Of a stretch of 64,000 bases of DNA, positions 1 to 64,000 are shown one piece after another. The notes beneath the pieces are model-generated. The model saw only the letters and a list, made by a program, of their open reading frames with translations. It ran no database searches and was not told the DNA's origin. This stretch comes from a virus: the IMG/VR virus record IMGVR_UViG_3300034683_000041, positions 1 to 64,000 of that record. One strand, written 5' to 3'. Each line of letters opens with the position of its first letter. The first letter of the stretch is position 1. The translations under genes and the position numbers were made by a program.

Positions 1-7
1 CCATCGT

Positions 8-68
8 AGTGAATGTGCTTGTGTACATAGAATCCAAAAAAAATGATATGTGCACAAGTTCATTCACT
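8..68 (+). terminator. Long hairpin at left edge
   Basis: Bases 8-28 pair with 48-68 as a 21-bp stem with one mismatch and two G-T pairs, loop of about 19 nt, followed by TTTT. It probably terminates a transcript entering from the left of the window. Confidence 0.55.
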
Positions 69-363
69 TTTAGTATAGTTTAAAAATACGATATATGATT
101 TGAAATAATACTTCAGTATTTATTTTTTACATACACTATATTTTATGTAGAATACTTTGAGTAGGAACTAGGAATTAGGAACACCCAATACCTTAGTCTC
201 TAGCAACAATCCGAGAACGAGATCTAGCTCGAACGAAGTGAGAGATAGAGCCGTCGCGGTTGGTGCGCTCCGTCTAGTCTTGGGGGGAAAGGGGGGTTAA
301 AGGAAGGGGGTGAGGAGAGATTGTTAAGAGAACCTAGGGGGAAACCAATTGGGGGGAATTTTC

Positions 364-408
364 ATGTTAGTACATACCGATCACATATATCAAACTATCT
401 ACTCCTAA
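364..408 (+). CDS. Possible 14-residue leader peptide
   Basis: ATG at 364 lies 7 nt after a GGGGGG run (351-356) and opens a 14-codon frame. Its TAA at 406-408 falls at the loop of the 395-423 hairpin. The arrangement resembles a translated attenuator leader, but so short a frame can occur by chance. Confidence 0.2.
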   Translation: MLVHTDHIYQTIYS

Positions 409-423
409 CTAAGGAGTAGATAG
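395..423 (+). terminator. 12-bp perfect hairpin
   Basis: 395-406 pairs with 412-423 around the loop AACTA. No U-run follows, so it may be a processing or attenuation hairpin rather than a classical terminator. It separates the G-rich island from the two TATATTAC sites. Confidence 0.5.
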
Positions 424-457
424 TAGGTACGTTGTATCGTTCAAAAATACAGAAAAC

Positions 458-465
458 TATATTAC
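458..465 (+). promoter_or_regulatory. TATATTAC early-type promoter element
   Basis: Exact TATATTAC, intergenic, 93 nt before the ATG at 558. The same octamer recurs upstream of other cassettes in this window and matches my recollection of the phiKZ early-promoter consensus. Confidence 0.6.
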
Positions 466-495
466 AACATAGGAAACTGTTCATGATCTCACGGA

Positions 496-503
496 TATAT
501 TAC
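496..503 (+). promoter_or_regulatory. Second TATATTAC element
   Basis: Exact TATATTAC, 54 nt before the ATG at 558. With the copy at 458 it makes a tandem pair in front of the first gene block. Confidence 0.6.
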
Positions 504-557
504 TTAATCGATCCGCGACATTAGATCTTAACCTTGTTACATCAGGAGAATGTTTCT

Positions 558-773
558 ATGTTAAAACGTATATCGTCAAAAACTCCCCATCCAGCCAAAC
601 GTAGTACTAGAAATGTAATCGTACCTATTTCTACTTCTCCGAGTAGGTTTGAGTTAGGACCAAAATACAACTCGTGTGGACTATTTGACAAATCAGAAAC
701 GGATACTTTCCGTGAATGTATGTTCTCTGGTAAAATTGGTAGAGTTCTATTAGGACATGCTGAACATAACTAA
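558..773 (+). CDS. Small basic protein of unknown function
   Basis: 71 residues. I choose the ATG at 558 because AGGAGA (544-549) lies just upstream; the frame also reads back to a TTG at 534 that lacks a ribosome site. The N-terminus is Lys/Arg-rich (MLKRISSKTPHPAKRSTRN). No family recognised. It is the first gene after a tandem pair of TATATTAC elements, so early expression is inferred. It leads a run of small unknown genes on the same strand. Confidence 0.6.
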   Translation: MLKRISSKTPHPAKRSTRNVIVPISTSPSRFELGPKYNSCGLFDKSETDTFRECMFSGKIGRVLLGHAEHN

Positions 774-804
774 GTTTTTGTTTAACGTAAAAGGAGAATC
801 GGTT

Positions 805-1458
805 ATGGCAAGAATAGAGGTTACGTTCGATGGAGTACATACGGAAGATCACCTTCCGATATTGAAAATATTCTACGACCTTGGAATACACCCTATGGTA
901 GGTGCAAAGATGTTTCTGAGAAATCAGAAACGATTAAATTATCAACATCCACATATGGAACAACTTCCGTTTTACGGTAGAAACATAAATCCGACGGGGA
1001 ATCTCAAATATTTAAAGACAGTGTTTGTCACTGCAAAGGATGCCAAATGCATCATTGAGACTTATCGAAGATATGTGTGTCCTCAAATCAAGTGCTTAGC
1101 AAAAGCTATCAGCGCAAGTCTTAAACGAAAAGAGGCAAAGATACAAAGAACCGATCTTGCGGTATACGTAGGCAAAGAGTTGCCTTTTGAAGCGACGCTG
1201 CATGACATCACCATGTACTATATAAGTCATACTCGTGAGTATCCTGCAATAGTGCTTACGGATCTTAAAGATCCCAATACCGAACACATATATGCTAATC
1301 ACGTAAATGTGTTTGTATCGGCTCCGGAATTAGAAATTTACTCCCAGTTTAAACTACCTATGAAAATGACATTCTTAGGTACGGTGTATTCCTATATGGG
1401 GAGTCGAAGACCCAAATATGCCGTAAGAGATCTTAGACAGGTCAAACTAATGAAGTAA
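805..1458 (+). CDS. Unknown phage protein
   Basis: 217 residues from the ATG at 805, preceded by AAGGAGA (791-797); an upstream in-frame ATG at 757 overlaps the previous gene and lacks a ribosome site. The central segment is Lys/Arg-rich around residues 100-125, with no membrane segment. Part of the tightly spaced 558-4494 block. No family recognised. Confidence 0.75.
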   Translation: MARIEVTFDGVHTEDHLPILKIFYDLGIHPMVGAKMFLRNQKRLNYQHPHMEQLPFYGRNINPTGNLKYLKTVFVTAKDAKCIIETYRRYVCPQIKCLAKAISASLKRKEAKIQRTDLAVYVGKELPFEATLHDITMYYISHTREYPAIVLTDLKDPNTEHIYANHVNVFVSAPELEIYSQFKLPMKMTFLGTVYSYMGSRRPKYAVRDLRQVKLMK

Positions 1459-1471
1459 AGAGGATCTTCTT

Positions 1472-1969
1472 ATGCGCCATCTTATACATGACTTCTTATA
1501 TGCACAATCCAGGACGTATTCATTTTCGGTATACCTCTCGGATAAGACAAATCCATCGGAGTATATCCCAATTTGTCTCGAACCTAAAAATGTCGTCTGG
1601 TACGAGAAGCATGTGTGCATCAGAGAACACGATCACCCTAATTATGAGGCACATGTGTTTCAGATAGACGGAATCAAGATACCAAGATATTTCGATCTGT
1701 TATATAAACCCAAGGACATATCGACTATCCGGAGCACCCAGGTTCAGTTACACAAATCTTCTGGGATACAGATGTGCGGGCATGTAGTATCAAAACATCT
1801 CGTATATTCTTTGTGGTTACGACCCGCAAGTTCTGGAACACAGATCGTGTTCGTCCTTGATCACGACGGGCCTGAGCTCTCCCCGTTAACGGTACATGGA
1901 CTCAGACAGTTTCGTAAGTTGATATCAAATTTCGAAACTTATCTGACTCATTTGAAAGAAATCTTTTAA
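1472..1969 (+). CDS. Unknown phage protein
   Basis: 165 residues, starting 13 nt after the preceding stop with AGGATC upstream. Rich in His and aromatic residues, no membrane segment. Followed by a 30-nt perfect inverted repeat (2014-2043), so it closes the first subgroup of the left block. No family recognised. Confidence 0.75.
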   Translation: MRHLIHDFLYAQSRTYSFSVYLSDKTNPSEYIPICLEPKNVVWYEKHVCIREHDHPNYEAHVFQIDGIKIPRYFDLLYKPKDISTIRSTQVQLHKSSGIQMCGHVVSKHLVYSLWLRPASSGTQIVFVLDHDGPELSPLTVHGLRQFRKLISNFETYLTHLKEIF

Positions 1970-2013
1970 CGAAAAATAGTTTATTAAAAAGTTAAGTTGA
2001 CAAGGATTCAAAT

Positions 2014-2043
2014 CCAGGAAGAGCGAATATTCGCTCTTCCTGG
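2014..2043 (+). terminator. 30-nt perfect inverted repeat
   Basis: CCAGGAAGAGCG...CGCTCTTCCTGG centred on AATATT, between two same-strand genes. No U-run follows. It may be a weak terminator or an RNA-processing hairpin; a protein-binding palindrome is the alternative. Confidence 0.55.
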
Positions 2044-2073
2044 TTAACCATATTAACAGAAGGGGACAAACTC

Positions 2074-2421
2074 ATGTGCATCTATCTAGAACCCGAGGTT
2101 AATGATTGTTTGGAGTTCATTCAAACCCACGGATACGAATTGGATAAAAATGAGTTCCAAAAAGTATACGATGACCGCTCGTTGTTGCCGGGAGAACTTT
2201 ACGACAAATGTGTCCTCTTTATAGCGGTAACTACGAACCACAATGGAGACTACGTTTTGGGAGTTATAACGTCATACAGTGACGTGAAATTATTTACACA
2301 GACTACGAATCCTTCAGAGGTCCGGTATTTTATTATGGATCTAGATGCTGCGTTTGCCCACAATGCTGTATCTGAAGAAAATCTTCGTATTCTTGCTCAA
2401 AACTGCCCAGAACTATTTTAA
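2074..2421 (+). CDS. Unknown small acidic protein
   Basis: 115 residues, ATG after AGAAGGGGAC. Acidic and without membrane segments. The next gene starts 12 nt after its stop, so the two are probably co-transcribed. No family recognised. Confidence 0.7.
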   Translation: MCIYLEPEVNDCLEFIQTHGYELDKNEFQKVYDDRSLLPGELYDKCVLFIAVTTNHNGDYVLGVITSYSDVKLFTQTTNPSEVRYFIMDLDAAFAHNAVSEENLRILAQNCPELF

Positions 2422-2433
2422 GGAGAATTAATC

Positions 2434-2931
2434 GTGGCTCTAGTCAGAACGCTTCATGCTGATGATCCAAGACTCATCCCGCTGTTTCCCCAGATCGTAA
2501 CAAACAACTTTGTGGTTTCCCCAAAGTCAGTTATATGGAGTCGAATATTTCCTACTCCAGACAGTCCTATCTGGGGACTCTTGATAGAAGCAGAACTGAA
2601 GAAAGGATGCCCTAATTGGTCCGATACTTTTCAGCATATATTCAATGAACTCTATACATTTTGTTCTTCGAGACGTGCTGAACTTCATCTTGATCAGTTG
2701 GGACATATCGACAGTTATTGTCAAAGACAGATACATCCGGGAAGGATCGATTTGATGATCAATGACAGCTACCGCATGTGTTGCAAAATACATAACTTAA
2801 GTTCGAGAAAGATCGCCATCACAATACATTCTCCTGGTACCTTCAGTCTCATCGATCACGAAGAAGATATCCGAAGTCCAGTACGGTTCGAACGCTGGTT
2901 CGCTGAACGCTACAGAGAGTGCATCTCATGA
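2434..2931 (+). CDS. Unknown phage protein (GTG start)
   Basis: 165 residues from GTG at 2434, supported by AAGGAGAATT just upstream. Contains several Cys and His residues (for example CPNW, FCSSRR, YCQRQIH, MCCKIH) but no regular zinc-ribbon spacing. No family recognised. Probably coupled to the 2074 gene. Confidence 0.7.
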   Translation: MALVRTLHADDPRLIPLFPQIVTNNFVVSPKSVIWSRIFPTPDSPIWGLLIEAELKKGCPNWSDTFQHIFNELYTFCSSRRAELHLDQLGHIDSYCQRQIHPGRIDLMINDSYRMCCKIHNLSSRKIAITIHSPGTFSLIDHEEDIRSPVRFERWFAERYRECIS

Positions 2932-3000
2932 ACATTGTTTCAGAAGGTGTAAGTTCCTAGCGTAACCTTTCTACTCAGACATAAGAAGGAAACTAAAACC

Positions 3001-3591
3001 ATGATTCTACATGAGATCAACTTGTACGTCCCAGTCTTCGTATCTGCACCTAAGCAGATACTGTCTTCTATGAGAATTCAGAAAATTGGTCCTATACTGG
3101 AAGATATTCCGACGATCACTTACTATCAAAAGAAATCTGCTCCAGACCAGAATCTGGAAGTGACAAGTAGTGATCAACATCCTGGAGTTATAAAGTGGAG
3201 ACAATTAAAATCCAAGGTGTACTCTTATGCACACGGCGTACTTCAATGTACGTATGACACACAGTACATATCCGGAACCACGAATAGTGAAGGAAAAACT
3301 TTTCCTGAAATGACTGAGTTAGATCCGTACATGCATGTAAGTATCCTCAATTCGGGATCTTTTTGCTGGACCAACCAGATAGAAAACCCAGAAGTTGTCA
3401 GGATTAATCACTGTAACATTGGAGGATATGGAGAGTTTATCCAACTTCGGTATTCCCCTCAAAATCACAAAACCTCAATTGAAGATATTTGTGCACTTGC
3501 AAACGTGTTAATAGTAAAGGGATGTCTCCCTATTCTAACACCTTTACAAGAAGATATCTATCTTCGCCTTCATTGTGAAGGAACTTTGTAA
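3001..3591 (+). CDS. Unknown phage protein
   Basis: 196 residues, ATG after AGAAGGAAAC. Predicted soluble and beta-rich by eye. Followed by a strong UUCG-loop terminator (3614-3650). No family recognised. Confidence 0.7.
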   Translation: MILHEINLYVPVFVSAPKQILSSMRIQKIGPILEDIPTITYYQKKSAPDQNLEVTSSDQHPGVIKWRQLKSKVYSYAHGVLQCTYDTQYISGTTNSEGKTFPEMTELDPYMHVSILNSGSFCWTNQIENPEVVRINHCNIGGYGEFIQLRYSPQNHKTSIEDICALANVLIVKGCLPILTPLQEDIYLRLHCEGTL

Positions 3592-3613
3592 CATACACAG
3601 TCTTACTATTCAT

Positions 3614-3650
3614 AACCATCGTACTCTTCGGAGTACGATGGTTCTTTTTT
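3614..3650 (+). terminator. Intrinsic terminator with UUCG tetraloop
   Basis: 13-bp perfect stem (3614-3626 with 3631-3643), TTCG loop, then C and six T. One of the clearest terminators here; it ends the 2074-3591 group. Confidence 0.9.
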
Positions 3651-3735
3651 CGGTGTCCGGTATACGGGGTTCTTAAGAACCCATTTTCACTATATTCAAA
3701 AAAGACGTTCATTTTCACTTGAACGCTGGGAGAGC

Positions 3736-4494
3736 ATGATGCAGTATCCGTATTTCAAAACACAAAGGATGTTTCGTACGATTGAGTACAAGCTGCAAGA
3801 CAACCTGCAAGTTTTGCAGGATAAGATTACTAACCTCATGAACTCTGAGTTCATTGCCTTCGGGACTACTATCGAAGTAGGCCCTGGTCCTAACGACGGT
3901 GTCGTTTCGGGATTTGTCCTTAGGATCCTACCCAAACCGTTGTTGGAGGTGGCCCAAACCCATGTCGCTATGTTGCGACTGTACTTCGAAAGTGCGGAGT
4001 TTCAGGGATTCTACACTACTGTAACTCCGATTGAGGAGAATGCTGGTGGTATAGATGTGACTTTTAGTATCGATTATACCCTTCTCGATACGATATTTGA
4101 ACGCATCCTTGAGACGCACATTACCCGTAAACTCGGAGGACTGTCCTCAGGTATCGAATGGAAAAAGTCCACATCACCAGTTCAAGACTATGTCTGGACT
4201 CAGGAGACAACTCTCAACGATGTCACATTCCGAGATGCACGTAGACTGAGCTATTGTATCATGAAACTCATCGAATGTTCGGATATGAACAACATCAGTA
4301 CTGGAGTAGACTCCGGATGGAACCTCAAAAACGACGACACTCGTGAGGAGGGCTTCTTCGAAGTTGAGTTCAATATGGCTCATATGGAGTGGAAACTGAC
4401 TGTCGACTTGACACAAGGGGATCACCCCAACATAAAGCTCAGCAATCGTCCGATGAAGGGTTACGTTCTACAGGAGATCAATCCCGATATGTAA
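3736..4494 (+). CDS. Unknown phage protein
   Basis: 252 residues. GGGAGAG (3728-3734) precedes two consecutive ATGs (3736 and 3739); the second has the better spacing, so the true start may be one codon later. Base composition is less AT-rich than the genes that follow. No membrane segment or known motif. It lies between a strong terminator and the bidirectional hairpin at 4497. Confidence 0.7.
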   Translation: MMQYPYFKTQRMFRTIEYKLQDNLQVLQDKITNLMNSEFIAFGTTIEVGPGPNDGVVSGFVLRILPKPLLEVAQTHVAMLRLYFESAEFQGFYTTVTPIEENAGGIDVTFSIDYTLLDTIFERILETHITRKLGGLSSGIEWKKSTSPVQDYVWTQETTLNDVTFRDARRLSYCIMKLIECSDMNNISTGVDSGWNLKNDDTREEGFFEVEFNMAHMEWKLTVDLTQGDHPNIKLSNRPMKGYVLQEINPDM

Positions 4495-4496
4495 CT

Positions 4497-4529
4497 AGAT
4501 AAGTGGGGACACAATGTCCCCACTTATCT
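4497..4529. terminator. Bidirectional hairpin between converging genes
   Basis: 14-bp perfect stem (4497-4510 with 4516-4529), loop ACAAT. It lies exactly between the plus-strand gene ending at 4494 and the minus-strand purA-like remnant ending at 4529. Confidence 0.75.
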
Positions 4530-5035
4530 TACTTCTGCGTACGTTCGATTATTTTTTCTTCCCATGGACGGATCTGATCTGGATATGGACCATATCCGAC
4601 ATGTGTTGGAACATATCCTTTCGCAAATTTAGGGATAGGAAATCTTCCATTCTGAAAGTAGTTGATGAAGTTCAAGAAGATGTGTGTGGGACGTAGAAAA
4701 TCTACGGCTTCAACGTACTGTTTCATTGAGAAAGTGGAGATGCGTCTGATACGCTTGGTAACTGTTGTTCTTTCATCTGGGACATCTAAGTCGGAAAAGG
4801 CTATCTCGTCACAATCGTCGAAGAATGGTCCTGAGTAACCCACCTCTACACCATCGCGAATAGGGTTACCCACACGGATAGGAAATGTTCTGTAACTCAT
4901 CATGAGATTGCCGTAAAAGACTGGGGAAACTCCAAGTTCTGCAAGGATAGTTCCAGGATGAATGGATCTTGAAGTACAGAACGGATATACTAATCCGTGG
5001 TTGTTGTCAAGTCCGAGTCTTTGAACTGAACATGA
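4529..5035 (-). pseudogene. Remnant of adenylosuccinate synthetase (PurA/PurZ family), C-terminal part only
   Basis: 168 open codons read on the minus strand from 5035 to the stop at 4529, just after an in-frame TAG at 5036-5038. The frame has no start in its first 44 codons; the first ATG (4903) lies inside conserved sequence. Family signatures appear in order: LGLDNNHGLVYPFCTSR, YRTFPIRVGN, GYSGP, ERTTVTKR-RRISTFS and PTHIFLNFINY. These match the C-terminal half of archaeal-type PurA and of phage PurZ, which makes the precursor of 2-aminoadenine. The N-terminal GTP-binding half (GDEGKG) is missing, and a hairpin (5052-5082) lies where it should be. The gene is truncated and probably non-functional. 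Whether the ancestor was PurA or PurZ is not settled by this fragment. Confidence 0.75.
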
Positions 5036-5051
5036 CTAAGTGTACTCACGG

Positions 5052-5086
5052 TAAGAGACAGTCCTTCTGGGACTGTCTCTTATTTA
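5052..5086 (+). terminator. Hairpin with short T-rich tail
   Basis: 13-bp stem (5052-5064 with 5070-5082) followed by TTTAT. It sits at the broken N-terminal edge of the purA-like remnant and just before the promoter at 5121, as if it closed a vanished gene. Confidence 0.6.
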
Positions 5087-5120
5087 TCCATATATAATTT
5101 TTTCGAGATCATTTAAGAAC

Positions 5121-5128
5121 TATATTAC
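5121..5128 (+). promoter_or_regulatory. TATATTAC early-type promoter element
   Basis: Exact octamer 37 nt before the ATG at 5165, immediately after a hairpin. Confidence 0.65.
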
Positions 5129-5164
5129 AAATTTGAGTGTTAGCTATAAAAATAAGGAACCGCT

Positions 5165-6025
5165 ATGACCATACTTATCGGAGATCTAGTTGAGTGGAGG
5201 ATCACCACATTAGAAGAAATTATTTGGCTAATGGTTGATCGTGAAAGAAAGTATACTGCGATATTGTACAGAACAGACAACCCAGAATATTATTTATTAT
5301 ATCTTATCGATATGTCTGGATTGATTGTAGAAAGTTTTCCTGTACATGAATTTACAAAAATAAAAATAACTAAGCTGTGGAAAGATGCACTTGTCTATCC
5401 GCGATGTAAAATAATCAAACAAAATGCTCATGGAGTAGAAATAGTGTATTCTTTTAGAAGAACACCTGAAAATGATGTCCTTTTTGAAATAACTGTAGCT
5501 GGAAAGATCTTCAGAGTGATCCTGGACGAAGCTCGTTCATTGCATTCTGAACCTATATACGCAAGTCCTCCCAACCTTTCTTACTTATTAGAAGCTCTTC
5601 TAAAATCTAACGTTACGATTCTTACACAGATCCCTAAGGTATTTGATCTACCTTCCTCCGAAGTAGAAGTAGAGGTCTACGATATCTTTTACGAATTTGT
5701 CATGGAAACAAATCCTGCGGCATTCTTTTTGTGGGATATAGAAACAGATCTATTCCGGCATCTTCAGTATCCTGGGAATAATGACCATCTGTTTTGGGTA
5801 GAGTTTGAAGAAGTGGTCAATGCACTCAGTCGATCTCAAATGTCCGGGTATTTATTGGTCGCACTTACACCGTATGCGTTGTGTCCAGTATGGTCTATCA
5901 CGTACCCCTACGATATCTCATCTCGCAATAACCATCTCAGGGAAGATATGTATGAACAGATCAAATTGTGCGGAGATCTAATTGCTCAAGGATTTGGTGT
6001 ATCTACGGGGTTAATTGCTAAATGA
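5165..6025 (+). CDS. Unknown protein, early-type gene
   Basis: 286 residues, ATG after AAGGAACC. Aromatic-rich and soluble, with no known motif. It stands alone between a TATATTAC element and a 14-bp hairpin (6031-6063), so I infer a monocistronic early transcript. More AT-rich than the 558-4494 genes. Confidence 0.75.
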   Translation: MTILIGDLVEWRITTLEEIIWLMVDRERKYTAILYRTDNPEYYLLYLIDMSGLIVESFPVHEFTKIKITKLWKDALVYPRCKIIKQNAHGVEIVYSFRRTPENDVLFEITVAGKIFRVILDEARSLHSEPIYASPPNLSYLLEALLKSNVTILTQIPKVFDLPSSEVEVEVYDIFYEFVMETNPAAFFLWDIETDLFRHLQYPGNNDHLFWVEFEEVVNALSRSQMSGYLLVALTPYALCPVWSITYPYDISSRNNHLREDMYEQIKLCGDLIAQGFGVSTGLIAK

Positions 6026-6030
6026 CATCA

Positions 6031-6063
6031 AGAGTCTAAGGAGCCAAAAGCTCCTTAGACTCT
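6031..6063 (+). terminator. 14-bp hairpin after the 5165 gene
   Basis: 6031-6044 pairs perfectly with 6050-6063, loop CAAAA. No long U-run follows. Confidence 0.65.
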
Positions 6064-6143
6064 GTTCCATGAAGGAAGATGGGCATCTGCCCAAAAACTA
6101 CTATCGCCTTACATAACATGTAAAAATTTTATAGGAGGTCAGT

Positions 6144-6875
6144 ATGTACATCGTACCTAATTTTATTACCTCTACTCTGGATTATCCTGGAGGACATCTT
6201 TCTACAACAGTATTCACTAAAGGATGTAATCTAAGGTGTGGGTATTGTCACAATGCAGAACTGATCAACAAAAACCCAGAAGAGTGTTTATCTTCTGAAG
6301 AATTTATTGATCTGATCAAAGAAAGAAGATCATCTATCCCTCACATTACTGTATCTGGTGGGGAACCCACTATACACGAAGATCTTCCTGAAGTTTTACG
6401 ACAACTTAAAACACTGGGATTTAAAGTAAAACTTGATACCAATGGCTCACATCCGGAAATGCTCAAACAGATCATTTCGGAAAACTTAGTTACATATGTA
6501 GCTATGGATCTAAAAACAAGTTTAGCAAAATACATCGGTATGGAGTTTGGATGGGAAGAAGATTCGTTTCCAGAAGATATTTTAACTGAATCTGCCAGAG
6601 CTCTTAGTCTGTCTGGAATTTCACACGAATATCGTACAACCTTCTTCGAAAACTATCTTGGATTAGCAGATATCAAAAATATCCAAAAGATACTTCTTCA
6701 AAATTATCCGTCCACACAGCACCCTGTTGTGAAATACTTTGTACAGTGGGGGTTGTGGCCTCATCAACGAAAGACTCCATCGAAGTATAAAGTTCGTCTG
6801 AGTAAAAGTTATCGGCCAGATATCGTTGAGTTATTTTCGTCTTGTAAGGATGTCATCTCTCTGGATTTCCGATAG
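6144..6875 (+). CDS. Radical SAM protein, anaerobic ribonucleotide reductase-activating (NrdG) type
   Basis: 243 residues, ATG after AGGAGGTC. The radical SAM cluster motif CxxxCxxC is C28-NLR-C32-GY-C35, followed by HNAEL. SGGEP at 71-75 is the SAM-binding motif, and a later LDTNGSHP and MDLKTS fit the NrdG/PflA-activase group. Such enzymes use a 4Fe-4S cluster and S-adenosylmethionine to place a glycyl radical on class III ribonucleotide reductase. No NrdD partner is visible in the window, so it may act on a host NrdD or on a phage gene elsewhere. Length fits the longer NrdG2-like form. A different glycyl-radical or peptide-modifying substrate is possible. Confidence 0.8.
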   Translation: MYIVPNFITSTLDYPGGHLSTTVFTKGCNLRCGYCHNAELINKNPEECLSSEEFIDLIKERRSSIPHITVSGGEPTIHEDLPEVLRQLKTLGFKVKLDTNGSHPEMLKQIISENLVTYVAMDLKTSLAKYIGMEFGWEEDSFPEDILTESARALSLSGISHEYRTTFFENYLGLADIKNIQKILLQNYPSTQHPVVKYFVQWGLWPHQRKTPSKYKVRLSKSYRPDIVELFSSCKDVISLDFR

Positions 6876-6925
6876 GTTTAAGTCAAATCCATAACAAAAT
6901 AAACGATCATAGGAGGATCTTAATT

Positions 6926-7558
6926 ATGAATACCAAAAATTTCAAGTTCACTAAAGATTTGATTCTGGCATCCATATCTCTTATGGTTGTTTATCTTGTT
7001 GTACTTTTTCCTTCATCCACAATATCTGAAAGTGTAGATTGTGATGTGTACGATCAGTATCGTGCAAAAATTGATCATACTCCCATAGTAATCGAACATG
7101 CGGAAGATACCATGATCGTACAAGCTGCAAAAGTTATCATGAAACATGAAGGATTTAGTGCTACCCCGTATAAATGTACTTCTGGGAAATGGACGCAAGG
7201 ATATGGAAGAAGAATCTATACTAAGGATAAATCTTCCATCACTAAAGCAAAAGCTGTAACTTGGCTTTATGAAGATCTGAAACGCATAACTGCAAGTTTA
7301 GATCGTAACTTCCCATGGTGGAGAAAATTGGATAGTGTCAGACAACAAGCGATGATAAATTTTACGTACAACGTAGGTATACGTGGAGTTTATAAATTTC
7401 AAAAATTCAGAGCAGCCATGCGAATGGGAGATTTTGAACTTGCAGCGCATGAATTAAAGTACACAGGTGAAAGAAAAACCGGTTATTTTAAAGCTGTCAA
7501 AACTAGAGCGGTCCAAGTCGCAAATGCGTTTAAATATGGTACATGGAATTTAACATAA
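6926..7558 (+). CDS. Endolysin, T4-type lysozyme (GH24 muramidase) with N-terminal membrane anchor
   Basis: 210 residues, ATG after AGGAGGATC. Residues about 10-31 form one hydrophobic segment (signal peptide or signal-anchor). The catalytic pattern E-8-(D/C)-5-T is present as E75, C84 and T90, in KHEGFSATPYKC then TSGKWT, followed by QGYGR. The later QQAMINFTYNVG segment fits the lysozyme fold. It hydrolyses peptidoglycan at the end of infection. The N-terminal segment suggests Sec export, possibly as a SAR endolysin. No holin is recognised next to it. The family call is firm; the mode of export is inferred. Confidence 0.88.
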   Translation: MNTKNFKFTKDLILASISLMVVYLVVLFPSSTISESVDCDVYDQYRAKIDHTPIVIEHAEDTMIVQAAKVIMKHEGFSATPYKCTSGKWTQGYGRRIYTKDKSSITKAKAVTWLYEDLKRITASLDRNFPWWRKLDSVRQQAMINFTYNVGIRGVYKFQKFRAAMRMGDFELAAHELKYTGERKTGYFKAVKTRAVQVANAFKYGTWNLT

Positions 7559-7566
7559 GGAAAATC

Positions 7567-8190
7567 ATGTCAAATATCACGTTAAAAGAAATAGGGGAGA
7601 AATTGTCCCTTCATCCGTTGGTTTGCGGAAAACTGTTTATAGACAAAAACGTTTTTCAAAATCATCCACTGTACACTCTCATTCCGTACGTAGGACACGA
7701 CTTTGAACTGATAGAAGCAGATGGGCCATGTGAACAGTGGAAATTGAATATCCCGGAAGACATAGATCTTATTCGTTATATGACTAAATTGGAAACAAAA
7801 GAATTAGTCAATACGTATCACATCTCTGAAAAGATACGAGAAATAGAACATAAATCTCATGAAAAATCTGAGATAGCGGAAGGAAGAACTCTTCTTGCAT
7901 TTCGTGTAGACCAAGAACAAGATTTTACTGCTAGGATACAGTCGTATAAAGTACACAGTCCGTATTCTATCCGGGTAATTATAGACGATGTGAGATCTTA
8001 CCCGGATGGGTGTTTTTGCGCACATCATTCTCACTTGATGGTAAGTCACGAAACAAAACTTACTCTGGCACAAACTCCGATCGGAACTAAATTAAAATTT
8101 AGAGCAACAATACATAGATATCGAGATAAGAATGGAAACATCAAATTCGGTCTTCATCATCTTCAAAATTTAGAAATCTTAACGACATAA
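7567..8190 (+). CDS. Unknown phage protein
   Basis: 207 residues from the ATG at 7567, with AAGGAAA between it and the lysozyme stop. An in-frame ATG at 7543 lies inside the lysozyme gene and has no ribosome site. Coupled closely to the lysozyme. The second half (about 110-205) looks beta-rich and could be an OB-like fold, but no motif is definite. Confidence 0.7.
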   Translation: MSNITLKEIGEKLSLHPLVCGKLFIDKNVFQNHPLYTLIPYVGHDFELIEADGPCEQWKLNIPEDIDLIRYMTKLETKELVNTYHISEKIREIEHKSHEKSEIAEGRTLLAFRVDQEQDFTARIQSYKVHSPYSIRVIIDDVRSYPDGCFCAHHSHLMVSHETKLTLAQTPIGTKLKFRATIHRYRDKNGNIKFGLHHLQNLEILTT

Positions 8191-8283
8191 TTTACAAAAC
8201 AAACATCTCCCAAGAGTATTTTAACGTGATCACAACAAAACCAAGATTCTATGTATGAACAACCTGCAACATAGGAGACTTTT

Positions 8284-9615
8284 GTGATATACGGATTTAT
8301 TGTGGACACTATGTTCCACAAAAACGCACCGATCATGTATGCAGATGAAGCATTACCTCCGGTATTTGCTTTAGATGAAGCAATTGAAAACTATTTTGAT
8401 CGACAATTGAAATTTAAAGATCTACGTACAGAGAGAAATAACCCGGAATATTTTGGACAAATTTCCATCCATGCTGATGCTAATAAATTAGATGAAGAGA
8501 ATTTCTTCACCTTACTTACTGATCCACATCGAGATCTCTACTTCAAACTTATAGAACGAATTTATACTGCACAGAATGTGACAGTTGAACAGCTTGAAGA
8601 AGACATCCGCACAGATCCTGAATTTAGTGTGGTGTATATCCAGGAAAGTTTACGTCTTGGTTGGAATATCGTTGGAACAGAAGTTCCGGATGGACATCCT
8701 GGACCAACTGAAGTCGTAGACTTTATCGAGTTTGAACTTAACTTTCCTGAAGTACATGAAAAATTCAAACTCTGGATCAATCGTCAGAAGTTTGCAACGG
8801 ATTATCCGTTATCTACGATAGCGCAAGTTGTACTTCCGTGTGATCACAGTATCCTTCTCAATCCTTCGACAGTTCCTACGACGATCGATGCCATCATAGC
8901 AAGTACTTCTTTTAGTTTTAGCGACGTCGAAAATAAGATCCATACAGGTGATCATTCCGGACTTATGACGTATACCACAAGGTATATCGTAAGTTCAACT
9001 TCTATAAAACGTATGCCTTTTGGTATCCTTTATAAAGGAGCTCAACCTTCTTCTTTGGAGATAAGAAAAGCTATCCGAGAAAAGCTTTTAGGATATGGAA
9101 CTGCTCCAGAAGAAGAATGGAAAAAGATACTTCCTGATCTGTTTGTTACAGGACAGTTCTTCATTCTTCCCTTTTGGGATAACATGATACAACGAGAAGA
9201 TCGTCGTATCTTCCAATCCATATTGCCTACGAAAAGGATTACTGGACTCATAAGTCAAATCTATCCTGCACTTGAAGAAGTGTTCATAGAAAAATATCAA
9301 CAGCTTTTAACTTACGCACAAAACCCAGGGTTCGGTTTAGTTATACCCGATCCATTGAATGAAGTATTTTTCTCTTTGCAGGAAATTCATCCAACTTATC
9401 AACACTACTCGACTCAGAACAATCTTCATACGTTCATGGAAACACATACTAAAGAATTCAGCATACGGTTAAATCGCTGTCTTGCTGTTCTTCTTGGCGA
9501 ATCCATAAACGAAGAGTTCATCTTAAATACGTTCGATGGTATCCGATATATGTCATTTGTCACTTCGGGAATAGAATACCACGTTATACATCCAGAAGAT
9601 TATCCGAAAGAATAA
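8284..9615 (+). CDS. Unknown large protein, possibly structural (GTG start)
   Basis: 443 residues from GTG at 8284, with AGGAGA at 8272. Acidic and soluble, no membrane segment or known motif. It ends before a 30-nt palindromic terminator (9628-9657). Its size and position before the tail-fibre-like genes suggest a virion protein, which is inference only. Confidence 0.7.
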   Translation: MIYGFIVDTMFHKNAPIMYADEALPPVFALDEAIENYFDRQLKFKDLRTERNNPEYFGQISIHADANKLDEENFFTLLTDPHRDLYFKLIERIYTAQNVTVEQLEEDIRTDPEFSVVYIQESLRLGWNIVGTEVPDGHPGPTEVVDFIEFELNFPEVHEKFKLWINRQKFATDYPLSTIAQVVLPCDHSILLNPSTVPTTIDAIIASTSFSFSDVENKIHTGDHSGLMTYTTRYIVSSTSIKRMPFGILYKGAQPSSLEIRKAIREKLLGYGTAPEEEWKKILPDLFVTGQFFILPFWDNMIQREDRRIFQSILPTKRITGLISQIYPALEEVFIEKYQQLLTYAQNPGFGLVIPDPLNEVFFSLQEIHPTYQHYSTQNNLHTFMETHTKEFSIRLNRCLAVLLGESINEEFILNTFDGIRYMSFVTSGIEYHVIHPEDYPKE

Positions 9616-9627
9616 GGTATATCAATG

Positions 9628-9662
9628 TACAAGGTAGTGGGATCCCACTACCTTGTATTTTT
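9628..9662 (+). terminator. Intrinsic terminator, perfect 30-nt palindrome plus T-run
   Basis: TACAAGGTAGTGGGA and its exact inverse, then five T. It ends the 8284 gene. Confidence 0.85.
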
Positions 9663-9675
9663 AAAAGGAGGTACA

Positions 9676-9911
9676 ATGGTTAAAGTAAATACAGTGTGTT
9701 CCCAATCTACTGACACTATCAAGAAATATCCCTCTGGATATTCTTGTAGAAAAAATAATAGAAAAACATACCGCATGGATTGATTTTTTTTGGAAAAATC
9801 ATAGGACAACGATCTAAATATGCAGAAGCGCTTAAAGCTACTGAACAGTTGTCCGACGAAGAAGCATTAATAGCTATTCAGAACATTGTTCCAGATTACA
9901 AATTGGATTAG
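9676..9911 (+). pseudogene. Frameshifted small gene
   Basis: A very strong ribosome site (AAAAGGAGGT, 9664-9673) precedes ATG 9676, but that frame stops at 9783 after 35 codons. Natural-looking sequence continues in the next frame (DILVEKIIEKHTAWIDFF) and, after a run of eight T (9784-9791), in the third frame (GKIIGQRSKYAEALKATEQ), ending at the TAG at 9909. Removing one C near 9739 and one T from the T8 run would restore a protein of about 78 residues. Two single-base insertions in homopolymers suggest a decaying gene; sequencing error or recoding are alternatives. Family unknown. Confidence 0.5.
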
Positions 9912-9914
9912 AAT

Positions 9915-9950
9915 ATAGATAAGTCTCTTCTTTGGAAGAGACTTATCTAT
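9915..9950 (+). terminator. 16-bp perfect hairpin
   Basis: 9915-9930 pairs with 9935-9950, loop TTTG, directly after the frameshifted small gene. Confidence 0.65.
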
Positions 9951-10029
9951 ACAGTTAGTATTCGATATATTTCATAGATGGGATAATTCGAAATATGATA
10001 TGATTATATTTTCACATTTGGAGTAAGTC

Positions 10030-10686
10030 ATGTCACTAAAAAATAACGACAATGGCACTATGTATTATTACAATCCGATAGCCCCATATGAACTTTTAGT
10101 CGAATGCCCACTTGATCTTGAACAAGATTTGTCGTATTCTCCGGGATATTCGTGTTGTACTAAAGTACCTCCCCCAAATCCAAAAAATGGATATGCCATA
10201 TGTTGGGATCACGATAAAAAATCTTGGAGATATGTCATAGATCACAGGGGACAACTGTATTGGACAGAGGATATGACGTACAATGACTCCGGCATTCCTG
10301 TAACCGAACTTGGACCCATACCAGAAGCTAAAACATTCACTAGACCGCCTATTCCTACAAATATACAAAGAAAACGGGTACTTCAAAAAATCGATACTAA
10401 AGAATTGCAGATTCTTGAACAAGGTGTCACGTACAATGGAAAAGCATATAAATCCGATATGTCGTCGATGTTAGAGTATTTGATTTTCCAAAACTCTGCA
10501 GAACAAAAAGAATTTTTGAGAGTACAACTTAAAGATGGATCTTGGACTAAAATTGACAAACAGATGTGTTTTGACATTCTAAAATTATGCAAATATAACT
10601 TAAAGTTAGCCAAAGAATACCGATATGCTAAAACTATGCAGTTAGAGACATATCCCGATCATAAATTAGAATCATTTCCTTTGTAA
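10030..10686 (+). CDS. Tail fibre assembly-like protein
   Basis: 218 residues, ATG after GGAGTAAGTC. Residues 54-100 resemble tail fibre assembly/attachment proteins: a W-rich segment (W59, W66), D71-H72-R73-G74, then TELGPIPEA with a following Pro-rich link (RPPIPT). These proteins act as chaperones or minor parts of receptor-binding fibres. The glycine-rich adhesin-like gene follows, which supports a fibre locus. The C-terminal half (115-218) is not recognised. Confidence 0.55.
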   Translation: MSLKNNDNGTMYYYNPIAPYELLVECPLDLEQDLSYSPGYSCCTKVPPPNPKNGYAICWDHDKKSWRYVIDHRGQLYWTEDMTYNDSGIPVTELGPIPEAKTFTRPPIPTNIQRKRVLQKIDTKELQILEQGVTYNGKAYKSDMSSMLEYLIFQNSAEQKEFLRVQLKDGSWTKIDKQMCFDILKLCKYNLKLAKEYRYAKTMQLETYPDHKLESFPL

Positions 10687-10689
10687 TTT

Positions 10690-10735
10690 AAGTATACTAC
10701 TTTTGAACGTCTAAATACATCTAAAAGTATACTAT
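10690..10735 (+). repeat. Direct repeat of AAGTATACTA
   Basis: AAGTATACTA occurs at about 10690 and again at about 10724, between the fibre-assembly-like gene and the hairpin at 10741. The core AGTATACT is itself palindromic, so an operator or promoter role is conceivable. Confidence 0.35.
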
Positions 10736-10740
10736 GCGAT

Positions 10741-10770
10741 TTGGTTGTACAAATAATCGTGTACAACCAA
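10741..10770 (+). terminator. 10-bp hairpin
   Basis: TTGGTTGTAC pairs with GTACAACCAA across a 10-nt loop; no U-run follows. Confidence 0.45.
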
Positions 10771-10843
10771 CGAAAACATTTGATGCGGGGTATCAACGAA
10801 TTTAATCGTCCGCAGTTATCTTAACGTATATTTGGAGAAACGT

Positions 10844-11857
10844 ATGTTAGCAATAGATTTTCCTAATGCTGCTTCTACGATCAACGATAAGTACTATCGC
10901 GAGATTGTCTCTGAGGAACGATTTGAGTTTCCTTCTACAGCAGAAGATTTTATATCGACTGGAGTGGCTGATCATGATGAGTTCATCAGTGAAGTTGATG
11001 GTGATCCTGTAGTTAGAACATATAACAACTTCACCATCAACGAAGGACATCTTGTTCGTCCTACGAATCGGTGTAAAGGACTGTATCTCAATATTCTTGG
11101 GGATGCACACATCCACGGAACACTGTCCATGACTGCAAGAGGAGCATTTGCTCCTGGTAAGTATGTCGGTATAGACTTGAAAAATAAAGTTATACATTAC
11201 AATCACAGCGATACCTATCCGGAAGATGCGATGTTCGTCATGACGCCTATAGGTGGTCCTCGACTGACAACGTATAATACTCGTGGATCTGACGGAGTGG
11301 GTAACTCGTGTGGAGGCGGTGGATGTGGTGCGGTAGAATACCACTACGGTGGTGTTGGAGGATATGGGGGGGAAGGTACTTCTTTTTCCGGTGGAGCTGG
11401 AGGAGGCGGGACTGCAAGAGGAACCGCAGGCTCTGGTGGTATAAATGCTGGTAGAGGAGGAAACGGATACGGATTCGTCGCTACTACCGGTGTATGGTTT
11501 TCTGCAGGCGGAGGAGCCGGTAACCCTGGAGGACCTGGCTCTTATGGTGGACATACAGGAGAATCTGGCGCAGGTGGTGTGATCATTGTGTTCGTTCATG
11601 GAGATCTCGTTATCCATCCTACAGGGAAGATAGTTTCTGCCGGATCTAAAGGTGGAGATGGGTATGACCCTGGTGGTGGATCTGGTGGTGGTGCCATCCA
11701 TATATTCTACAAGGGGTTATTCGAAGGATCCGATAAGTTATTTGTTCCTGGAGGAGGTGGGGGACGTCCTATCCCTGCAGGAGGATATTCCGGAGCAATT
11801 GGTGCTCCCGGAGGTACCGGATCGATATCCCATCAACGTATACCTAGTATATGGTAA
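10844..11857 (+). CDS. Glycine-rich receptor-binding/adhesin-like tail protein
   Basis: 337 residues from ATG 10844, preceded by TTTGGAGA; an in-frame TTG at 10832 would overlap that ribosome site. Residues about 145-330 contain many Gly runs with Ser/Ala/Tyr/His between them (for example SCGGGGCGAVEYHYGG and GGAGGGGTARG), broken by a beta segment (GGVIIVFVHGDLVIHPTGK). Such glycine-rich blocks are typical of fibre-tip adhesins built from polyglycine-II helices, as in T-even gp38, and of related tail proteins. The N-terminal 100 residues would anchor it to the fibre. Receptor unknown. Confidence 0.65.
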   Translation: MLAIDFPNAASTINDKYYREIVSEERFEFPSTAEDFISTGVADHDEFISEVDGDPVVRTYNNFTINEGHLVRPTNRCKGLYLNILGDAHIHGTLSMTARGAFAPGKYVGIDLKNKVIHYNHSDTYPEDAMFVMTPIGGPRLTTYNTRGSDGVGNSCGGGGCGAVEYHYGGVGGYGGEGTSFSGGAGGGGTARGTAGSGGINAGRGGNGYGFVATTGVWFSAGGGAGNPGGPGSYGGHTGESGAGGVIIVFVHGDLVIHPTGKIVSAGSKGGDGYDPGGGSGGGAIHIFYKGLFEGSDKLFVPGGGGGRPIPAGGYSGAIGAPGGTGSISHQRIPSIW

Positions 11858-11989
11858 TGATTATCAGATATGTCTCCCTTTTTTAGGGAGACATATCTTT
11901 TTTAATGTGAAAGGCACTTCTAATTGATGTACAGTTATTTCTAGTTAAGCACATCTTATGCCCTAACTCCCAGACAAAGGAGATGTATA

Positions 11990-12595
11990 ATGCAAGTCAA
12001 TGTGAACTGGACATATAAGTTTGGATTCATTGAGGCATTTGAATCGCTGAACGGTATATATAAAGTAGTTCAAATCATGTCGTATAAAGAATTGTTGGAT
12101 AGCAATCTTTCTCTTTACGATGGACTTTATGTTCACGTAAATAAAACACAACAGGATTTGGACAACGATGTAGCCAAATACAGAACAGACGATATCCTCA
12201 AATTAGAATCTGTGATTGACAAAACAAAGGTTTATTACATTCCCAGCAAAATATTACGGTTTATACCGGAAACAAATGTTAATAAATACGCTAAATTAGC
12301 AGTGGGTTTAAATGTTGGCCCGTGTAATAGTAAAGAAGATTTGGATCACATTGTAGAAGCACTCCAGCAACTGATGACTAAAATGTTCGGGATCTCTCAG
12401 TCTCCGAGTGTTTTTAGTGTAGGAAGTGTGTGGTTAACAGATGCCGAATATGCGACTATAACCGCAGAACGGGATAACGAAGCTAGAGAAGTCATCAATT
12501 ATTATGGAGAAAATAAAAAGCTTCTTGAAACTATCAGTCAGCAAAATGAAACAATACGTCAACTACAATTGTTGATCAAAGACCATTTAGGCTAA
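11990..12595 (+). CDS. Unknown protein with C-terminal coiled coil
   Basis: 201 residues, ATG after AAAGGAGATG. The last 45 residues (ENKKLLETISQQNETIRQLQ) form a heptad-like coiled coil, suggesting oligomerisation. It lies 14 nt before the 640-residue protein, so both are probably part of one tail or fibre subassembly. Confidence 0.65.
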   Translation: MQVNVNWTYKFGFIEAFESLNGIYKVVQIMSYKELLDSNLSLYDGLYVHVNKTQQDLDNDVAKYRTDDILKLESVIDKTKVYYIPSKILRFIPETNVNKYAKLAVGLNVGPCNSKEDLDHIVEALQQLMTKMFGISQSPSVFSVGSVWLTDAEYATITAERDNEAREVINYYGENKKLLETISQQNETIRQLQLLIKDHLG

Positions 12596-12609
12596 AGGAG
12601 TATTTCGTT

Positions 12610-14532
12610 ATGTATTTAACCCCAGATTTGACTGCAGAAAATCTTCTTTATCGAAAAGATAATGATGTACGGATGATTATATCTGCAGAACAAAAACTCA
12701 CGTTCACTAGTCCTATCTATTCCGATACTATCAATATGGTTTTGATGGGTACACAAAATCAGACACTTATCAAAGGTATTGATTGGACAGTACGTTCGGA
12801 AGATATTGCTATAGAAAGTACTTCTCAGATGCGTCTTATAGACCACACATTTAACAAAGAACTTGTGCGCAGTATAACGATCATCAAACCGTATGTTGCA
12901 GATTACAAGATCTTTATGACTTATCAGATGCTCTATCCTGAGCATAGTAAAGTCGCATTGAATGAAACAGAAGAGGTACTTGAATTTACGCCAGATCTGT
13001 TAACACATATACTTCAATTATTACGTGCACACGATAGACTGTTATCTCCTATAACTGATGTACATAGTCCGGTAGAACGTAATCCTAGGATGTTCGAAAT
13101 TGATCAGCACAAAGAACTTCCTGAGAACTTTGTTTCTAACGAATTACATAGCGTAAATACTCTAGAGCAAATTCACACGATCCATCCTATCGGCGGAGCA
13201 TTTTTCAAAGATTCGCTCGTTGTAGAAAAAGTAGATCCTACAGTCAGCGATCCTATGGCACATGTCCCTGAAAATGTACTTATCCCTGGAGTAGACTACA
13301 AAGTATTTGGTTGTGATTATCACAAGACAAGTATGACTAAGAATACTTCTGGTGTATATAGATTCGTCCTGTTCACAAAAGCATTTGTGGGTCAAGTCAA
13401 AGTAAGCTATCATGCATATGGCGGAGATCCTACACTGTACGACATACGTCAACAAGAAGAATCTATCGATAACATACGCCGATATGTTCTTGAATCTCAG
13501 TTACTTACTCCCAAGACATTAGGCAACACACCACAAATCATCACAATTTCCAATAGAATATTGGAATTGGAGGAAAAGATGCGTATATTAGCACAACAAG
13601 GTCGTCCTTCTTACGGAGATGTAAGTCACGGCGGTACGCTTATCAAAAAGATCACATCTGTAGATGACGAACTTCACTGGTACACTATCGCAGAATTATT
13701 CAAAGTAGACGGTTCTGAAGAAGTATTTATAGCCGACATCATGCGTCTGTCTATACAGACACTTTACACAAAATTCACATTTGACGTTTTAGTCAATGTA
13801 AATATTGAACATCCTACTGATCGACTTGAAGTTGCATGTACTTCAGCAACGTATCCTAAAGGATATATTCCTTTTGAAGATTATTCCCAAATAGAAAATA
13901 TCATTCGTCCTCAGTTTAGGATCATTTGGAATGAAAATACGGTGGAAGGTTCCGGTATCTTTTTACAGATCGGGATGCGTCTTAAAGGATACGTCGAAGA
14001 AACTTTGGCTATCGAAGACATGAGTGGACAGCAATCTGCTTGGAAACTTATACCTACTCCTGTAGAAGCATCTCTTCCTGAAGATAATTTGATAGCACTT
14101 CCTAGTAACAACCACACTTGGGACGTACTTAACCCGAATAGTCGCTCTGAAAGTCAGATGATACCCTTCCCGGATGGGCACCTTATTTGGGCAGGACAAG
14201 AAGCGCTTAACCGTCCTAACTCGGGATGGATGAGTCATCGGTTAGTACATCTTCTTGAAAAAGATACTGACATCCGTAAGATCAAACAGATCCGTTGTGA
14301 TCTTACTGAAGAAGGTGGAAATCGATTCCCCATTATGTTCAACTTCATTCGCGGCTCTGAAAAGTTACAATCCAGTACGACGTTTAACTACAACGGAAAA
14401 CCTTCTTACATGGTTGCGCAGATAACACGCGATGCAGTAAATGGGAATATAGTTATTGATATAGCTGCAGACATCGTTGCAGGTCCTACTGCTAACCGAC
14501 TTGATTTAAGTCAAGTCTTAGTCTTCTTCTAA
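12610..14532 (+). CDS. Large unknown protein, probable tail/fibre structural
   Basis: 640 residues, ATG after AAAGGAG. Rich in beta-forming sequence without membrane segments. Located in the fibre-like block between the coiled-coil protein and three small genes. No family motif seen; a virion role is inferred from size and context. Confidence 0.65.
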   Translation: MYLTPDLTAENLLYRKDNDVRMIISAEQKLTFTSPIYSDTINMVLMGTQNQTLIKGIDWTVRSEDIAIESTSQMRLIDHTFNKELVRSITIIKPYVADYKIFMTYQMLYPEHSKVALNETEEVLEFTPDLLTHILQLLRAHDRLLSPITDVHSPVERNPRMFEIDQHKELPENFVSNELHSVNTLEQIHTIHPIGGAFFKDSLVVEKVDPTVSDPMAHVPENVLIPGVDYKVFGCDYHKTSMTKNTSGVYRFVLFTKAFVGQVKVSYHAYGGDPTLYDIRQQEESIDNIRRYVLESQLLTPKTLGNTPQIITISNRILELEEKMRILAQQGRPSYGDVSHGGTLIKKITSVDDELHWYTIAELFKVDGSEEVFIADIMRLSIQTLYTKFTFDVLVNVNIEHPTDRLEVACTSATYPKGYIPFEDYSQIENIIRPQFRIIWNENTVEGSGIFLQIGMRLKGYVEETLAIEDMSGQQSAWKLIPTPVEASLPEDNLIALPSNNHTWDVLNPNSRSESQMIPFPDGHLIWAGQEALNRPNSGWMSHRLVHLLEKDTDIRKIKQIRCDLTEEGGNRFPIMFNFIRGSEKLQSSTTFNYNGKPSYMVAQITRDAVNGNIVIDIAADIVAGPTANRLDLSQVLVFF

Positions 14533-14543
14533 AAGGACGTGTT

Positions 14544-14768
14544 ATGATCTTGGTAGACACAAAGAAAATACCGGAACTTAATAAACATTTTGTGATCTCA
14601 TGGTACTGCGTAACCAAAGCTCAGCTCCGAGACATGAAACTTAAAAGTTCTCAAAAAGTATTTAACCATGGAGATATACCTAAAGGGTTTTACACTAACT
14701 CGGCACAATTCTTTGTCGAAGAAGGTATACTCAGAAATGGTTACGGCATCTTAAAACGTATCTCTTGA
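14544..14768 (+). CDS. Small unknown protein
   Basis: 74 residues, ATG after AAAGGACG, 11 nt after the preceding stop. Contains a Lys-rich stretch (DMKLKSSQKVF). Followed by a 12-bp hairpin at 14796. No family recognised. Confidence 0.65.
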   Translation: MILVDTKKIPELNKHFVISWYCVTKAQLRDMKLKSSQKVFNHGDIPKGFYTNSAQFFVEEGILRNGYGILKRIS

Positions 14769-14795
14769 TTTTCTTCTCTATTCCTTCCTTCTACT

Positions 14796-14824
14796 GTGTA
14801 TGAGTCCGGATAGGACTCATACAC
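14796..14824 (+). terminator. 12-bp hairpin
   Basis: 14796-14807 pairs with 14813-14824, between small genes; no strong U-run. Confidence 0.6.
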
Positions 14825-14860
14825 TATCAATAACAATACCTGATATTTAGGAGGTAGTTT

Positions 14861-15076
14861 ATGCGTACTCGTTATGACGTTACTTTAATGTCAGGAAATT
14901 TGATAACACGTTGTAGACAGTTCATAATAAAAAACCAAGATGGTACTTGGTATGATGAGAATACGGCTATGACGTTTTCTTCAGAAAATGATATCTATCA
15001 GTACTATGGCAAAAATGACATCTTAGTTATCTTAACACCAGTCGAGGAGATGAGAATATGTGGGCATTCGCTATAG
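14861..15076 (+). CDS. Small unknown protein, overlaps next gene
   Basis: 71 residues, ATG after AGGAGGTAG. Its last 19 nt overlap the next gene, whose ribosome site (GAGGAGA) lies inside it, so translation is probably coupled. No family recognised. Confidence 0.65.
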   Translation: MRTRYDVTLMSGNLITRCRQFIIKNQDGTWYDENTAMTFSSENDIYQYYGKNDILVILTPVEEMRICGHSL

Positions 15077-15723
15077 ACCGACAATACTTTATTGTATTCG
15101 ATAAAACTCAAAAAGAGTACGATGTGTTGTCATATCCACACTATCCTACAACCGATGAAGATGTCGGCATAATCATGGTCGACAACAGAAATCCTAAAAC
15201 TCCTATCATTTCTGGATATGGGGGAGTTGACGACATAGTGTCTAACTACAACCACCCTCTGACTTCTTTGGTTATTTACATGGCTCAAAAGCACATGGAA
15301 CTTCTTCCCGTAGCATATTGGGACATGACACAATTGCATGCAACTGCCAATCCATTCTATTTTGAAGATTTCTTTGTCAGACAGTTGTCTCTCATAATCT
15401 CAGATGAAGAAGGTAAGATCCCAAATATCGAGGATGAATTAAAATATAAGGATAACTCTTGGTCACGTATATTTGGAGTGGTTTATCACGGAGAACACAA
15501 AGTACAAACTAAAGTCAAAACACTTGTTCGTCCGATACTGTTCCTCGGAATGAGAGACGGACAGATCATCCTCGGTAAAACTACTAATAGTTATCATGTT
15601 GATGAAGATGCCCCAGATATCATGTTCGGAAGGATCCATCTGAATGAAGATGTCGCTGTCGATTTGAAACCTCTAGCTCCCTATGACAGTGAAGAAATTC
15701 GTTCTATTGTACCAAGTAATTAA
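15058..15723 (+). CDS. Unknown protein
   Basis: 221 residues, ATG 15058 within the end of the 71-residue gene. Soluble, no motif. Ends before the hairpin 15733-15758, closing the fibre-like block. Coupled expression with the 14861 gene is inferred. Confidence 0.7.
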   Translation: MWAFAIDRQYFIVFDKTQKEYDVLSYPHYPTTDEDVGIIMVDNRNPKTPIISGYGGVDDIVSNYNHPLTSLVIYMAQKHMELLPVAYWDMTQLHATANPFYFEDFFVRQLSLIISDEEGKIPNIEDELKYKDNSWSRIFGVVYHGEHKVQTKVKTLVRPILFLGMRDGQIILGKTTNSYHVDEDAPDIMFGRIHLNEDVAVDLKPLAPYDSEEIRSIVPSN

Positions 15724-15732
15724 TTTCGACAA

Positions 15733-15758
15733 GAGAAGAGTTCTTAGGAACTCTTCTC
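15733..15758 (+). terminator. 11-bp hairpin
   Basis: GAGAAGAGTTC pairs with GAACTCTTCTC, loop TTAG. It separates the fibre-like block from the TATATTAC element at 15786. Confidence 0.65.
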
Positions 15759-15785
15759 ATTGCAAGCTCTATCCGTTTTGAAGGA

Positions 15786-15793
15786 TATATTAC
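15786..15793 (+). promoter_or_regulatory. TATATTAC early-type promoter element
   Basis: Exact octamer (GGATATATTACTAT) 41 nt before the ATG of the DUF285 repeat gene. Confidence 0.65.
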
Positions 15794-15834
15794 TATTGTG
15801 TATCTATACCTGAATTCATTTAAGGAGAATCACT

Positions 15835-17178
15835 ATGTCTGAAGTACAAAATACTATCGTAGCTACAGATGACAATATCGTGTACATCGTTAGCTCCGAG
15901 ATCAAACGGTTGGGAGACCGTGCTGATCTTAATCACATAGATGTCAGTAACATTACTGACATGTCGTGTCTGTTTAATACGTCTTCATTCAATGGAGACA
16001 TATCCAAGTGGAATGTATCAAACGTTAAGGATATGTCTTGGATGTTCTCAGAATCTGAGTTCAATGGAGACATATCTGACTGGAATGTATCTGGTGTAGT
16101 AAACATGCACGGCATGTTCTCACATTCTAAGTTCGATCAGGATATATCGAACTGGGATGTGTCTCATGTTGAAGATATGTCTTATATGTTCGATGAGTCT
16201 CAGTTCAATCAAGACATATCGTCTTGGGACGTATCGAACGTTACTGAGATGAATAACATGTTCGAACGTTCTGTATTCAATGGGGATATCGCATCCTGGG
16301 ATGTCAGTAACGTTAAGAACATGCGTACAATGTTCACATACTCACGATTCAACAGAGATATCTCCCGGTGGGATGTGAGTAATGTGGTATTCATGTCTTG
16401 GATGTTTGCATCTTCAGTATTCGACGGGGATATATCTGGATGGGATGTATCCAACGTCAGAGATATGTCTCACATGTTCGAACGTTCTAAGTTCAATCGG
16501 GACATATCTAAATGGAATGTGTCTAACGTTAAATACATGCAACACATGTTCTCAGAATCAATATTCAACCAAGACATATCTTCTTGGAATATTGGTCGAG
16601 TAAAAGATATGTCTGGCATGTTCGAACGTTCGATATTCGATCAGGACATATCCCGATGGGATGTGTCGCACGTTACAAATATGTTTGGAATGTTCTCACA
16701 CTCTAAGTTCAAAGGGGATCTATCCAAATGGGACGTAAGTGAAGTCGAGAACATGCGCTGCATGTTCTCAGAATCTGTGTTCAATAGAGACATATCCATG
16801 TGGGACGTATCGAACGTTAAAGATATGTTTGGTATGTTCACAAATTCGATGTTCAACCAAGACATATCTGACTGGGATGTCTCTAATGTTAAAACAATGA
16901 AAGGGATGTTCTCAAAATCCAGGTTTGACCAAGACATATCGACATGGAATGTGTCTCAGGTTACAGATATGTCTTGGATGTTCTATAGATCCGTGTTCAA
17001 CCAGGACATAGCTTTGTGGGACGTGTCTAACGTAACTGGCATGGAATATATGTTCTACCGTGCTAAGTTCAATCAAGACATATCCCGATGGGATGTGTCC
17101 GATACGACTGACGTATCCGGCATGTTTGAAGGATCTCCTTTAGAACAACATCCTCCGATGTGGAACAAACAAAAATAG
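15835..17178 (+). CDS. BspA-like / DUF285 repeat protein
   Basis: 447 residues, ATG after AAGGAGAATC. After about 35 residues the protein is almost entirely a 24-residue repeat of the form FNxDISxWDVSNVxDMxxMFxxSx, present about 16 times with a degenerate first copy. This is the DUF285/BspA-type solenoid, known from Mycoplasma lipoproteins, Listeria and other surface proteins that bind partners. No signal peptide or anchor is visible, so it probably acts inside the cell or on the virion. A TATATTAC element and flanking hairpins suggest a single-gene early transcript, which would point to a host-interaction role. Near-identical repeats may expand or contract by recombination. Confidence 0.85.
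   Translation: MSEVQNTIVATDDNIVYIVSSEIKRLGDRADLNHIDVSNITDMSCLFNTSSFNGDISKWNVSNVKDMSWMFSESEFNGDISDWNVSGVVNMHGMFSHSKFDQDISNWDVSHVEDMSYMFDESQFNQDISSWDVSNVTEMNNMFERSVFNGDIASWDVSNVKNMRTMFTYSRFNRDISRWDVSNVVFMSWMFASSVFDGDISGWDVSNVRDMSHMFERSKFNRDISKWNVSNVKYMQHMFSESIFNQDISSWNIGRVKDMSGMFERSIFDQDISRWDVSHVTNMFGMFSHSKFKGDLSKWDVSEVENMRCMFSESVFNRDISMWDVSNVKDMFGMFTNSMFNQDISDWDVSNVKTMKGMFSKSRFDQDISTWNVSQVTDMSWMFYRSVFNQDIALWDVSNVTGMEYMFYRAKFNQDISRWDVSDTTDVSGMFEGSPLEQHPPMWNKQK
15965..17120 (+). repeat. 72-bp tandem coding repeats
   Basis: DNA-level repetition of a 72-bp unit (24 codons) within the DUF285 gene; GACATATC, TGGGATGT and ATGTTC recur in register. Units have diverged mostly at linker codons. Confidence 0.85.
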
Positions 17179-17196
17179 AAACGTTAGTACGTACGG

Positions 17197-17233
17197 TAAG
17201 AGAGTTCCTCCTTGACCGGGAGGAACTCTCTTA
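17197..17233 (+). terminator. 15-bp hairpin after the DUF285 gene
   Basis: 17197-17211 pairs with 17219-17233, loop TTGACCG. Confidence 0.7.
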
Positions 17234-17266
17234 TATCAAGATATGTCATTCGATTTATTTGAAGGA

Positions 17267-17274
17267 TATATTAC
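17267..17274 (+). promoter_or_regulatory. TATATTAC element with no ORF downstream
   Basis: Exact octamer in GGATATATTACTTTTTT, after a terminator and pointing into 160 nt without a gene. Confidence 0.65.
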
Positions 17275-17280
17275 TTTTTT

Positions 17281-17432
17281 GAACAAGAGACTAGGACACT
17301 CTTATTTAAATAACCACTCCATTGTCCTTCAAACAGATGAGTCCGTGTCCAGCTTATCTGTGGGTCGTTAAGGCGGACACAATTTAGGAAGATCGTACTA
17401 GCCCCCAAGGTACGATCTTCCTTTATTTTTTT
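17281..17432 (+). ncRNA. Candidate small RNA with pseudoknot and intrinsic terminator
   Basis: The interval is bounded by TATATTAC (17267) and a terminator: 12-bp stem 17387-17398 with 17410-17421, then TTTATTTTTTTTT. It contains no convincing ORF. Inside, ACAGAT (17333-17338) pairs with ATCTGT (17356-17361), and GTGTCC (17345-17350) pairs with GGACAC (17375-17380); the interleaved order makes an H-type pseudoknot. A transcript of about 150 nt is inferred. Its exact ends and target are unknown. Confidence 0.5.
17387..17432 (+). terminator. Intrinsic terminator of the candidate small RNA
   Basis: GGAAGATCGTAC pairs with GTACGATCTTCC across an 11-nt loop, followed by a T-rich run. It lies against the 3' end of the minus-strand RNA polymerase gene, for which it lacks a U-run. 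Confidence 0.85.
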
Positions 17433-17439
17433 TTGTTTA

Positions 17440-19383
17440 CTAGGGCATTCTTGTAAGATTGAACAGAGTTATGTCTGTCAAGTCAGTAGATGCTGACTTG
17501 AAGAACTTGCCATCCGTCCCGATAATGGAGCGAATACTACTAAGATACTCTTGACATTCTCTAGTAGCTTCATCGCTCATTATTCCGTTTAGTGAGACAG
17601 TATCCCCATCGTAATCTGCTCCAAGTCCTCTGGTTTGAGAATCGTGGATTATCAGACTGTCTACATAGTCTTTGCCCAATATTGGGTAGTGTGGGAGGAT
17701 GTACTCTTGTGTTTCATTGAACTGAGAACAGAATCTAACTTCTCTACTAGGAGCGGTAGTTCCGATCTTAGTTTTAGCCACGTAAGTTGAACCAAGTTCA
17801 ATAGCAGGATATCGTGTAACTTGACTATATTTGTCTTGAGTAGCTCGGTAAACCGCAAAGTACATCATCTCTAAATAACTAAGCGGACGGATCTTTGAAC
17901 GATCTACTTTTTCAGATCGGATCTGATCCGCTGTTAACAAGACAAGTTCAAGTACTGCTATATCTGAATGTTTACCAAAATACTCTTTTTGTTCTTCAGT
18001 TAACTCATCGTACTTGGGATGACTTTTAAGTCGTAGAAGTTCTTGTCTACTATTGACTTTGTATACTTCTCCCCAAGGAGTCTTTACTTGATCATCTTCG
18101 TGGTACTTATGAAAATCATCTCCAACTACAGTTGTGATGATATTAACTTCATTCCGGAACTTTAATGTTTCTGTTTCCGAGAATTCGATATTTTTTACGT
18201 TCGATTCCATAAAGGACACAAAATCGTCAACGTTCTTCAGAACATATATTCTATCTCCAAGATCGTACACTAAAAACGGATAATAAAACTTATTGTTCTT
18301 ATCTCGGACGATCACGGGTTTTGTTCGTATGTGTGCATTTTGGAACATCTGGATAATGGATTCCAGTCCAAGAGAACTTATCCCTTTTGTAACTTCCCGG
18401 TCAGTAACTTCAATATACTGAGTTTTGTATGTTTTAGGATCGATCGCAGTAATTGTAGTTTCACCTGAGCCAAATATCTGACTGTAAAACAATTCTCTTA
18501 GGGTATGTATCACAAGTGGCTGAAATGCTTTTGCTGCCTGGAACAATGGAATTATAGTTTCGTTGTGTTTGTGATAACTTGACGATTCTGGAGACGCAGC
18601 TTCTGATGTGGATACACTGATAACGTTACGTGATCCCCAAGCGATAGCTCTACGTGCGTATCTTCTCTGAACAAATCCGGTCTTTCCATCAAGAAAGTTC
18701 TTATGATAAAGATAAAGTTCGAATAACTTCTTTTGAAGAAGATACCGAACCCCATCGTAGAGTTTGTTCATGACAGGATCTTCACTATCTTTTACTTCCT
18801 GAGATAAACTAAGCAAAGATAAGTATATTTGATTGATTTCATCTGAAGTATACATATCTCCATCTTTACGCATATCTCGGATGCCTGCGGGAAGTATCAG
18901 AAGTTTAGTCGTAAATGCGACATTTTTTTCTCGCAATTGTTCAAGTACTTTGATTTTATTTGTTCTTGATCTTGACTTATTACGAACAAATTTTAACTGA
19001 GGAAATATCCTAACTACAAATGAATATCCTGTTTCTGCTCCAGGTGTAGTCGGTTCTGCAGGAACTAGATCTTTAAGTTTATTGTCGAATTTAGCATACG
19101 CTTTTCCTTCCATAATGGTTTGATAAAATCCTTTGATGTCTATCAAGTTCTTGTATGCAATAGGAACAAATATCTTAGAACCTAAGGTCATATACCCCAA
19201 TCTACCTAGACGTTCTGTACTTCCAACTTGCCCAAAAATAGTTTCTGAGTAGAGACCGTCTGGATGGAATTTTGTACTAGATGGCTCCCAAGATAAAAAT
19301 GATGTTACTTCCCCTATCTCGTGTTCATTTATAAACTTATCTATATCTAACGGCCAGATATTAAACGGACTTTGCGGTTCCAT
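17440..19383 (-). CDS. Virion-type RNA polymerase beta' subunit, N-terminal half
   Basis: 647 residues; the start at 19383 has GGAGG upstream on the minus strand. The catalytic Mg-binding loop is D590-Y-D592-G-D594 within GADYDGD, matching bacterial NADFDGD. Upstream, FLDGKTGFVQRRYARR then GSRNVISV corresponds to the bacterial [22 protein letters not shown] region, and LPAGIRDMRKDG to the dock region before it. The protein ends 53 residues after the active site, so the C-terminal beta' half must be a separate gene, as in phiKZ-like phages. It would join the beta parts to make a host-independent polymerase, packaged in the virion if it corresponds to phiKZ gp180. The neighbouring gp181-like gene supports that. 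Confidence 0.88.
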   Translation of the reverse strand: MEPQSPFNIWPLDIDKFINEHEIGEVTSFLSWEPSSTKFHPDGLYSETIFGQVGSTERLGRLGYMTLGSKIFVPIAYKNLIDIKGFYQTIMEGKAYAKFDNKLKDLVPAEPTTPGAETGYSFVVRIFPQLKFVRNKSRSRTNKIKVLEQLREKNVAFTTKLLILPAGIRDMRKDGDMYTSDEINQIYLSLLSLSQEVKDSEDPVMNKLYDGVRYLLQKKLFELYLYHKNFLDGKTGFVQRRYARRAIAWGSRNVISVSTSEAASPESSSYHKHNETIIPLFQAAKAFQPLVIHTLRELFYSQIFGSGETTITAIDPKTYKTQYIEVTDREVTKGISSLGLESIIQMFQNAHIRTKPVIVRDKNNKFYYPFLVYDLGDRIYVLKNVDDFVSFMESNVKNIEFSETETLKFRNEVNIITTVVGDDFHKYHEDDQVKTPWGEVYKVNSRQELLRLKSHPKYDELTEEQKEYFGKHSDIAVLELVLLTADQIRSEKVDRSKIRPLSYLEMMYFAVYRATQDKYSQVTRYPAIELGSTYVAKTKIGTTAPSREVRFCSQFNETQEYILPHYPILGKDYVDSLIIHDSQTRGLGADYDGDTVSLNGIMSDEATRECQEYLSSIRSIIGTDGKFFKSASTDLTDITLFNLTRMP

Positions 19384-19478
19384 GATATTGTTTACCTCCG
19401 ATCATTGAAGAGCATAAAATGAGTCAGAACTGGATATAAGATGCTTACCACTCAATCCACGACCATATGGAGATACAT

Positions 19479-20408
19479 ATGTCAGAGTCTCATTTTGATC
19501 AAGATAATTTCAATGTTGAGTATTTAAAAGACTTAACAAAAGTCAGAAAATGTGTATATCTAGATCTTACGTATTGTATCGATCTCTACGTAAGTTTTTT
19601 TATCTACTACTGCACCATCCTCAAACCCAACGAAGAGTTATTTTTACATGTAAAAGAAAATCTCGTCAAATACGACCATAGAAGAGACTTTGAACATGCT
19701 AAATATTTTCCTAATTTCAATATATCGGACGAACAAGTAATCGAATATTTGAATGATCCGGAACATCAATCAAAAATTTTACATGTGGGTATAAATACTC
19801 TTGTGGGAAGGATGCTTCCGGATATCCATAAACATCTTAGAAAACTAAACAGTGGACTAGGATATTACGGACCAATCGAATATTGGATAAATACCCATCC
19901 CATCCAAGACTTAACAAACTATTCAATAGAACTTTTAAAAGACAGATTCTTAAAGATAGATCCTGACAACTACATAACAAATATCACCGCATCGAAAAAC
20001 TTCAAAGAAGAAGATTTTTCAGATCTGACTGCAGAAGAAAGAATCGCACTTGAGCTTGACCTTTCTCAGATCAAAAATGATCCTACTTTAAGAATTGCAC
20101 TTACACATAAACCTTGTAGACAGATCTCTATAAAAGATCTGAAAAAAGTAGATATATTCTTTTTGAATGATCTAAGAGAATTTGATGACCCATTAAGTTC
20201 GCTTTATTCTCCAATCGTCAACAATCTGGTATTTCAGGATGCGTTGGTATGTGTTCCTAGAAGATACACTAATCCTGAAATCATTGAGCAACTTCCTAAT
20301 CTAAGTCAACAGGAAAAAGACCAAGCACTGGCAATTGCTCCACTTGTTGCATCGATGTATTTTGAAATGATATATTTCGATCCTTGGATTCTAAATAAAA
20401 AGGGATAG
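19479..20408 (+). CDS. Unknown protein between RNAP beta' and the large tail/lysis protein
   Basis: 309 residues from ATG 19479, with GGAGAT (19469-19474) just upstream; an earlier ATG at 19467 is part of that ribosome site. Starts divergently from the RNAP beta' gene. Charged and helical-looking, no motif. Its stop is 3 nt from the next ATG, so it is co-translated with the 1945-residue protein; a virion role is inferred. Confidence 0.7.
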   Translation: MSESHFDQDNFNVEYLKDLTKVRKCVYLDLTYCIDLYVSFFIYYCTILKPNEELFLHVKENLVKYDHRRDFEHAKYFPNFNISDEQVIEYLNDPEHQSKILHVGINTLVGRMLPDIHKHLRKLNSGLGYYGPIEYWINTHPIQDLTNYSIELLKDRFLKIDPDNYITNITASKNFKEEDFSDLTAEERIALELDLSQIKNDPTLRIALTHKPCRQISIKDLKKVDIFFLNDLREFDDPLSSLYSPIVNNLVFQDALVCVPRRYTNPEIIEQLPNLSQQEKDQALAIAPLVASMYFEMIYFDPWILNKKG

Positions 20409-20411
20409 ACC

Positions 20412-23400
20412 ATGGCAAAACATGACGATTTTGAAATGGGTTCTGAATTTGATGATTTTCAAAGTGATTTTGAAGATTTTGATTTTGATATAGATGAAAA
20501 TGCAGAAAAGCGAGGATCTAGAGAACCTGCATCCCGAACAAAACAATTAGCTACAGCTGGACTTGACGGAGTTAAATCTAATATCACGAAGAAGCTCATT
20601 TCACGTATGGGATACCAGATGCCCAATACCCAGCAGCTTCTTGGAGATGCTACACAGATTTTATCTGATGGACAAAGATTACGAGACGATTTTGTACGAG
20701 ATATAACTCCTGGCATGTTGCAACTCAAACGTGCAGGGCAGGTATTCTTCCCTAGAGTGAAATCATATCTTCCGGACAAAGTCGGATCAAAGATAGAGAA
20801 TTTTCTCAAAACAGAAAATCGTTCTGGTGGACTTTCGTTAGAAGAAGAGCGTCGTTCTCTCGTAAATGAAAATCTTGAAAATATATTTAAACTTCAAGTC
20901 GAACAAGACCAAGAAACAAAGAAAGAAGCTAAATTAGATACCTTTGTCGATAGAACTCTAGCTTCTGGAAGACATAAAGAAAGTGCAGGGCTGTTAGACA
21001 GCATCCGTATAGCTACAGAGTTCAATAAGAACTACTTAACTAGTGTAGATATTGCATATCGTAGAAAACGATTAGAATTAGCATACGACCATCTGTTTGT
21101 CGCTAAAGATACACGAGAACTTATTAAAGGGTTATCTCAAGTCATAGAGACTAACCTCAAAGACATTAGCCACAATACTGCTCTTCCGGATATCCAGAAA
21201 CAACAGCTCTCAGAGTCGTACAAAGAAGTCATGAGAGGGGCAGTATCTAACAGAATCAATCAGCATCTGTCTGGATGGGTAGGCCAGATAGGGAAAAATA
21301 TCAAATCTCGAGTTTTAGATCCTGTTGTGCAAGGTGTGAACATGGCAGCAGGTGCTGCTGAAATGACTGCAGATTTTGCACAAATGGAAGAAGAGCTTGG
21401 GATGAGTTCTGCTCCGAGTTCTCCTTTTACCTTACTTGGTAAAGCCGCAGGTGGAGGACTTACTTCTTTACTGGGTAAAAAACTTACAACCAAGTTATTT
21501 GGTTCTGCAGGAGATGGACTCATCTCTCCATATGCAGGAACACTGGAAGGATGGTCTGGGCAAGCTAAATTAAAAGCTATGCTTAAAGTAAAGGAACTTC
21601 AGGAAAACTTAGATCCTTCTTCTCCGATAGGATTCTTAACTGAACTTCTTTCTTCTGGTGTATCTAGAGATGCTGGAACTCTTGTCAATACTGCAGCAAA
21701 ACCAGAAGATCTTGCATCGTACGACGTTGCTGCAAGAACCAGTATAGTGGAGATCATGCCGGGATATCTTGCAAGAGCAGTACAGCTCTTATCCAAGATA
21801 GCTACAGGAAAAGATACTTCACTTTTAACTTACGATTACACTAAACGTGATTTTGTAACTTCAGGACAATTACGTAAACGGGTTATAGAAGAAGCGTTCG
21901 GTACTGAAGAACAACGGTCTGAAGATATCGGAAGAGCAGTTGGAGCGATCCGTGGGCTTTATGGGCACTTAGGCGAAGATGTTGTACAAATTGATAATGC
22001 TGCAAAAGACATAGCCACATTTATCATCAACTCTGCCACTAAGAAGTATCTGTTAGCTCCTAACACTATCCGAAAATATCTTAATGAAGAAGAATTGTCG
22101 GATAGTGAAAATAACTATATCTCTAGAACTTCCAATGGAATAAAAGATTCTCGTGCATTCTTTACGATACTAAACACGATCTTGTATCCTGATGGGAAAT
22201 CTAAATACATTGATGCAGAAACTGAGATCAATCGATATATAATCGGACTCATGCAAAAGGATGAGTATCTGGATGTCCTTCCAAGATATCTCAATGCTAC
22301 AGGACAAGCATCTCTGTTCACAGATCTTGCTACTAGTACCGGAGATAGATTTCAGTTCAATCAGGAAACTATCCAAAAGTTACTTCATGGAGATCTTGGT
22401 AAATCGTTTATCGGTTCTCTTGAAAATGAATCGAATTATACTCAGAATAAATTTAACAATTTAGTTCAGAGTGTCCAAAATGCTCCAGAAAGTGTACGTC
22501 AGTTATTTGAAAGTGTAAGTGGAAATCGAGCAGCATTATCTATTTCAGATACAAAACTTCCTGGATTCACTTCTTCCTTAAATCCTCTCACAAGTACGTA
22601 TGAGATGGATCCTACTGGTGTACGAAAATCTCCGTTCTCAGGAATCACGATTCCCAAGGCTACAGAGAATCGTAATGACGAATCTGTTACAAGTATCATA
22701 CCTGTAAAGATAGCTGAGGTAGAAGGATTACTTCCTACTTATCTCAAGAAATCAGATATTGATTTTACTTCAATTATCAAACTTAAAGATCCTCAAGTTA
22801 CAAAATCGTCTACGCAATTGGAAGATATTGCCGAGATGCATTTTGAAAGACAGTTCACCGTTCCTGACTTACTGGAAAGGATTGCTGAAAGCTCTGGAGA
22901 AATGAATGATAAACTCATGTCGCTTCTCGCAGATGGAATAACTATATTTGGACAGCTCTATCATAAGGGCAAACGTCTTACGATTGGTGGATTAAAGCGA
23001 CTCAAATCCCAAGCACTCTCTATACCCAAAGGACTTAAAGACTTAGGAGAAGATGCATATCTTCATGGTCTTTACGGACTTGACTGGGTAAAAGAGAAGA
23101 TTCCTGGATTAAAACCCATTTACGACAAAGGCAAAAAGTACCTTGGAGATAAATGGGACGGTACTAAGAGAGCTGCGAAGAATATTGGTTGGGGTATGGT
23201 CGATGCCGGACTTGGTCTTGGAGACATGATGCTCAGTCTCCCCGAAGCAGTAGGTCAAGGCTTCACTATGGCTAGAGACGGATTTGCTAAAGTTAAATCC
23301 AATATCGCAGCCAGATGGAAGATCGGACAAGAAAAAGCAAGGAAGACTAAACGGTTTGTAGACGTATACCGCAAAGATGAAGTAGAAATAGGTAAACCAT

Positions 23401-26249
23401 TATTATCTGCTAAAAAACAGATATCTGGGGTTGTGTTCAATGACGGTTCTGCAGTTAGAACGTCATACCGTATAACCAAACCGGTTATTGACCCAGAAGA
23501 CGGTACTACCTACATCACACAAGAAGACATAGAACACGGACTTGTAGATGTAGAAAACAATAGTCTGACACCTATTGGAATCATAAAAGGCATCGCAAGA
23601 ACTATAGATACAAAACTTCTTGGTGGCGCTTTTGGTAAAGCCAAATCTCTTCTTGGAGGTCTCTTTGGTAAAGACAGTTTCTTACGAAAGATACTCTCAG
23701 GGGGACTTAAAGGATTAGGTAATTTATTTACTAAAGGTCCACTGCAATGGATGACTAGCTTCAATTCAAAAATCACCAAAAAAGAATTGAAAAGTCTTGT
23801 TGGTGACAAATTAGATCTCATCTACAACTATCTTGTAGCTAGATTCGGCAATGTGCAGCAAAAATTAACTGCACTACAAGTACGAGCTGGAGACAGTGAT
23901 GGTGATGGAAAACGAGATTCTATTTTTGAAGAAAAACAGAATAGGCTTAAAGAAGAACAACACGAACGTATTGAAGATCGGGAAGAAAGACAAACTGAAG
24001 CATTAGAAGCAATTCGTAATGCTCTTACCCCTAAGAAAAAGAAATCTAAAAATGAAGATGAAGGTGGACTTGTCTCTGGACTTCTCGATCTTGTAACTGG
24101 AGGAAAAGGTAAAGGTGGAGGATTTCTTAGCAAATGGGGCGGTAAACTTCTTGGAGCTCTTGGCCTCGGAGGGGCAGCTGCTGGGGGTGCTACTGCTGCT
24201 AGTGCTGTCGGTGCTGGTGGTGCATTGGCTACTCTCGGGTCTACAGCTACAGCTGCTGGAACCGCTCTCGCTAGTGGAGTTGCCACGACTGCTACCGCTA
24301 CAGGTGGTCTTCTTGCTGGTAGTGGGACTACTCTTGCTGCTCTGGCTTCTAATCCTATCGGATGGGTCATCGGAGGCACTCTTGCTGTCGGAGCAGGTGC
24401 GTATCTTGGATATAGATACCTGAACCCCAGTGGGGATTCTCTCATAGATGCTAGAGCGCAAGCCTACGGTATAGATCTTAATGCTTCTACTGGTCTTTTT
24501 ACAGGATCAAATACTAAACGTATACTCGAACTTGAAGAACGTACTGCTGCTATAGTAGAAGGACGTTCTAATCCTTTGAATGACTCAGACATGGAATACT
24601 TTGCCGATCTGTTCGGATTTGATAGAAAAATTCAAAACCAAGTTGCTTACTTTGCAAGTTGGTATAGACAAAGATTCTATCCTAGTTTTCGTATATTCTT
24701 AAATATCATTAAGAATGCTGGATTTACGTATAGTTCGATCGACGACATAACGGAAGAGTTCCGTAAACCAATCGCGGACGAATTCTTAAAACAAACCTCA
24801 GGGCACGTCAATGCTCTTCGCAATCTCGTACCTACAATGCAGGGATATAAAACATTTGAAAAAATGCAGAATATCCCACAATCGGAAGAAAATAAAGCAC
24901 AAGCTCATGTTGCAGTAAATACAGAAAAAGTTTCTAATAACGAAGTTAGTTCGCGTACTCAGAAATACAAAGTCGATCCTAGCATATCTGAAGTTACTAA
25001 CAATCTTCCAGATCCTAAGCCAAAGAAACGAGTTCCTTCGGATACTTCTCCAGGTGGAGCAGGATTCTGGACTGGGTTCTATGGTGGACAAGAAACCTTA
25101 GACGCTATGGAAACTGTGGATACTTCCAACTACAAACCGGAATTACCTAAATCTGGAGAACTTGGAGCTATATCTGCACAATTTGAATCGTCTAAGAAAG
25201 GATCGCTTGCTATAGGGTACGATGCTACTGGCGGTACAAGCTATGGTAAATACCAATTAGCATCTAGAACTGGAACGTTCGGAAGATTCTTAAGTTGGTT
25301 AGAAACACAAGGTCCCAGTGGACAGGAAATCGTTCGAAGATTACGCAATGCTAACGGTCCTTATGACACTGGAAGTACTTCTGGTGCAGTACCTAACGAA
25401 TGGCGTAAACTCGTTATTGAAGGAAAACTAAAAAATTACGAACATCAGTTCATTAAACTGTCACACTACGATCCTGCACTTCAAGGACTTCCTAGTGAAC
25501 TTAGGGCATTGGTACTTGGATCAAAAGCATTACAAGATGTACTTTGGTCTACTGCAGTACAACATGGTCCTAGTGGTGCAGTGAAGATATTCCGTGAAGC
25601 ATACGGACACGTATCGTCTAACGGTCAAGTCAGGATGGAAAGTCTTATCAAAGAGATCTATGCTGACAGAAAAGATAAGTTCCCATCATCGACAGCTAGA
25701 GTTCAAGCTGCAGTAAGAGACAGATTCAAAAAGGAATCTTCTGTTGCATTAGCTATGCTTGCAACAGAGTCAGCTTCTCCTGATGTTTCTGGTGAAGATA
25801 TTGTAGCTTCCGAAGCTACTAAATCTTACGACGAAGAACCGATGTCTATGCCAACCGCACAGGAAACTGGAACTACCTTTGGTACGAAACGAACTAAAGT
25901 CGCAGTACCAGAACAGACTCCTACACGAAACGTTGTTACTGCATCGGTAGAAACTAAACCTCAGAAAAACGTCACTTCTGTTACTCCTCAAACAGCAAAT
26001 ACGTCAATCGATCTTACTCCAGTTGTAGCTATCCTTACCCAGATGAAAACTGGGATAGATCAACTTGTTAGTGGAAATGTTGTTTTAGGAGAAATCCGTG
26101 ATGGTTTAGCATCTGGGTTTAACGACATGGTAACTCTTGCCAAAAGTAACTCTTCCACTACGTCCATAAAACATGCGAACTTTCAACAGAGAGCATCTAT
26201 GTCACGTAGTGGGATCAGTGTCACAAGACAAAAAGCGTATACCTCTTAG
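20412..26249 (+). CDS. Giant virion protein with peptidoglycan-hydrolase domain (phiKZ gp181-like / tape-measure-like)
   Basis: 1945 residues. In order: very acidic Asp/Phe-rich N-terminus (1-35); long helical region; a Ca-binding-like loop DSDGDGKRDS near 1160; Lys/Glu coiled coil (about 1172-1205); a Gly/Ala/Thr/Leu-rich hydrophobic segment (about 1250-1335) able to insert in membrane; a muramidase/transglycosylase-like domain (about 1580-1740) with FESSKKGSLAIGYD then GGTSYGKYQLAS; and a C-terminal coiled region. The GG-SYG-YQ pattern is shared by virion-associated cell-wall hydrolases. The protein probably spans the tail and opens peptidoglycan at injection. phiKZ gp181 is a similarly large virion protein with a lytic domain next to RNAP genes. 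Exact catalytic residues cannot be fixed by eye. Confidence 0.75.
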   Translation: MAKHDDFEMGSEFDDFQSDFEDFDFDIDENAEKRGSREPASRTKQLATAGLDGVKSNITKKLISRMGYQMPNTQQLLGDATQILSDGQRLRDDFVRDITPGMLQLKRAGQVFFPRVKSYLPDKVGSKIENFLKTENRSGGLSLEEERRSLVNENLENIFKLQVEQDQETKKEAKLDTFVDRTLASGRHKESAGLLDSIRIATEFNKNYLTSVDIAYRRKRLELAYDHLFVAKDTRELIKGLSQVIETNLKDISHNTALPDIQKQQLSESYKEVMRGAVSNRINQHLSGWVGQIGKNIKSRVLDPVVQGVNMAAGAAEMTADFAQMEEELGMSSAPSSPFTLLGKAAGGGLTSLLGKKLTTKLFGSAGDGLISPYAGTLEGWSGQAKLKAMLKVKELQENLDPSSPIGFLTELLSSGVSRDAGTLVNTAAKPEDLASYDVAARTSIVEIMPGYLARAVQLLSKIATGKDTSLLTYDYTKRDFVTSGQLRKRVIEEAFGTEEQRSEDIGRAVGAIRGLYGHLGEDVVQIDNAAKDIATFIINSATKKYLLAPNTIRKYLNEEELSDSENNYISRTSNGIKDSRAFFTILNTILYPDGKSKYIDAETEINRYIIGLMQKDEYLDVLPRYLNATGQASLFTDLATSTGDRFQFNQETIQKLLHGDLGKSFIGSLENESNYTQNKFNNLVQSVQNAPESVRQLFESVSGNRAALSISDTKLPGFTSSLNPLTSTYEMDPTGVRKSPFSGITIPKATENRNDESVTSIIPVKIAEVEGLLPTYLKKSDIDFTSIIKLKDPQVTKSSTQLEDIAEMHFERQFTVPDLLERIAESSGEMNDKLMSLLADGITIFGQLYHKGKRLTIGGLKRLKSQALSIPKGLKDLGEDAYLHGLYGLDWVKEKIPGLKPIYDKGKKYLGDKWDGTKRAAKNIGWGMVDAGLGLGDMMLSLPEAVGQGFTMARDGFAKVKSNIAARWKIGQEKARKTKRFVDVYRKDEVEIGKPLLSAKKQISGVVFNDGSAVRTSYRITKPVIDPEDGTTYITQEDIEHGLVDVENNSLTPIGIIKGIARTIDTKLLGGAFGKAKSLLGGLFGKDSFLRKILSGGLKGLGNLFTKGPLQWMTSFNSKITKKELKSLVGDKLDLIYNYLVARFGNVQQKLTALQVRAGDSDGDGKRDSIFEEKQNRLKEEQHERIEDREERQTEALEAIRNALTPKKKKSKNEDEGGLVSGLLDLVTGGKGKGGGFLSKWGGKLLGALGLGGAAAGGATAASAVGAGGALATLGSTATAAGTALASGVATTATATGGLLAGSGTTLAALASNPIGWVIGGTLAVGAGAYLGYRYLNPSGDSLIDARAQAYGIDLNASTGLFTGSNTKRILELEERTAAIVEGRSNPLNDSDMEYFADLFGFDRKIQNQVAYFASWYRQRFYPSFRIFLNIIKNAGFTYSSIDDITEEFRKPIADEFLKQTSGHVNALRNLVPTMQGYKTFEKMQNIPQSEENKAQAHVAVNTEKVSNNEVSSRTQKYKVDPSISEVTNNLPDPKPKKRVPSDTSPGGAGFWTGFYGGQETLDAMETVDTSNYKPELPKSGELGAISAQFESSKKGSLAIGYDATGGTSYGKYQLASRTGTFGRFLSWLETQGPSGQEIVRRLRNANGPYDTGSTSGAVPNEWRKLVIEGKLKNYEHQFIKLSHYDPALQGLPSELRALVLGSKALQDVLWSTAVQHGPSGAVKIFREAYGHVSSNGQVRMESLIKEIYADRKDKFPSSTARVQAAVRDRFKKESSVALAMLATESASPDVSGEDIVASEATKSYDEEPMSMPTAQETGTTFGTKRTKVAVPEQTPTRNVVTASVETKPQKNVTSVTPQTANTSIDLTPVVAILTQMKTGIDQLVSGNVVLGEIRDGLASGFNDMVTLAKSNSSTTSIKHANFQQRASMSRSGISVTRQKAYTS

Positions 26250-26258
26250 GAGAAATAA

Positions 26259-28133
26259 ATGGCTATAACCGGTTATGCTCAAAGAGATACTGAAATCTGG
26301 TTGAGATCGCCTTGGGCGTATCAATTAGGTGAGGATTTTAAGACTACCGGTGATATGCTAAGGGCCATTATCGGGGACGGAGATGACGTCCCCGAAGGCC
26401 CTGTTAAGAAGTCGATCCAAACGTTCAAAGATCAAATCAACGAATTTACTCCTACGAAATATCTCAGACCTAACCAGTCAGATACTTCTTTGGGGGGTAA
26501 TGATGCGATCAATTGTTTCCCTGGATTCTGTAGAAATGATGATGTCATTCATCCATTAACTGGAATCTGCGGGAACACAGACAGAGGATTGGGACGAGTA
26601 TATCACGAAGTCTACGATAAACATCAGCAGTTATTGCATCTTACATTTGGAGTTCCCGAGTTTGGAGATCTCAAATCGTTCTATGGAGGACTGTTCAATA
26701 AAAACCTTGCAGATCTTGTACATAAAGGAGAAACATCGACTTCTGAAGCACTTGGTGGATTGTTAGGTACGGTAGCAGGAGGAGTAGGCGTACTTTCTCT
26801 TGCTGTTCGTTTTCCTATATTGCCTCTTGTGTATTTACTTAAGAAAACCAGCGAAAGTGTTGATGTTCACAGAGTTACTAAATATTACGATTTCAAATCG
26901 GCGATGCCGTTATTCTACCGATATTGTAACAGTATACTAAGTCATCTTGCTGTAAACATGGGTCTTTATCCTAACGGAACTGGAGGAGATTCTAACGGAC
27001 AATTCAATATGGCGTATAATGAACTTTACGCCGATGAAGCAGATCCTGATGCCATCCCGGAAATATTGCGAGATGGTCTTGACATGTATAAAATCCTAGC
27101 TAAACGTGATAAGTTTTTAAGAGCAGATGGGTCCGATGAAACCTTCTTAGATATATCCTCTGAAGGGTATCTCATGGGCAAGAAAAATGGAGAAGATTCA
27201 GGATTCTTTTCTACGTTCGTAGCCAGAACAAGTGCAACCGCACATGGTGCTGATAAATTTGTCAGTTACCGCATCGACAAGAACGTAGATAGTACGGAAT
27301 CGGTTAATAACCAATCAGGAGAATCTTCTATCCATCAGCTCCTGAATAGTAAAGCTGCGTCTGGTAAAGACATGATGTTCTCACTCATGCACGGAAAACT
27401 TGTAGATATCCCTGGAGTGGGGGATGTAGTATCTGCACTGACTAAGTTTGCATCTAATGCGCTTAGTACAGTTACCTTGGGTGCAAGTCAAACCATAGAA
27501 GGAATATTGACTGGTTCCGGTATGGCAGATATACCTGAAGTTTGGACAGGAAGTAGTTTTAGTAAAAGCTACAACTTCCATATGAGTTTTAGATCTCATT
27601 CTGGAGATCCTGTATCCATATTGCAGAATATCTACTGTCCTATGATTCCTTGGTTAGTTGCTGCTCTTCCAAGATCAGTAGGAGAGAACTCATATACCGC
27701 ACCGTTTTTAGTACGCGCATACAGCACAGGACTTTTTGCTATACCTTGCGGGATGGTAGAAAGTATGACGATACGTAGAGGTGGAGCAGAATTCGGATGG
27801 AGTTCGTCTATGCTTCCTACTGTGGTAGAGATCGATGTTACTATCAAAGATCTCTCTCCTGTTATGCACATGGCACTAATGGATAAAAATTCTGACTTAT
27901 TCAAAATCTTTGCACAAAACTCAACATTTCAGGAATACTTACTGACTCTCTCTGGGATGGGATTAAATGAACGACTGTTAACTATTCCTAGAGTCATGCG
28001 TAAATTGAAAACCTCGCTTAGAACACTCAGAACTACATATGCCAACCCATTGTTCTGGGCAACATCTATAGGTAGTAGTACGATCCCTCGTGTTGTAGGA
28101 GCAATATCTCCTTATTCTAGATACGGTCAATAA
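26259..28133 (+). CDS. Probable tail/baseplate structural protein
   Basis: 624 residues, ATG after TTAGGAGAAATA, 9 nt behind the giant protein. A hydrophobic Gly-rich segment near 165-190 is followed by a soluble domain. The C-terminal third contains MTIRRGGAEFGWSSS then LPTVVEIDVTIKDLSP, which resembles the baseplate/tail-tip pattern of a beta-strand, an [ML]PT-V segment and a conserved ending. Gene order after a tape-measure-like gene supports a tail-tip role. Ends before a 13-bp hairpin. Specific family not assigned. Confidence 0.55.
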   Translation: MAITGYAQRDTEIWLRSPWAYQLGEDFKTTGDMLRAIIGDGDDVPEGPVKKSIQTFKDQINEFTPTKYLRPNQSDTSLGGNDAINCFPGFCRNDDVIHPLTGICGNTDRGLGRVYHEVYDKHQQLLHLTFGVPEFGDLKSFYGGLFNKNLADLVHKGETSTSEALGGLLGTVAGGVGVLSLAVRFPILPLVYLLKKTSESVDVHRVTKYYDFKSAMPLFYRYCNSILSHLAVNMGLYPNGTGGDSNGQFNMAYNELYADEADPDAIPEILRDGLDMYKILAKRDKFLRADGSDETFLDISSEGYLMGKKNGEDSGFFSTFVARTSATAHGADKFVSYRIDKNVDSTESVNNQSGESSIHQLLNSKAASGKDMMFSLMHGKLVDIPGVGDVVSALTKFASNALSTVTLGASQTIEGILTGSGMADIPEVWTGSSFSKSYNFHMSFRSHSGDPVSILQNIYCPMIPWLVAALPRSVGENSYTAPFLVRAYSTGLFAIPCGMVESMTIRRGGAEFGWSSSMLPTVVEIDVTIKDLSPVMHMALMDKNSDLFKIFAQNSTFQEYLLTLSGMGLNERLLTIPRVMRKLKTSLRTLRTTYANPLFWATSIGSSTIPRVVGAISPYSRYGQ

Positions 28134-28137
28134 ACTA

Positions 28138-28166
28138 CTGGAGAAGGGAATACTTTCCCTTCTCCA
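28138..28166 (+). terminator. 13-bp hairpin
   Basis: CTGGAGAAGGGAA pairs with TTCCCTTCTCCAG, between the tail protein and the RNAP beta gene. Confidence 0.7.
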
Positions 28167-28181
28167 GCTATAACTATAAAT

Positions 28182-28191
28182 GTATGACCAT
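28182..28191 (+). promoter_or_regulatory. Candidate late-type element GTATGACCAT
   Basis: The same 10-mer occurs at 62563, upstream of the DNA polymerase gene. Here it is 50 nt before the RNAP beta ATG. The TATG core matches my memory of the phiKZ late-promoter motif, though a 4-mer core is weak evidence. Confidence 0.4.
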
Positions 28192-28241
28192 ACATGAATG
28201 ATATGCATCTTAAGTCTATTTCTCTTTAAGGAGAGTTTGTT

Positions 28242-31200
28242 ATGATAAATTTATCTTCCAGCAAATATCATCCAGCGCAAGAACGTTTGATGTATGGTAC
28301 GTTCTTACGGAAATTTTTCAACTGGAGACTTGGTGATCTTAATAAAAAACCCATAGCTCTTCCAAAAGACATACAGCTTCCCCCCAATAGTGCACTTCAC
28401 ATCTTCGATAATGTGTATTGTGAGGATAATCATATCCCTACGTCCGATGTATTTCCTACACAGATTCCCTTCATAGATAATGAAACCTTTTTACGTCACG
28501 TAGTTCATGTCAAAGAACCCAACATCACAAAAGGTGATGTCCCCATCCAATATTCTGAAAAATACCTTCTCATCCCTAGGGATAGAGAAAAGATCTTAAG
28601 AAAGTTCAAAATAGAAAATCTTTCTAAGTTCAGATTCCATGAAAACGTATCCACGGTTCCCAATACAAAAAACGCTCTGACTATATTCAACTACAATCCC
28701 ATGTACCGGATACAGATCAAAGGTTCTTTACAATTGGGAAAAGATACTCTTCTTCAAAATGCTGCAAAGTATCGTAAGACGAGGATGATCTTATCTACTA
28801 TACTGAATACTGCATCTAAGACAGCTAAAGATAAGATCAATTACATATGGATGCCTCTTTCCAACGAGATCTATTCTCCTCAAAAATTCATAAGAACTAA
28901 AACTTCAGAATCTTCTCAAAGTATCAAATACAAAAACAGTAACATGTTTGCTTTATTAGTACAACTCTACAACTTTGTAGACACTAGTACAACATTATCT
29001 GTTTTTGAAAAAATGAAAGATGAAGATCTGTACAGAATAAACCTGATATTAACTGTCGGTCGTGACTTTGACAACACCATCATCATAAATCTTAAAACCC
29101 TTCAAGAGTTGAACCCACGAAATACCAATTATCGAAAGATCATTAAGATGATCAATCGATTAGTTCTTGTGTCTATGAAAGCTGAAGTGGAGTTCAACGA
29201 TAACGATGACGAAGAAGATATCGATCGATTAGCCCGAGAACTTCATCTGGAAAAAGAAGAAGATATAGATACATTTGAAGATCATCGTCAGGAAATAGAG
29301 GCCAAGTTAAAATCTACGAAAGAAGATGAGAATGTAGAAACTTCCACGGTAGATAAAGATAAACTTATAGATGACGGAAAGAAGATAATCCAAGGACTCA
29401 AATCTATTGGGACTATAGATCTTGATATCCCTGAATCGTTAGACGCTATTGTTGTGGACAACAGTGATGCCGATATCATCAAAACTGTTACTCCAACAAC
29501 TAAGACAAATGTAGATCCTGACTCTTCTGATAAGTCTAAAAAGATAGAACCTCCGAAATCTAAGTTTTTCACTAAAAACGAACTCCTTCGTGTTGCAGGA
29601 AATACTGCACCGGCAACTAGTGGAGAAGAATTTGCGGAATTTGGAATGCGTTATCTTAAAGATATCGATTCCGATGCAGATGAGTATATCGCAAAACAGA
29701 ATCACTTAAGTCCAAAACAAAAAGAACGCGCAACAAAGTTAAGTCGTGCGTACCTGAATATATCTCTGGCAGGAAAACCGTTATCTCAGCATCTGACTAC
29801 TGGATCTGATCCTACTATCGATACTGAAGAGTTCGATTTTCTAGATAAAGATATCCCGGATAAATCGATGTTGAAGAGTACGCTTCAAAATTTCGACAAT
29901 ACCTATATGAAAAAATTCTATTATCGAGATCTTGCAGCTACTTTGGTATCACTTAATAGAGTTGGTATGTTCGTCACTGGAGTCGAAGAACAATTTATCA
30001 ATAATGAACTTACCCAGATCAAACGTTTTAAAATCAAGTTCACCGATGCTGAAGGAGAAAAACATTCTTCTACAGTAGACATCCCAGCGATCAACGAAGA
30101 AGGTCAATGTTTAGTCAATGGAGTAAATTCTTACTTTAGAAAACAGATGATCAATCTTCCTATATGCAAAGTTTCACCAAGTAGAGTATCTCTTGCATCT
30201 AACTATAACAAAACTGTTGTAGAACGAGTAGGATCTGTAGCACACAGTTTCTTAGGATACTTCAGAAAACTACTTATGAAAATAGAAGAGAGTCACAAAA
30301 TAAAAACGATCTATGGAGTCAATAAACTTCCTTTAGATCTAGACAACCACCTTCCTGGACACGAATATTCTTCTATAATGCAAGAGTATACTGAAGTAGA
30401 ACTGATACATCATGCAAAGACGTTAACTTTGTATTTCGACTACGAAAAACGACATCATCAGTCTAAGTTTTTCTCAGATCGAGATATATCCGAAGTTGAA
30501 CAAGATCATCTGGTGTTTTGTGGAGACTATGTAGATGAGAAGAACGATAAGTTCTGTCTTTTCGTAGGAGCAGACAACTTAATCTTAGTTGTATCCACAA
30601 AGACTAAAAAGGTTGTAGGACACACAACGTTCATAGGTGCACTTACCAATCTTTTTGATGTCCGGTTAAACACCAATTTAACTGAGTGGACAGATATCAA
30701 GATCTTAGATAAAAAGTTCCCAGTAGGGTTCTTATTGGCGTATAAGTATGGCCTTATACCTCTTATGGACAAACTGAAAATGGATTACCAGATAGTCCCT
30801 GTACGTTCTAGAGAACCTAAATTAAGTCCTACTTCTATCGTACTTAAGTTCAATGATAAAAAGATCATTTTTGATAGATATCCCCTTCTTGCTTCCATGA
30901 TCGTATCTGGTCTTACTTTCTTTGATCTTAGACATTACGATCTTGAAGATATGTACGACAAGAATACCTACATCAACATCCTGCAAGATAAAGGGTATAG
31001 TCCTAACTATCTTAGGGGTATAGATGCTACATTTGATCTTTTTGTAGATCCCATTACGTACGATGTTCTTTTACAGATGGGCAAACCTACTAAGTTCGAT
31101 GAGCTACTTATAGAAGCTACTCGGATGTTACAGAACCACGAACACAAAGAGCCTTCGTCTATAGTAAACATGAGAATGCGTTCATTTGAACGACTTAATG

Positions 31201-32768
31201 CTGTACTCTATAATCAGTTATCTAGAGACTTTGCGAATTACAAAAAACGTAAGAGCCCTGGAACTAAGTTCAGCATTAATCCACAATCGGTTATCCAAAG
31301 AATACTTCAAGACCAAGCCATGGTGGGGGTAGAAAACATCAACCCTATCCATGACTTGAAAGTACGAACTAGTTTTACCATGACTGGAGTAGGTGGAAGA
31401 AGTCAGGAAGCGTTTGTAGTAAATGATCGAATCTATCCTAAAGATGGTCCTGGTATTTTATCTGAAGCAACTCCTGACAGTGGTGCAGTTGCTATCACTG
31501 CCACATCACCGCCTAACCCAACCATAGCAAACGTACGTGGGTTCGTGTCCCCGACAGATGTTACTAAACTAGAACCTTCTCAGCTTATCAGTGTACCTGC
31601 GTTACTCATGCCTGCAAGTACACAAGATGATGCTAAAAGAACAAACATGATAAGTATACAGTTATCGCATATGCTTCCAACTAAGGAAGGAAGTTCATTT
31701 CGTACAAGAACAGGATACGAAAGGGTGATAGCACATACGACTTCAGCCATGTACGCATATACTGCTAAACAAGATGGACAAGTGATAGATGTGGATGACA
31801 AATTAGGAACATGTAAGATCCAATATAAAGATGGAAGTAAGCATGTACTTAATTTCGGAGAAATATACGGAGATTGTGCTGACATGGTCACAACTTTGAA
31901 ATTAGATCTTCTTATGAAAAAAGGATCTAAATTCAAACGAGGAGATGTTATCACGTATAATCCGGAGTTCTTTGAATATGATCCCATATCGAAACAAATA
32001 GACTGGAAACATGGAGTTCCTGCAAGAGTTGCATTCGTGGATTGTCGAAGAACATTTGAAGACAGTTCGTCTATAAGTGAAGAACTCGGGAAGAAACTTC
32101 AGATCCAACCAGTAACTATTCGTCCACTTACTTTGCTAGCGGACGATATTGTTCACGAATACAAAAAAATAGGAGATCATGTAGAAATAACAGATCCCTT
32201 AATCATATTCGAATCTGGAGAAAATATCGATCTAGCTTCATTCGGGGAAGATCCAGAAACTATCAAGTATCTTGCAGATCTTAATAAACGGACACCTAAA
32301 GCTAAAGTAGCCGGAAAAATCGTGGATATTGAAGCGTATTATGGTTGTCCTATCTCCGACATGAATCCCAGTATGGCAAATCTCGTGAAGCATGCTATCA
32401 AAGCTAAAAATGCTAAAGCTAAGTTTGCCCAGGGAACCGATACCACAATGCCTCAGTCTGAACCTCTCCCTGAAGATACTAAATTCAAAAATGTAAAGTT
32501 CACCAAAAACACTGTAGTGATCCGGTACTTTATTCAAGAGAATTTAGACGCTTCACTTGGAGACAAGATCGTTATCGGACCTTCGTTAAAATCTATCATT
32601 GGATCTAAACTAAGTCCGACTTTCGATGAAGACAATGTCGCGATAGATGTGGAAATGAGTGGATCTTCAGTTTCGAACCGTATCGTGAATAGCGTTATAA
32701 TTATGGGTATAAGTGAAACTGTTCTCGAGAAAACGGAAAAAGACATACTCGAAATGTATTTCGATTAG
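28242..32768 (+). CDS. Virion-type RNA polymerase beta subunit, N-terminal and central part
   Basis: 1508 residues, ATG after AAGGAGAG. From residue 1047, MTGVGGRSQEAF aligns with the bacterial beta LGPGGLTRERAGF region, followed by the fork segment. A later GYERVIAHTTSAM then DGQVIDVDD matches the beta region around the second DPBB barrel. GDK (1440-1442) in SLGDKIVIGPSLKSIIG matches the bacterial GDKMAGRHGNKG region that contacts nucleic acid. It stops soon after, so the beta C-terminal portion must be a separate gene. An acidic insertion lies near 310-400. It pairs functionally with the beta' half at 17440. Position beside the tail/lysis genes fits a virion-packaged early polymerase, as with phiKZ gp178. 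Confidence 0.82.
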   Translation: MINLSSSKYHPAQERLMYGTFLRKFFNWRLGDLNKKPIALPKDIQLPPNSALHIFDNVYCEDNHIPTSDVFPTQIPFIDNETFLRHVVHVKEPNITKGDVPIQYSEKYLLIPRDREKILRKFKIENLSKFRFHENVSTVPNTKNALTIFNYNPMYRIQIKGSLQLGKDTLLQNAAKYRKTRMILSTILNTASKTAKDKINYIWMPLSNEIYSPQKFIRTKTSESSQSIKYKNSNMFALLVQLYNFVDTSTTLSVFEKMKDEDLYRINLILTVGRDFDNTIIINLKTLQELNPRNTNYRKIIKMINRLVLVSMKAEVEFNDNDDEEDIDRLARELHLEKEEDIDTFEDHRQEIEAKLKSTKEDENVETSTVDKDKLIDDGKKIIQGLKSIGTIDLDIPESLDAIVVDNSDADIIKTVTPTTKTNVDPDSSDKSKKIEPPKSKFFTKNELLRVAGNTAPATSGEEFAEFGMRYLKDIDSDADEYIAKQNHLSPKQKERATKLSRAYLNISLAGKPLSQHLTTGSDPTIDTEEFDFLDKDIPDKSMLKSTLQNFDNTYMKKFYYRDLAATLVSLNRVGMFVTGVEEQFINNELTQIKRFKIKFTDAEGEKHSSTVDIPAINEEGQCLVNGVNSYFRKQMINLPICKVSPSRVSLASNYNKTVVERVGSVAHSFLGYFRKLLMKIEESHKIKTIYGVNKLPLDLDNHLPGHEYSSIMQEYTEVELIHHAKTLTLYFDYEKRHHQSKFFSDRDISEVEQDHLVFCGDYVDEKNDKFCLFVGADNLILVVSTKTKKVVGHTTFIGALTNLFDVRLNTNLTEWTDIKILDKKFPVGFLLAYKYGLIPLMDKLKMDYQIVPVRSREPKLSPTSIVLKFNDKKIIFDRYPLLASMIVSGLTFFDLRHYDLEDMYDKNTYINILQDKGYSPNYLRGIDATFDLFVDPITYDVLLQMGKPTKFDELLIEATRMLQNHEHKEPSSIVNMRMRSFERLNAVLYNQLSRDFANYKKRKSPGTKFSINPQSVIQRILQDQAMVGVENINPIHDLKVRTSFTMTGVGGRSQEAFVVNDRIYPKDGPGILSEATPDSGAVAITATSPPNPTIANVRGFVSPTDVTKLEPSQLISVPALLMPASTQDDAKRTNMISIQLSHMLPTKEGSSFRTRTGYERVIAHTTSAMYAYTAKQDGQVIDVDDKLGTCKIQYKDGSKHVLNFGEIYGDCADMVTTLKLDLLMKKGSKFKRGDVITYNPEFFEYDPISKQIDWKHGVPARVAFVDCRRTFEDSSSISEELGKKLQIQPVTIRPLTLLADDIVHEYKKIGDHVEITDPLIIFESGENIDLASFGEDPETIKYLADLNKRTPKAKVAGKIVDIEAYYGCPISDMNPSMANLVKHAIKAKNAKAKFAQGTDTTMPQSEPLPEDTKFKNVKFTKNTVVIRYFIQENLDASLGDKIVIGPSLKSIIGSKLSPTFDEDNVAIDVEMSGSSVSNRIVNSVIIMGISETVLEKTEKDILEMYFD

Positions 32769-32780
32769 TGTCACAAATAT

Positions 32781-32812
32781 GGAGTATCTCCTGAAAAGGA
32801 GATACTCCTTAT
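32781..32812 (+). terminator. 12-bp hairpin after RNAP beta
   Basis: GGAGTATCTCCT pairs with AGGAGATACTCC, loop GAAA, then TTATATT. Confidence 0.75.
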
Positions 32813-32832
32813 ATTCATCACAATTTGACAAT

Positions 32833-32840
32833 TATATTAC
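32833..32840 (+). promoter_or_regulatory. TATATTAC early-type promoter element
   Basis: Exact octamer 58 nt before the HigA-like gene; the downstream transcript would also include the tRNA and the long hairpin RNA. Confidence 0.65.
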
Positions 32841-32898
32841 CAATATGAACTTATCATCACAAAACAAATGTTACGAATAAATGTGAGGGAATTACATT

Positions 32899-33162
32899 AT
32901 GGCAAATCTATCCAGAATAAAAACCCATCCTGGAGATATTTTGTATTACGAATATCTCGATGCAAATCCCGATAAAGTTACAGCCTTTGAAGAAAAACTG
33001 GTATTGCAGTATCCCCTTATCGAATTGATAAACGGAGTACAACACATCACTTATGATGTTGCAGTACAGTTGTCCAAACAACTTGGAACTACTGTAGAGT
33101 TTTGGACTAATCTCCAATACGAATACGACCGTTCCTTGTATGATGCAATAACAGACACGTAA
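32899..33162 (+). CDS. HigA-like antitoxin / XRE-family DNA-binding protein
   Basis: 87 residues, the full length of the HigA (VapI) family. THPGDILYYEYL at 10-21 is the family's HPGEIL start. The helix-turn-helix spans about 30-65, and QLSKQLGTTVEFWTNLQYEYD at the end matches the conserved LAKALGTSAEFWLNLQ-YD block. HigA proteins neutralise the HigB mRNA interferase and repress their operon. No higB-like ORF is adjacent, so this is an orphan. An early promoter suggests it could counter a host HigB or act as an early repressor. The family call is strong; the role is inference. Confidence 0.82.
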   Translation: MANLSRIKTHPGDILYYEYLDANPDKVTAFEEKLVLQYPLIELINGVQHITYDVAVQLSKQLGTTVEFWTNLQYEYDRSLYDAITDT

Positions 33163-33213
33163 AAAAATAATCCAGTATAAATACTATACGGACAACTCTT
33201 TAAGATAAATTTT

Positions 33214-33300
33214 GCCCGAATGGTGGAATAGGTAGACACAAGAGACTTAAAATCTCTCGGCTTACGAGCTGTGCCGGTTCAAGTCCGGCTTCGGGTACCA
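33214..33300 (+). tRNA. tRNA-Leu (anticodon UAA)
   Basis: 87 nt including an encoded CCA. The acceptor GCCCGAA pairs with TTCGGGT (one G-U), followed by discriminator A and CCA. The anticodon stem AGAGA/TCTCT encloses loop CTTAAAA with anticodon TAA at 33248-33250. A class II long variable arm and the GGTTCAAGTCC T-arm are present. Very close to the E. coli tRNA-Leu(UAA) sequence. It reads UUA/UUG codons, common in AT-rich phage genes. Confidence 0.96.
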
Positions 33301-33330
33301 TAGTTCCCTTTGGAGTAATTGGCTGAGGCT

Positions 33331-33390
33331 GGGAGATGGTAAGTGAAGAACTAGCGATGGCGTTGGCTTATTCTTTACTTACTGTCTCCC
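33331..33390 (+). ncRNA. Long hairpin RNA downstream of tRNA-Leu
   Basis: 33331-33350 pairs with 33371-33390 as an uninterrupted 20-bp RNA stem in which three positions are G-U (33337, 33338, 33345), with a 20-nt loop. No ORF and no U-run follow. The G-U pairs are consistent with selection acting on RNA. It would be co-transcribed with higA and the tRNA; a processing signal or regulatory RNA is possible. Confidence 0.45.
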
Positions 33391-33423
33391 CACAACAAAT
33401 AAGATCCAAGAAAGCTTAAAAGT

Positions 33424-33431
33424 TATATTAC
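33424..33431 (+). promoter_or_regulatory. TATATTAC early-type promoter element
   Basis: Exact octamer 145 nt before the GTG at 33577, with a hairpin (33513-33540) between, so the leader is long and structured. Confidence 0.6.
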
Positions 33432-33512
33432 TTATTTGGTACGCGTTATAAAAATCTTCAAAAACAATACCATCAGTTTAACTTTTTTCTAACAAGTCAT
33501 AAATAATACAAC

Positions 33513-33540
33513 AAGAGATGTCCTTCCGGGGACATCTCTT
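33513..33540 (+). terminator. Leader hairpin / possible attenuator
   Basis: AAGAGATGTCC pairs with GGACATCTCTT, loop TTCCGG. It lies between the 33424 promoter element and the 33577 gene. Confidence 0.5.
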
Positions 33541-33576
33541 AGTAAGTTGACGTCCGACACTTAAGGAGATATCATT

Positions 33577-33903
33577 GTGTCACTTATACTTAAAGTTCCT
33601 GATGATGTTTCAATAGAAAATACTAAACCATTTCCACACATTCGTCCGATCGTGGATCTGAAAGATGCTCAAATTTTGATTGATCTGAGGAACTTACCTA
33701 CAACTTCTTTGCCTCCTAAGATATATGTTCGTCCAGATATCTCATCTCCAAAAGGCTTCAAAATTTATGGTCTGAAGGAGCCATCACAAACCAAAGAAAC
33801 ATACATATTAGATATACCTCATTCTCAGGTTTTCTCGATAAAAGATTGGATAGATAAACTCTACGCTATAGAACACAAAGATTTGAAAGAAATCGAATTC
33901 TAA
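33577..33903 (+). CDS. Unknown small protein (GTG start)
   Basis: 108 residues from GTG 33577, with AAGGAGAT upstream. Soluble, rich in Pro and Lys. Early-type promoter upstream and a 13-bp hairpin (33950-33981) downstream make it a single-gene cassette. No family recognised. Confidence 0.7.
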   Translation: MSLILKVPDDVSIENTKPFPHIRPIVDLKDAQILIDLRNLPTTSLPPKIYVRPDISSPKGFKIYGLKEPSQTKETYILDIPHSQVFSIKDWIDKLYAIEHKDLKEIEF

Positions 33904-33949
33904 ACTACATGATGTTTTGAACATGTTTTACTTTTAGTATGGATATCTG

Positions 33950-33981
33950 TAGACTACTGCCCTATTTGGGGCAGTAGTCTA
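33950..33981 (+). terminator. 13-bp hairpin
   Basis: 33950-33962 pairs with 33969-33981, ending the 33577 cassette. Confidence 0.7.
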
Positions 33982-34017
33982 TACCTCTTAATTATGTCAT
34001 TCATCTTTTTTTACGGT

Positions 34018-34025
34018 CATATTAC
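34018..34025 (+). promoter_or_regulatory. Variant early element CATATTAC
   Basis: One base off TATATTAC, followed by TTCTTTGAA as at other sites, 55 nt before the ATG at 34081. Confidence 0.45.
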
Positions 34026-34080
34026 TTCTTTGAATCAGGATCTACGATCCTACAACAAAACTTATTCAAGGAGAATAATC

Positions 34081-34227
34081 ATGACTATTCGTAATTTTAT
34101 CCAGATCGTTGCCATCGTTGTCGTTACTGGAGCAATGGTTATCGGAAGCTATGTCTACGGACAGAGTGCTTCTTCGGACAACAACTTGTCGATCCGTGGC
34201 ACAATTATCTCCCAGCAGCATCGCTAA
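34081..34227 (+). CDS. Small membrane or exported protein
   Basis: 48 residues from ATG 34081 with AAGGAGAAT upstream; the frame is open from 33994 but that start has no ribosome site and precedes the promoter element. Residues 7-26 are one hydrophobic helix (IQIVAIVVVTGAMVIGSYVY), then a short polar tail. Could be a signal-anchored peptide, or exported with cleavage near GQSA. Followed by a strong terminator. Function unknown. Confidence 0.65.
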   Translation: MTIRNFIQIVAIVVVTGAMVIGSYVYGQSASSDNNLSIRGTIISQQHR

Positions 34228-34264
34228 ATGAGATACATATGAATTCAACACGACATTTCAAAAG

Positions 34265-34310
34265 AGAGTAGAGATCCAACACAAATGGATCTCTACTCTT
34301 TATTTTTTTA
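34265..34310 (+). terminator. Intrinsic terminator
   Basis: AGAGTAGAGATCC pairs with GGATCTCTACTCT across 9 nt, then TTATTTTTTT. Confidence 0.88.
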
Positions 34311-35024
34311 TCACATAAGTACAGCACGTTCGCCTTTAACGTAGACATCGTCATGCCTGGCCATTTCCAATGCAGAAACATACATGTCGATAGACGATTG
34401 ATTTTTATTCAAGTACACAGAGGTAACTATAGAAAAATAACCATACGTCCTATATCCGTCGGAATATCCCGAAACATATCCGGGACAAGTGTTATGTCCT
34501 CCAGCACCACCAAACTCACAATCAAATAATGTCTGGCCGTTTAGAGTTCCACGATATCCTGCAATGTAATTTCTTTTTGATCCAAATATATAGAACAACC
34601 TTACTTGGTATATTCCAGATTCAGGAACTCCTTGTGGTAAACACATTCTGGTAAGTTGTGGAGGACACCATCGTCCTACCTGACCATCTCTCCAAAGACC
34701 CCAAGTCGACCATCCTGTAGGAGTACAACACGTCTGAAGGTTACACTCTTGTGTAGTTGCTGGTTTAGCAACTTCACTACAAAATCGATCTGATTTGTAT
34801 ATACCATCAGATCTAAGACACTGTACTGTTCGTTCTTGGATACCTCCTCCACATGGTGCAGAACATTCTCCCCAAGTACCAACTTCCCAAGAGTATTTCC
34901 ATACAGGTTTCCATCCTTGTTCTGTCTTAATATGGATATTCTTAACTTCTGTCCAAGTATCATCCTGATTCTTGACAAAAATATTAAGTCTTGACCAATG
35001 TTCAGTTTGTTTTATACTTAACAT
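34311..35024 (-). CDS. Protein with a thrombospondin type 1 repeat, possible tail-tip or adhesin
   Basis: 237 residues, ATG with GGAGA upstream on the minus strand. The N-terminal 45 residues resemble fibre-attachment segments (W34-type GWKPVWKYSW). A complete TSR follows: W46 and W51 with R65 for the Trp/Arg ladder, and six cysteines C54, C58, C69, C82, C94, C99 in the canonical spacing (WGECSAPCGGG, ERTVQC). A second partial W-x-x-W segment (105-128) and a Cys-containing C-terminal beta domain follow. TSRs bind glycans and proteins, mostly in animals and apicomplexans, and are rare in phages. An extracellular binding role is inferred. Confidence 0.75.
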   Translation of the reverse strand: MLSIKQTEHWSRLNIFVKNQDDTWTEVKNIHIKTEQGWKPVWKYSWEVGTWGECSAPCGGGIQERTVQCLRSDGIYKSDRFCSEVAKPATTQECNLQTCCTPTGWSTWGLWRDGQVGRWCPPQLTRMCLPQGVPESGIYQVRLFYIFGSKRNYIAGYRGTLNGQTLFDCEFGGAGGHNTCPGYVSGYSDGYRTYGYFSIVTSVYLNKNQSSIDMYVSALEMARHDDVYVKGERAVLM

Positions 35025-35044
35025 AGGTTTTCTCCAGGAATGAT

Positions 35045-35082
35045 GGGATATAGTACTAGTCTTACGACTAGTACTATATCCC
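35045..35082. terminator. 17-bp perfect hairpin
   Basis: GGGATATAGTACTAGTC pairs with its exact inverse around TTAC. It lies between the minus-strand genes ending at 35089 and starting at 35024. Confidence 0.75.
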
Positions 35083-35088
35083 CCTTAT

Positions 35089-36951
35089 TTACTGAATAGA
35101 ACGTAAGACATTGTACAGTTTGACACTGTCGTACAAAAGCGCATCACCTAACACATCCATACGAATAGCACTGAGTAAAGAATATCTGGTACGTCTGATC
35201 TTTGCAGACTCAAACCCATTACAATTATCCTCAATATGTCCTTGACAAATAGTTTGTACTATCTTGTTAGGAGCTATGTCATTTCCGTTACGGATGGTAC
35301 TTTCGAATGAATTTTTCTCAGTCAGATTTAAGATAAGTTTTACAAATCGCTCAAAATCATTAAACGAATATCCTAAATCTTTCATGGATTGTTCTTTTTC
35401 GAGTCCTACATCATCGATAGTAAAAACCTGGGAGATAGTAGGTTTGTTACAATACTCATGGCTTCGCATAGAAAATCCGGACGATTCCATCGAGGACAAT
35501 AGCGATGTAAGTTCCCCAAGAGGATCGTTTTTATCTACTGGAACAAGTAGATTGGCCAGAGAATACTGATGTATTTTTGTTGCGTTTTGGTATACGTGGA
35601 ATCTACCATTCATAATTCTAAAATTGGGGAATTTGATCTTGACTTCTGCAGCATTTTTTACGTGCTGGTTAGTTCGGAAGATCCGATCTAACTCCCGTTC
35701 CAGAAGAACATTTATTGTTTTTTGTGTATGATAGATATTTTGCATCCTATTGTACATAGGTTCTTGTACTTGCATGTACTTACGAATGCATTGTCTATTC
35801 TTCAAATAGATCTCTCCAGAAATAGCATGCAAGATAGACGCTTCGTATGGATCACCTTTAGCTATAGAGGCTTGTCTCATCAAAAGCTGTTCTTGTCCAT
35901 CTTCCACCAATGCTTCCAAATCATCCACCAGATCATCAGAAGTTTCAATAAAGTTATCGTCCGTGATGTTGATCTTTTCAGAATCTCGGGGGATGATTGT
36001 ATCGTCAACAATGATCCGTTCCGGATCGTCTACAGAAAAGAGGTTGAACGATGCAGGAACAAAGCTTTCTCCAGAAGGAGAGATAGCTGCTTGTTTCATA
36101 GCTTGAAGAAGAGTTATGATCGCTCTACAATCTCGCATACGTAGACTGAAATTCAAAGCTATACCGAGATACATGATAGTGTAGAGTCGGCTATATCTAG
36201 CATTCATTGCAATGGTACGAGATACTTCATCTTGAGTATTTGGAAATAAGGTTTTAACTACAACCGCATACATTGCAGGTGTAAATTTGAGATTATTAAG
36301 ATACACTCTCCAGATACTCGGTCCATTTAGTTGTACATATTTTTCAGCTAACATCAAACTTTTCATTTGATTGTAGCCTAATTTTTTTACACTTTCTGTT
36401 TGTGACTCTTGTATACTAGACGGAGAAAAATTACACGCACGTCCAGCATTTTCGATATCCCGGATATCACGTACTTGATCCCACCCTGCAGAAATGAAAG
36501 ACTGTACAAGGTCATTTAACTTAGGATCGAGCATGTTTGATTTTTGTACTGGGGCTTTAATGGAATTCCAATACGGAGATCCTGAAAAGAACTTATCTAC
36601 TTTTGTGTATACAGGAACCATATTGATCAGTCCATTAGCATGAGGAACGTTATACACCTCAATTTCGGAATACGCTTTATTATCAATTTTAAGAGAACTT
36701 ACTTCTTCTAAAATGCGCTGCAGTTTATTATTTTTAACTTTCAGTGCTTCGATAGAAGTTTCAGTACCACTGAATCGGTTTAACGTATTTTTGATCTTAG
36801 TAAGTATCCCTTTAGGGATATCTTCCTCAGAATTGATATTCTCCAAACCTATCAGATCTTCTTTCATGAGCTCTAGTTGCTCTAAACAATAGTCAAGATC
36901 TTCGTGTGCTCTACGGACTAAATACGAATCTTCTCTGTTGAGATTAAACAT
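35089..36951 (-). CDS. Unknown protein, probable virion/head component
   Basis: 620 residues, ATG after AAGGAGTACCC. Mostly helical and charged, with a coiled region at 1-90 and an acidic stretch near 335-365. It begins 9 nt after the inner-body-like 294-residue gene and so shares its transcript. No enzyme motif seen; a head or inner-body role is inferred from this linkage. Confidence 0.6.
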   Translation of the reverse strand: MFNLNREDSYLVRRAHEDLDYCLEQLELMKEDLIGLENINSEEDIPKGILTKIKNTLNRFSGTETSIEALKVKNNKLQRILEEVSSLKIDNKAYSEIEVYNVPHANGLINMVPVYTKVDKFFSGSPYWNSIKAPVQKSNMLDPKLNDLVQSFISAGWDQVRDIRDIENAGRACNFSPSSIQESQTESVKKLGYNQMKSLMLAEKYVQLNGPSIWRVYLNNLKFTPAMYAVVVKTLFPNTQDEVSRTIAMNARYSRLYTIMYLGIALNFSLRMRDCRAIITLLQAMKQAAISPSGESFVPASFNLFSVDDPERIIVDDTIIPRDSEKINITDDNFIETSDDLVDDLEALVEDGQEQLLMRQASIAKGDPYEASILHAISGEIYLKNRQCIRKYMQVQEPMYNRMQNIYHTQKTINVLLERELDRIFRTNQHVKNAAEVKIKFPNFRIMNGRFHVYQNATKIHQYSLANLLVPVDKNDPLGELTSLLSSMESSGFSMRSHEYCNKPTISQVFTIDDVGLEKEQSMKDLGYSFNDFERFVKLILNLTEKNSFESTIRNGNDIAPNKIVQTICQGHIEDNCNGFESAKIRRTRYSLLSAIRMDVLGDALLYDSVKLYNVLRSIQ

Positions 36952-36960
36952 GGGTACTCC

Positions 36961-37845
36961 TTAATCGTTTACAATTTGCGCTTCTGCAGCTTTACAAAGT
37001 TTCAATACATCTACCATGATATCATACGCTATCTGGTGTGCAGCTTTGATGAAATGAGTAGCCCACCAAAACCTTGCAAGACGTATTTCAAGGATCTCTC
37101 TATTCACAGAACTAGATTCTCCTTGCTCTTGAAGTTGAGCGTCGTATCTGGATAAAGATTCACCATAGGCAACAAACGATTTTTCGATCTTTGTCGTAGT
37201 TCTGCTATCTGCATATTGTGCAAGAGTTTTAATTTTTTCTACGACTTGGACTAGTTTGTCAAGAGAATATCCGTGATGTGATACAGATACTGTCGATCTA
37301 TCTTGATCGTACAATGCGGATACAGATTTAGTCAAGCTAAACTTAGACAGATCGAACCCAATCTTGTACAATACACTGTATGCTCGTTTAAACTCAGGAG
37401 TTCTCCAATCCGAGGAAGTTACTGGAGAATCACAAATTTGAGATATGTTAGACAATAACACATGCAATTGTTTAACTGCATCTATCCTCAATAACAATTT
37501 TTCATAACTTACGATCTTGAGCTTCTTTTCATAGAACTTTTCTTGATCGATACGATTTAAGTTATTCTTCAGGCGTTTCTCCCAGCGCTGTTGTATACTC
37601 TGACTACGGGAAAACGTTTTCTCAGCACCATTACGAAGGATACGTAACATCCGCATCACTAATGCACTGATTTTTCTAGCCATTTTAGCTAGACTTGAAC
37701 CAACTGATTTAGCTAAATCAGTATAATTTTCATCCGATCTAAAGTTGGGGTTCAACAGCATTTGGAGTTCTTCTTGAAGTTCAAGATAAGAAGTTTCGAA
37801 TACTTCTTCGTCAGTAGCAAAAGACACTGCTTTTAACTTCAACAT
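36961..37845 (-). CDS. Inner-body-like head protein (paralogue family)
   Basis: 294 residues, ATG with TAGGAGCAG upstream. A short acidic N-terminus (ELQEELQ) leads to S37-D-E39 followed by N40-Y41, then a basic amphipathic helix (LAKMARKISALVMRMLRIL). The same S/G-x-E | N-aromatic layout occurs in the 48358, 49477 and 50549 genes. In phiKZ the prohead protease cuts after S/A/G-x-E in inner-body proteins, so maturation after E39 is proposed. Expected inside the capsid, packed with DNA and possibly ejected. Confidence 0.55.
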   Translation of the reverse strand: MLKLKAVSFATDEEVFETSYLELQEELQMLLNPNFRSDENYTDLAKSVGSSLAKMARKISALVMRMLRILRNGAEKTFSRSQSIQQRWEKRLKNNLNRIDQEKFYEKKLKIVSYEKLLLRIDAVKQLHVLLSNISQICDSPVTSSDWRTPEFKRAYSVLYKIGFDLSKFSLTKSVSALYDQDRSTVSVSHHGYSLDKLVQVVEKIKTLAQYADSRTTTKIEKSFVAYGESLSRYDAQLQEQGESSSVNREILEIRLARFWWATHFIKAAHQIAYDIMVDVLKLCKAAEAQIVND

Positions 37846-37937
37846 GAATCTGCTCCTATTCTAAAATTACAGTGGTATACATAGGATGGCATGAAATAAA
37901 ATTTTCACTATAATCTTATGCTTCTTTCTTCCAAGGA

Positions 37938-37945
37938 GATATTAC
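37938..37945 (+). promoter_or_regulatory. Variant early element GATATTAC
   Basis: One base off the octamer, with the familiar AAATTT downstream context; 24 nt before the 59-codon gene. Confidence 0.35.
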
Positions 37946-37969
37946 AAATTTATATTCGGAGATGTAACA

Positions 37970-38149
37970 ATGAGTAGCTCAAAAACACAGGAACGCATCC
38001 AGAAAATCGTGGACACTTCAATATTTCATATGTGTGTTAAAGAGTCTGTTCAGGCTTTAGCACGCAATCGGAAATCTGATAACCAAGATGTCGCCATTGT
38101 TAATGTAGTGGAAAGACAAATTGCAAAATATCATCAGGAGAATAACTAA
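37970..38149 (+). CDS. Small unknown protein
   Basis: 59 residues (MSSSKTQERIQK...), ATG with GGAG upstream. The stop overlaps the next start as TAATG, so it is translationally coupled to the 512-residue gene. Helical and charged, with no motif. Strong coupling makes it a credible gene despite its size. Confidence 0.65.
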   Translation: MSSSKTQERIQKIVDTSIFHMCVKESVQALARNRKSDNQDVAIVNVVERQIAKYHQENN

Positions 38150-39687
38150 TGCATATTCTGCGTGACTCCATAAGTGAATACATTACTCTTACAAGAAACA
38201 ATTCTCTTGGACACATGTCCAAAACTCTTGCTGAGTACATAGAGGCAAGGACTCCTGAAGGATTATCCGATGCAGAACTTCAGGCACATGTTGTTGATAT
38301 GATTGACGAGTATTTTAAAAACGATGAGCATAACTCACAATACAACGTAGTACGAACTATAGGGCAACTGACTGCAGACGTATACAACAAATCCAATCTG
38401 AAGTTAACCGCCGAAGTTACTCCTGTAGTGGAGCAACTGTGTTCCAAAATTGTGGATCGAGCTTCTGAGAATTATGCTCGTCGAGTTGGTATATACCAAC
38501 TTAACGACAAGAAACGCCTTGCTCCTAAAAACTACACGATCTTCTCTGTTGATGAGGATGTCCTCAGGAATATCCAAGGACGACTTTCCGGATTACTTAA
38601 CAAATATTCTATCAACATAGGGTCAGAATTTCATCTCACTAACCTTTGGAGTACTGCAACAAAAGTACTCCAAAAGGAATATGCTCATCATGGTCCCATG
38701 ACCATGAAATACCTTGTCGATCAGGTTGAAGAGTTGTTCTCTGAAGAAGAACGCAACGACCCTATGCTTAACCGAATTTTAAACTTCCTTTCCACCAACA
38801 CAACTTGTGCGTACAACTTTAAGGATCTGTTCCTTGAAGGTTCTTCCGGTGTCGGAATGAGCATGAAATTTATCCAGGACGTAACAGCGTTCAAGTCTGC
38901 TCTGACTAAAGTCTACGAAAAGTTTGTACCTTCTAGTATGGACATCTTAGAAGAGACGCAGGAACTTCTTGATGCTAAGTTCAGTGTACTGGAAGATCTT
39001 CATGTATTAGCTGACACTGGGCTGGTACTTGCTAAAGACCAATATTCTAAAACTTTAGTTATTGGTCTGGACATGCTCAATGGCGATATGCTTGAAGAGT
39101 ATCAAAAGAATGGTGGTAAGTTGACTGACATCAGTGCACACTTACGATTGTACTACAATAAAGATGAAGAAGACGTTCTGTATCCTTACGCTACTCATCA
39201 GGAGTTTCCCAAGACGGGATTGAGTTACACTTTCATGTTGAAGTCTTTACCTCAGACAAGAAGTGCTATCGAATCTCTGATGGATAAAGTTAATCTTGAA
39301 GATACCGAACTGAAAACTAAGTCTTTAGTACATGCTCTTGAATTTGAACTCAGAACTTATCTTGAGAATAATCTGACTCAAGGTAATATTCCTGAGGATG
39401 TTCCTGAAATGCACGCTAAAGACATTTGTTACAATAAGTTAACCACACACGTAAACAAGTTCAAGTATAACCCGGAAATGTGCATAGAAGATGTGGTATA
39501 CTCCTATGTGTTAGATACTTGGTACAATACTTCTCTTGTTTCGACTATCCACAAAACTTTAGGTAGTCAGTTGGTAACTTCTCTTTCAGGAAAAGAGAAT
39601 CTTGAATCCTCAGATATTGCAACTCTGCATTGTAAAACTCAAGCGGAAATAGTTTCATCGTTTTTACTCGATACTATCGTCGAATAA
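38149..39687 (+). CDS. Unknown large protein
   Basis: 512 residues, ATG overlapping the previous stop, AGGAGAAT upstream. Acidic, helical and soluble; no recognised motif. Ends before a 15-bp hairpin. It lies on the strand opposite its head/tail neighbours and behind a variant early element, so it may be a non-structural early gene. Confidence 0.7.
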   Translation: MHILRDSISEYITLTRNNSLGHMSKTLAEYIEARTPEGLSDAELQAHVVDMIDEYFKNDEHNSQYNVVRTIGQLTADVYNKSNLKLTAEVTPVVEQLCSKIVDRASENYARRVGIYQLNDKKRLAPKNYTIFSVDEDVLRNIQGRLSGLLNKYSINIGSEFHLTNLWSTATKVLQKEYAHHGPMTMKYLVDQVEELFSEEERNDPMLNRILNFLSTNTTCAYNFKDLFLEGSSGVGMSMKFIQDVTAFKSALTKVYEKFVPSSMDILEETQELLDAKFSVLEDLHVLADTGLVLAKDQYSKTLVIGLDMLNGDMLEEYQKNGGKLTDISAHLRLYYNKDEEDVLYPYATHQEFPKTGLSYTFMLKSLPQTRSAIESLMDKVNLEDTELKTKSLVHALEFELRTYLENNLTQGNIPEDVPEMHAKDICYNKLTTHVNKFKYNPEMCIEDVVYSYVLDTWYNTSLVSTIHKTLGSQLVTSLSGKENLESSDIATLHCKTQAEIVSSFLLDTIVE

Positions 39688-39704
39688 CTCTACCTCCTTG
39701 GAAA

Positions 39705-39742
39705 GTAAGTATCTCTCCCTTTTATCGGGGAGAGATACTTAC
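39705..39742 (+). terminator. 15-bp hairpin
   Basis: 39705-39719 pairs with 39728-39742; ends the 37970-39687 pair. Confidence 0.7.
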
Positions 39743-39759
39743 GCATCTAGATTGGGAAC

Positions 39760-39767
39760 TATATTGC
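39760..39767 (+). promoter_or_regulatory. Variant early element TATATTGC
   Basis: AACTATATTGC, one base off the octamer, directly after a terminator and facing a gene-free stretch. Confidence 0.45.
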
Positions 39768-39774
39768 TTTTAAA

Positions 39775-40005
39775 ATAAGAGGTATCGACAAACATTAGAA
39801 GTTGTTTGTGCCAAATATACAAAATAATCAGCACGTGGTGGATCCTACTGCCACACAATATTTGTCAGAAATACGAACCTATGCGGGATATGTTCGCAAG
39901 CTCTTCATACTTGTACTCTAAAATCACGGTATCGCAATTTCAATATATACATTATCTCCACAAGAAAGAAGAAGGACTCCCGTAACAGGAGTCCTTCTTT
40001 TTTTT
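39775..40005 (+). ncRNA. Second candidate small RNA
   Basis: About 230 nt between the TATATTGC element and a strong terminator (39969-40005) hold no convincing ORF. A CAAAC/GTTTG mini-hairpin lies near 39788-39808, and a 7-bp stem (39835-39841 with 39848-39854) lies inside. The layout repeats that of the 17281 candidate. Exact ends are unknown. Confidence 0.42.
39969..40005 (+). terminator. Intrinsic terminator
   Basis: AAGAAGGACTCC pairs with GGAGTCCTTCTT across 7 nt, followed by a long T-run. It abuts the 3' end of the minus-strand baseplate-like gene. Confidence 0.88.
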
Positions 40006-40007
40006 CA

Positions 40008-42896
40008 TTATGCAACTGCAACAAACTCTATATCGATGGATTTTTTAACCCCGATCGTGTTGCTGGTAGTAAGATAAAGTTCTTGACGAATAGAAGGCTG
40101 TACTCCTTTATCAAGAACTCTTATTGTCTGAAGTGTTGTCATGCCATTGATACCAAGAACATCAACTGCTTCAATATAGTCTAAACTTTCTCGAATAGTG
40201 GATGTAAGTTCAGTCAATGAAATAGTTTTCTGAGAAATATTCTTTTCTAAGATAGAAATGATAGATTCTCTTAATGTATCTTTGGTAGTTTCGTCGTTGA
40301 CTACTGCAGGAGGAACATGACATTTGAATTTTATACTCATATTCAAAGGCATCGTAAGTTCAAGATTATCTCCGATACTGAACTTTGCTTGACCTAAAGT
40401 TCGAGTAGGACGGAAATACATTTTATCAGATTCGTTAAGTTTATCTAAAGCTGAACGAATAGTTGTAAAATACGATTCAAGAATAGCAGGTAACTCTTTC
40501 TTGAACTTTTGCTGGGTAGGTTGTTCACTAAGGTATATCGCAGCATCTATCATGAGAGCATTGACGTAGTATATCTGCACTCGGTCTTTAGCCAGTATGG
40601 GTTTGTTGTAATCATCGTAAACTATATCTCCTTCACGATGAACCCACACAGGTTCTCCTTCTTCTGTAAAAATAGGATCTCCCATCTTGTGGAGTTTTAC
40701 AAGTTCAGGAAGCTCTGTTTCTGGATTGACCACTACTACAGGAACTCCATTGTCGTCTGTCTGGTATATATCTTGAGAGTATGTAGCTTGAAGATCGTAC
40801 TCGTGTCGGATGTATTGTTTTTCGCTCCAAGATAAATTAACGTTGTTATAGACAACGTCATCCAGGGCATATCCTAATTGGATATTGCAAGACTGAGTTA
40901 AAAGTACATGGTGCGTACTTTTTAAACTTTCAGCGACTCCTGAATACAAATGTGACGCAGTGATAGCCGTAGGAAAATGTTCTTTTTTCACCATGAACAC
41001 AATGGTGTACTTTCCTTCAAAAGGAACGATATGATTCCATTCGTTGACGGTATCTTTTAATGTCGTCATCTCCAAATGGTGTTCTCTGGTGATGTTATAA
41101 TTGGTATCAAGATGCGCTCTGTAAACATGTGAGCCTTCGAACATCTGAAGGAAATTTAACTTTGTTCCGACTTGTACTCCTTCGATAGAAGAAGTGAAGA
41201 TGTATACTTCAATATCAGATTCGGGTATATTTACCAGATCTTTTGATTTTTCGACTACGAAATCTACAATGTATCCTCCACTTCCGTCTGCAAGATGAGA
41301 TATCACTCCCATGTTCGAAACCATTTGAGCTGTGATCTGATCATTTTCTTTTTCGAACTTTAACGAATCTAACTTCGGTTGCATCAGGTTGTAGCTGTTA
41401 GCCCGTGAGTATCTTCCATCAGGAACTAATCGTATATGATACGGAGACTTAGTGTACTGATATTTATTAAAATGCTCAACTTTTTCTTGTCTGGTCATTT
41501 CTTCTAATTCAGATAACGATGTATCCGATACAGGAACACAAGTTCCACTAGAAGACTTATATTCGTAAAGACATGTGGGTAATATGGTCAAAAGTCCGTC
41601 TGGTGTTTTTCGAATGTGTGAAACATTATCGACAGTATCGTTTTCGATATGTATATACGCACTCATGGTAGGTACTATCCCACCAACATTATCCCGAAGG
41701 ATCTTGTGTGCATGGTACATCAAATTAGTTAAGTTATCTTCATACCTCGAAATAGAGAACCCTGTATCTGCAAAATACGCTTCCATATCCATAGGAGTTA
41801 TAAGTGCAGATGCATGAAATGCATTATTTATCACTCGGTTTCGTTTTTCTTCAAATGACAGTTCATTAGATCCGCCATTGATCTGAGTTGCCCCAATGGA
41901 TACGACGTTGACAGGTACAGTATTGAGGATTTGAGAGTACAGATTGTTTTTGATACTTACGTTATAATTTACCCCCAAACTACTTGGGGATATACTACTT
42001 ATATCTATTTGAAGCTGTCCTCGTGTCGTATATAACTCAACCTCTAATCTATTGCCCATTTGTCCGTTGGTGAAATAGATTTGAGGAACTTTAAGTATGA
42101 ACGAATTATTTTCCGGAGTTACTAACACGTTGACTGTGGGAGTATATGGATCGTATATGTCCACAGATAAAGACTGGTGCATCAAATGACGAACACCGTC
42201 TTTAACATTGAATACTCTAAGAGCGTAGAACTTGTGAGGGTATTTATAGGTTTTATACCAACCTTGGCCAGGGATAAGGTCTTCTTGTATCCTGGTCAAT
42301 GTGAATTGGTATACAGGTATCTTCAAGTTAATAAGTTCCATATTTACCCATTTCTGGACGGTATGTGGAACTATGTTCTGTGTGATGTCATGAAGTTGAT
42401 GTTCTTCACTAGTATCAAACATGGCAATAGTGTTGCCTGTTTGTTTATTGATCCGTATCTCTATCGGATAATAAATTCCAAACTTGTATTCCCCAACTGT
42501 AAATACAGTTTCTGCAGGAATAATAACCTTTGAATAAACTTCATTGAAAGATCTTGCATTATTGACAAGATAGTTTTTATCTAAGGTTAAAATGACTTCG
42601 GTTGTTGAAGGTGTGGAATACATACCGACATAATCGAAATCCGATATATGTTTTGTGAGATCTTTAGAGTCTATGGCTCTTAAAGGATATGTAGCATCCA
42701 CTTCTTTTTGGACTATCCGTGAATGTAATGCTGTAATAGTTGAACAAGCTTCAAGCAAGAATGCTGCGACATTGTTAGGATCAACTACAACGTGTTCTCC
42801 ACCAAGTCTGAGTTGAAGATCTTCTAAAAATGATCGTTGAGATTCTAACGGATTCTTAAGTACATTTAAAGTCCAGTTCGGATCATCTAACCGCAT
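40008..42896 (-). CDS. Baseplate J / T4 gp6-like baseplate wedge protein
   Basis: 962 residues, ATG with AGGAGGAA upstream. The segment RNRVINNAFHASALITPMD then EAYFADTGFSISRYED matches the baseplate-J type pattern (R..... T..D.e.......), found in wedge proteins of contractile tails. The rest is beta-rich, and a C-terminal part near 860-950 resembles a J-like domain end (LTSTIRESLDYIEAVDV). It implies a contractile (myovirus) tail. The next minus-strand gene lies 9 nt upstream. A specific wedge position cannot be assigned. Confidence 0.6.
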   Translation of the reverse strand: MRLDDPNWTLNVLKNPLESQRSFLEDLQLRLGGEHVVVDPNNVAAFLLEACSTITALHSRIVQKEVDATYPLRAIDSKDLTKHISDFDYVGMYSTPSTTEVILTLDKNYLVNNARSFNEVYSKVIIPAETVFTVGEYKFGIYYPIEIRINKQTGNTIAMFDTSEEHQLHDITQNIVPHTVQKWVNMELINLKIPVYQFTLTRIQEDLIPGQGWYKTYKYPHKFYALRVFNVKDGVRHLMHQSLSVDIYDPYTPTVNVLVTPENNSFILKVPQIYFTNGQMGNRLEVELYTTRGQLQIDISSISPSSLGVNYNVSIKNNLYSQILNTVPVNVVSIGATQINGGSNELSFEEKRNRVINNAFHASALITPMDMEAYFADTGFSISRYEDNLTNLMYHAHKILRDNVGGIVPTMSAYIHIENDTVDNVSHIRKTPDGLLTILPTCLYEYKSSSGTCVPVSDTSLSELEEMTRQEKVEHFNKYQYTKSPYHIRLVPDGRYSRANSYNLMQPKLDSLKFEKENDQITAQMVSNMGVISHLADGSGGYIVDFVVEKSKDLVNIPESDIEVYIFTSSIEGVQVGTKLNFLQMFEGSHVYRAHLDTNYNITREHHLEMTTLKDTVNEWNHIVPFEGKYTIVFMVKKEHFPTAITASHLYSGVAESLKSTHHVLLTQSCNIQLGYALDDVVYNNVNLSWSEKQYIRHEYDLQATYSQDIYQTDDNGVPVVVVNPETELPELVKLHKMGDPIFTEEGEPVWVHREGDIVYDDYNKPILAKDRVQIYYVNALMIDAAIYLSEQPTQQKFKKELPAILESYFTTIRSALDKLNESDKMYFRPTRTLGQAKFSIGDNLELTMPLNMSIKFKCHVPPAVVNDETTKDTLRESIISILEKNISQKTISLTELTSTIRESLDYIEAVDVLGINGMTTLQTIRVLDKGVQPSIRQELYLTTSNTIGVKKSIDIEFVAVA

Positions 42897-42905
42897 GATT
42901 TCCTC

Positions 42906-44090
42906 CTAGACGTAAACTATATCCCCGGAAGGAGAAGACGTCTGTCTTGTTTCATTGATAAGTTTTTCATAGAACTTTCTTTTTGCTCGGATACGAATGT
43001 CTGTATCTACACTATCTTGCAAGTAGGTATCTTTCTGTTCATGCGGTTTAGCATAAAACTCTAACTTTGGACCATTTGCTGTTGTGACAATATAGGGAAG
43101 TCCTAAGAAGTTATCTCCGGGAGCATTGCCCAATTTAACTCTATTTTGACTGAGAATATCTGGACAAAACTTTGCCATCTTCATATTGAATTCTTTAAGT
43201 ATCACAGGATCGTTTTCTTCTCCCATGATATTACATTTAAAAGTCACGTTGAATTTTCTTGCTGCTTCGACATAAGTATCGGACTGACTGTAGTCAAAAA
43301 CACTTCCCGAAGATCTCAACGTCGGAAAACATCCTGTTGCAGCACACCATCTGGTGATATATTGTTTTGATGTGTCCAGCATAAATCTGTATATAGTACA
43401 AGTGAATCCCATGACATTCTGATCTATATCTTGAGAATGTTGAACCATTTCTCCTCGTACAACTCTGTCTATATACATAGCCCAATACTGAAGAATGGCA
43501 GCACATATCCCCCCTGGAAGATCAGAAAATGTCATACTAAGATCAAACGACTTAGTATTCCTATCTGAGCCTATCGGAATAGTCATATCTTCGGAAAAAA
43601 GTCCTGCTTCAGAAGTCCAGGTCTCAAGAGTACCGTTGGGGAATCCACTGATACTTTCCACTGCGTTAGTTATGGGAGTAAGAAAAGGAGAATCATTGTC
43701 CATATATGGACAGTTACTTATTAATTCTTGATATCGAACATTTCTAGCAGTTTTAGAATCAAGAAGAAATCGTATCATAAATTGTATAGTGTTAGGATCT
43801 AACGTATCCAGCATAGAAAACAATCTAGTCATTCGTAAATTGATAGAATTCAGATTGAGTTCTGGTCTTGTGATAAACGTTAACCCTGGGTATTCTGTAT
43901 TTTGTATGATCGATCTGATATTGTATCGATCGATCCTGGCTAGATGGTTGTGAAATTGGGAAAAATAACTTCCAGCACCAGCATGCTTCATGGTGTGGTC
44001 AAGAACTGATTCATTAAATCTCATCAGTTCATTTTCTATTTCAGTTTTTAACTTGTCGTTAAGATACATTTCTCTTTGATAATCAGCCAT
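42906..44090 (-). CDS. Probable tail/neck structural protein
   Basis: 394 residues from the ATG at 44090 (AAGGAGCAC upstream); an in-frame start at 44150 lies beyond that ribosome site. Contains CAAILQYWAMYIDRVVRGEM and a Cys-rich segment (WCAATGC). Forms a two-gene unit with the baseplate-J-like gene. No family assigned. Confidence 0.6.
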   Translation of the reverse strand: MADYQREMYLNDKLKTEIENELMRFNESVLDHTMKHAGAGSYFSQFHNHLARIDRYNIRSIIQNTEYPGLTFITRPELNLNSINLRMTRLFSMLDTLDPNTIQFMIRFLLDSKTARNVRYQELISNCPYMDNDSPFLTPITNAVESISGFPNGTLETWTSEAGLFSEDMTIPIGSDRNTKSFDLSMTFSDLPGGICAAILQYWAMYIDRVVRGEMVQHSQDIDQNVMGFTCTIYRFMLDTSKQYITRWCAATGCFPTLRSSGSVFDYSQSDTYVEAARKFNVTFKCNIMGEENDPVILKEFNMKMAKFCPDILSQNRVKLGNAPGDNFLGLPYIVTTANGPKLEFYAKPHEQKDTYLQDSVDTDIRIRAKRKFYEKLINETRQTSSPSGDIVYV

Positions 44091-44120
44091 AATGTGCTCC
44101 TTATAAAAGGACTGGAAAAT

Positions 44121-44129
44121 CATACTATG
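44121..44129. promoter_or_regulatory. Divergent TATG-type promoter candidate
   Basis: CATACTATG between divergent structural genes carries TATG on both strands. Weak motif, listed because the same layout recurs at 62563-62576. Confidence 0.25.
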
Positions 44130-44162
44130 GTCTTGAACCAATTTAATCACTAGGAGAAGACA

Positions 44163-45269
44163 ATGTCATTATTGGACTTTAATGTTAACATGCGGGACAA
44201 CAATGGGGAATTAACCTTCGCCAATCTGGTAGATCGTTTACGAAATATCGAACAACGTGTAAGTTCCAGCTTGTCGAGAGCCGTAGAGAAATCTAGAGTT
44301 TCTCACAGAGCATTTATTCAACAAGAAGCTGCCAGTGAAGAAATTTTAAATGACTTACTTTTAACTACTCAGAACATGGTTATAGGTTGGATCTTGACTG
44401 CTATCCAACTCAACAACAAAGTAGATAGTGCCAGAACTGTAAGAGACGTTTTGGATACAGTATCTACTGAAGCTGCGCATTATGCCAATTTCATTTCTGA
44501 AGTAGAACTTGTGGGTAGCTTCGAAAACTATTCCCCGAAAATGGGTGTACTTACTCCGAATAAGAACCTTGGTGGAACTGGACCTGCAAAAGTACACAAT
44601 CTTCCAGACAAATTAAGTCTGGCTTCAGGACGTATTATTGAAGTTCAGTTCACGCCAAATCCTGACGAACCTAATCAGAAGATGACTGTTCAGTTGTTCT
44701 TACAGTTCAATCCGTTTATAGTTAGTGCCGATGTATGTCGAGCATTTTTTGAAAATAACTTTAAACTGGATCTTAAGAAACGATGGTTCCAATTTACTTC
44801 CGGGGAAATCAATTTCTTCAGAGATTTTCTTTTTGAATTTGATCGATTAAATAAACGTACAAAAGCCATGAAGGCAGACACCTCTGGTCAACTTAAAGAG
44901 TTGGAGGACGCAAAACGAAATAGCTTGATCAGTTACGTTGCCAAATTATTCGGATGGAGATCTAATCGAGAAAATATAGCAAGTTCGATCAATATCTTTT
45001 TAAAACAGGATTTTGATCAGTGGTGTCGTGAACTGCATTGTAATTTTGAGAAAGACTACTCCGTAAGACAAAAATTCTTCAACGCAACATTTTCACTGAT
45101 GGTGATCATAGTCGATCCTTCATATCGTACAGTGACGTACTACTATAACGGAGTGAGAGATTCTGGAAAATATACTTACGATCAGATCATTCGTCAAGCC
45201 AAACCCGAATCTTTGAACCTTAAATCTATGATGCAGTCGTACTATCAGTCTACTGCTCCCAAATTCTAG
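44163..45269 (+). CDS. Unknown structural-type protein
   Basis: 368 residues, ATG after TAGGAGAAG. An N-terminal helical region with a coiled coil leads to S119-F-E121 followed by N122-Y123, the same tripeptide-plus-NY pattern as the inner-body-like family, though here without an amphipathic helix. First of a long plus-strand structural run ending at 53187. No family assigned. Confidence 0.6.
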   Translation: MSLLDFNVNMRDNNGELTFANLVDRLRNIEQRVSSSLSRAVEKSRVSHRAFIQQEAASEEILNDLLLTTQNMVIGWILTAIQLNNKVDSARTVRDVLDTVSTEAAHYANFISEVELVGSFENYSPKMGVLTPNKNLGGTGPAKVHNLPDKLSLASGRIIEVQFTPNPDEPNQKMTVQLFLQFNPFIVSADVCRAFFENNFKLDLKKRWFQFTSGEINFFRDFLFEFDRLNKRTKAMKADTSGQLKELEDAKRNSLISYVAKLFGWRSNRENIASSINIFLKQDFDQWCRELHCNFEKDYSVRQKFFNATFSLMVIIVDPSYRTVTYYYNGVRDSGKYTYDQIIRQAKPESLNLKSMMQSYYQSTAPKF

Positions 45270-45279
45270 GAGAACAACT

Positions 45280-46263
45280 ATGTTAGTTCTGAAAACATTG
45301 GGCGATGCGGTTTTATCATACATCAAAACTACGACTAAACAAAAGTCGTTATCCGTTGAGCAGTTACGTCAAGTGTGCGATGTACTGTATAAACGTATGT
45401 CTACGTTGTATACTGTTCTGGAATCTTTCGATGATCTTGCTATGAACAACATCCGCACAAAATACTACGAAGTTCCAGATACTGGTAAGTTTTCTGCAAA
45501 ACCGATATTTACTAGATATATCAATAAACTTCAAGGTAGCGCAAAGACTCTTGAAACTCAAGTAGCGTTCGGTGCAATGAAAGCTGCGATCCGTGGATAC
45601 TTAAGTATCCTTACAGAGATCTCTAAACATGCTCAGGATGTCATCCAAGAATCTTCTATAAACATCAAAGATGTACGACTTTCCACTATCGTACTCTTCG
45701 GAGTACTTAAAGAAGCGGAAATTGTTTCAAAGTTCGGTGAATCGTTATACAGGCATTTCATGGATACTGCACTTAGAAAAAATCCAGAAATCATCAAATA
45801 CCGGTATGATGAAATGAACGAATCTGCAGAAAAAGTAGCTGAGCTTGTAACTCATATGGTTGCTAAATCTGGAAGATATTCATTTATGGCAGATATCAAT
45901 AAAATGCGTCAGAAGAATGTAGATCTTGTACTGCATGCAAAAGATTCCTCTTTTCTGGATTATATTAACCCCAGAAATATTCCGGTCGGAGTTATGAACA
46001 ACATAACTACCGGTATCATCGGATTCACTTTCATTACTTGGATAGTGGAACGATTCTCTGATTGGAAACATCTTCAGTACCAACGTAATCTTGAATTCAA
46101 ACATTGGGCTGAACAGCAAGCTGCTTACTACCGTATGAAATTGACTGAAGAAAGTTCTCCGGAACAAATTGCACGTATAGAGAAGATTCTTGATGCCTAC
46201 ACGCAAAAGATCATCAAAATCGATTCTGAGATTGCAGATTACGAAAGATCTGTGAGGGATTAG
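45280..46263 (+). CDS. Unknown protein with one hydrophobic segment
   Basis: 327 residues, ATG after AGGAGAAC. Helical with one hydrophobic stretch near 247-263 (ITTGIIGFTFITWIV) and a coiled C-terminus. Part of the head-protein run. Family unknown. Confidence 0.65.
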   Translation: MLVLKTLGDAVLSYIKTTTKQKSLSVEQLRQVCDVLYKRMSTLYTVLESFDDLAMNNIRTKYYEVPDTGKFSAKPIFTRYINKLQGSAKTLETQVAFGAMKAAIRGYLSILTEISKHAQDVIQESSINIKDVRLSTIVLFGVLKEAEIVSKFGESLYRHFMDTALRKNPEIIKYRYDEMNESAEKVAELVTHMVAKSGRYSFMADINKMRQKNVDLVLHAKDSSFLDYINPRNIPVGVMNNITTGIIGFTFITWIVERFSDWKHLQYQRNLEFKHWAEQQAAYYRMKLTEESSPEQIARIEKILDAYTQKIIKIDSEIADYERSVRD

Positions 46264-46266
46264 ACT

Positions 46267-47142
46267 ATGCGATGGATACCTAAAGAAAACCCTCCTAGTT
46301 CGGATTGGAGACAACGGTACTATACCGAGGCATTGTGCTCTGGAAATATCGGGGATCGAGAAAACAACTACAAGATCTTTGTAGATTCCACTCTTGAACT
46401 TCTAGCAGATATAGATGTTCGTATGGTTACCGCAGCACATGCGTATTACTATGCCAGAAAATTCGATAACGTTCCGATAACTAATAACGTGGCAGATAGA
46501 GAAAAGTATATCTCTATGTACCGCGATCAAGTATCAGAAAAAATAGCTTTGTCTGTATGGGAAACCGTTCAAGCGATGGCAGTTGCAGTGTTGGAACTTG
46601 CACAAAAGAAACCTGCACTTCGTACTTGTGATCTTACTGACTCTCTGTATCAAAGAATACGTGAACTGCCCAATAGGTTTGTGCGTACGCAAAATGTGTA
46701 CTTAGATGGGATCAGTTTAGAACTCAAAATGCTTCATATAGGAACACAGCCTGAGACTGTACGTGGAAACGTAATGACTATATCCGAAGTGAAAGAAAAG
46801 TTCAGGGAGTTCTTAACTTACTGCTCTGAAACTCCAAAAGATCTACATGATCTTATGGATAGAACATCTACGACTGCATTGAAAAGTTATAAAACATATC
46901 TGTCTATCATATACCAGTTATTCTCCAATAGTGAATATACTACAGACGAAAGCTGGTTGCAGTTCACTAACAAAGCAGATAAACGACAACTGGAAGTTGT
47001 TTCTACTTTCCCAGTTAGAACACCTGAAGCGGTTTTTGGATATAACTTTCAGAATGAATATCTTCAGAAGTCGTTAGAGTTGCCTATAGAGTTGGATAGT
47101 TACACTGATAGGTATCTGATTATTGTCAGCTACCTTAAGTAA
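46267..47142 (+). CDS. Unknown protein
   Basis: 291 residues, ATG 3 nt after the previous stop with GAGGG upstream. Helical and soluble. It precedes the inner-body-like genes and may be a further divergent member; it lacks the S/G-x-E | N motif. Confidence 0.6.
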   Translation: MRWIPKENPPSSDWRQRYYTEALCSGNIGDRENNYKIFVDSTLELLADIDVRMVTAAHAYYYARKFDNVPITNNVADREKYISMYRDQVSEKIALSVWETVQAMAVAVLELAQKKPALRTCDLTDSLYQRIRELPNRFVRTQNVYLDGISLELKMLHIGTQPETVRGNVMTISEVKEKFREFLTYCSETPKDLHDLMDRTSTTALKSYKTYLSIIYQLFSNSEYTTDESWLQFTNKADKRQLEVVSTFPVRTPEAVFGYNFQNEYLQKSLELPIELDSYTDRYLIIVSYLK

Positions 47143-47205
47143 TATTATGCGAAAATGTGTCTGTCAGACAATAACCATTAACATCCTTTGCAAAGGAGAA
47201 ACATT

Positions 47206-48258
47206 ATGTTTCGCAGCTTAGAAAACCTGTCCCGTATGAATGAAGAAACTGTCGAAGAAACCACGGTTGACGTCGAAGTTCGTGTTGCCGAAGAAGTGGA
47301 AACACAGACTGAGATCCTGGAAGAAGCCACCACTATCGTGGAAGAAGCTGAAACCAGTGATGATGCCGGTGAAGAAATCGCTGAGATGCATGCTCTTATG
47401 GAGATCATCCAGAACGAAGGTATCAACCCCGGCATGATGGCCGTGATCAACCGGAACAATCAGCTGTCCAACTTCTCGGGCATCGCTCTTCCGGCTAAAG
47501 AATCCCTTGATACCGTTGGTGGTAACCCTGAAGCAGCATCTCTTGCGATCGAATCCCTTAAGGAATCCATCAAGAAAGCTATGGAAGCCGTCAAACGGTT
47601 CTTCATCAACATCTGGGAAAAGGTCAAGGGACTTGCACGGCGCATTCTCGATCTCGTAAGTTCGAAAGAAAAGGCCCTGGCTCGTGCTAAGGAAATGATC
47701 AAGGGAATCACTCTTGACCCCGAAAAAGTCAAGAACAAAGAAGGTAAGTTCATCACTCATCAGTTCATGACTGCACGTTGTGCTGCTCTGACACAGGTTG
47801 CCTCTTCGCTGAGTGTTGTATCCCCTGCTACCCTGGTGGGCGATGTGTTCGGCAAGAGCGGTGCCTACTTGAAGGCTCTTGGTCTTCGTATGGAAGATGG
47901 TAAGATTGTTGAATTCGATAAACCCGTTGAGATCAAGAAACAGACCCTCACTGCTGCCGGATGGGATGTAGCTAAAGCTGAATCCGTGCATGCCGACGTC
48001 GCCAAAGCTCTTGGTGCTATTCGTAGCATGAAGACTGCCAGTGACGCTCTGGGCAAAATCTGCACTGCAGGCATCAAGGAAGCTGACTCCGTTGCCAGAT
48101 CGTCCGATGAAAAAGTGGACAAGGATAAGGTTGAAGAACTGCGCAAGCTGGCTTCTACCGTTTCCAAGGGTATCTCCCGTGTGTCTTCTGAAGGTATGAA
48201 GACCATCAACAATTATCTGACCGTGTGCAGTGCGCTCAAAGCCTGCGAAAAACGGTAA
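47206..48258 (+). CDS. Abundant inner-body-like head protein with acidic propeptide
   Basis: 350 residues from ATG 47206 (AAAGGAG upstream). Residues 12-60 are extremely acidic (repeated E/V/T), like a scaffold or propeptide. A97-K-E99 and A114-I-E116 fit S/A/G-x-E processing and precede a basic amphipathic helix (KKAMEAVKRFFINIWEKV). Codon use differs from neighbours: many C/G third positions (GAAGTC, CTTGCC, AAGGCC) in an otherwise A/T-ending genome, as expected for a very highly expressed gene. Probably the most abundant member of the family inside the capsid. Confidence 0.6.
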   Translation: MFRSLENLSRMNEETVEETTVDVEVRVAEEVETQTEILEEATTIVEEAETSDDAGEEIAEMHALMEIIQNEGINPGMMAVINRNNQLSNFSGIALPAKESLDTVGGNPEAASLAIESLKESIKKAMEAVKRFFINIWEKVKGLARRILDLVSSKEKALARAKEMIKGITLDPEKVKNKEGKFITHQFMTARCAALTQVASSLSVVSPATLVGDVFGKSGAYLKALGLRMEDGKIVEFDKPVEIKKQTLTAAGWDVAKAESVHADVAKALGAIRSMKTASDALGKICTAGIKEADSVARSSDEKVDKDKVEELRKLASTVSKGISRVSSEGMKTINNYLTVCSALKACEKR

Positions 48259-48303
48259 GATTTGATCTATCTGTTAGATTAATCCAGACCTCACGGTCTC
48301 ACC

Positions 48304-48333
48304 GAGGAGGGACTCCTTCGGGGGTCTCTCCTC
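48304..48333 (+). terminator. 13-bp UUCG hairpin, partial terminator
   Basis: GAGGAGGGACTCC pairs with GGGGTCTCTCCTC (two G-U pairs), TTCG loop, no strong U-run. It could cap the abundant 47206 message while allowing readthrough. Confidence 0.6.
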
Positions 48334-48357
48334 ATCTAATTCTTTGGGGGAGTTATC

Positions 48358-49389
48358 ATGCCCGATTGTTTTGAAGATGTTATATTTCAAACAAACCAGA
48401 TATCACAACTGTGTCGTGAAGGAGATCAGCTTTGTATCACAACTGAGTTCGTATATAACGTATACGAACAGCATCAGACCTGCGCTATACAAAGTGGATA
48501 CGAAACACTTCTTAGAAATCTTGATTTCTTTAGCTATTTACCAAATGGCAGATATGTTCCTGGAAGTCCGGAAAACTACAACATCGCATTTGAAAGTATA
48601 CTGTCTACCGTATTCAAAGCAACAGTAAATTTCTTCTCGAGACTTTTGACTGGGATCAAAACTTTTATAAATAAAATTTTTACTGTTCAAAAGAACATCT
48701 CTGAACACAATAAAGCAGAAGTAGCTAAAGCTAAAAAATTACTGAATAAATACAGTTCGGATCTAGGAAAAGTACATCTTTCTGAATCCGTTCCTCCGTA
48801 TAAAGAGTTGTTGAAAGTACTTTCAACGATGAAAGAGCTCATGTCTGATCTTTGTAAATTTCCTATACATGAGCTTAACGCTTCCGTAGCTAACGTTCTG
48901 GACGGAAACTCAAATACGGTCACATTTGAAATCAACTATTCTAAACTACTTGGATCTAACTACATTGAGAAACTTTCTTCTATTGGTATAGAGTTTGATG
49001 AAGATGACTCTCCTATATTCTCCACCACATTAGATACTTCTTATGGATCAGAGAGATCTATCTCAGAGCTTGGATATCATGCTCACGAGTTAGAAGAACT
49101 TGTTGATCTAACTACTATTCAGATCTCTTCTATGCATGATCAACTTTTTAAGATCCAAAAGATACTTGAAAGTATAGTGTTCAAGATCACAAAACTTCAG
49201 AACACCAATACGGATCTAACCAAAGAAGAAAACTATAAAGAAGTGTTTGCAACATTACCGAAAGAAGTTAGCAAGCTTGTTGGAATATACCACAAAATAA
49301 CCTCTGCTAAATTGGCATATACGTACGTTGTTACGTCAGTCATCTCTTCTATCATCGAAGCATTAGAGCATCACGACAAATCAAACTAG
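48358..49389 (+). CDS. Inner-body-like head protein (paralogue)
   Basis: 343 residues, ATG after GGGGGAG. S70-P-E72 then N73-Y74 precedes an amphipathic helix (TVNFFSRLLTGIKTFINKIF). Then helical domain with acidic and basic blocks. Same layout as the 36961, 49477 and 50549 genes. Maturation after E72 is proposed. Confidence 0.6.
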   Translation: MPDCFEDVIFQTNQISQLCREGDQLCITTEFVYNVYEQHQTCAIQSGYETLLRNLDFFSYLPNGRYVPGSPENYNIAFESILSTVFKATVNFFSRLLTGIKTFINKIFTVQKNISEHNKAEVAKAKKLLNKYSSDLGKVHLSESVPPYKELLKVLSTMKELMSDLCKFPIHELNASVANVLDGNSNTVTFEINYSKLLGSNYIEKLSSIGIEFDEDDSPIFSTTLDTSYGSERSISELGYHAHELEELVDLTTIQISSMHDQLFKIQKILESIVFKITKLQNTNTDLTKEENYKEVFATLPKEVSKLVGIYHKITSAKLAYTYVVTSVISSIIEALEHHDKSN

Positions 49390-49395
49390 AGTTCA

Positions 49396-49425
49396 TGTAG
49401 TAGAGACCACTTGGTCTCTACTACA
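49396..49425 (+). terminator. 30-nt perfect palindrome
   Basis: TGTAGTAGAGACCA and its inverse, between paralogous genes; no U-run. Confidence 0.6.
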
Positions 49426-49476
49426 GAATATAACTTTGCTTAATTTTATGACTTACATCCAATTAGGAGTTTAATC

Positions 49477-50556
49477 ATGTCGTATTCTCTTAAAGTTCGA
49501 GATAATGATAACTTGGATTATAAAGACGTCGAAGGGTCGATATTTATTGCAGTCAATCTTCATCAATTGCAAACTGCATTTGCTTCTGGTGTTGAAAACA
49601 TACTTTTGACCTACAACTCTACAAATATACATAAGTCTACCATCGATTATGGTATACCTTCTAATGAGAACTTTCAGTTTGTTCTGCAAGTGATAAAAGG
49701 ACTACTGCGCAAGTTCATAGAATTTCTGACCGAACTTATACACAAACTTGTACGATTTGTAAACTATGTGATTAATCGTACCAAAAATAATGCAGAACAA
49801 ATCGAAGGTAATCTGAACACAATCAGAACTGCTCAGGCATCTAGAGCCGACATTCTAAATACAGTAATATCTCCTGCTGCAACATATGCTCAATATCGTA
49901 CATTTGTAGATAACGTAACGAAATTAGCAGCGGAGGCTGAAAAATTCATCAGACACTATAATGTTGATGATGAAATCAAACTTCTTCTTGAAGAAACAGC
50001 GGAGGATGATCTTCCAAAAACTACATCGACTTCAAGAAGACTGACACTAGTTTTTAAGAATGAACTTATAGCACTCGGAGAATCTGTAGGGTTAACTTTT
50101 CCTAACCTTTTTACAGCATCAGAAGAAGACGCTATACAAAGTGTTAATCATAGTAGTTATAATAGTAAATTCAGAGAACTACTTACAGCATCAGAACCTA
50201 GTACATTAAAAGAGCTTGGATATACGTTTGATATAGTACAATCATTGTATCAGGACGATATCCGTCCACTTATATCCGCACAGTCTAGACTCCAAAACCA
50301 GGGACAAGTGTTAGAAACAATCAAGACTCGTTGTGAATTACGTTTACGAGATTTTGAAAAAAATAAGCAGTTGTTGGCAAAAATAGAAAAGTTGCCCAAT
50401 AGACAATTAAACAAAATACACATGTTGTCTACAACTATAGCAAAGTTGGGAGCATTATTGGTACTTAACGCCAAGATCATAGCGATCATCGATGAAGTTG
50501 TTACGTATCACAAAATCCTCAGTCGAGCAATAGCTCGAGGAGTTACTAATGAATGA
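49477..50556 (+). CDS. Inner-body-like head protein (paralogue)
   Basis: 359 residues, ATG after TTAGGAG. S62-N-E64 then N65-F66 precedes an amphipathic helix (LLRKFIEFLTELIHKLVRFV). Its end overlaps the next gene by 8 nt. Proposed processing after E64. Confidence 0.6.
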   Translation: MSYSLKVRDNDNLDYKDVEGSIFIAVNLHQLQTAFASGVENILLTYNSTNIHKSTIDYGIPSNENFQFVLQVIKGLLRKFIEFLTELIHKLVRFVNYVINRTKNNAEQIEGNLNTIRTAQASRADILNTVISPAATYAQYRTFVDNVTKLAAEAEKFIRHYNVDDEIKLLLEETAEDDLPKTTSTSRRLTLVFKNELIALGESVGLTFPNLFTASEEDAIQSVNHSSYNSKFRELLTASEPSTLKELGYTFDIVQSLYQDDIRPLISAQSRLQNQGQVLETIKTRCELRLRDFEKNKQLLAKIEKLPNRQLNKIHMLSTTIAKLGALLVLNAKIIAIIDEVVTYHKILSRAIARGVTNE

Positions 50557-51616
50557 ATCGACATATAACTTATTCTTAGATCCTCTTTGCGATCAAGGTG
50601 GAGATTTTGAATTTCGTTTGGATGTGTTTTTGACTGATGCTGAACACACTACGAAACTGAACGAAAGGTTAACTATCGAAGAAGATAAAAGCAATCATCT
50701 GAAAGTGCTCATGGCGCTTGTTTCTTCAGGTGAGATAGATCCTACTGACACTACCGTTTTTGATGCTCATGGGAAGTTCAATCGCACGGTATTTGGGATG
50801 GAAAACTTAGAAGTTGTAGAGATGATCACAAACTTTATTAAAAAGATCTTCTCTACTATCTATAAGTTTTTATCTAATATACTAAAGACCATCGAACGTC
50901 TCATCAAGTCTATAATCAACGTTGATCGTCACATGAAAGTAGTTGCAGACAAAGCACAAACAGAACTGAAAGAACTACTTAAATCATCTTCACAAACAGA
51001 AGTTGCAACCGCTCAAGAAAAATTCAAGAAAACACTTATCTTACAGATGTGTCCTAAAGCTGAGTTCCTTGGAATGATAAGTGATTTTTCAAATATTTGT
51101 CAGATCTTAAATGATGGAGCCCACAGTACGATAGGTACGTCCATCCAAGAACTTTCGAAGAAACGAAGTGTGTACGATATTCCTTGGAAAACTAATCGGT
51201 TGATAGCACAAGCAGATCGTCTTGGTATCACTATCACGGATACGACAACCAAGTACGCTTCTCCATTTCAAAAATATCCTGAAGCAAGTATGGAATCCTT
51301 ACAGTACAGAAGTTTCAGAGATGTACTTGAGATAGATCAGAAGTATGTTAAAGACCTTTGGGTTGGGTATACTACGTTGCAGAAGATAGTGGGGAAAATA
51401 GATAACCACAAGTCGAGACTGCAGAGAAAAGAAAAGGAACTTATCAAGTATCAGGATATTGACAAAAGTGTTCTGACAGATAACATCAAATTTGTACAAT
51501 CTCAGATCGCGTTATGTATTTCTTTGTTTGGATCTATTAAACAATCCCAAACTACTTTAAGTTATCGTCGTCGTAGACTTCTTGAAACCGCAGTTAAATC
51601 ATTTGCAAAGGTGTAG
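50549..51616 (+). CDS. Inner-body-like head protein (paralogue)
   Basis: 355 residues, ATG 50549 inside the previous gene's end. G83-M-E85 then N86-L87 precedes FIKKIFSTIYKFLSNILKTI. Acidic 85-residue leader. Proposed processing after E85; probable capsid-internal protein. Confidence 0.6.
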   Translation: MNESTYNLFLDPLCDQGGDFEFRLDVFLTDAEHTTKLNERLTIEEDKSNHLKVLMALVSSGEIDPTDTTVFDAHGKFNRTVFGMENLEVVEMITNFIKKIFSTIYKFLSNILKTIERLIKSIINVDRHMKVVADKAQTELKELLKSSSQTEVATAQEKFKKTLILQMCPKAEFLGMISDFSNICQILNDGAHSTIGTSIQELSKKRSVYDIPWKTNRLIAQADRLGITITDTTTKYASPFQKYPEASMESLQYRSFRDVLEIDQKYVKDLWVGYTTLQKIVGKIDNHKSRLQRKEKELIKYQDIDKSVLTDNIKFVQSQIALCISLFGSIKQSQTTLSYRRRRLLETAVKSFAKV

Positions 51617-51618
51617 TC

Positions 51619-53187
51619 ATGTTCAAAGCTATAGAAGCCATCAATTTCCAAGTTGGATCTAATTTTCATAGAGAACTTACTAAAGTATTTCAGAAAGCTT
51701 TAGATTACCGAGATTCTATAGATCTTAGTAATCGGGAAGAATCTCAGATATCTAAGATACGAAAACAGAAAATGGATAAATATTGTTTGTCCGTACTTAA
51801 AGAAGATATTACCAAAGCATTTTACTCTACTGTGGGGTTAAAAGTTAAAACCGTTCACTGTATTGGAACTAGAAATGAAAAACACGTAACAGGGATGTTC
51901 GCTGTTGATTTGTCCATGAAAAATACCTGGAACATAATGGACATTATGAATGCTCAATCTGGCAATGCACGAGGAAATGAATATCCTTCTGCAGCACTCA
52001 GAGAGCTTAGAGATATGTACAAAAATCTGGATCTCAACACCAGTAAACTGTCATCTACTAAAGTTCCGGGAAGTAAAGACATCGAGATCTTTGTGGATCT
52101 CTTCATCGATGTCAATGCTGCATTCTTGTTACACGATTATCTTCCAGTACACGTTGCAAAACCATTTACTGCAGAAGAACTTTCAGCTATCTATATCCAT
52201 GAATGTGGACACATGTTGTCTCTGATAGAAAGAAGTCAGCACATGCATTATACTGCACTTCAAGTCAGAAAACATTTGCACATGAATCCTGAGTTACTTA
52301 AAGACAAACAAGAACTTAAAGATTGTCTGGCTGTAAGTTCTGAAATAGTTACTATTGCACACGACCACGGTACGATAGATAAGAACATGAAAGACAAGTT
52401 AATCAAAGCTCACGATAGTTTAACTTATCTTTTAGATCAGGAGAAGGGCGGAGTCTTTGGTGCTACTTTGGAATTGCTTTTACGTACCATAGCAACTGGA
52501 ATAATCTTTGTACTTTGGATAGTGTATTGTCTTCCTTCTATGACTGTGTTCTTTGCAGTCTTTGGAGGAGTGACCAATGAGTTTGGTCCTACAGACTCAA
52601 ACAAAACTTCCGATCTTCCTATAGACTCTCGAAGAATATTCCAGATCGAACGTGCTGCAGATGAGTTTGCTTCCAGACATGGAGCAGGAGGAGCATTAGC
52701 TACTGCTCTTAGTAAACTGGACAACATAATAAGCGCTTCTTACATGGGTTCTGTAAATTCGGTAAAACTCAGACGTTCTAAGCTATACGCCAAATGGGTT
52801 ATCATATTAGGGAAGTATTTCTCTTTCGATGTATGGAATGGTATCTATACCTTCGGATATGAAAATCATTTAGCTCGTTTAATCCGACTTGGACAAAATC
52901 AAAGAGCCATCTTTAAAGAAAATCTGGCTTCTCCTGTACTTGTAGAGTATCTTAATGATTACGATCTTATTCTTAGTCAGATAAACCAAGCCACATCTAC
53001 TGGCGTTGCAAAGTACGGTCATATCCTTAACAACTTCCTTATGGAATACGCCAATCCGATCACTCTCCTCTCTGCTATAACTACTGGACGAGTAGTCAAA
53101 GATCAGACTAAGTTGAATAATGCTATCGATGAGCTCATAAATAACAAACTGTATGTGACCAGTGCAAGATTTAAATCTCTGGGATAG
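51619..53187 (+). CDS. M48-type (HtpX/Ste24-like) membrane zinc metalloprotease
   Basis: 522 residues, starting 3 nt after the inner-body-like gene. The HExxH motif is H194-E-C-G-H198 (IYIHECGHML). A strongly hydrophobic region at about 287-322 (TGIIFVLWIVYCLPSMTVFF) follows, then E344-R-A-A-D348 with FASRHGAGGALATALSKL, matching the ExxAD zinc-ligand motif and the GxxxALxKL tail of family M48. The order HExxH, membrane segment, ExxAD is that of HtpX. The N-terminal membrane pair of HtpX is absent. Substrate unknown: a virion protein, or a host envelope protein, are options. Position at the end of the head-protein operon suggests late expression. Confidence 0.75.
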   Translation: MFKAIEAINFQVGSNFHRELTKVFQKALDYRDSIDLSNREESQISKIRKQKMDKYCLSVLKEDITKAFYSTVGLKVKTVHCIGTRNEKHVTGMFAVDLSMKNTWNIMDIMNAQSGNARGNEYPSAALRELRDMYKNLDLNTSKLSSTKVPGSKDIEIFVDLFIDVNAAFLLHDYLPVHVAKPFTAEELSAIYIHECGHMLSLIERSQHMHYTALQVRKHLHMNPELLKDKQELKDCLAVSSEIVTIAHDHGTIDKNMKDKLIKAHDSLTYLLDQEKGGVFGATLELLLRTIATGIIFVLWIVYCLPSMTVFFAVFGGVTNEFGPTDSNKTSDLPIDSRRIFQIERAADEFASRHGAGGALATALSKLDNIISASYMGSVNSVKLRRSKLYAKWVIILGKYFSFDVWNGIYTFGYENHLARLIRLGQNQRAIFKENLASPVLVEYLNDYDLILSQINQATSTGVAKYGHILNNFLMEYANPITLLSAITTGRVVKDQTKLNNAIDELINNKLYVTSARFKSLG

Positions 53188-53196
53188 TGTAACATT

Positions 53197-53228
53197 AAGG
53201 ATGGTAGATGAAAAACTCTACCATCCTT
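53197..53228 (+). terminator. 12-bp hairpin
   Basis: AAGGATGGTAGA pairs with TCTACCATCCTT; ends the structural run. Confidence 0.7.
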
Positions 53229-53249
53229 CTGTGAATTGGGAGAATCACA

Positions 53250-53993
53250 ATGTTTTCATCTATAGAAAAATTACAAAGGAACTTTCAAGGTGAGGTAGAA
53301 ACAAAAGGAGGAGCGACTAAGTTTTTCTATCATCTATCTCCCGTACCAGGGATCAAAAAACTGAGACCTTCTACTTCGAAATATTCGGAAAAAGAAGGAA
53401 ATAAAAGTACAAATAGAATATGTTTTGCAGATACCATGCACGGTTGTGTCCAAGCTTTATTTCTTCCAGGATGGACTAGAAATTTTGTATGGGATAAAAC
53501 CGATCACATGCTGCATCTTACAAAAGCTATGGTTGGTAAGAAAGAATATGAATTTTCGGTATATCGTGTAAATGCGCTAGACTTTGATTTAGAGTATATT
53601 TCTAATCATGAATCAGATAAAGACTCAAGTGTAAATGTATTCGATATGCATCTTACTGGAGAACTAGGATACCGGAAAACTATAGCCTGTGAAGACATGG
53701 GAACTATAAGGATCAAGATGCTCTCAAAAACAGAACATCTTGCAAAACCATATCCGTGGATATTTTACTGGCTACATATCGGACAACTTAATCAATATCC
53801 GACTCCATTAGAAGATTTTAAATTATCCACAAAACCTAACTCCAGTAGGATCCTTCAGAAGGATATAGAATTAGACCTAGCACGATTTAGAAAACGCGTC
53901 TCTGCCGCTATTCCGTACTACGAAAAAGAAACTGTTCGTGTTATGAACGAAATTGTCACTTACTACAAAACTGGACAATATAATCCAAAATAA
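53250..53993 (+). CDS. Unknown protein, possible ADP-ribosyltransferase-like fold
   Basis: 247 residues, ATG after TGGGAGAAT. Near the N-terminus, FYHLSPVPGIKKLRPS followed by NRICFADT is reminiscent of the YH-S...L-P...(v/I)(y/C)a pattern of Tpt1/ART-type folds. No full catalytic triad can be assigned, so this is a weak lead. Flanked by hairpins on both sides. Confidence 0.4.
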   Translation: MFSSIEKLQRNFQGEVETKGGATKFFYHLSPVPGIKKLRPSTSKYSEKEGNKSTNRICFADTMHGCVQALFLPGWTRNFVWDKTDHMLHLTKAMVGKKEYEFSVYRVNALDFDLEYISNHESDKDSSVNVFDMHLTGELGYRKTIACEDMGTIRIKMLSKTEHLAKPYPWIFYWLHIGQLNQYPTPLEDFKLSTKPNSSRILQKDIELDLARFRKRVSAAIPYYEKETVRVMNEIVTYYKTGQYNPK

Positions 53994-54021
53994 CATAAGA
54001 GACCTTGTAAGGTCTCTTATG
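53994..54021 (+). terminator. 13-bp hairpin
   Basis: CATAAGAGACCTT pairs with AAGGTCTCTTATG, before the early element at 54053. Confidence 0.7.
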
Positions 54022-54052
54022 TCGTTCAAATTAAATGGTAACTATATTACTA

Positions 54053-54060
54053 ACACAGAC
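54053..54060 (+). promoter_or_regulatory. TATATTAC early-type promoter element
   Basis: Exact octamer 42 nt before the ATG of a 10-codon leader ORF and ahead of the 54234-55274 genes. Confidence 0.65.
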
Positions 54061-54102
54061 ACATCTAAAGTAATCTTAATTCTACATTAAAGGAGAACCC
54101 CT

Positions 54103-54135
54103 ATGCGAAATCCCTGGATCATCATTTTCTGGTAG
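54103..54135 (+). CDS. 10-residue hydrophobic leader peptide
   Basis: MRNPWIIIFW, then TAG at 54133. It has a strong, well-spaced AAAGGAGAA ribosome site (54089-54097), as good as real genes here. After the TAG the frame would continue as FLKKNRSLVQRVL before the next stop. A regulatory leader or a small membrane-active peptide is possible. Confidence 0.4.
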   Translation: MRNPWIIIFW

Positions 54136-54233
54136 TTCTTAAAAAAGAATAGATCACTAGTACAGCGAGTACTCTAGTACAACGGATACACTAAGCGTAC
54201 ACGAAGTTATGAACCTTTCATGGAGGACAGATC

Positions 54234-54608
54234 ATGTATCTATCTGAATTCGTATATCCGTGCATCACCTACGTATTGCGGCGGAAAAATATAGTACAAC
54301 CCCCCGAGAACCTTATGACCGGGGAAGGTTGGCATATACTGAAGTTTGATCTGGAGCATGTGGAAGTTGGAGATATTGTTTGCTGGAACAGTACTCCACG
54401 CACGTTTGATGCGACTTTGGAGATCGTTAACGGGATACCTATATCTCGAAGAACCACTTATGACCGGCACTTTGGAGTATACGAAGGAGACAAACTGATC
54501 AGCGATCTAACCACAAATAACAACGAAATTGTTCCAAGAATCCGGATACGCTCACTAGACAGTGCTCGACATCCCGATTACATATATCGCCAAGTACTGT
54601 CAGACTAA
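54234..54608 (+). CDS. Unknown early-type protein, faint papain-fold resemblance
   Basis: 124 residues, ATG after TGGAGGAC. VEVGDIVCWNS and RHFGVYEGDKLI recall the GD-V-W ... HVGVY-G pattern of NlpC/P60-like papain folds. Function is not assigned. First full gene behind the 54053 element. Confidence 0.5.
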   Translation: MYLSEFVYPCITYVLRRKNIVQPPENLMTGEGWHILKFDLEHVEVGDIVCWNSTPRTFDATLEIVNGIPISRRTTYDRHFGVYEGDKLISDLTTNNNEIVPRIRIRSLDSARHPDYIYRQVLSD

Positions 54609-54637
54609 ATCCATCCGCAAATCAAAGGAGAATCGAC

Positions 54638-54958
54638 ATGCAGATAGTCACTATTGATACAGTCAAAACAGACACGCCTCAACATATGAAAACCGTACAA
54701 AGCAACACAACGTACGACTGCTTCTTTCTAAGAGGCAAAACCGGCAATATATATGCGACGATTGATTTCGTCAATTTCATGATCGTCTTCGATCATAAAA
54801 AAGATTACACTAAATTGGACAGATTTCAGCAACTGTGCGTCCAGTGCCTCATGCATGATACCCCACTCCCCAGCGATATAGGAGATCCCTATGCTTCGAC
54901 AATTTCAGATTTATCTTATCGGGATTCTCATCCTAGGATCTCCGATATCCGCGCATAG
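54638..54958 (+). CDS. Unknown small protein
   Basis: 106 residues, ATG after AAAGGAGAATC. Soluble. Its last 68 nt overlap the start of the next gene in another frame, which suggests translational coupling. No family recognised. Confidence 0.6.
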   Translation: MQIVTIDTVKTDTPQHMKTVQSNTTYDCFFLRGKTGNIYATIDFVNFMIVFDHKKDYTKLDRFQQLCVQCLMHDTPLPSDIGDPYASTISDLSYRDSHPRISDIRA

Positions 54959-55274
54959 CACATACGAAGCTAACAATCTGCCAGAATTTAGTTTAGCTTT
55001 GTTAGTTTACGAGGATGGCTCAGGTGCACTCCATGTCCAATTCGACAAAGCTGTCAAAGAACGCAACATGGAGATCTTCCTACAAACATACAGATCCGGG
55101 TATACGTTTGACGTAAGCTATTGGATCGCAGCAAATGAAGCCCTATGTGACCTTGATGCAGAAATAACCCAATTGCTTATGAACGACATCGAATCCTACC
55201 GAAGTTCAATTGTTGTTAGACTTCGGAAAAAAGGGACTGGGGTCACGGTCTGGGCAAAAGAAACCAGTATCTAA
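54891..55274 (+). CDS. Exported or membrane-anchored unknown protein
   Basis: 127 residues. Residues 5-21 form a signal peptide (IYLIGILILGSPISAHS; possible cleavage after ISA or AHS). GGAGAT precedes the ATG at 54891 inside the 54638 gene. The mature part is acidic. Expected in the periplasm or envelope; a role in superinfection exclusion is one idea without direct evidence. Confidence 0.6.
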   Translation: MLRQFQIYLIGILILGSPISAHSTYEANNLPEFSLALLVYEDGSGALHVQFDKAVKERNMEIFLQTYRSGYTFDVSYWIAANEALCDLDAEITQLLMNDIESYRSSIVVRLRKKGTGVTVWAKETSI

Positions 55275-55276
55275 TC

Positions 55277-55317
55277 ATAAGAGTGGTCCCCGTAAGGGTG
55301 ACCACTCTTATATTTTT
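55277..55317. terminator. Terminator between converging genes
   Basis: ATAAGAGTGGT pairs with ACCACTCTTAT with extra inner pairing, then ATTTTTTT on the plus side. Confidence 0.8.
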
Positions 55318-55722
55318 TTATTTCTTTATTTCAGATACACGATATCCCTGAGATTTTAAAAAACTCAAGATATCAGATACTGCACTTTTGTCTGTACCAT
55401 GGAATCGGATATCGATATAGTCGATGTAAGGTACAAGTTCTACACTGGAAGGAATTATCCAGTCTTTGGCAAATACCTTGGTACTACTGAGTGATCCTTG
55501 TTTGACAACTACTACTAAGAACTGAAGCTCTCGAATGGATGGTAACGAACCAGTACTTTTCTCAACTTCTTTGTGGTAAGGAACCAGATCTCTCGAGTAT
55601 ACCAGTGCACCATCGTAAGTGACAATGCCTGACACTTCCCCAGTATATACATTACTATCTAACCCGTTGTGGGTTTGAAACTTGATACGCTGACCTACTT
55701 GAATATCGTTGATAGCTATCAT
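55318..55722 (-). CDS. Unknown small protein
   Basis: 134 residues, ATG with AAGGAAC upstream. Looks beta-rich at the N-terminus (VGQRIKFQTHNG) with an alpha/beta C-terminal segment. It lies 15 nt from the GroEL-like gene and could be a co-transcribed partner. An SH3-like fold is possible but unproven. Confidence 0.6.
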   Translation of the reverse strand: MIAINDIQVGQRIKFQTHNGLDSNVYTGEVSGIVTYDGALVYSRDLVPYHKEVEKSTGSLPSIRELQFLVVVVKQGSLSSTKVFAKDWIIPSSVELVPYIDYIDIRFHGTDKSAVSDILSFLKSQGYRVSEIKK

Positions 55723-55736
55723 AGCAGTTCCTTATT

Positions 55737-57659
55737 CTAGATGTTAGCAGCATTTGGTATGATGCACATCCTCAAAGTTCCAATAGGAACACACACCTCA
55801 CGCAATCTTCTACAAAGCTCCGTTGTCATGTGTGCAGTCTGTGATGGAGGTCCAGATATCCGATCAGGAGTTATGTGCCGGATACATTCTTCAAGTTGTG
55901 TTTTGTCTTGAGGATTGTTGATCTTCCTAAGATCCAGTACGTCAAAATACATAGTTTTATCGTATACTTGTTCGTATGTGAGATGTGAGTCTAATGCAAG
56001 CATCCATTTGTCAGGAAGTTCCGAACTAGACAGATCTCCTCGAAGTACCGACAAAAACGTTTCCTTAAAAGACTTTGATAAAATATCAAGTATAGTTTTT
56101 TGAAGGTCATGTTCTCCATAGAACGTCTCTTCAGCATCGCAAGTATACGTGTCTACAAGATTCTTGGTAATCCAATACATCTTGTACATCGCATTTACAA
56201 CAATACCTGCATCGATCGCTTGTATAGCGGAACCTATGCAGTCTTCAGCAAGAGCTTTGCCAGCTATCACGTCATGTGAAGTTCCACCAATATCAAGATA
56301 CATTTTATTCACATACAGAAGATCACTAAGTCCGGTTTCTAATTCGGTGATCTCGGCAATGTTGGCGGTATGCTCGTTACGACACAACTCTAAGATCTCA
56401 TCTATCTTTTGATATGAAGCTTTGAACTGTGGATATTTATCCATGTTCTTTAATGCAGGATGAGAGTTATCCCCTTCAACAACGTCTGGGATGATGTTAG
56501 AGATACGGATGTCTGTTCTATCCACATGCACGGATGCACCTTCAATTATGCATTCTCTGATATCGGGAAGCATGTCGTCATATCCGAACGACTTAACGTT
56601 GGCTTTTCCGTTGATACTGAGAGCTTTCCAAGGAAGACCGTATCGAGTAGACTCTGTAGGATATACCCCAACGATCACAACGGCTTTAGTCAGTTCCATC
56701 CATTTCCGGAAAAATTCGCGTACTGTAACTCCTATACCTTGACTTGTTGCAGGAACCATCACCACATGAGGTTTGATAGTATCTTCCGTTCCTATCTCGG
56801 TAAAGTATTCGATGATCTTGGTAGTTTCGTCAGAAACGTCCATGATGTTTTTCGGAAGAACAAGAAGATTAACATCATCAGCTTCATATACTCTACCGCC
56901 TTCTCGATTCAGATGATGAATACTACAAGAATCTATAGCAATATTCCTGAACCGATATTCGCAATTTTCAACTCCAACAGAAAACGTTTTTTCTGTTTCG
57001 ACATTTCTGGTGCGATAGTCGATACTGGAAGAAGATCCAGCTAAAGGCATGTTCAAGAATATTTCTTCTATAGCTTTAGCAAGTTCAATATTTCCACCAG
57101 AGGCAGTCAGAGACTGGATATATGCCATCTTACCTATTGCTTGCTGTCGACTGATGTCAAAACGTTTTTCAAGATCTTCGACTTTGAGTACGATATCCTT
57201 TGAAGAATTTAAGACTTGGTCAAACATCTTCGCAAAAGCCAAGTTCATTTCGTATATGGAATAATTTTCAAATTTATCAGACGCTTCCAGCATGTTCCGT
57301 ATGAAATTACAAGCCATGAGCATGGAAGTGGTCGTACCATCTTTACAAGACTGATCAACTCGACGTCCAATATAAGCTATCGCACTTTTGAGGTGTTCCT
57401 GTGCAGGGTTAATGCACTCTATAGCTCCAAGGACTTTAGATCCATCTCGGATAAATGCCCGTATCTGCAAAGTAGGATCGGCACTATTACCAGACATACT
57501 TGCAGAATAGATCAGAGTATTTCTAGCAAACGGACCACATATGGTGGTAAGGTGCTGAGTAAAACTCTCAAGGGTCTGGGTAAGAATGTGTTTAAGGTCT
57601 TCACCCTGTATGGTGTTCGTAACGTTTTGAAAAGATTTTAACTTCAAAGGTTCAGCCAT
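55737..57659 (-). CDS. GroEL-like (group I-type) phage chaperonin
   Basis: 640 residues, ATG with AGGAGATAC upstream. GPFAR at 42-46, R71-D72-G73 and D107-GTTT correspond to the GroEL GPKGR, TKDG (Asp52) and DGTTT nucleotide motifs. D473 in AEDCIGSAIQAIDAGIVVNA corresponds to catalytic Asp398, but the usual GVVAGGG glycine loop reads GIVVNAM. The C-terminal Gly-Gly-Met tail is absent. About 90 residues longer than GroEL. Phage EL and a few other giant phages encode ATP-dependent single-ring chaperonins; a similar protein-folding role is inferred. No GroES-like gene is seen nearby. Confidence 0.82.
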   Translation of the reverse strand: MAEPLKLKSFQNVTNTIQGEDLKHILTQTLESFTQHLTTICGPFARNTLIYSASMSGNSADPTLQIRAFIRDGSKVLGAIECINPAQEHLKSAIAYIGRRVDQSCKDGTTTSMLMACNFIRNMLEASDKFENYSIYEMNLAFAKMFDQVLNSSKDIVLKVEDLEKRFDISRQQAIGKMAYIQSLTASGGNIELAKAIEEIFLNMPLAGSSSSIDYRTRNVETEKTFSVGVENCEYRFRNIAIDSCSIHHLNREGGRVYEADDVNLLVLPKNIMDVSDETTKIIEYFTEIGTEDTIKPHVVMVPATSQGIGVTVREFFRKWMELTKAVVIVGVYPTESTRYGLPWKALSINGKANVKSFGYDDMLPDIRECIIEGASVHVDRTDIRISNIIPDVVEGDNSHPALKNMDKYPQFKASYQKIDEILELCRNEHTANIAEITELETGLSDLLYVNKMYLDIGGTSHDVIAGKALAEDCIGSAIQAIDAGIVVNAMYKMYWITKNLVDTYTCDAEETFYGEHDLQKTILDILSKSFKETFLSVLRGDLSSSELPDKWMLALDSHLTYEQVYDKTMYFDVLDLRKINNPQDKTQLEECIRHITPDRISGPPSQTAHMTTELCRRLREVCVPIGTLRMCIIPNAANI

Positions 57660-57675
57660 GTGTATCTCCTATATT

Positions 57676-57975
57676 TTAATCCGACAAGTCATGGATAAGG
57701 TCATTTTCAATCTTAGAATTTGCAGCACTACGCTTTTCCATGGTCTGTATGATTTTATTATAAGTCACAGTATCCAAATTTAAGAGATCTGTCAAACGCA
57801 GTCCCAGTGTACGATAGATCGGATATCTATCCATATCTACAAGAACATTTTCAAGCATCACTGAAGAAGGGGGATCTGACAATTCAGTAACCATGAATCC
57901 AGTGATCCCCCCTTTACGTCTAACAGATTTTCCTATCCGTCCCGCAAGATAAGCTTCGTTAAAGCTAGTGGTCAT
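57676..57975 (-). CDS. C-terminal extension of the 58065 gene, probably reached by a -1 frameshift
   Basis: The ATG-to-stop frame is 99 residues, but the ATG at 57975 has no clear ribosome site. The same frame is open upstream to 58131, overlapping the 3' end of the 697-residue gene, and encodes natural-looking sequence before the ATG (RVFYDSGGRFVPL, then ISKWSKIVEAAPEDGISWA). The overlap contains six consecutive T on the minus strand (58100-58095). A -1 slip there would fuse the two into about 827 residues. Alternatives are an independent 99-residue protein or an indel. Confidence 0.5.
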   Translation of the reverse strand: MTTSFNEAYLAGRIGKSVRRKGGITGFMVTELSDPPSSVMLENVLVDMDRYPIYRTLGLRLTDLLNLDTVTYNKIIQTMEKRSAANSKIENDLIHDLSD

Positions 57976-58064
57976 GATCGCCCAGCTTATCCCGTCTTCA
58001 GGAGCAGCCTCAACGATCTTTGACCACTTCGATATATACTCATCTACATGTTCGTCCGTGGTGG

Positions 58065-60158
58065 TTAACGGGACAAATCGTCCACCACTATCATAAAAAA
58101 CACGTAGAGCATATCGAGCGGAAGAAGTCCATTAACAACTTGTTCAGGTTCTCGTCCACATTTGGGACACGCAGAATACAGTGCTGCGAAATGCGAACAC
58201 CGGTTATCGTTGTAGATCTCAAAGAAGTCTTTGGAAAAATCTTCAACTTCAGGACGAGACTGTAACTGATCCAATATCTGTACAAGTGCAGAAGGATCGT
58301 CTACACTAACCTGATTGCCCGTTTTAGGATGTACCATTTTGACACGGCGAATCCAAGGAGCAATTTGCTGGTATTTTCTATAGCTCAGCGCTTCAGAAAC
58401 CGCAGAGATGTCTCGAAGAGAAACAACTTCTGCAAGTCGGGCAACAAAAGCTAACCCAGACTCTATCCACTGTGCAACTGTGGGAGTCTCCATCTCAACA
58501 TATACGGAAGAACCTACATGTACTGTACGTTTTCCTTTCAAAAACTCATTACGGTATTTCTCTAATTCTTCGGCAGTACGAGGAGTATTGCTCAGAATGA
58601 AATTCAGAGCCTCACCGTTAAGTTTTTGGAAATCGATATGTCTAAGTTTTTTAACATCCACTTTTGCAGTATCGACATACCCGCATTCCGGATGATTGTC
58701 AACAAAATCGATTTCTGTACCTTCAGGGTACATAAGACAAGCTACTGCCCAGACACAAGAATCGAAGTCGTGAAATGATACGTTCTTCCAGAAAACTTCT
58801 TCAAGAGAAGTTCCGGCTTCTGCTTTCAGTGTAGTTTTACAAATCAGTTTAAGGAACAGATCTGCAAAATTCTTTTTCAAGGACACAGAAGCAGGAGCGG
58901 AAGCAAGTTCTCCGAAAAGATATCCGTATTCTCGTTCTGCAGCTCGTGCATCAGAGATAAATGCATGAAGTTCTGCTTTAGTCGGAGGACGTAAAGTTAC
59001 AGTCAATCCACTGTTATAGAGTTTCAGACTAAACAAAGGACTGATGTAGGGAAGGAACTGTTGTGCTGCATTAGGACCACTGATAACGTGGTCTTTTTTC
59101 AGATTGATATTTTCCGGACTCAAGATAACATCTGAGAGGATTTTACCATTTTTCAGTTTTGTTCTAGGACGCAGATATTTTGTATCGCACTTTTCCAACG
59201 ATTCTTTTTCTGCTTGTGTTTCTCTACCAGAAGATTGGTAACTACGATAAAGTGTAGACGGAAATGTTTTAGGATCGTTCAATGCCGAGATCTTAAGTAG
59301 CTGTCTTTCTTTAGGCTCATCAGATTCCGGGGTAACACTACCCATCTGACGATTGATATACGTAGGGTGAGTTACAATAGTAGTAGCTTTCGGATTTTCT
59401 GTTATAGCCTCTGTCCAAAACGGTATCAGAAGTTCTTCTTCAGCTGCAATAAGTCGTTGAGCTTCTTCTTCTGTCAAATATTCGTCCTCATCAGAAGACA
59501 TCTCATTAACCGAAGAATTCTCCAGTACTTCATCGGAAACCATGATAGGCTCCAACATATCTTCCAAAGACCTAGAACTATCCAAATCCATTTCTTCATT
59601 TACAGATTCCTGAGGTTCTACTACTTCCTCTTCAGGAGTCAACAGATCTTCAGCTATCTGTTCCACAGGAAACTCATCCAAGTCATCGTACATATCTTCA
59701 ACGAGGGAAGAGTGTTCTTCCGCCGCAACTTCTTTTGGTTCTTCTTCAGTATCTTCTAAAGGAGTACCATCCAATCCAGGGGAATATCCTTGGATCTCTT
59801 CAGAAGTGGTTGCTGTATCTGCCGCAACTGAAGATACTCCTTCAGTATCTACATTAAGTCGAGTATCTTGCGTTTGAGAAACACTCTTGATCTCGTCACT
59901 GAATTTCATGGTAATATTCTCCGTATCTGACTTTACCGTTGGACGGTAGGGTTTATTATTTTCATGATCAGACATATCAATAGGCATAGTCTTCTCCTGA
60001 CGAATGGGTTTTGGTTTTCTTTTTTGTATATCTGAAAGACTCATGGGAGTAGAGCCTTTATGATTTACCGTAATGGGTTTAGGTTGAAATTTTGAAGCAG
60101 GCTTTTGTACTGGAAGTGTTGCTCCAGTTATATCTGTCGTTGGTCGTCTAGTAGGCAT
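58065..60158 (-). CDS. Probable structural or baseplate-hub-like protein with Cys clusters
   Basis: 697 residues from ATG 60158, which has GAGGAG 7 nt upstream and overlaps the preceding stop; an in-frame ATG at 60296 lies deep in the upstream gene. Residues 1-100 are basic and Pro-rich; about 130-260 are very acidic and disordered. The C-terminal half is folded: FHDFDSCVWAVACLMYPEG then HPECGYVDTAKVDVKKLRHI, faintly like T4 gp26-type hub proteins, and CSHFAALYSACPKCG, a likely zinc site, near the end. Probably extended by frameshift into 57676-57975. Confidence 0.55.
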   Translation of the reverse strand: MPTRRPTTDITGATLPVQKPASKFQPKPITVNHKGSTPMSLSDIQKRKPKPIRQEKTMPIDMSDHENNKPYRPTVKSDTENITMKFSDEIKSVSQTQDTRLNVDTEGVSSVAADTATTSEEIQGYSPGLDGTPLEDTEEEPKEVAAEEHSSLVEDMYDDLDEFPVEQIAEDLLTPEEEVVEPQESVNEEMDLDSSRSLEDMLEPIMVSDEVLENSSVNEMSSDEDEYLTEEEAQRLIAAEEELLIPFWTEAITENPKATTIVTHPTYINRQMGSVTPESDEPKERQLLKISALNDPKTFPSTLYRSYQSSGRETQAEKESLEKCDTKYLRPRTKLKNGKILSDVILSPENINLKKDHVISGPNAAQQFLPYISPLFSLKLYNSGLTVTLRPPTKAELHAFISDARAAEREYGYLFGELASAPASVSLKKNFADLFLKLICKTTLKAEAGTSLEEVFWKNVSFHDFDSCVWAVACLMYPEGTEIDFVDNHPECGYVDTAKVDVKKLRHIDFQKLNGEALNFILSNTPRTAEELEKYRNEFLKGKRTVHVGSSVYVEMETPTVAQWIESGLAFVARLAEVVSLRDISAVSEALSYRKYQQIAPWIRRVKMVHPKTGNQVSVDDPSALVQILDQLQSRPEVEDFSKDFFEIYNDNRCSHFAALYSACPKCGREPEQVVNGLLPLDMLYVFFMIVVDDLSR

Positions 60159-61164
60159 CGGGAAGCTCCTCAACGTCTGAGTTTGAGGCGGTTTTTGGTT
60201 TACGCGAAATCGGAACAATGTCCCAATAAGGTCGCATAGATACGATCTTAACGTCTTCCGTTTCGTAGAGTGCCTGATGTTTGATTGTTCCTCCACGATC
60301 CACCCACGCTATAACTTTAACTTTAGAATCAACTTTTTTGACAAACTCTTTCATAGAAGGAGTATCGTATCCGTCAACAAGCGCACATCTAAAAGGAAGA
60401 AATTGTTCAGTATCAAAATGTGGGGCATTCAATTCTTCTGACCAAAATTCAGACAAATCTAGCTGTGTGTGATAGTAATTTGAGTTGAAATAAGCACAAG
60501 AGTTCCAATCTAATGTTTTAACTACATGAGGTTTGGACAAATATGCTGTTTCCCAATCTTTCATTATGCAGACAATTTCTTCTAACTCACAAAGCGCACG
60601 AACGTTATCTATACGTTTTCCGAATATAGTAGCATCAGAGAACGTTGGAGTAAACCAAATAGAATCTTTTTCAAATAGAAATCCGAATGGATTGTCCTCA
60701 GATTTGAGCACCTCAGTCAAATCTTCAGGATCTTCTCCATACGATTCTATTTCTTCTTTCTGAGCGATTATCTCGGACAGATTTGCCAATTTTCTATTGT
60801 GCGAATTGTCCACAACTACCGTAAGATCATCTTGGTTGTTCGAATTGAATGCAGAGCACAACATGTTGACTCTAACTACGTATGGCTCGTAATCATGAAA
60901 TTTCAAAAACTCTTTTAATTGTAATAAAAATTCTGGATTTTTAAATCTGACGATATGGACTGATAGAGTTGTGGGGACAAACGAAGTCAAAAGTTCGTAG
61001 TCCCCATTGGTTAACACAAACCCATCTTCCAGTCCGGACAATCCAAAATAAAGATAGTTAGCTCCTCGCGCACTAAGAGAAGAAAAGTACAACTTAAATT
61101 GCGAGATAAACTTTTTTAACTTTGGATCTTTTGTTTTCAAACTTGGGGATTTGGGTTTTGTCAT
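60148..61164 (-). CDS. Unknown protein
   Basis: 338 residues. The stop overlaps the next start, so the two are translationally coupled. Lys-rich N-terminus; the body contains several Asp-rich motifs (VDNSH, VDGYD, WVDRGG). GGAG sits about 15 nt from the ATG, longer than usual. No family recognised. Confidence 0.6.
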   Translation of the reverse strand: MTKPKSPSLKTKDPKLKKFISQFKLYFSSLSARGANYLYFGLSGLEDGFVLTNGDYELLTSFVPTTLSVHIVRFKNPEFLLQLKEFLKFHDYEPYVVRVNMLCSAFNSNNQDDLTVVVDNSHNRKLANLSEIIAQKEEIESYGEDPEDLTEVLKSEDNPFGFLFEKDSIWFTPTFSDATIFGKRIDNVRALCELEEIVCIMKDWETAYLSKPHVVKTLDWNSCAYFNSNYYHTQLDLSEFWSEELNAPHFDTEQFLPFRCALVDGYDTPSMKEFVKKVDSKVKVIAWVDRGGTIKHQALYETEDVKIVSMRPYWDIVPISRKPKTASNSDVEELPDAY

Positions 61165-61175
61165 ACTACTTAAAG

Positions 61176-61934
61176 TTACTCCGAAAGTTGAGCTGTGTCT
61201 ATGATGGGTATAACATCATTTTCATTATGTGTATACTCAGGGATATCTGAAGGGGCATCTTCATTATCTGTGTCTTTTGCACTGAGTATTTCCATATATG
61301 TATTCATGATTTCCAGGAGAGTTGTAAAATTCTCATGTCGATTTTTGATTCGTTCCAAGAAAGGAAGAACTAAAGTTATACTTTCTGCCACATTCTGACG
61401 AATATTGGCCATTTTTTCTTGAGTCGATATAAGGAACTTGACTACCTCTTCAGTCACAAATTCCATAATGACTTGATAATCCTTGCTTTTCCATATTTTA
61501 TTTTTCTTTACCAAAAGCTCTTTGTAGTTTTTGACGATTGCTACATGATCATCGAATACTTCTTTTACCAGAGAAGATGTTTTGTCAAAAGTATCTTTGT
61601 CCATAGCAACAATATCTTTGTCATTAGTCATATCCAAGATAATTGCTCCAGGGACGTACTTCCCATCTACAAAATTCCCTTCGTGTCGGTACACATTAGT
61701 GCGTGCTGTGATGGCAAACGACCCAACATATTTCGCTATATGAGCTATTTGTTCTATACCTTCAAGTAAAGCTACCGCATCATGAAAACTTTTTTCAAGA
61801 TCAATTTTGACTTGTTTGACTGCAGAAGACATCTCTCTAGCAAAATCAATTTGCTTGACTCGACAAATTTTCTTCTTTTGTTCCCGAGACTTTCTTTTTT
61901 TCAGGGCATTGCGTTCTTTTTTCGTATTGGTCAT
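61176..61934 (-). CDS. Unknown protein with basic N-terminus
   Basis: 252 residues, ATG after AAGGAGAATAC. The first 25 residues are highly basic (ERNALKKRKSREQKKK), followed by a helical, partly coiled body and an acidic tail. DNA or RNA contact is possible. Same operon as the 60148 gene. Confidence 0.6.
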   Translation of the reverse strand: MTNTKKERNALKKRKSREQKKKICRVKQIDFAREMSSAVKQVKIDLEKSFHDAVALLEGIEQIAHIAKYVGSFAITARTNVYRHEGNFVDGKYVPGAIILDMTNDKDIVAMDKDTFDKTSSLVKEVFDDHVAIVKNYKELLVKKNKIWKSKDYQVIMEFVTEEVVKFLISTQEKMANIRQNVAESITLVLPFLERIKNRHENFTTLLEIMNTYMEILSAKDTDNEDAPSDIPEYTHNENDVIPIIDTAQLSE

Positions 61935-62004
61935 GTGTATTCTCCTTGATATGTAAGTAAAATAGTGTTACGCATGTAATGAGTTATACAATTAGAAAAC
62001 TAAC

Positions 62005-62033
62005 AGAGTACTCGCACCATGCGCGAGTACTCT
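62005..62033 (-). terminator. 11-bp hairpin
   Basis: AGAGTACTCGC pairs with GCGAGTACTCT, downstream of the 62044 gene on the minus strand. Confidence 0.6.
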
Positions 62034-62043
62034 TAAACTAGGT

Positions 62044-62523
62044 TTATTCAACAGGAAGATTCAATTCTACAAAATACAGCCAGAATAAAGCCCGAGCAAC
62101 TTTTGTCTCGTGGGCGTTACGAGAGGTATCCTGAGATTCAGTCTCAGGTTTATCTTTTGCTAAAGTACTCAGTCCGATAGGAAGTTCATCATATTCCTGG
62201 AGCTGAGACATGAAATAACAAAATCTCTGTTCTTCTTTAGTCATGGAGGAACATCTGACAATGTACGCATCACATATTGCGAGAAGTTGAGGTGCTTTCG
62301 CTGCAGCGATTCTGTCTTTGTCTACTTGTTCTTCAACGATACTCGTACAATGTTGCAAAAGATCTTTTCTTGTTTGATTAGTGATGTTGCGATGAATGTA
62401 CTCTTTAAGATAGGATAAGATAACGCTACACCTCATCTGGTATTCTGTTTTCAAAGAGAAATTGTTGCGTATAGTGAGCGCTTCTTTTGTGGCATCCTCT
62501 GTGGAAAAATTCATATCTGACAT
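62044..62523 (-). CDS. Unknown helical protein
   Basis: 159 residues, ATG with AGGAGTA upstream. All-helical by eye, no motif. Starts divergently from the DNA polymerase gene. Confidence 0.65.
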   Translation of the reverse strand: MSDMNFSTEDATKEALTIRNNFSLKTEYQMRCSVILSYLKEYIHRNITNQTRKDLLQHCTSIVEEQVDKDRIAAAKAPQLLAICDAYIVRCSSMTKEEQRFCYFMSQLQEYDELPIGLSTLAKDKPETESQDTSRNAHETKVARALFWLYFVELNLPVE

Positions 62524-62562
62524 AACAAATACTCCTGTGTTTTTAAACAGTGTTTAGTAGTA

Positions 62563-62576
62563 GTATGACCATCATA
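62563..62576. promoter_or_regulatory. Candidate divergent late-type promoter (GTATGACCAT)
   Basis: GTATGACCAT, identical to 28182-28191, lies 22 nt before the DNA polymerase ATG; CATA at 62573-62576 places TATG on the other strand toward the 62044-62523 gene. Confidence 0.4.
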
Positions 62577-62593
62577 CCATAGGAGAACTTATC

Positions 62594-64000
62594 ATGGAAC
62601 CGACTGTCGAAAAAGGTGTCTATCGCCCAAAATTGTTAACTAAATATATCGACAACCAAGTAAAATATCTTAAGACACTACATCCTAACGCTCCGTATGA
62701 AAAAGTACGGGAATTAGTAGTGACTGAAGTTAAACAAAAATTGAAAAGACCTAAAGCTACTATCATACATCATCCTTCTCCAGGCAACTCAGAACTCAAA
62801 AAAGTGGATCTACTCACACACATACAAGAACATTCTCACAGGATCATCACTCCAAGTGGAACCATATTCTACTCTACAGATGAGAAACATGCCTTCGACA
62901 AACAATTCATCGATAACTTACGAGAAGGTAGAAATAAAGCTAAAAAGGCCATGCTCAAATATAAGAGTGAAGGAGATCTTATTCGCGCAGGTAGTAAGAA
63001 CAACGAACAAGCAACTAAGAAGATACGAGTCAACTCTATCATAGGAAGTAACGGTAACGACCAAAACGCTATGTATGACCAAGAAGCGTTTTGTGGAGTT
63101 ACATCTTTAGCTCGACACGGCATCATCTCAGCATATGCATTCACAGAGAGATTTCTTACTTCTAATTTTTACTTCCCAGATTTTGAATCTGTTATAAACT
63201 GCATCGTCACAAGTGCATCTCATTGTCCTTCGGAAAAAACAATCATGTCACTCGTTAAAAAATACAATCTCTCTATTCCGTTACCTTGTGATGTAGCAGA
63301 GATATTCGTCAATTGTTTGCACATGTATGTTCCGTATTCTCCGAAACACGAAAGACACATATCTACGATGATAGAAAATCTTTCGCTGCATGAGAGAATT
63401 TTTATATTTTATTCAAGAAATCTCTACAACTTATTTACTAATAATGATTCATTTTGGAAATCGTGGATGAAAGATTTCTTCAATACAGGAAGTACCATTT
63501 CAGAAGAAGACCTATCTTCGTGTACAGCAGATGACCTTTGGACTATTGACAAAGATCTTTTGCAAGTTATAGCTACTCTGGAAAAAGATAAACTTGCGGG
63601 TATGCAGATAACAGATACTCCAAGTAAATCTCCGGAAATAGCAAAATATCTTGCAGCGATAGGAAAACGATTACAATCCAAATTGGACGATATATCTGAT
63701 CTTATTGATGTATTCTTGCACAGTGAAACATTTATGTCCAATATTCATTACCAGCGATCTATTGTGCGAAAATGCGTAGCTATTTCAGATACAGACTCGG
63801 TTATATTCACCACGTATCATCTTCTTAAATGGTACCTTAATGGAACATTTAAATTTGTTACGGAAACCTATCACGCAAACGCACTTATCGTGTATCTTAT
63901 CACAAAATCGATCGGTTCTTTCATCAGGAAGATGAGTATCTCTAGAGGAGCTACTGGAGATAACATAGATGTGATTGAAATGAAGAACGAGTACATGTAT
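62594..64000 (+). CDS. Family B DNA polymerase, fingers and palm part of a split enzyme (partial, runs off window)
   Basis: 469 codons without a stop from ATG 62594 (AGGAGAAC upstream) to the window edge. The fingers are at about 85-125 (TPSGTIFY, later LREGRNKAKKAM). Motif B is K143-IRV-N147-S148-IIG, the K-x3-N-S-x-Y-G signature. Motif C is D399-T-D401-S in CVAISDTDSVIF. Motif A (DxxSLYP) and the exonuclease domain, which should precede the fingers, are absent, so they must be encoded elsewhere. About 250 residues separate motifs B and C, against roughly 60-70 in RB69 or phi29 polymerases, so a large insertion is present. It replicates the phage genome together with its missing partner. Confidence 0.85.
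   Translation, partial: MEPTVEKGVYRPKLLTKYIDNQVKYLKTLHPNAPYEKVRELVVTEVKQKLKRPKATIIHHPSPGNSELKKVDLLTHIQEHSHRIITPSGTIFYSTDEKHAFDKQFIDNLREGRNKAKKAMLKYKSEGDLIRAGSKNNEQATKKIRVNSIIGSNGNDQNAMYDQEAFCGVTSLARHGIISAYAFTERFLTSNFYFPDFESVINCIVTSASHCPSEKTIMSLVKKYNLSIPLPCDVAEIFVNCLHMYVPYSPKHERHISTMIENLSLHERIFIFYSRNLYNLFTNNDSFWKSWMKDFFNTGSTISEEDLSSCTADDLWTIDKDLLQVIATLEKDKLAGMQITDTPSKSPEIAKYLAAIGKRLQSKLDDISDLIDVFLHSETFMSNIHYQRSIVRKCVAISDTDSVIFTTYHLLKWYLNGTFKFVTETYHANALIVYLITKSIGSFIRKMSISRGATGDNIDVIEMKNEYMY

Follow-up and report, generated by a model that had tools for sequence, protein, structure and literature searches.

The closest described counterpart of the locus presented here is the G/GT pair of phage lambda, in which the short form, gpG, is a small protein that binds the tape measure and the extension of the long form binds the tube protein, neither product being part of the virion. 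Tail-assembly frameshifts of this kind were reportedly found to be conserved in long-tailed phages by Xu, Hendrix and Duda in 2004. In a general review, the ratio of short to fused product is described as crucial for gpG and gpGT, and T4 is named as the exception to G-T frameshifting (PMC5009743). T4 gp26 and gp51 are counted among the hub assembly chaperones, the latter being absent from the final particle (PMC3004832).

The window analysed in this work is a stretch of 64,000 nt (positions 1-64,000 of IMGVR_UViG_3300034683_000041, whose numbering is used throughout), drawn from a 118-kb IMG/VR record and carrying phage RNA polymerase subunit genes. The gene under study encodes a protein with an acidic, low-complexity N-terminal half and a conserved C-terminal domain (Table 1), and we put at about 0.9 the probability that it is read with a programmed -1 ribosomal frameshift that yields a short and a long form, the short one probably acting as a tail/baseplate hub assembly chaperone. 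The frameshift itself is well supported by sequence comparison; that the step is ribosomal and the slippage partial, we infer. In frame 0 the slip site is read as TAC GTG TTT TTT ATG ATA, and the frame ends 30 nt past G_TTT_TTT. Most ribosomes would read ..Y-V-F-F-M-I-V-V-D-D-L-S-R and stop, giving the short form of 697 aa, and a fraction would move back by one base at the T-run, where tRNA-Phe is paired, and read on as ..F-F-Y-D-S-G-G.. in the -1 frame. With a slip after the second Phe, 139 residues are added to the first 688, and the long form would thus have 827 residues, the size foreseen in the original prediction, with a helical C-terminal domain by which it would probably gain a second binding domain. 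A single mRNA would set the ratio of the two forms, as with lambda gpG and gpGT. The T6 run in the overlap, the -1 frame open from 58131 and the zinc site near the junction, all part of the same prediction, are present as described, the CPKCG motif lying about 23 residues ahead of the junction. Since antisense ORFs in the same region reach 194 aa, the length of the open frame alone is no evidence in the window.

Table 1. Features of the window (coordinates in nt; all belong to the frameshifted gene except the last four).
Feature	Position	Strand	Remark
Frame-0 gene, 697 aa	58065..60158	minus	ATG 60158, TAA 58065
Conserved C-terminal domain	58095..59090	minus	Ends at the FF codons; zinc-ribbon-like CPxC; AlphaFold model
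Slip site G_TTT_TTT (T6 run)	58101..58095	minus	Perfect re-pairing at -1 possible for the second Phe codon
Open -1 frame	58131..57679	minus	Stop at 57678-57676; open across the slip site
-1 extension, 139 residues plus stop	57676..58095	minus	Joined after the first 688 frame-0 residues
ATG-started ORF, 99 residues	57676..57975	minus	Forms the 3' portion of the extension; no clear ribosome site
Possible stimulatory hairpin GTGGTGG/CCACCAC	58058..58088	minus	17-nt loop; 6 nt past the slip site
GroEL-like chaperonin, divergent	55737-57659	minus	phrog_5725, E 1e-7; directly downstream of the frameshifted gene
447-aa ORF	15835-17178		Matches repeat-containing phage families
Tandem repeat	16801-17033	plus	Period 72 nt, 3.2 copies; within the 447-aa ORF
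tRNA-Leu, anticodon TAA	33214-33300	plus	Sole tRNA gene of the window

The frame-0 protein belongs to the phrog_4585 family (E 5e-32). By tblastn it matched 92 records of phiKZ-related jumbo phages, with a best E of 8e-19 for phage DT01, and a phiKZ-like query matched 209 records. Its direct homologues include phiKZ gp77, 201phi2-1 gp136, SPN3US gp227 and RAY gp267, and the 201phi2-1 record annotates the family as similar to phiKZ gp77 and EL gp47. In these four phages (phiKZ, 201phi2-1, SPN3US and RAY) the slip site is the same and the downstream ORF is homologous to the -1 extension, the two halves (e.g., gp136/gp135, gp227/gp226 and gp267/gp266 in the last three) being annotated as separate hypothetical proteins. 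The phage of the window is remote from the isolates, with about 20% identity over the conserved domain. IMG/VR searches with the frame-0 protein (P0001), its C-terminal domain and the GroEL-like neighbour returned no close relatives of the window, a scan with alignment A5 found none, and tblastn with P0002 alone gave no match. A profile HMM built from the -1 peptides of the relatives, with the window left out, ranked the -1 frame of the window first among 585 six-frame pieces, with an E of 4e-5 and the next piece at 0.43. This match spans the final 50 residues of the extension (a helix, GLxxxxLLNL and a long helix), and on these residues, in which the homology resides, the extension of the window is assigned by sequence to the -1 family of its relatives.

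The comparison set comprised 115 loci, grouped into 95 clusters at 90% identity; its IMG/VR members were gathered by two scans, the patterns of one of which did not include FF. The -1 frame extends at least 300 nt beyond the frame-0 stop in 94 of the 95 clusters, and such a +1 frame exists in none of them, counts in which the clusters are taken as independent, an assumption that holds only in part for related phages. At the same loci, the -1 frame is open past the stop in 93/94 homologues versus 28/399 control ORFs. The same domain ends with a T-run, or at least T_TTT, in 26/26 phages and in 88/88 full-length IMG/VR loci. All 26 phages examined have Phe codons on the T-run at the same place, with the -1 frame open across it, and in 25 of them this frame continues into the downstream ORF, which is a separate CDS wherever it is annotated in the phage records. 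The exception is RVTF4 (L011, a Pseudomonas phage; region 3135-3724 of that locus), where the -1 frame runs for 58 codons before it stops, with the CDS downstream of it in the third frame; its close IMG/VR relatives are intact copies with the -1 frame open throughout, and the early end probably reflects either an indel introduced by sequencing or a genuine lesion of that record. The open -1 frame is kept by each of the 88 distinct full-length IMG/VR loci, 83 of which have X_TTT_TTY and the other five T_TTT. Through this comparison of sequences, two-frame coding and its conservation across the phiKZ-related phages are demonstrated, and the frameshift postulated between the 697-residue protein and the 99-residue ORF gains its main support from the -1 frame kept open past the stop in 93 of 94 homologues against 28 of 399 control genes.

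The same comparison bears on a sequencing error, by which the T count would be off by one in a truly continuous gene. Homopolymers are error-prone and the window is a single metagenome contig, but the two-frame layout recurs in 95 clusters that include many isolates sequenced independently, and a search for naturally fused copies among the roughly 115 loci found none with both domains in one ORF. As an explanation for the family, this is already refuted by the sequences compared, and its probability is negligible; for the T-run of the window, the miscount that had been named as the refuting outcome is very unlikely, with the layout shared by all clusters and G_TTT_TTT recurring among them. The check on relatives proposed at the outset, for one continuous gene or a conserved slip site, came out in favour of the conserved slip site, and the absence of any locus with the two domains in a single ORF hints that both products are needed.

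An in-phase slippery heptamer X_XXY_YYZ, or a close variant, is present at the junction. By cluster (n=95), T_TTT_TTT was found in 46, T_TTT_TTC in 27, G_TTT_TTT in 9 and others in 13, i.e., one of the first two in 73/95, and variants with G, A or other bases in 22/95, the window included. The G_TTT_TTT of the window also occurs in Burkholderia phage FLC9 and in several IMG/VR phages; tandem re-pairing there is imperfect, because heptamer position X is G and not T. The first slip Phe is encoded by TTT in 90/90 clusters, and elsewhere in the same genes TTT averages 37%. The element common to the sites is a Phe codon TTY with a T before it, so that the P-site tRNA-Phe can re-pair at -1. In five IMG/VR loci (L065, L071, L070, L079 and L082) the frame-0 FF pair is absent, with T_TTT and the open -1 frame kept, and a single P-site slippage may suffice in them.

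The T-run could also be a place of transcriptional slippage, whereby the phage RNA polymerase would insert an extra U and part of the mRNA would be fused. This fits the homopolymeric nature of the site, T6 to T8 in most loci, and the fact that phiKZ-like phages have multisubunit RNA polymerases of their own, with subunit genes in the window itself. However, the layout is kept in the 8/95 clusters with only five T (e.g., Noxifer, phiHQ and L070), which argues against polymerase slippage, and the T-run is held in phase as Phe codons within -1-compatible heptamers, mostly T_TTT_TTY. We therefore regard transcriptional slippage as improbable, and it is nonetheless the likeliest of the three alternatives considered here.

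Evidence on how the -1 frame is entered comes from the region that follows the frame-0 stop and precedes any potential -1-frame start codon, compared in 22 independent pairs. The differences numbered 36 at first, 24 at second and 95 at third codon positions, and the changed codons comprised 62 synonymous and 46 non-synonymous cases. Since this region has no ATG, GTG or TTG, protein-level selection in it calls for ribosomes arriving from frame 0, and the comparison thus shows that the -1 frame is translated from upstream. The impression that the -1 frame is protein-like ahead of its first ATG is thereby confirmed in the relatives, and in the window, too, no ATG, GTG or TTG precedes ATG 57975.

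These data also weigh upon the reading implied by the annotations, in which two separate proteins are produced, the 3' ORF using a start of its own or being translated by coupling. It is called as its own CDS in the phage records, and the window offers an ATG at 57975; yet the -1 frame evolves as protein ahead of any possible start codon, the first start codon is found at positions ranging between codon 2 and codon 151 of the extension, and the conserved FFYP and HxxxxxFG motifs lie upstream of most annotated 3' ORF starts. As had been predicted, the ATG of the window has no clear Shine-Dalgarno sequence before it, and the next gene is preceded by AGGAG. Two separate proteins are thus a very improbable outcome, though a less improbable one than the sequencing error.

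As for elements that could stimulate the proposed ribosomal frameshift, no conserved downstream RNA structure was found in 68 clusters (mean z of -0.4, the same as at control positions, in a calculation of structures other than pseudoknots), and an upstream Shine-Dalgarno-like stimulator gave no family-wide signal. The hairpin of the window is well placed and energetically ordinary (z of -0.93), and it is not conserved in the family.

Regarding function, the AlphaFold model of the frame-0 domain (pLDDT 89, pTM 0.88) was compared with BFVD by Foldseek and matched the predicted structures of several T4-like baseplate hub or hub assembly proteins with E values from 1e-6 to 1e-4, with TM-scores by target of up to 0.70 and whole-domain values by query length of 0.30-0.54. 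In a comparison of the models with solved structures no significant match was obtained. The model of the -1 domain gave weak structural matches (E of 0.02 or worse), several of the best being to the corresponding small proteins in phiKZ-like phages. Thus, the predicted frame-0 domain resembles the fold of T4 gp26/gp51 (PF12322), with which it also shares the CxxC motif and, in the case of gp26, a domain ending at FF. Membership of PF12322 (T4_baseplate) by sequence was not supported, with no match at E 10 in nine phiKZ-like records and the window record, in a search where T4 gave 8e-65 and 2e-53. Profiles of the gp26 and gp51 families compared with the fusion reached at most 43% probability, over the zinc knuckle only. 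In the 201phi2-1 record a note of detection by mass spectrometry accompanies the neighbours gp138 and gp139, and gp135 and gp136 are without that note.

The most likely role of the family, judging from the modelled fold and the analogy with lambda gpG/gpGT, would be that of a tail/baseplate hub assembly chaperone made in a short and a long form; it is from the fold that the original notion of a tail gene draws its support. Both systems share a -1 frameshift shortly before the first ORF ends, a short protein and a longer fusion, a second ORF without a conserved start of its own and a probable part in tail assembly, and, as in the tail-assembly frameshifts of long-tailed phages, the two-frame layout is conserved while the sequence diverges. 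In contrast with gpG, the first ORF of the phiKZ family is much larger (490-700 aa) and carries a zinc-ribbon-like motif and the T4 gp26/gp51-like fold. The slip site of the family is Phe-Phe, and, unlike G/GT, its gene does not lie between the tube and tape-measure genes; it is found near an RNA polymerase subunit gene in isolates and beside the GroEL-like gene in the window.

A further, tentative idea, which we hold to be possible and somewhat less probable than its negation, is that phiKZ-related phages make from a single gene, by -1 frameshifting, both forms of hub-assembly chaperone that T4 makes from two paralogous genes, one of them short and resembling gp26, with its end at FF, the other long and resembling gp51, with an extension at the C-terminus. 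In T4, unlike the phiKZ family, gp26 and gp51 are separate genes; the first of these proteins stops at FF and the second runs on, a hint that in T4 the same pair may be encoded by two genes. The C-terminal extension of gp51 beyond the Pfam domain shows no profile similarity to the -1 domain of the family, and homology between the two was tested for and not found, the score lying below the best column-shuffled controls. If the idea were true, the same problem would have been solved in two ways, by the frameshift module and by the T4 gene pair, and T4 as the known exception to tail-gene frameshifting would be explained.

phiKZ is a well-studied laboratory phage. In a search covering the literature outside subscription, no paper was found that reports a frameshift for phiKZ, 201phi2-1 or SPN3US; the core-genome paper makes no mention of frameshifting, and the partial text of the general review does not mention phiKZ (PMC5009743). 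The predicted long form was missed in the phage records examined because the two halves are annotated separately. With the proposed frameshift, what stand in about 200 phage records as two hypothetical genes without relation to each other would become one recoded gene, and the phiKZ-related jumbo phages would gain a candidate equivalent of lambda G/GT.

Elsewhere in the window, two minor features were recorded, namely the tandem repeat within the 447-aa ORF and the single tRNA gene (Table 1).
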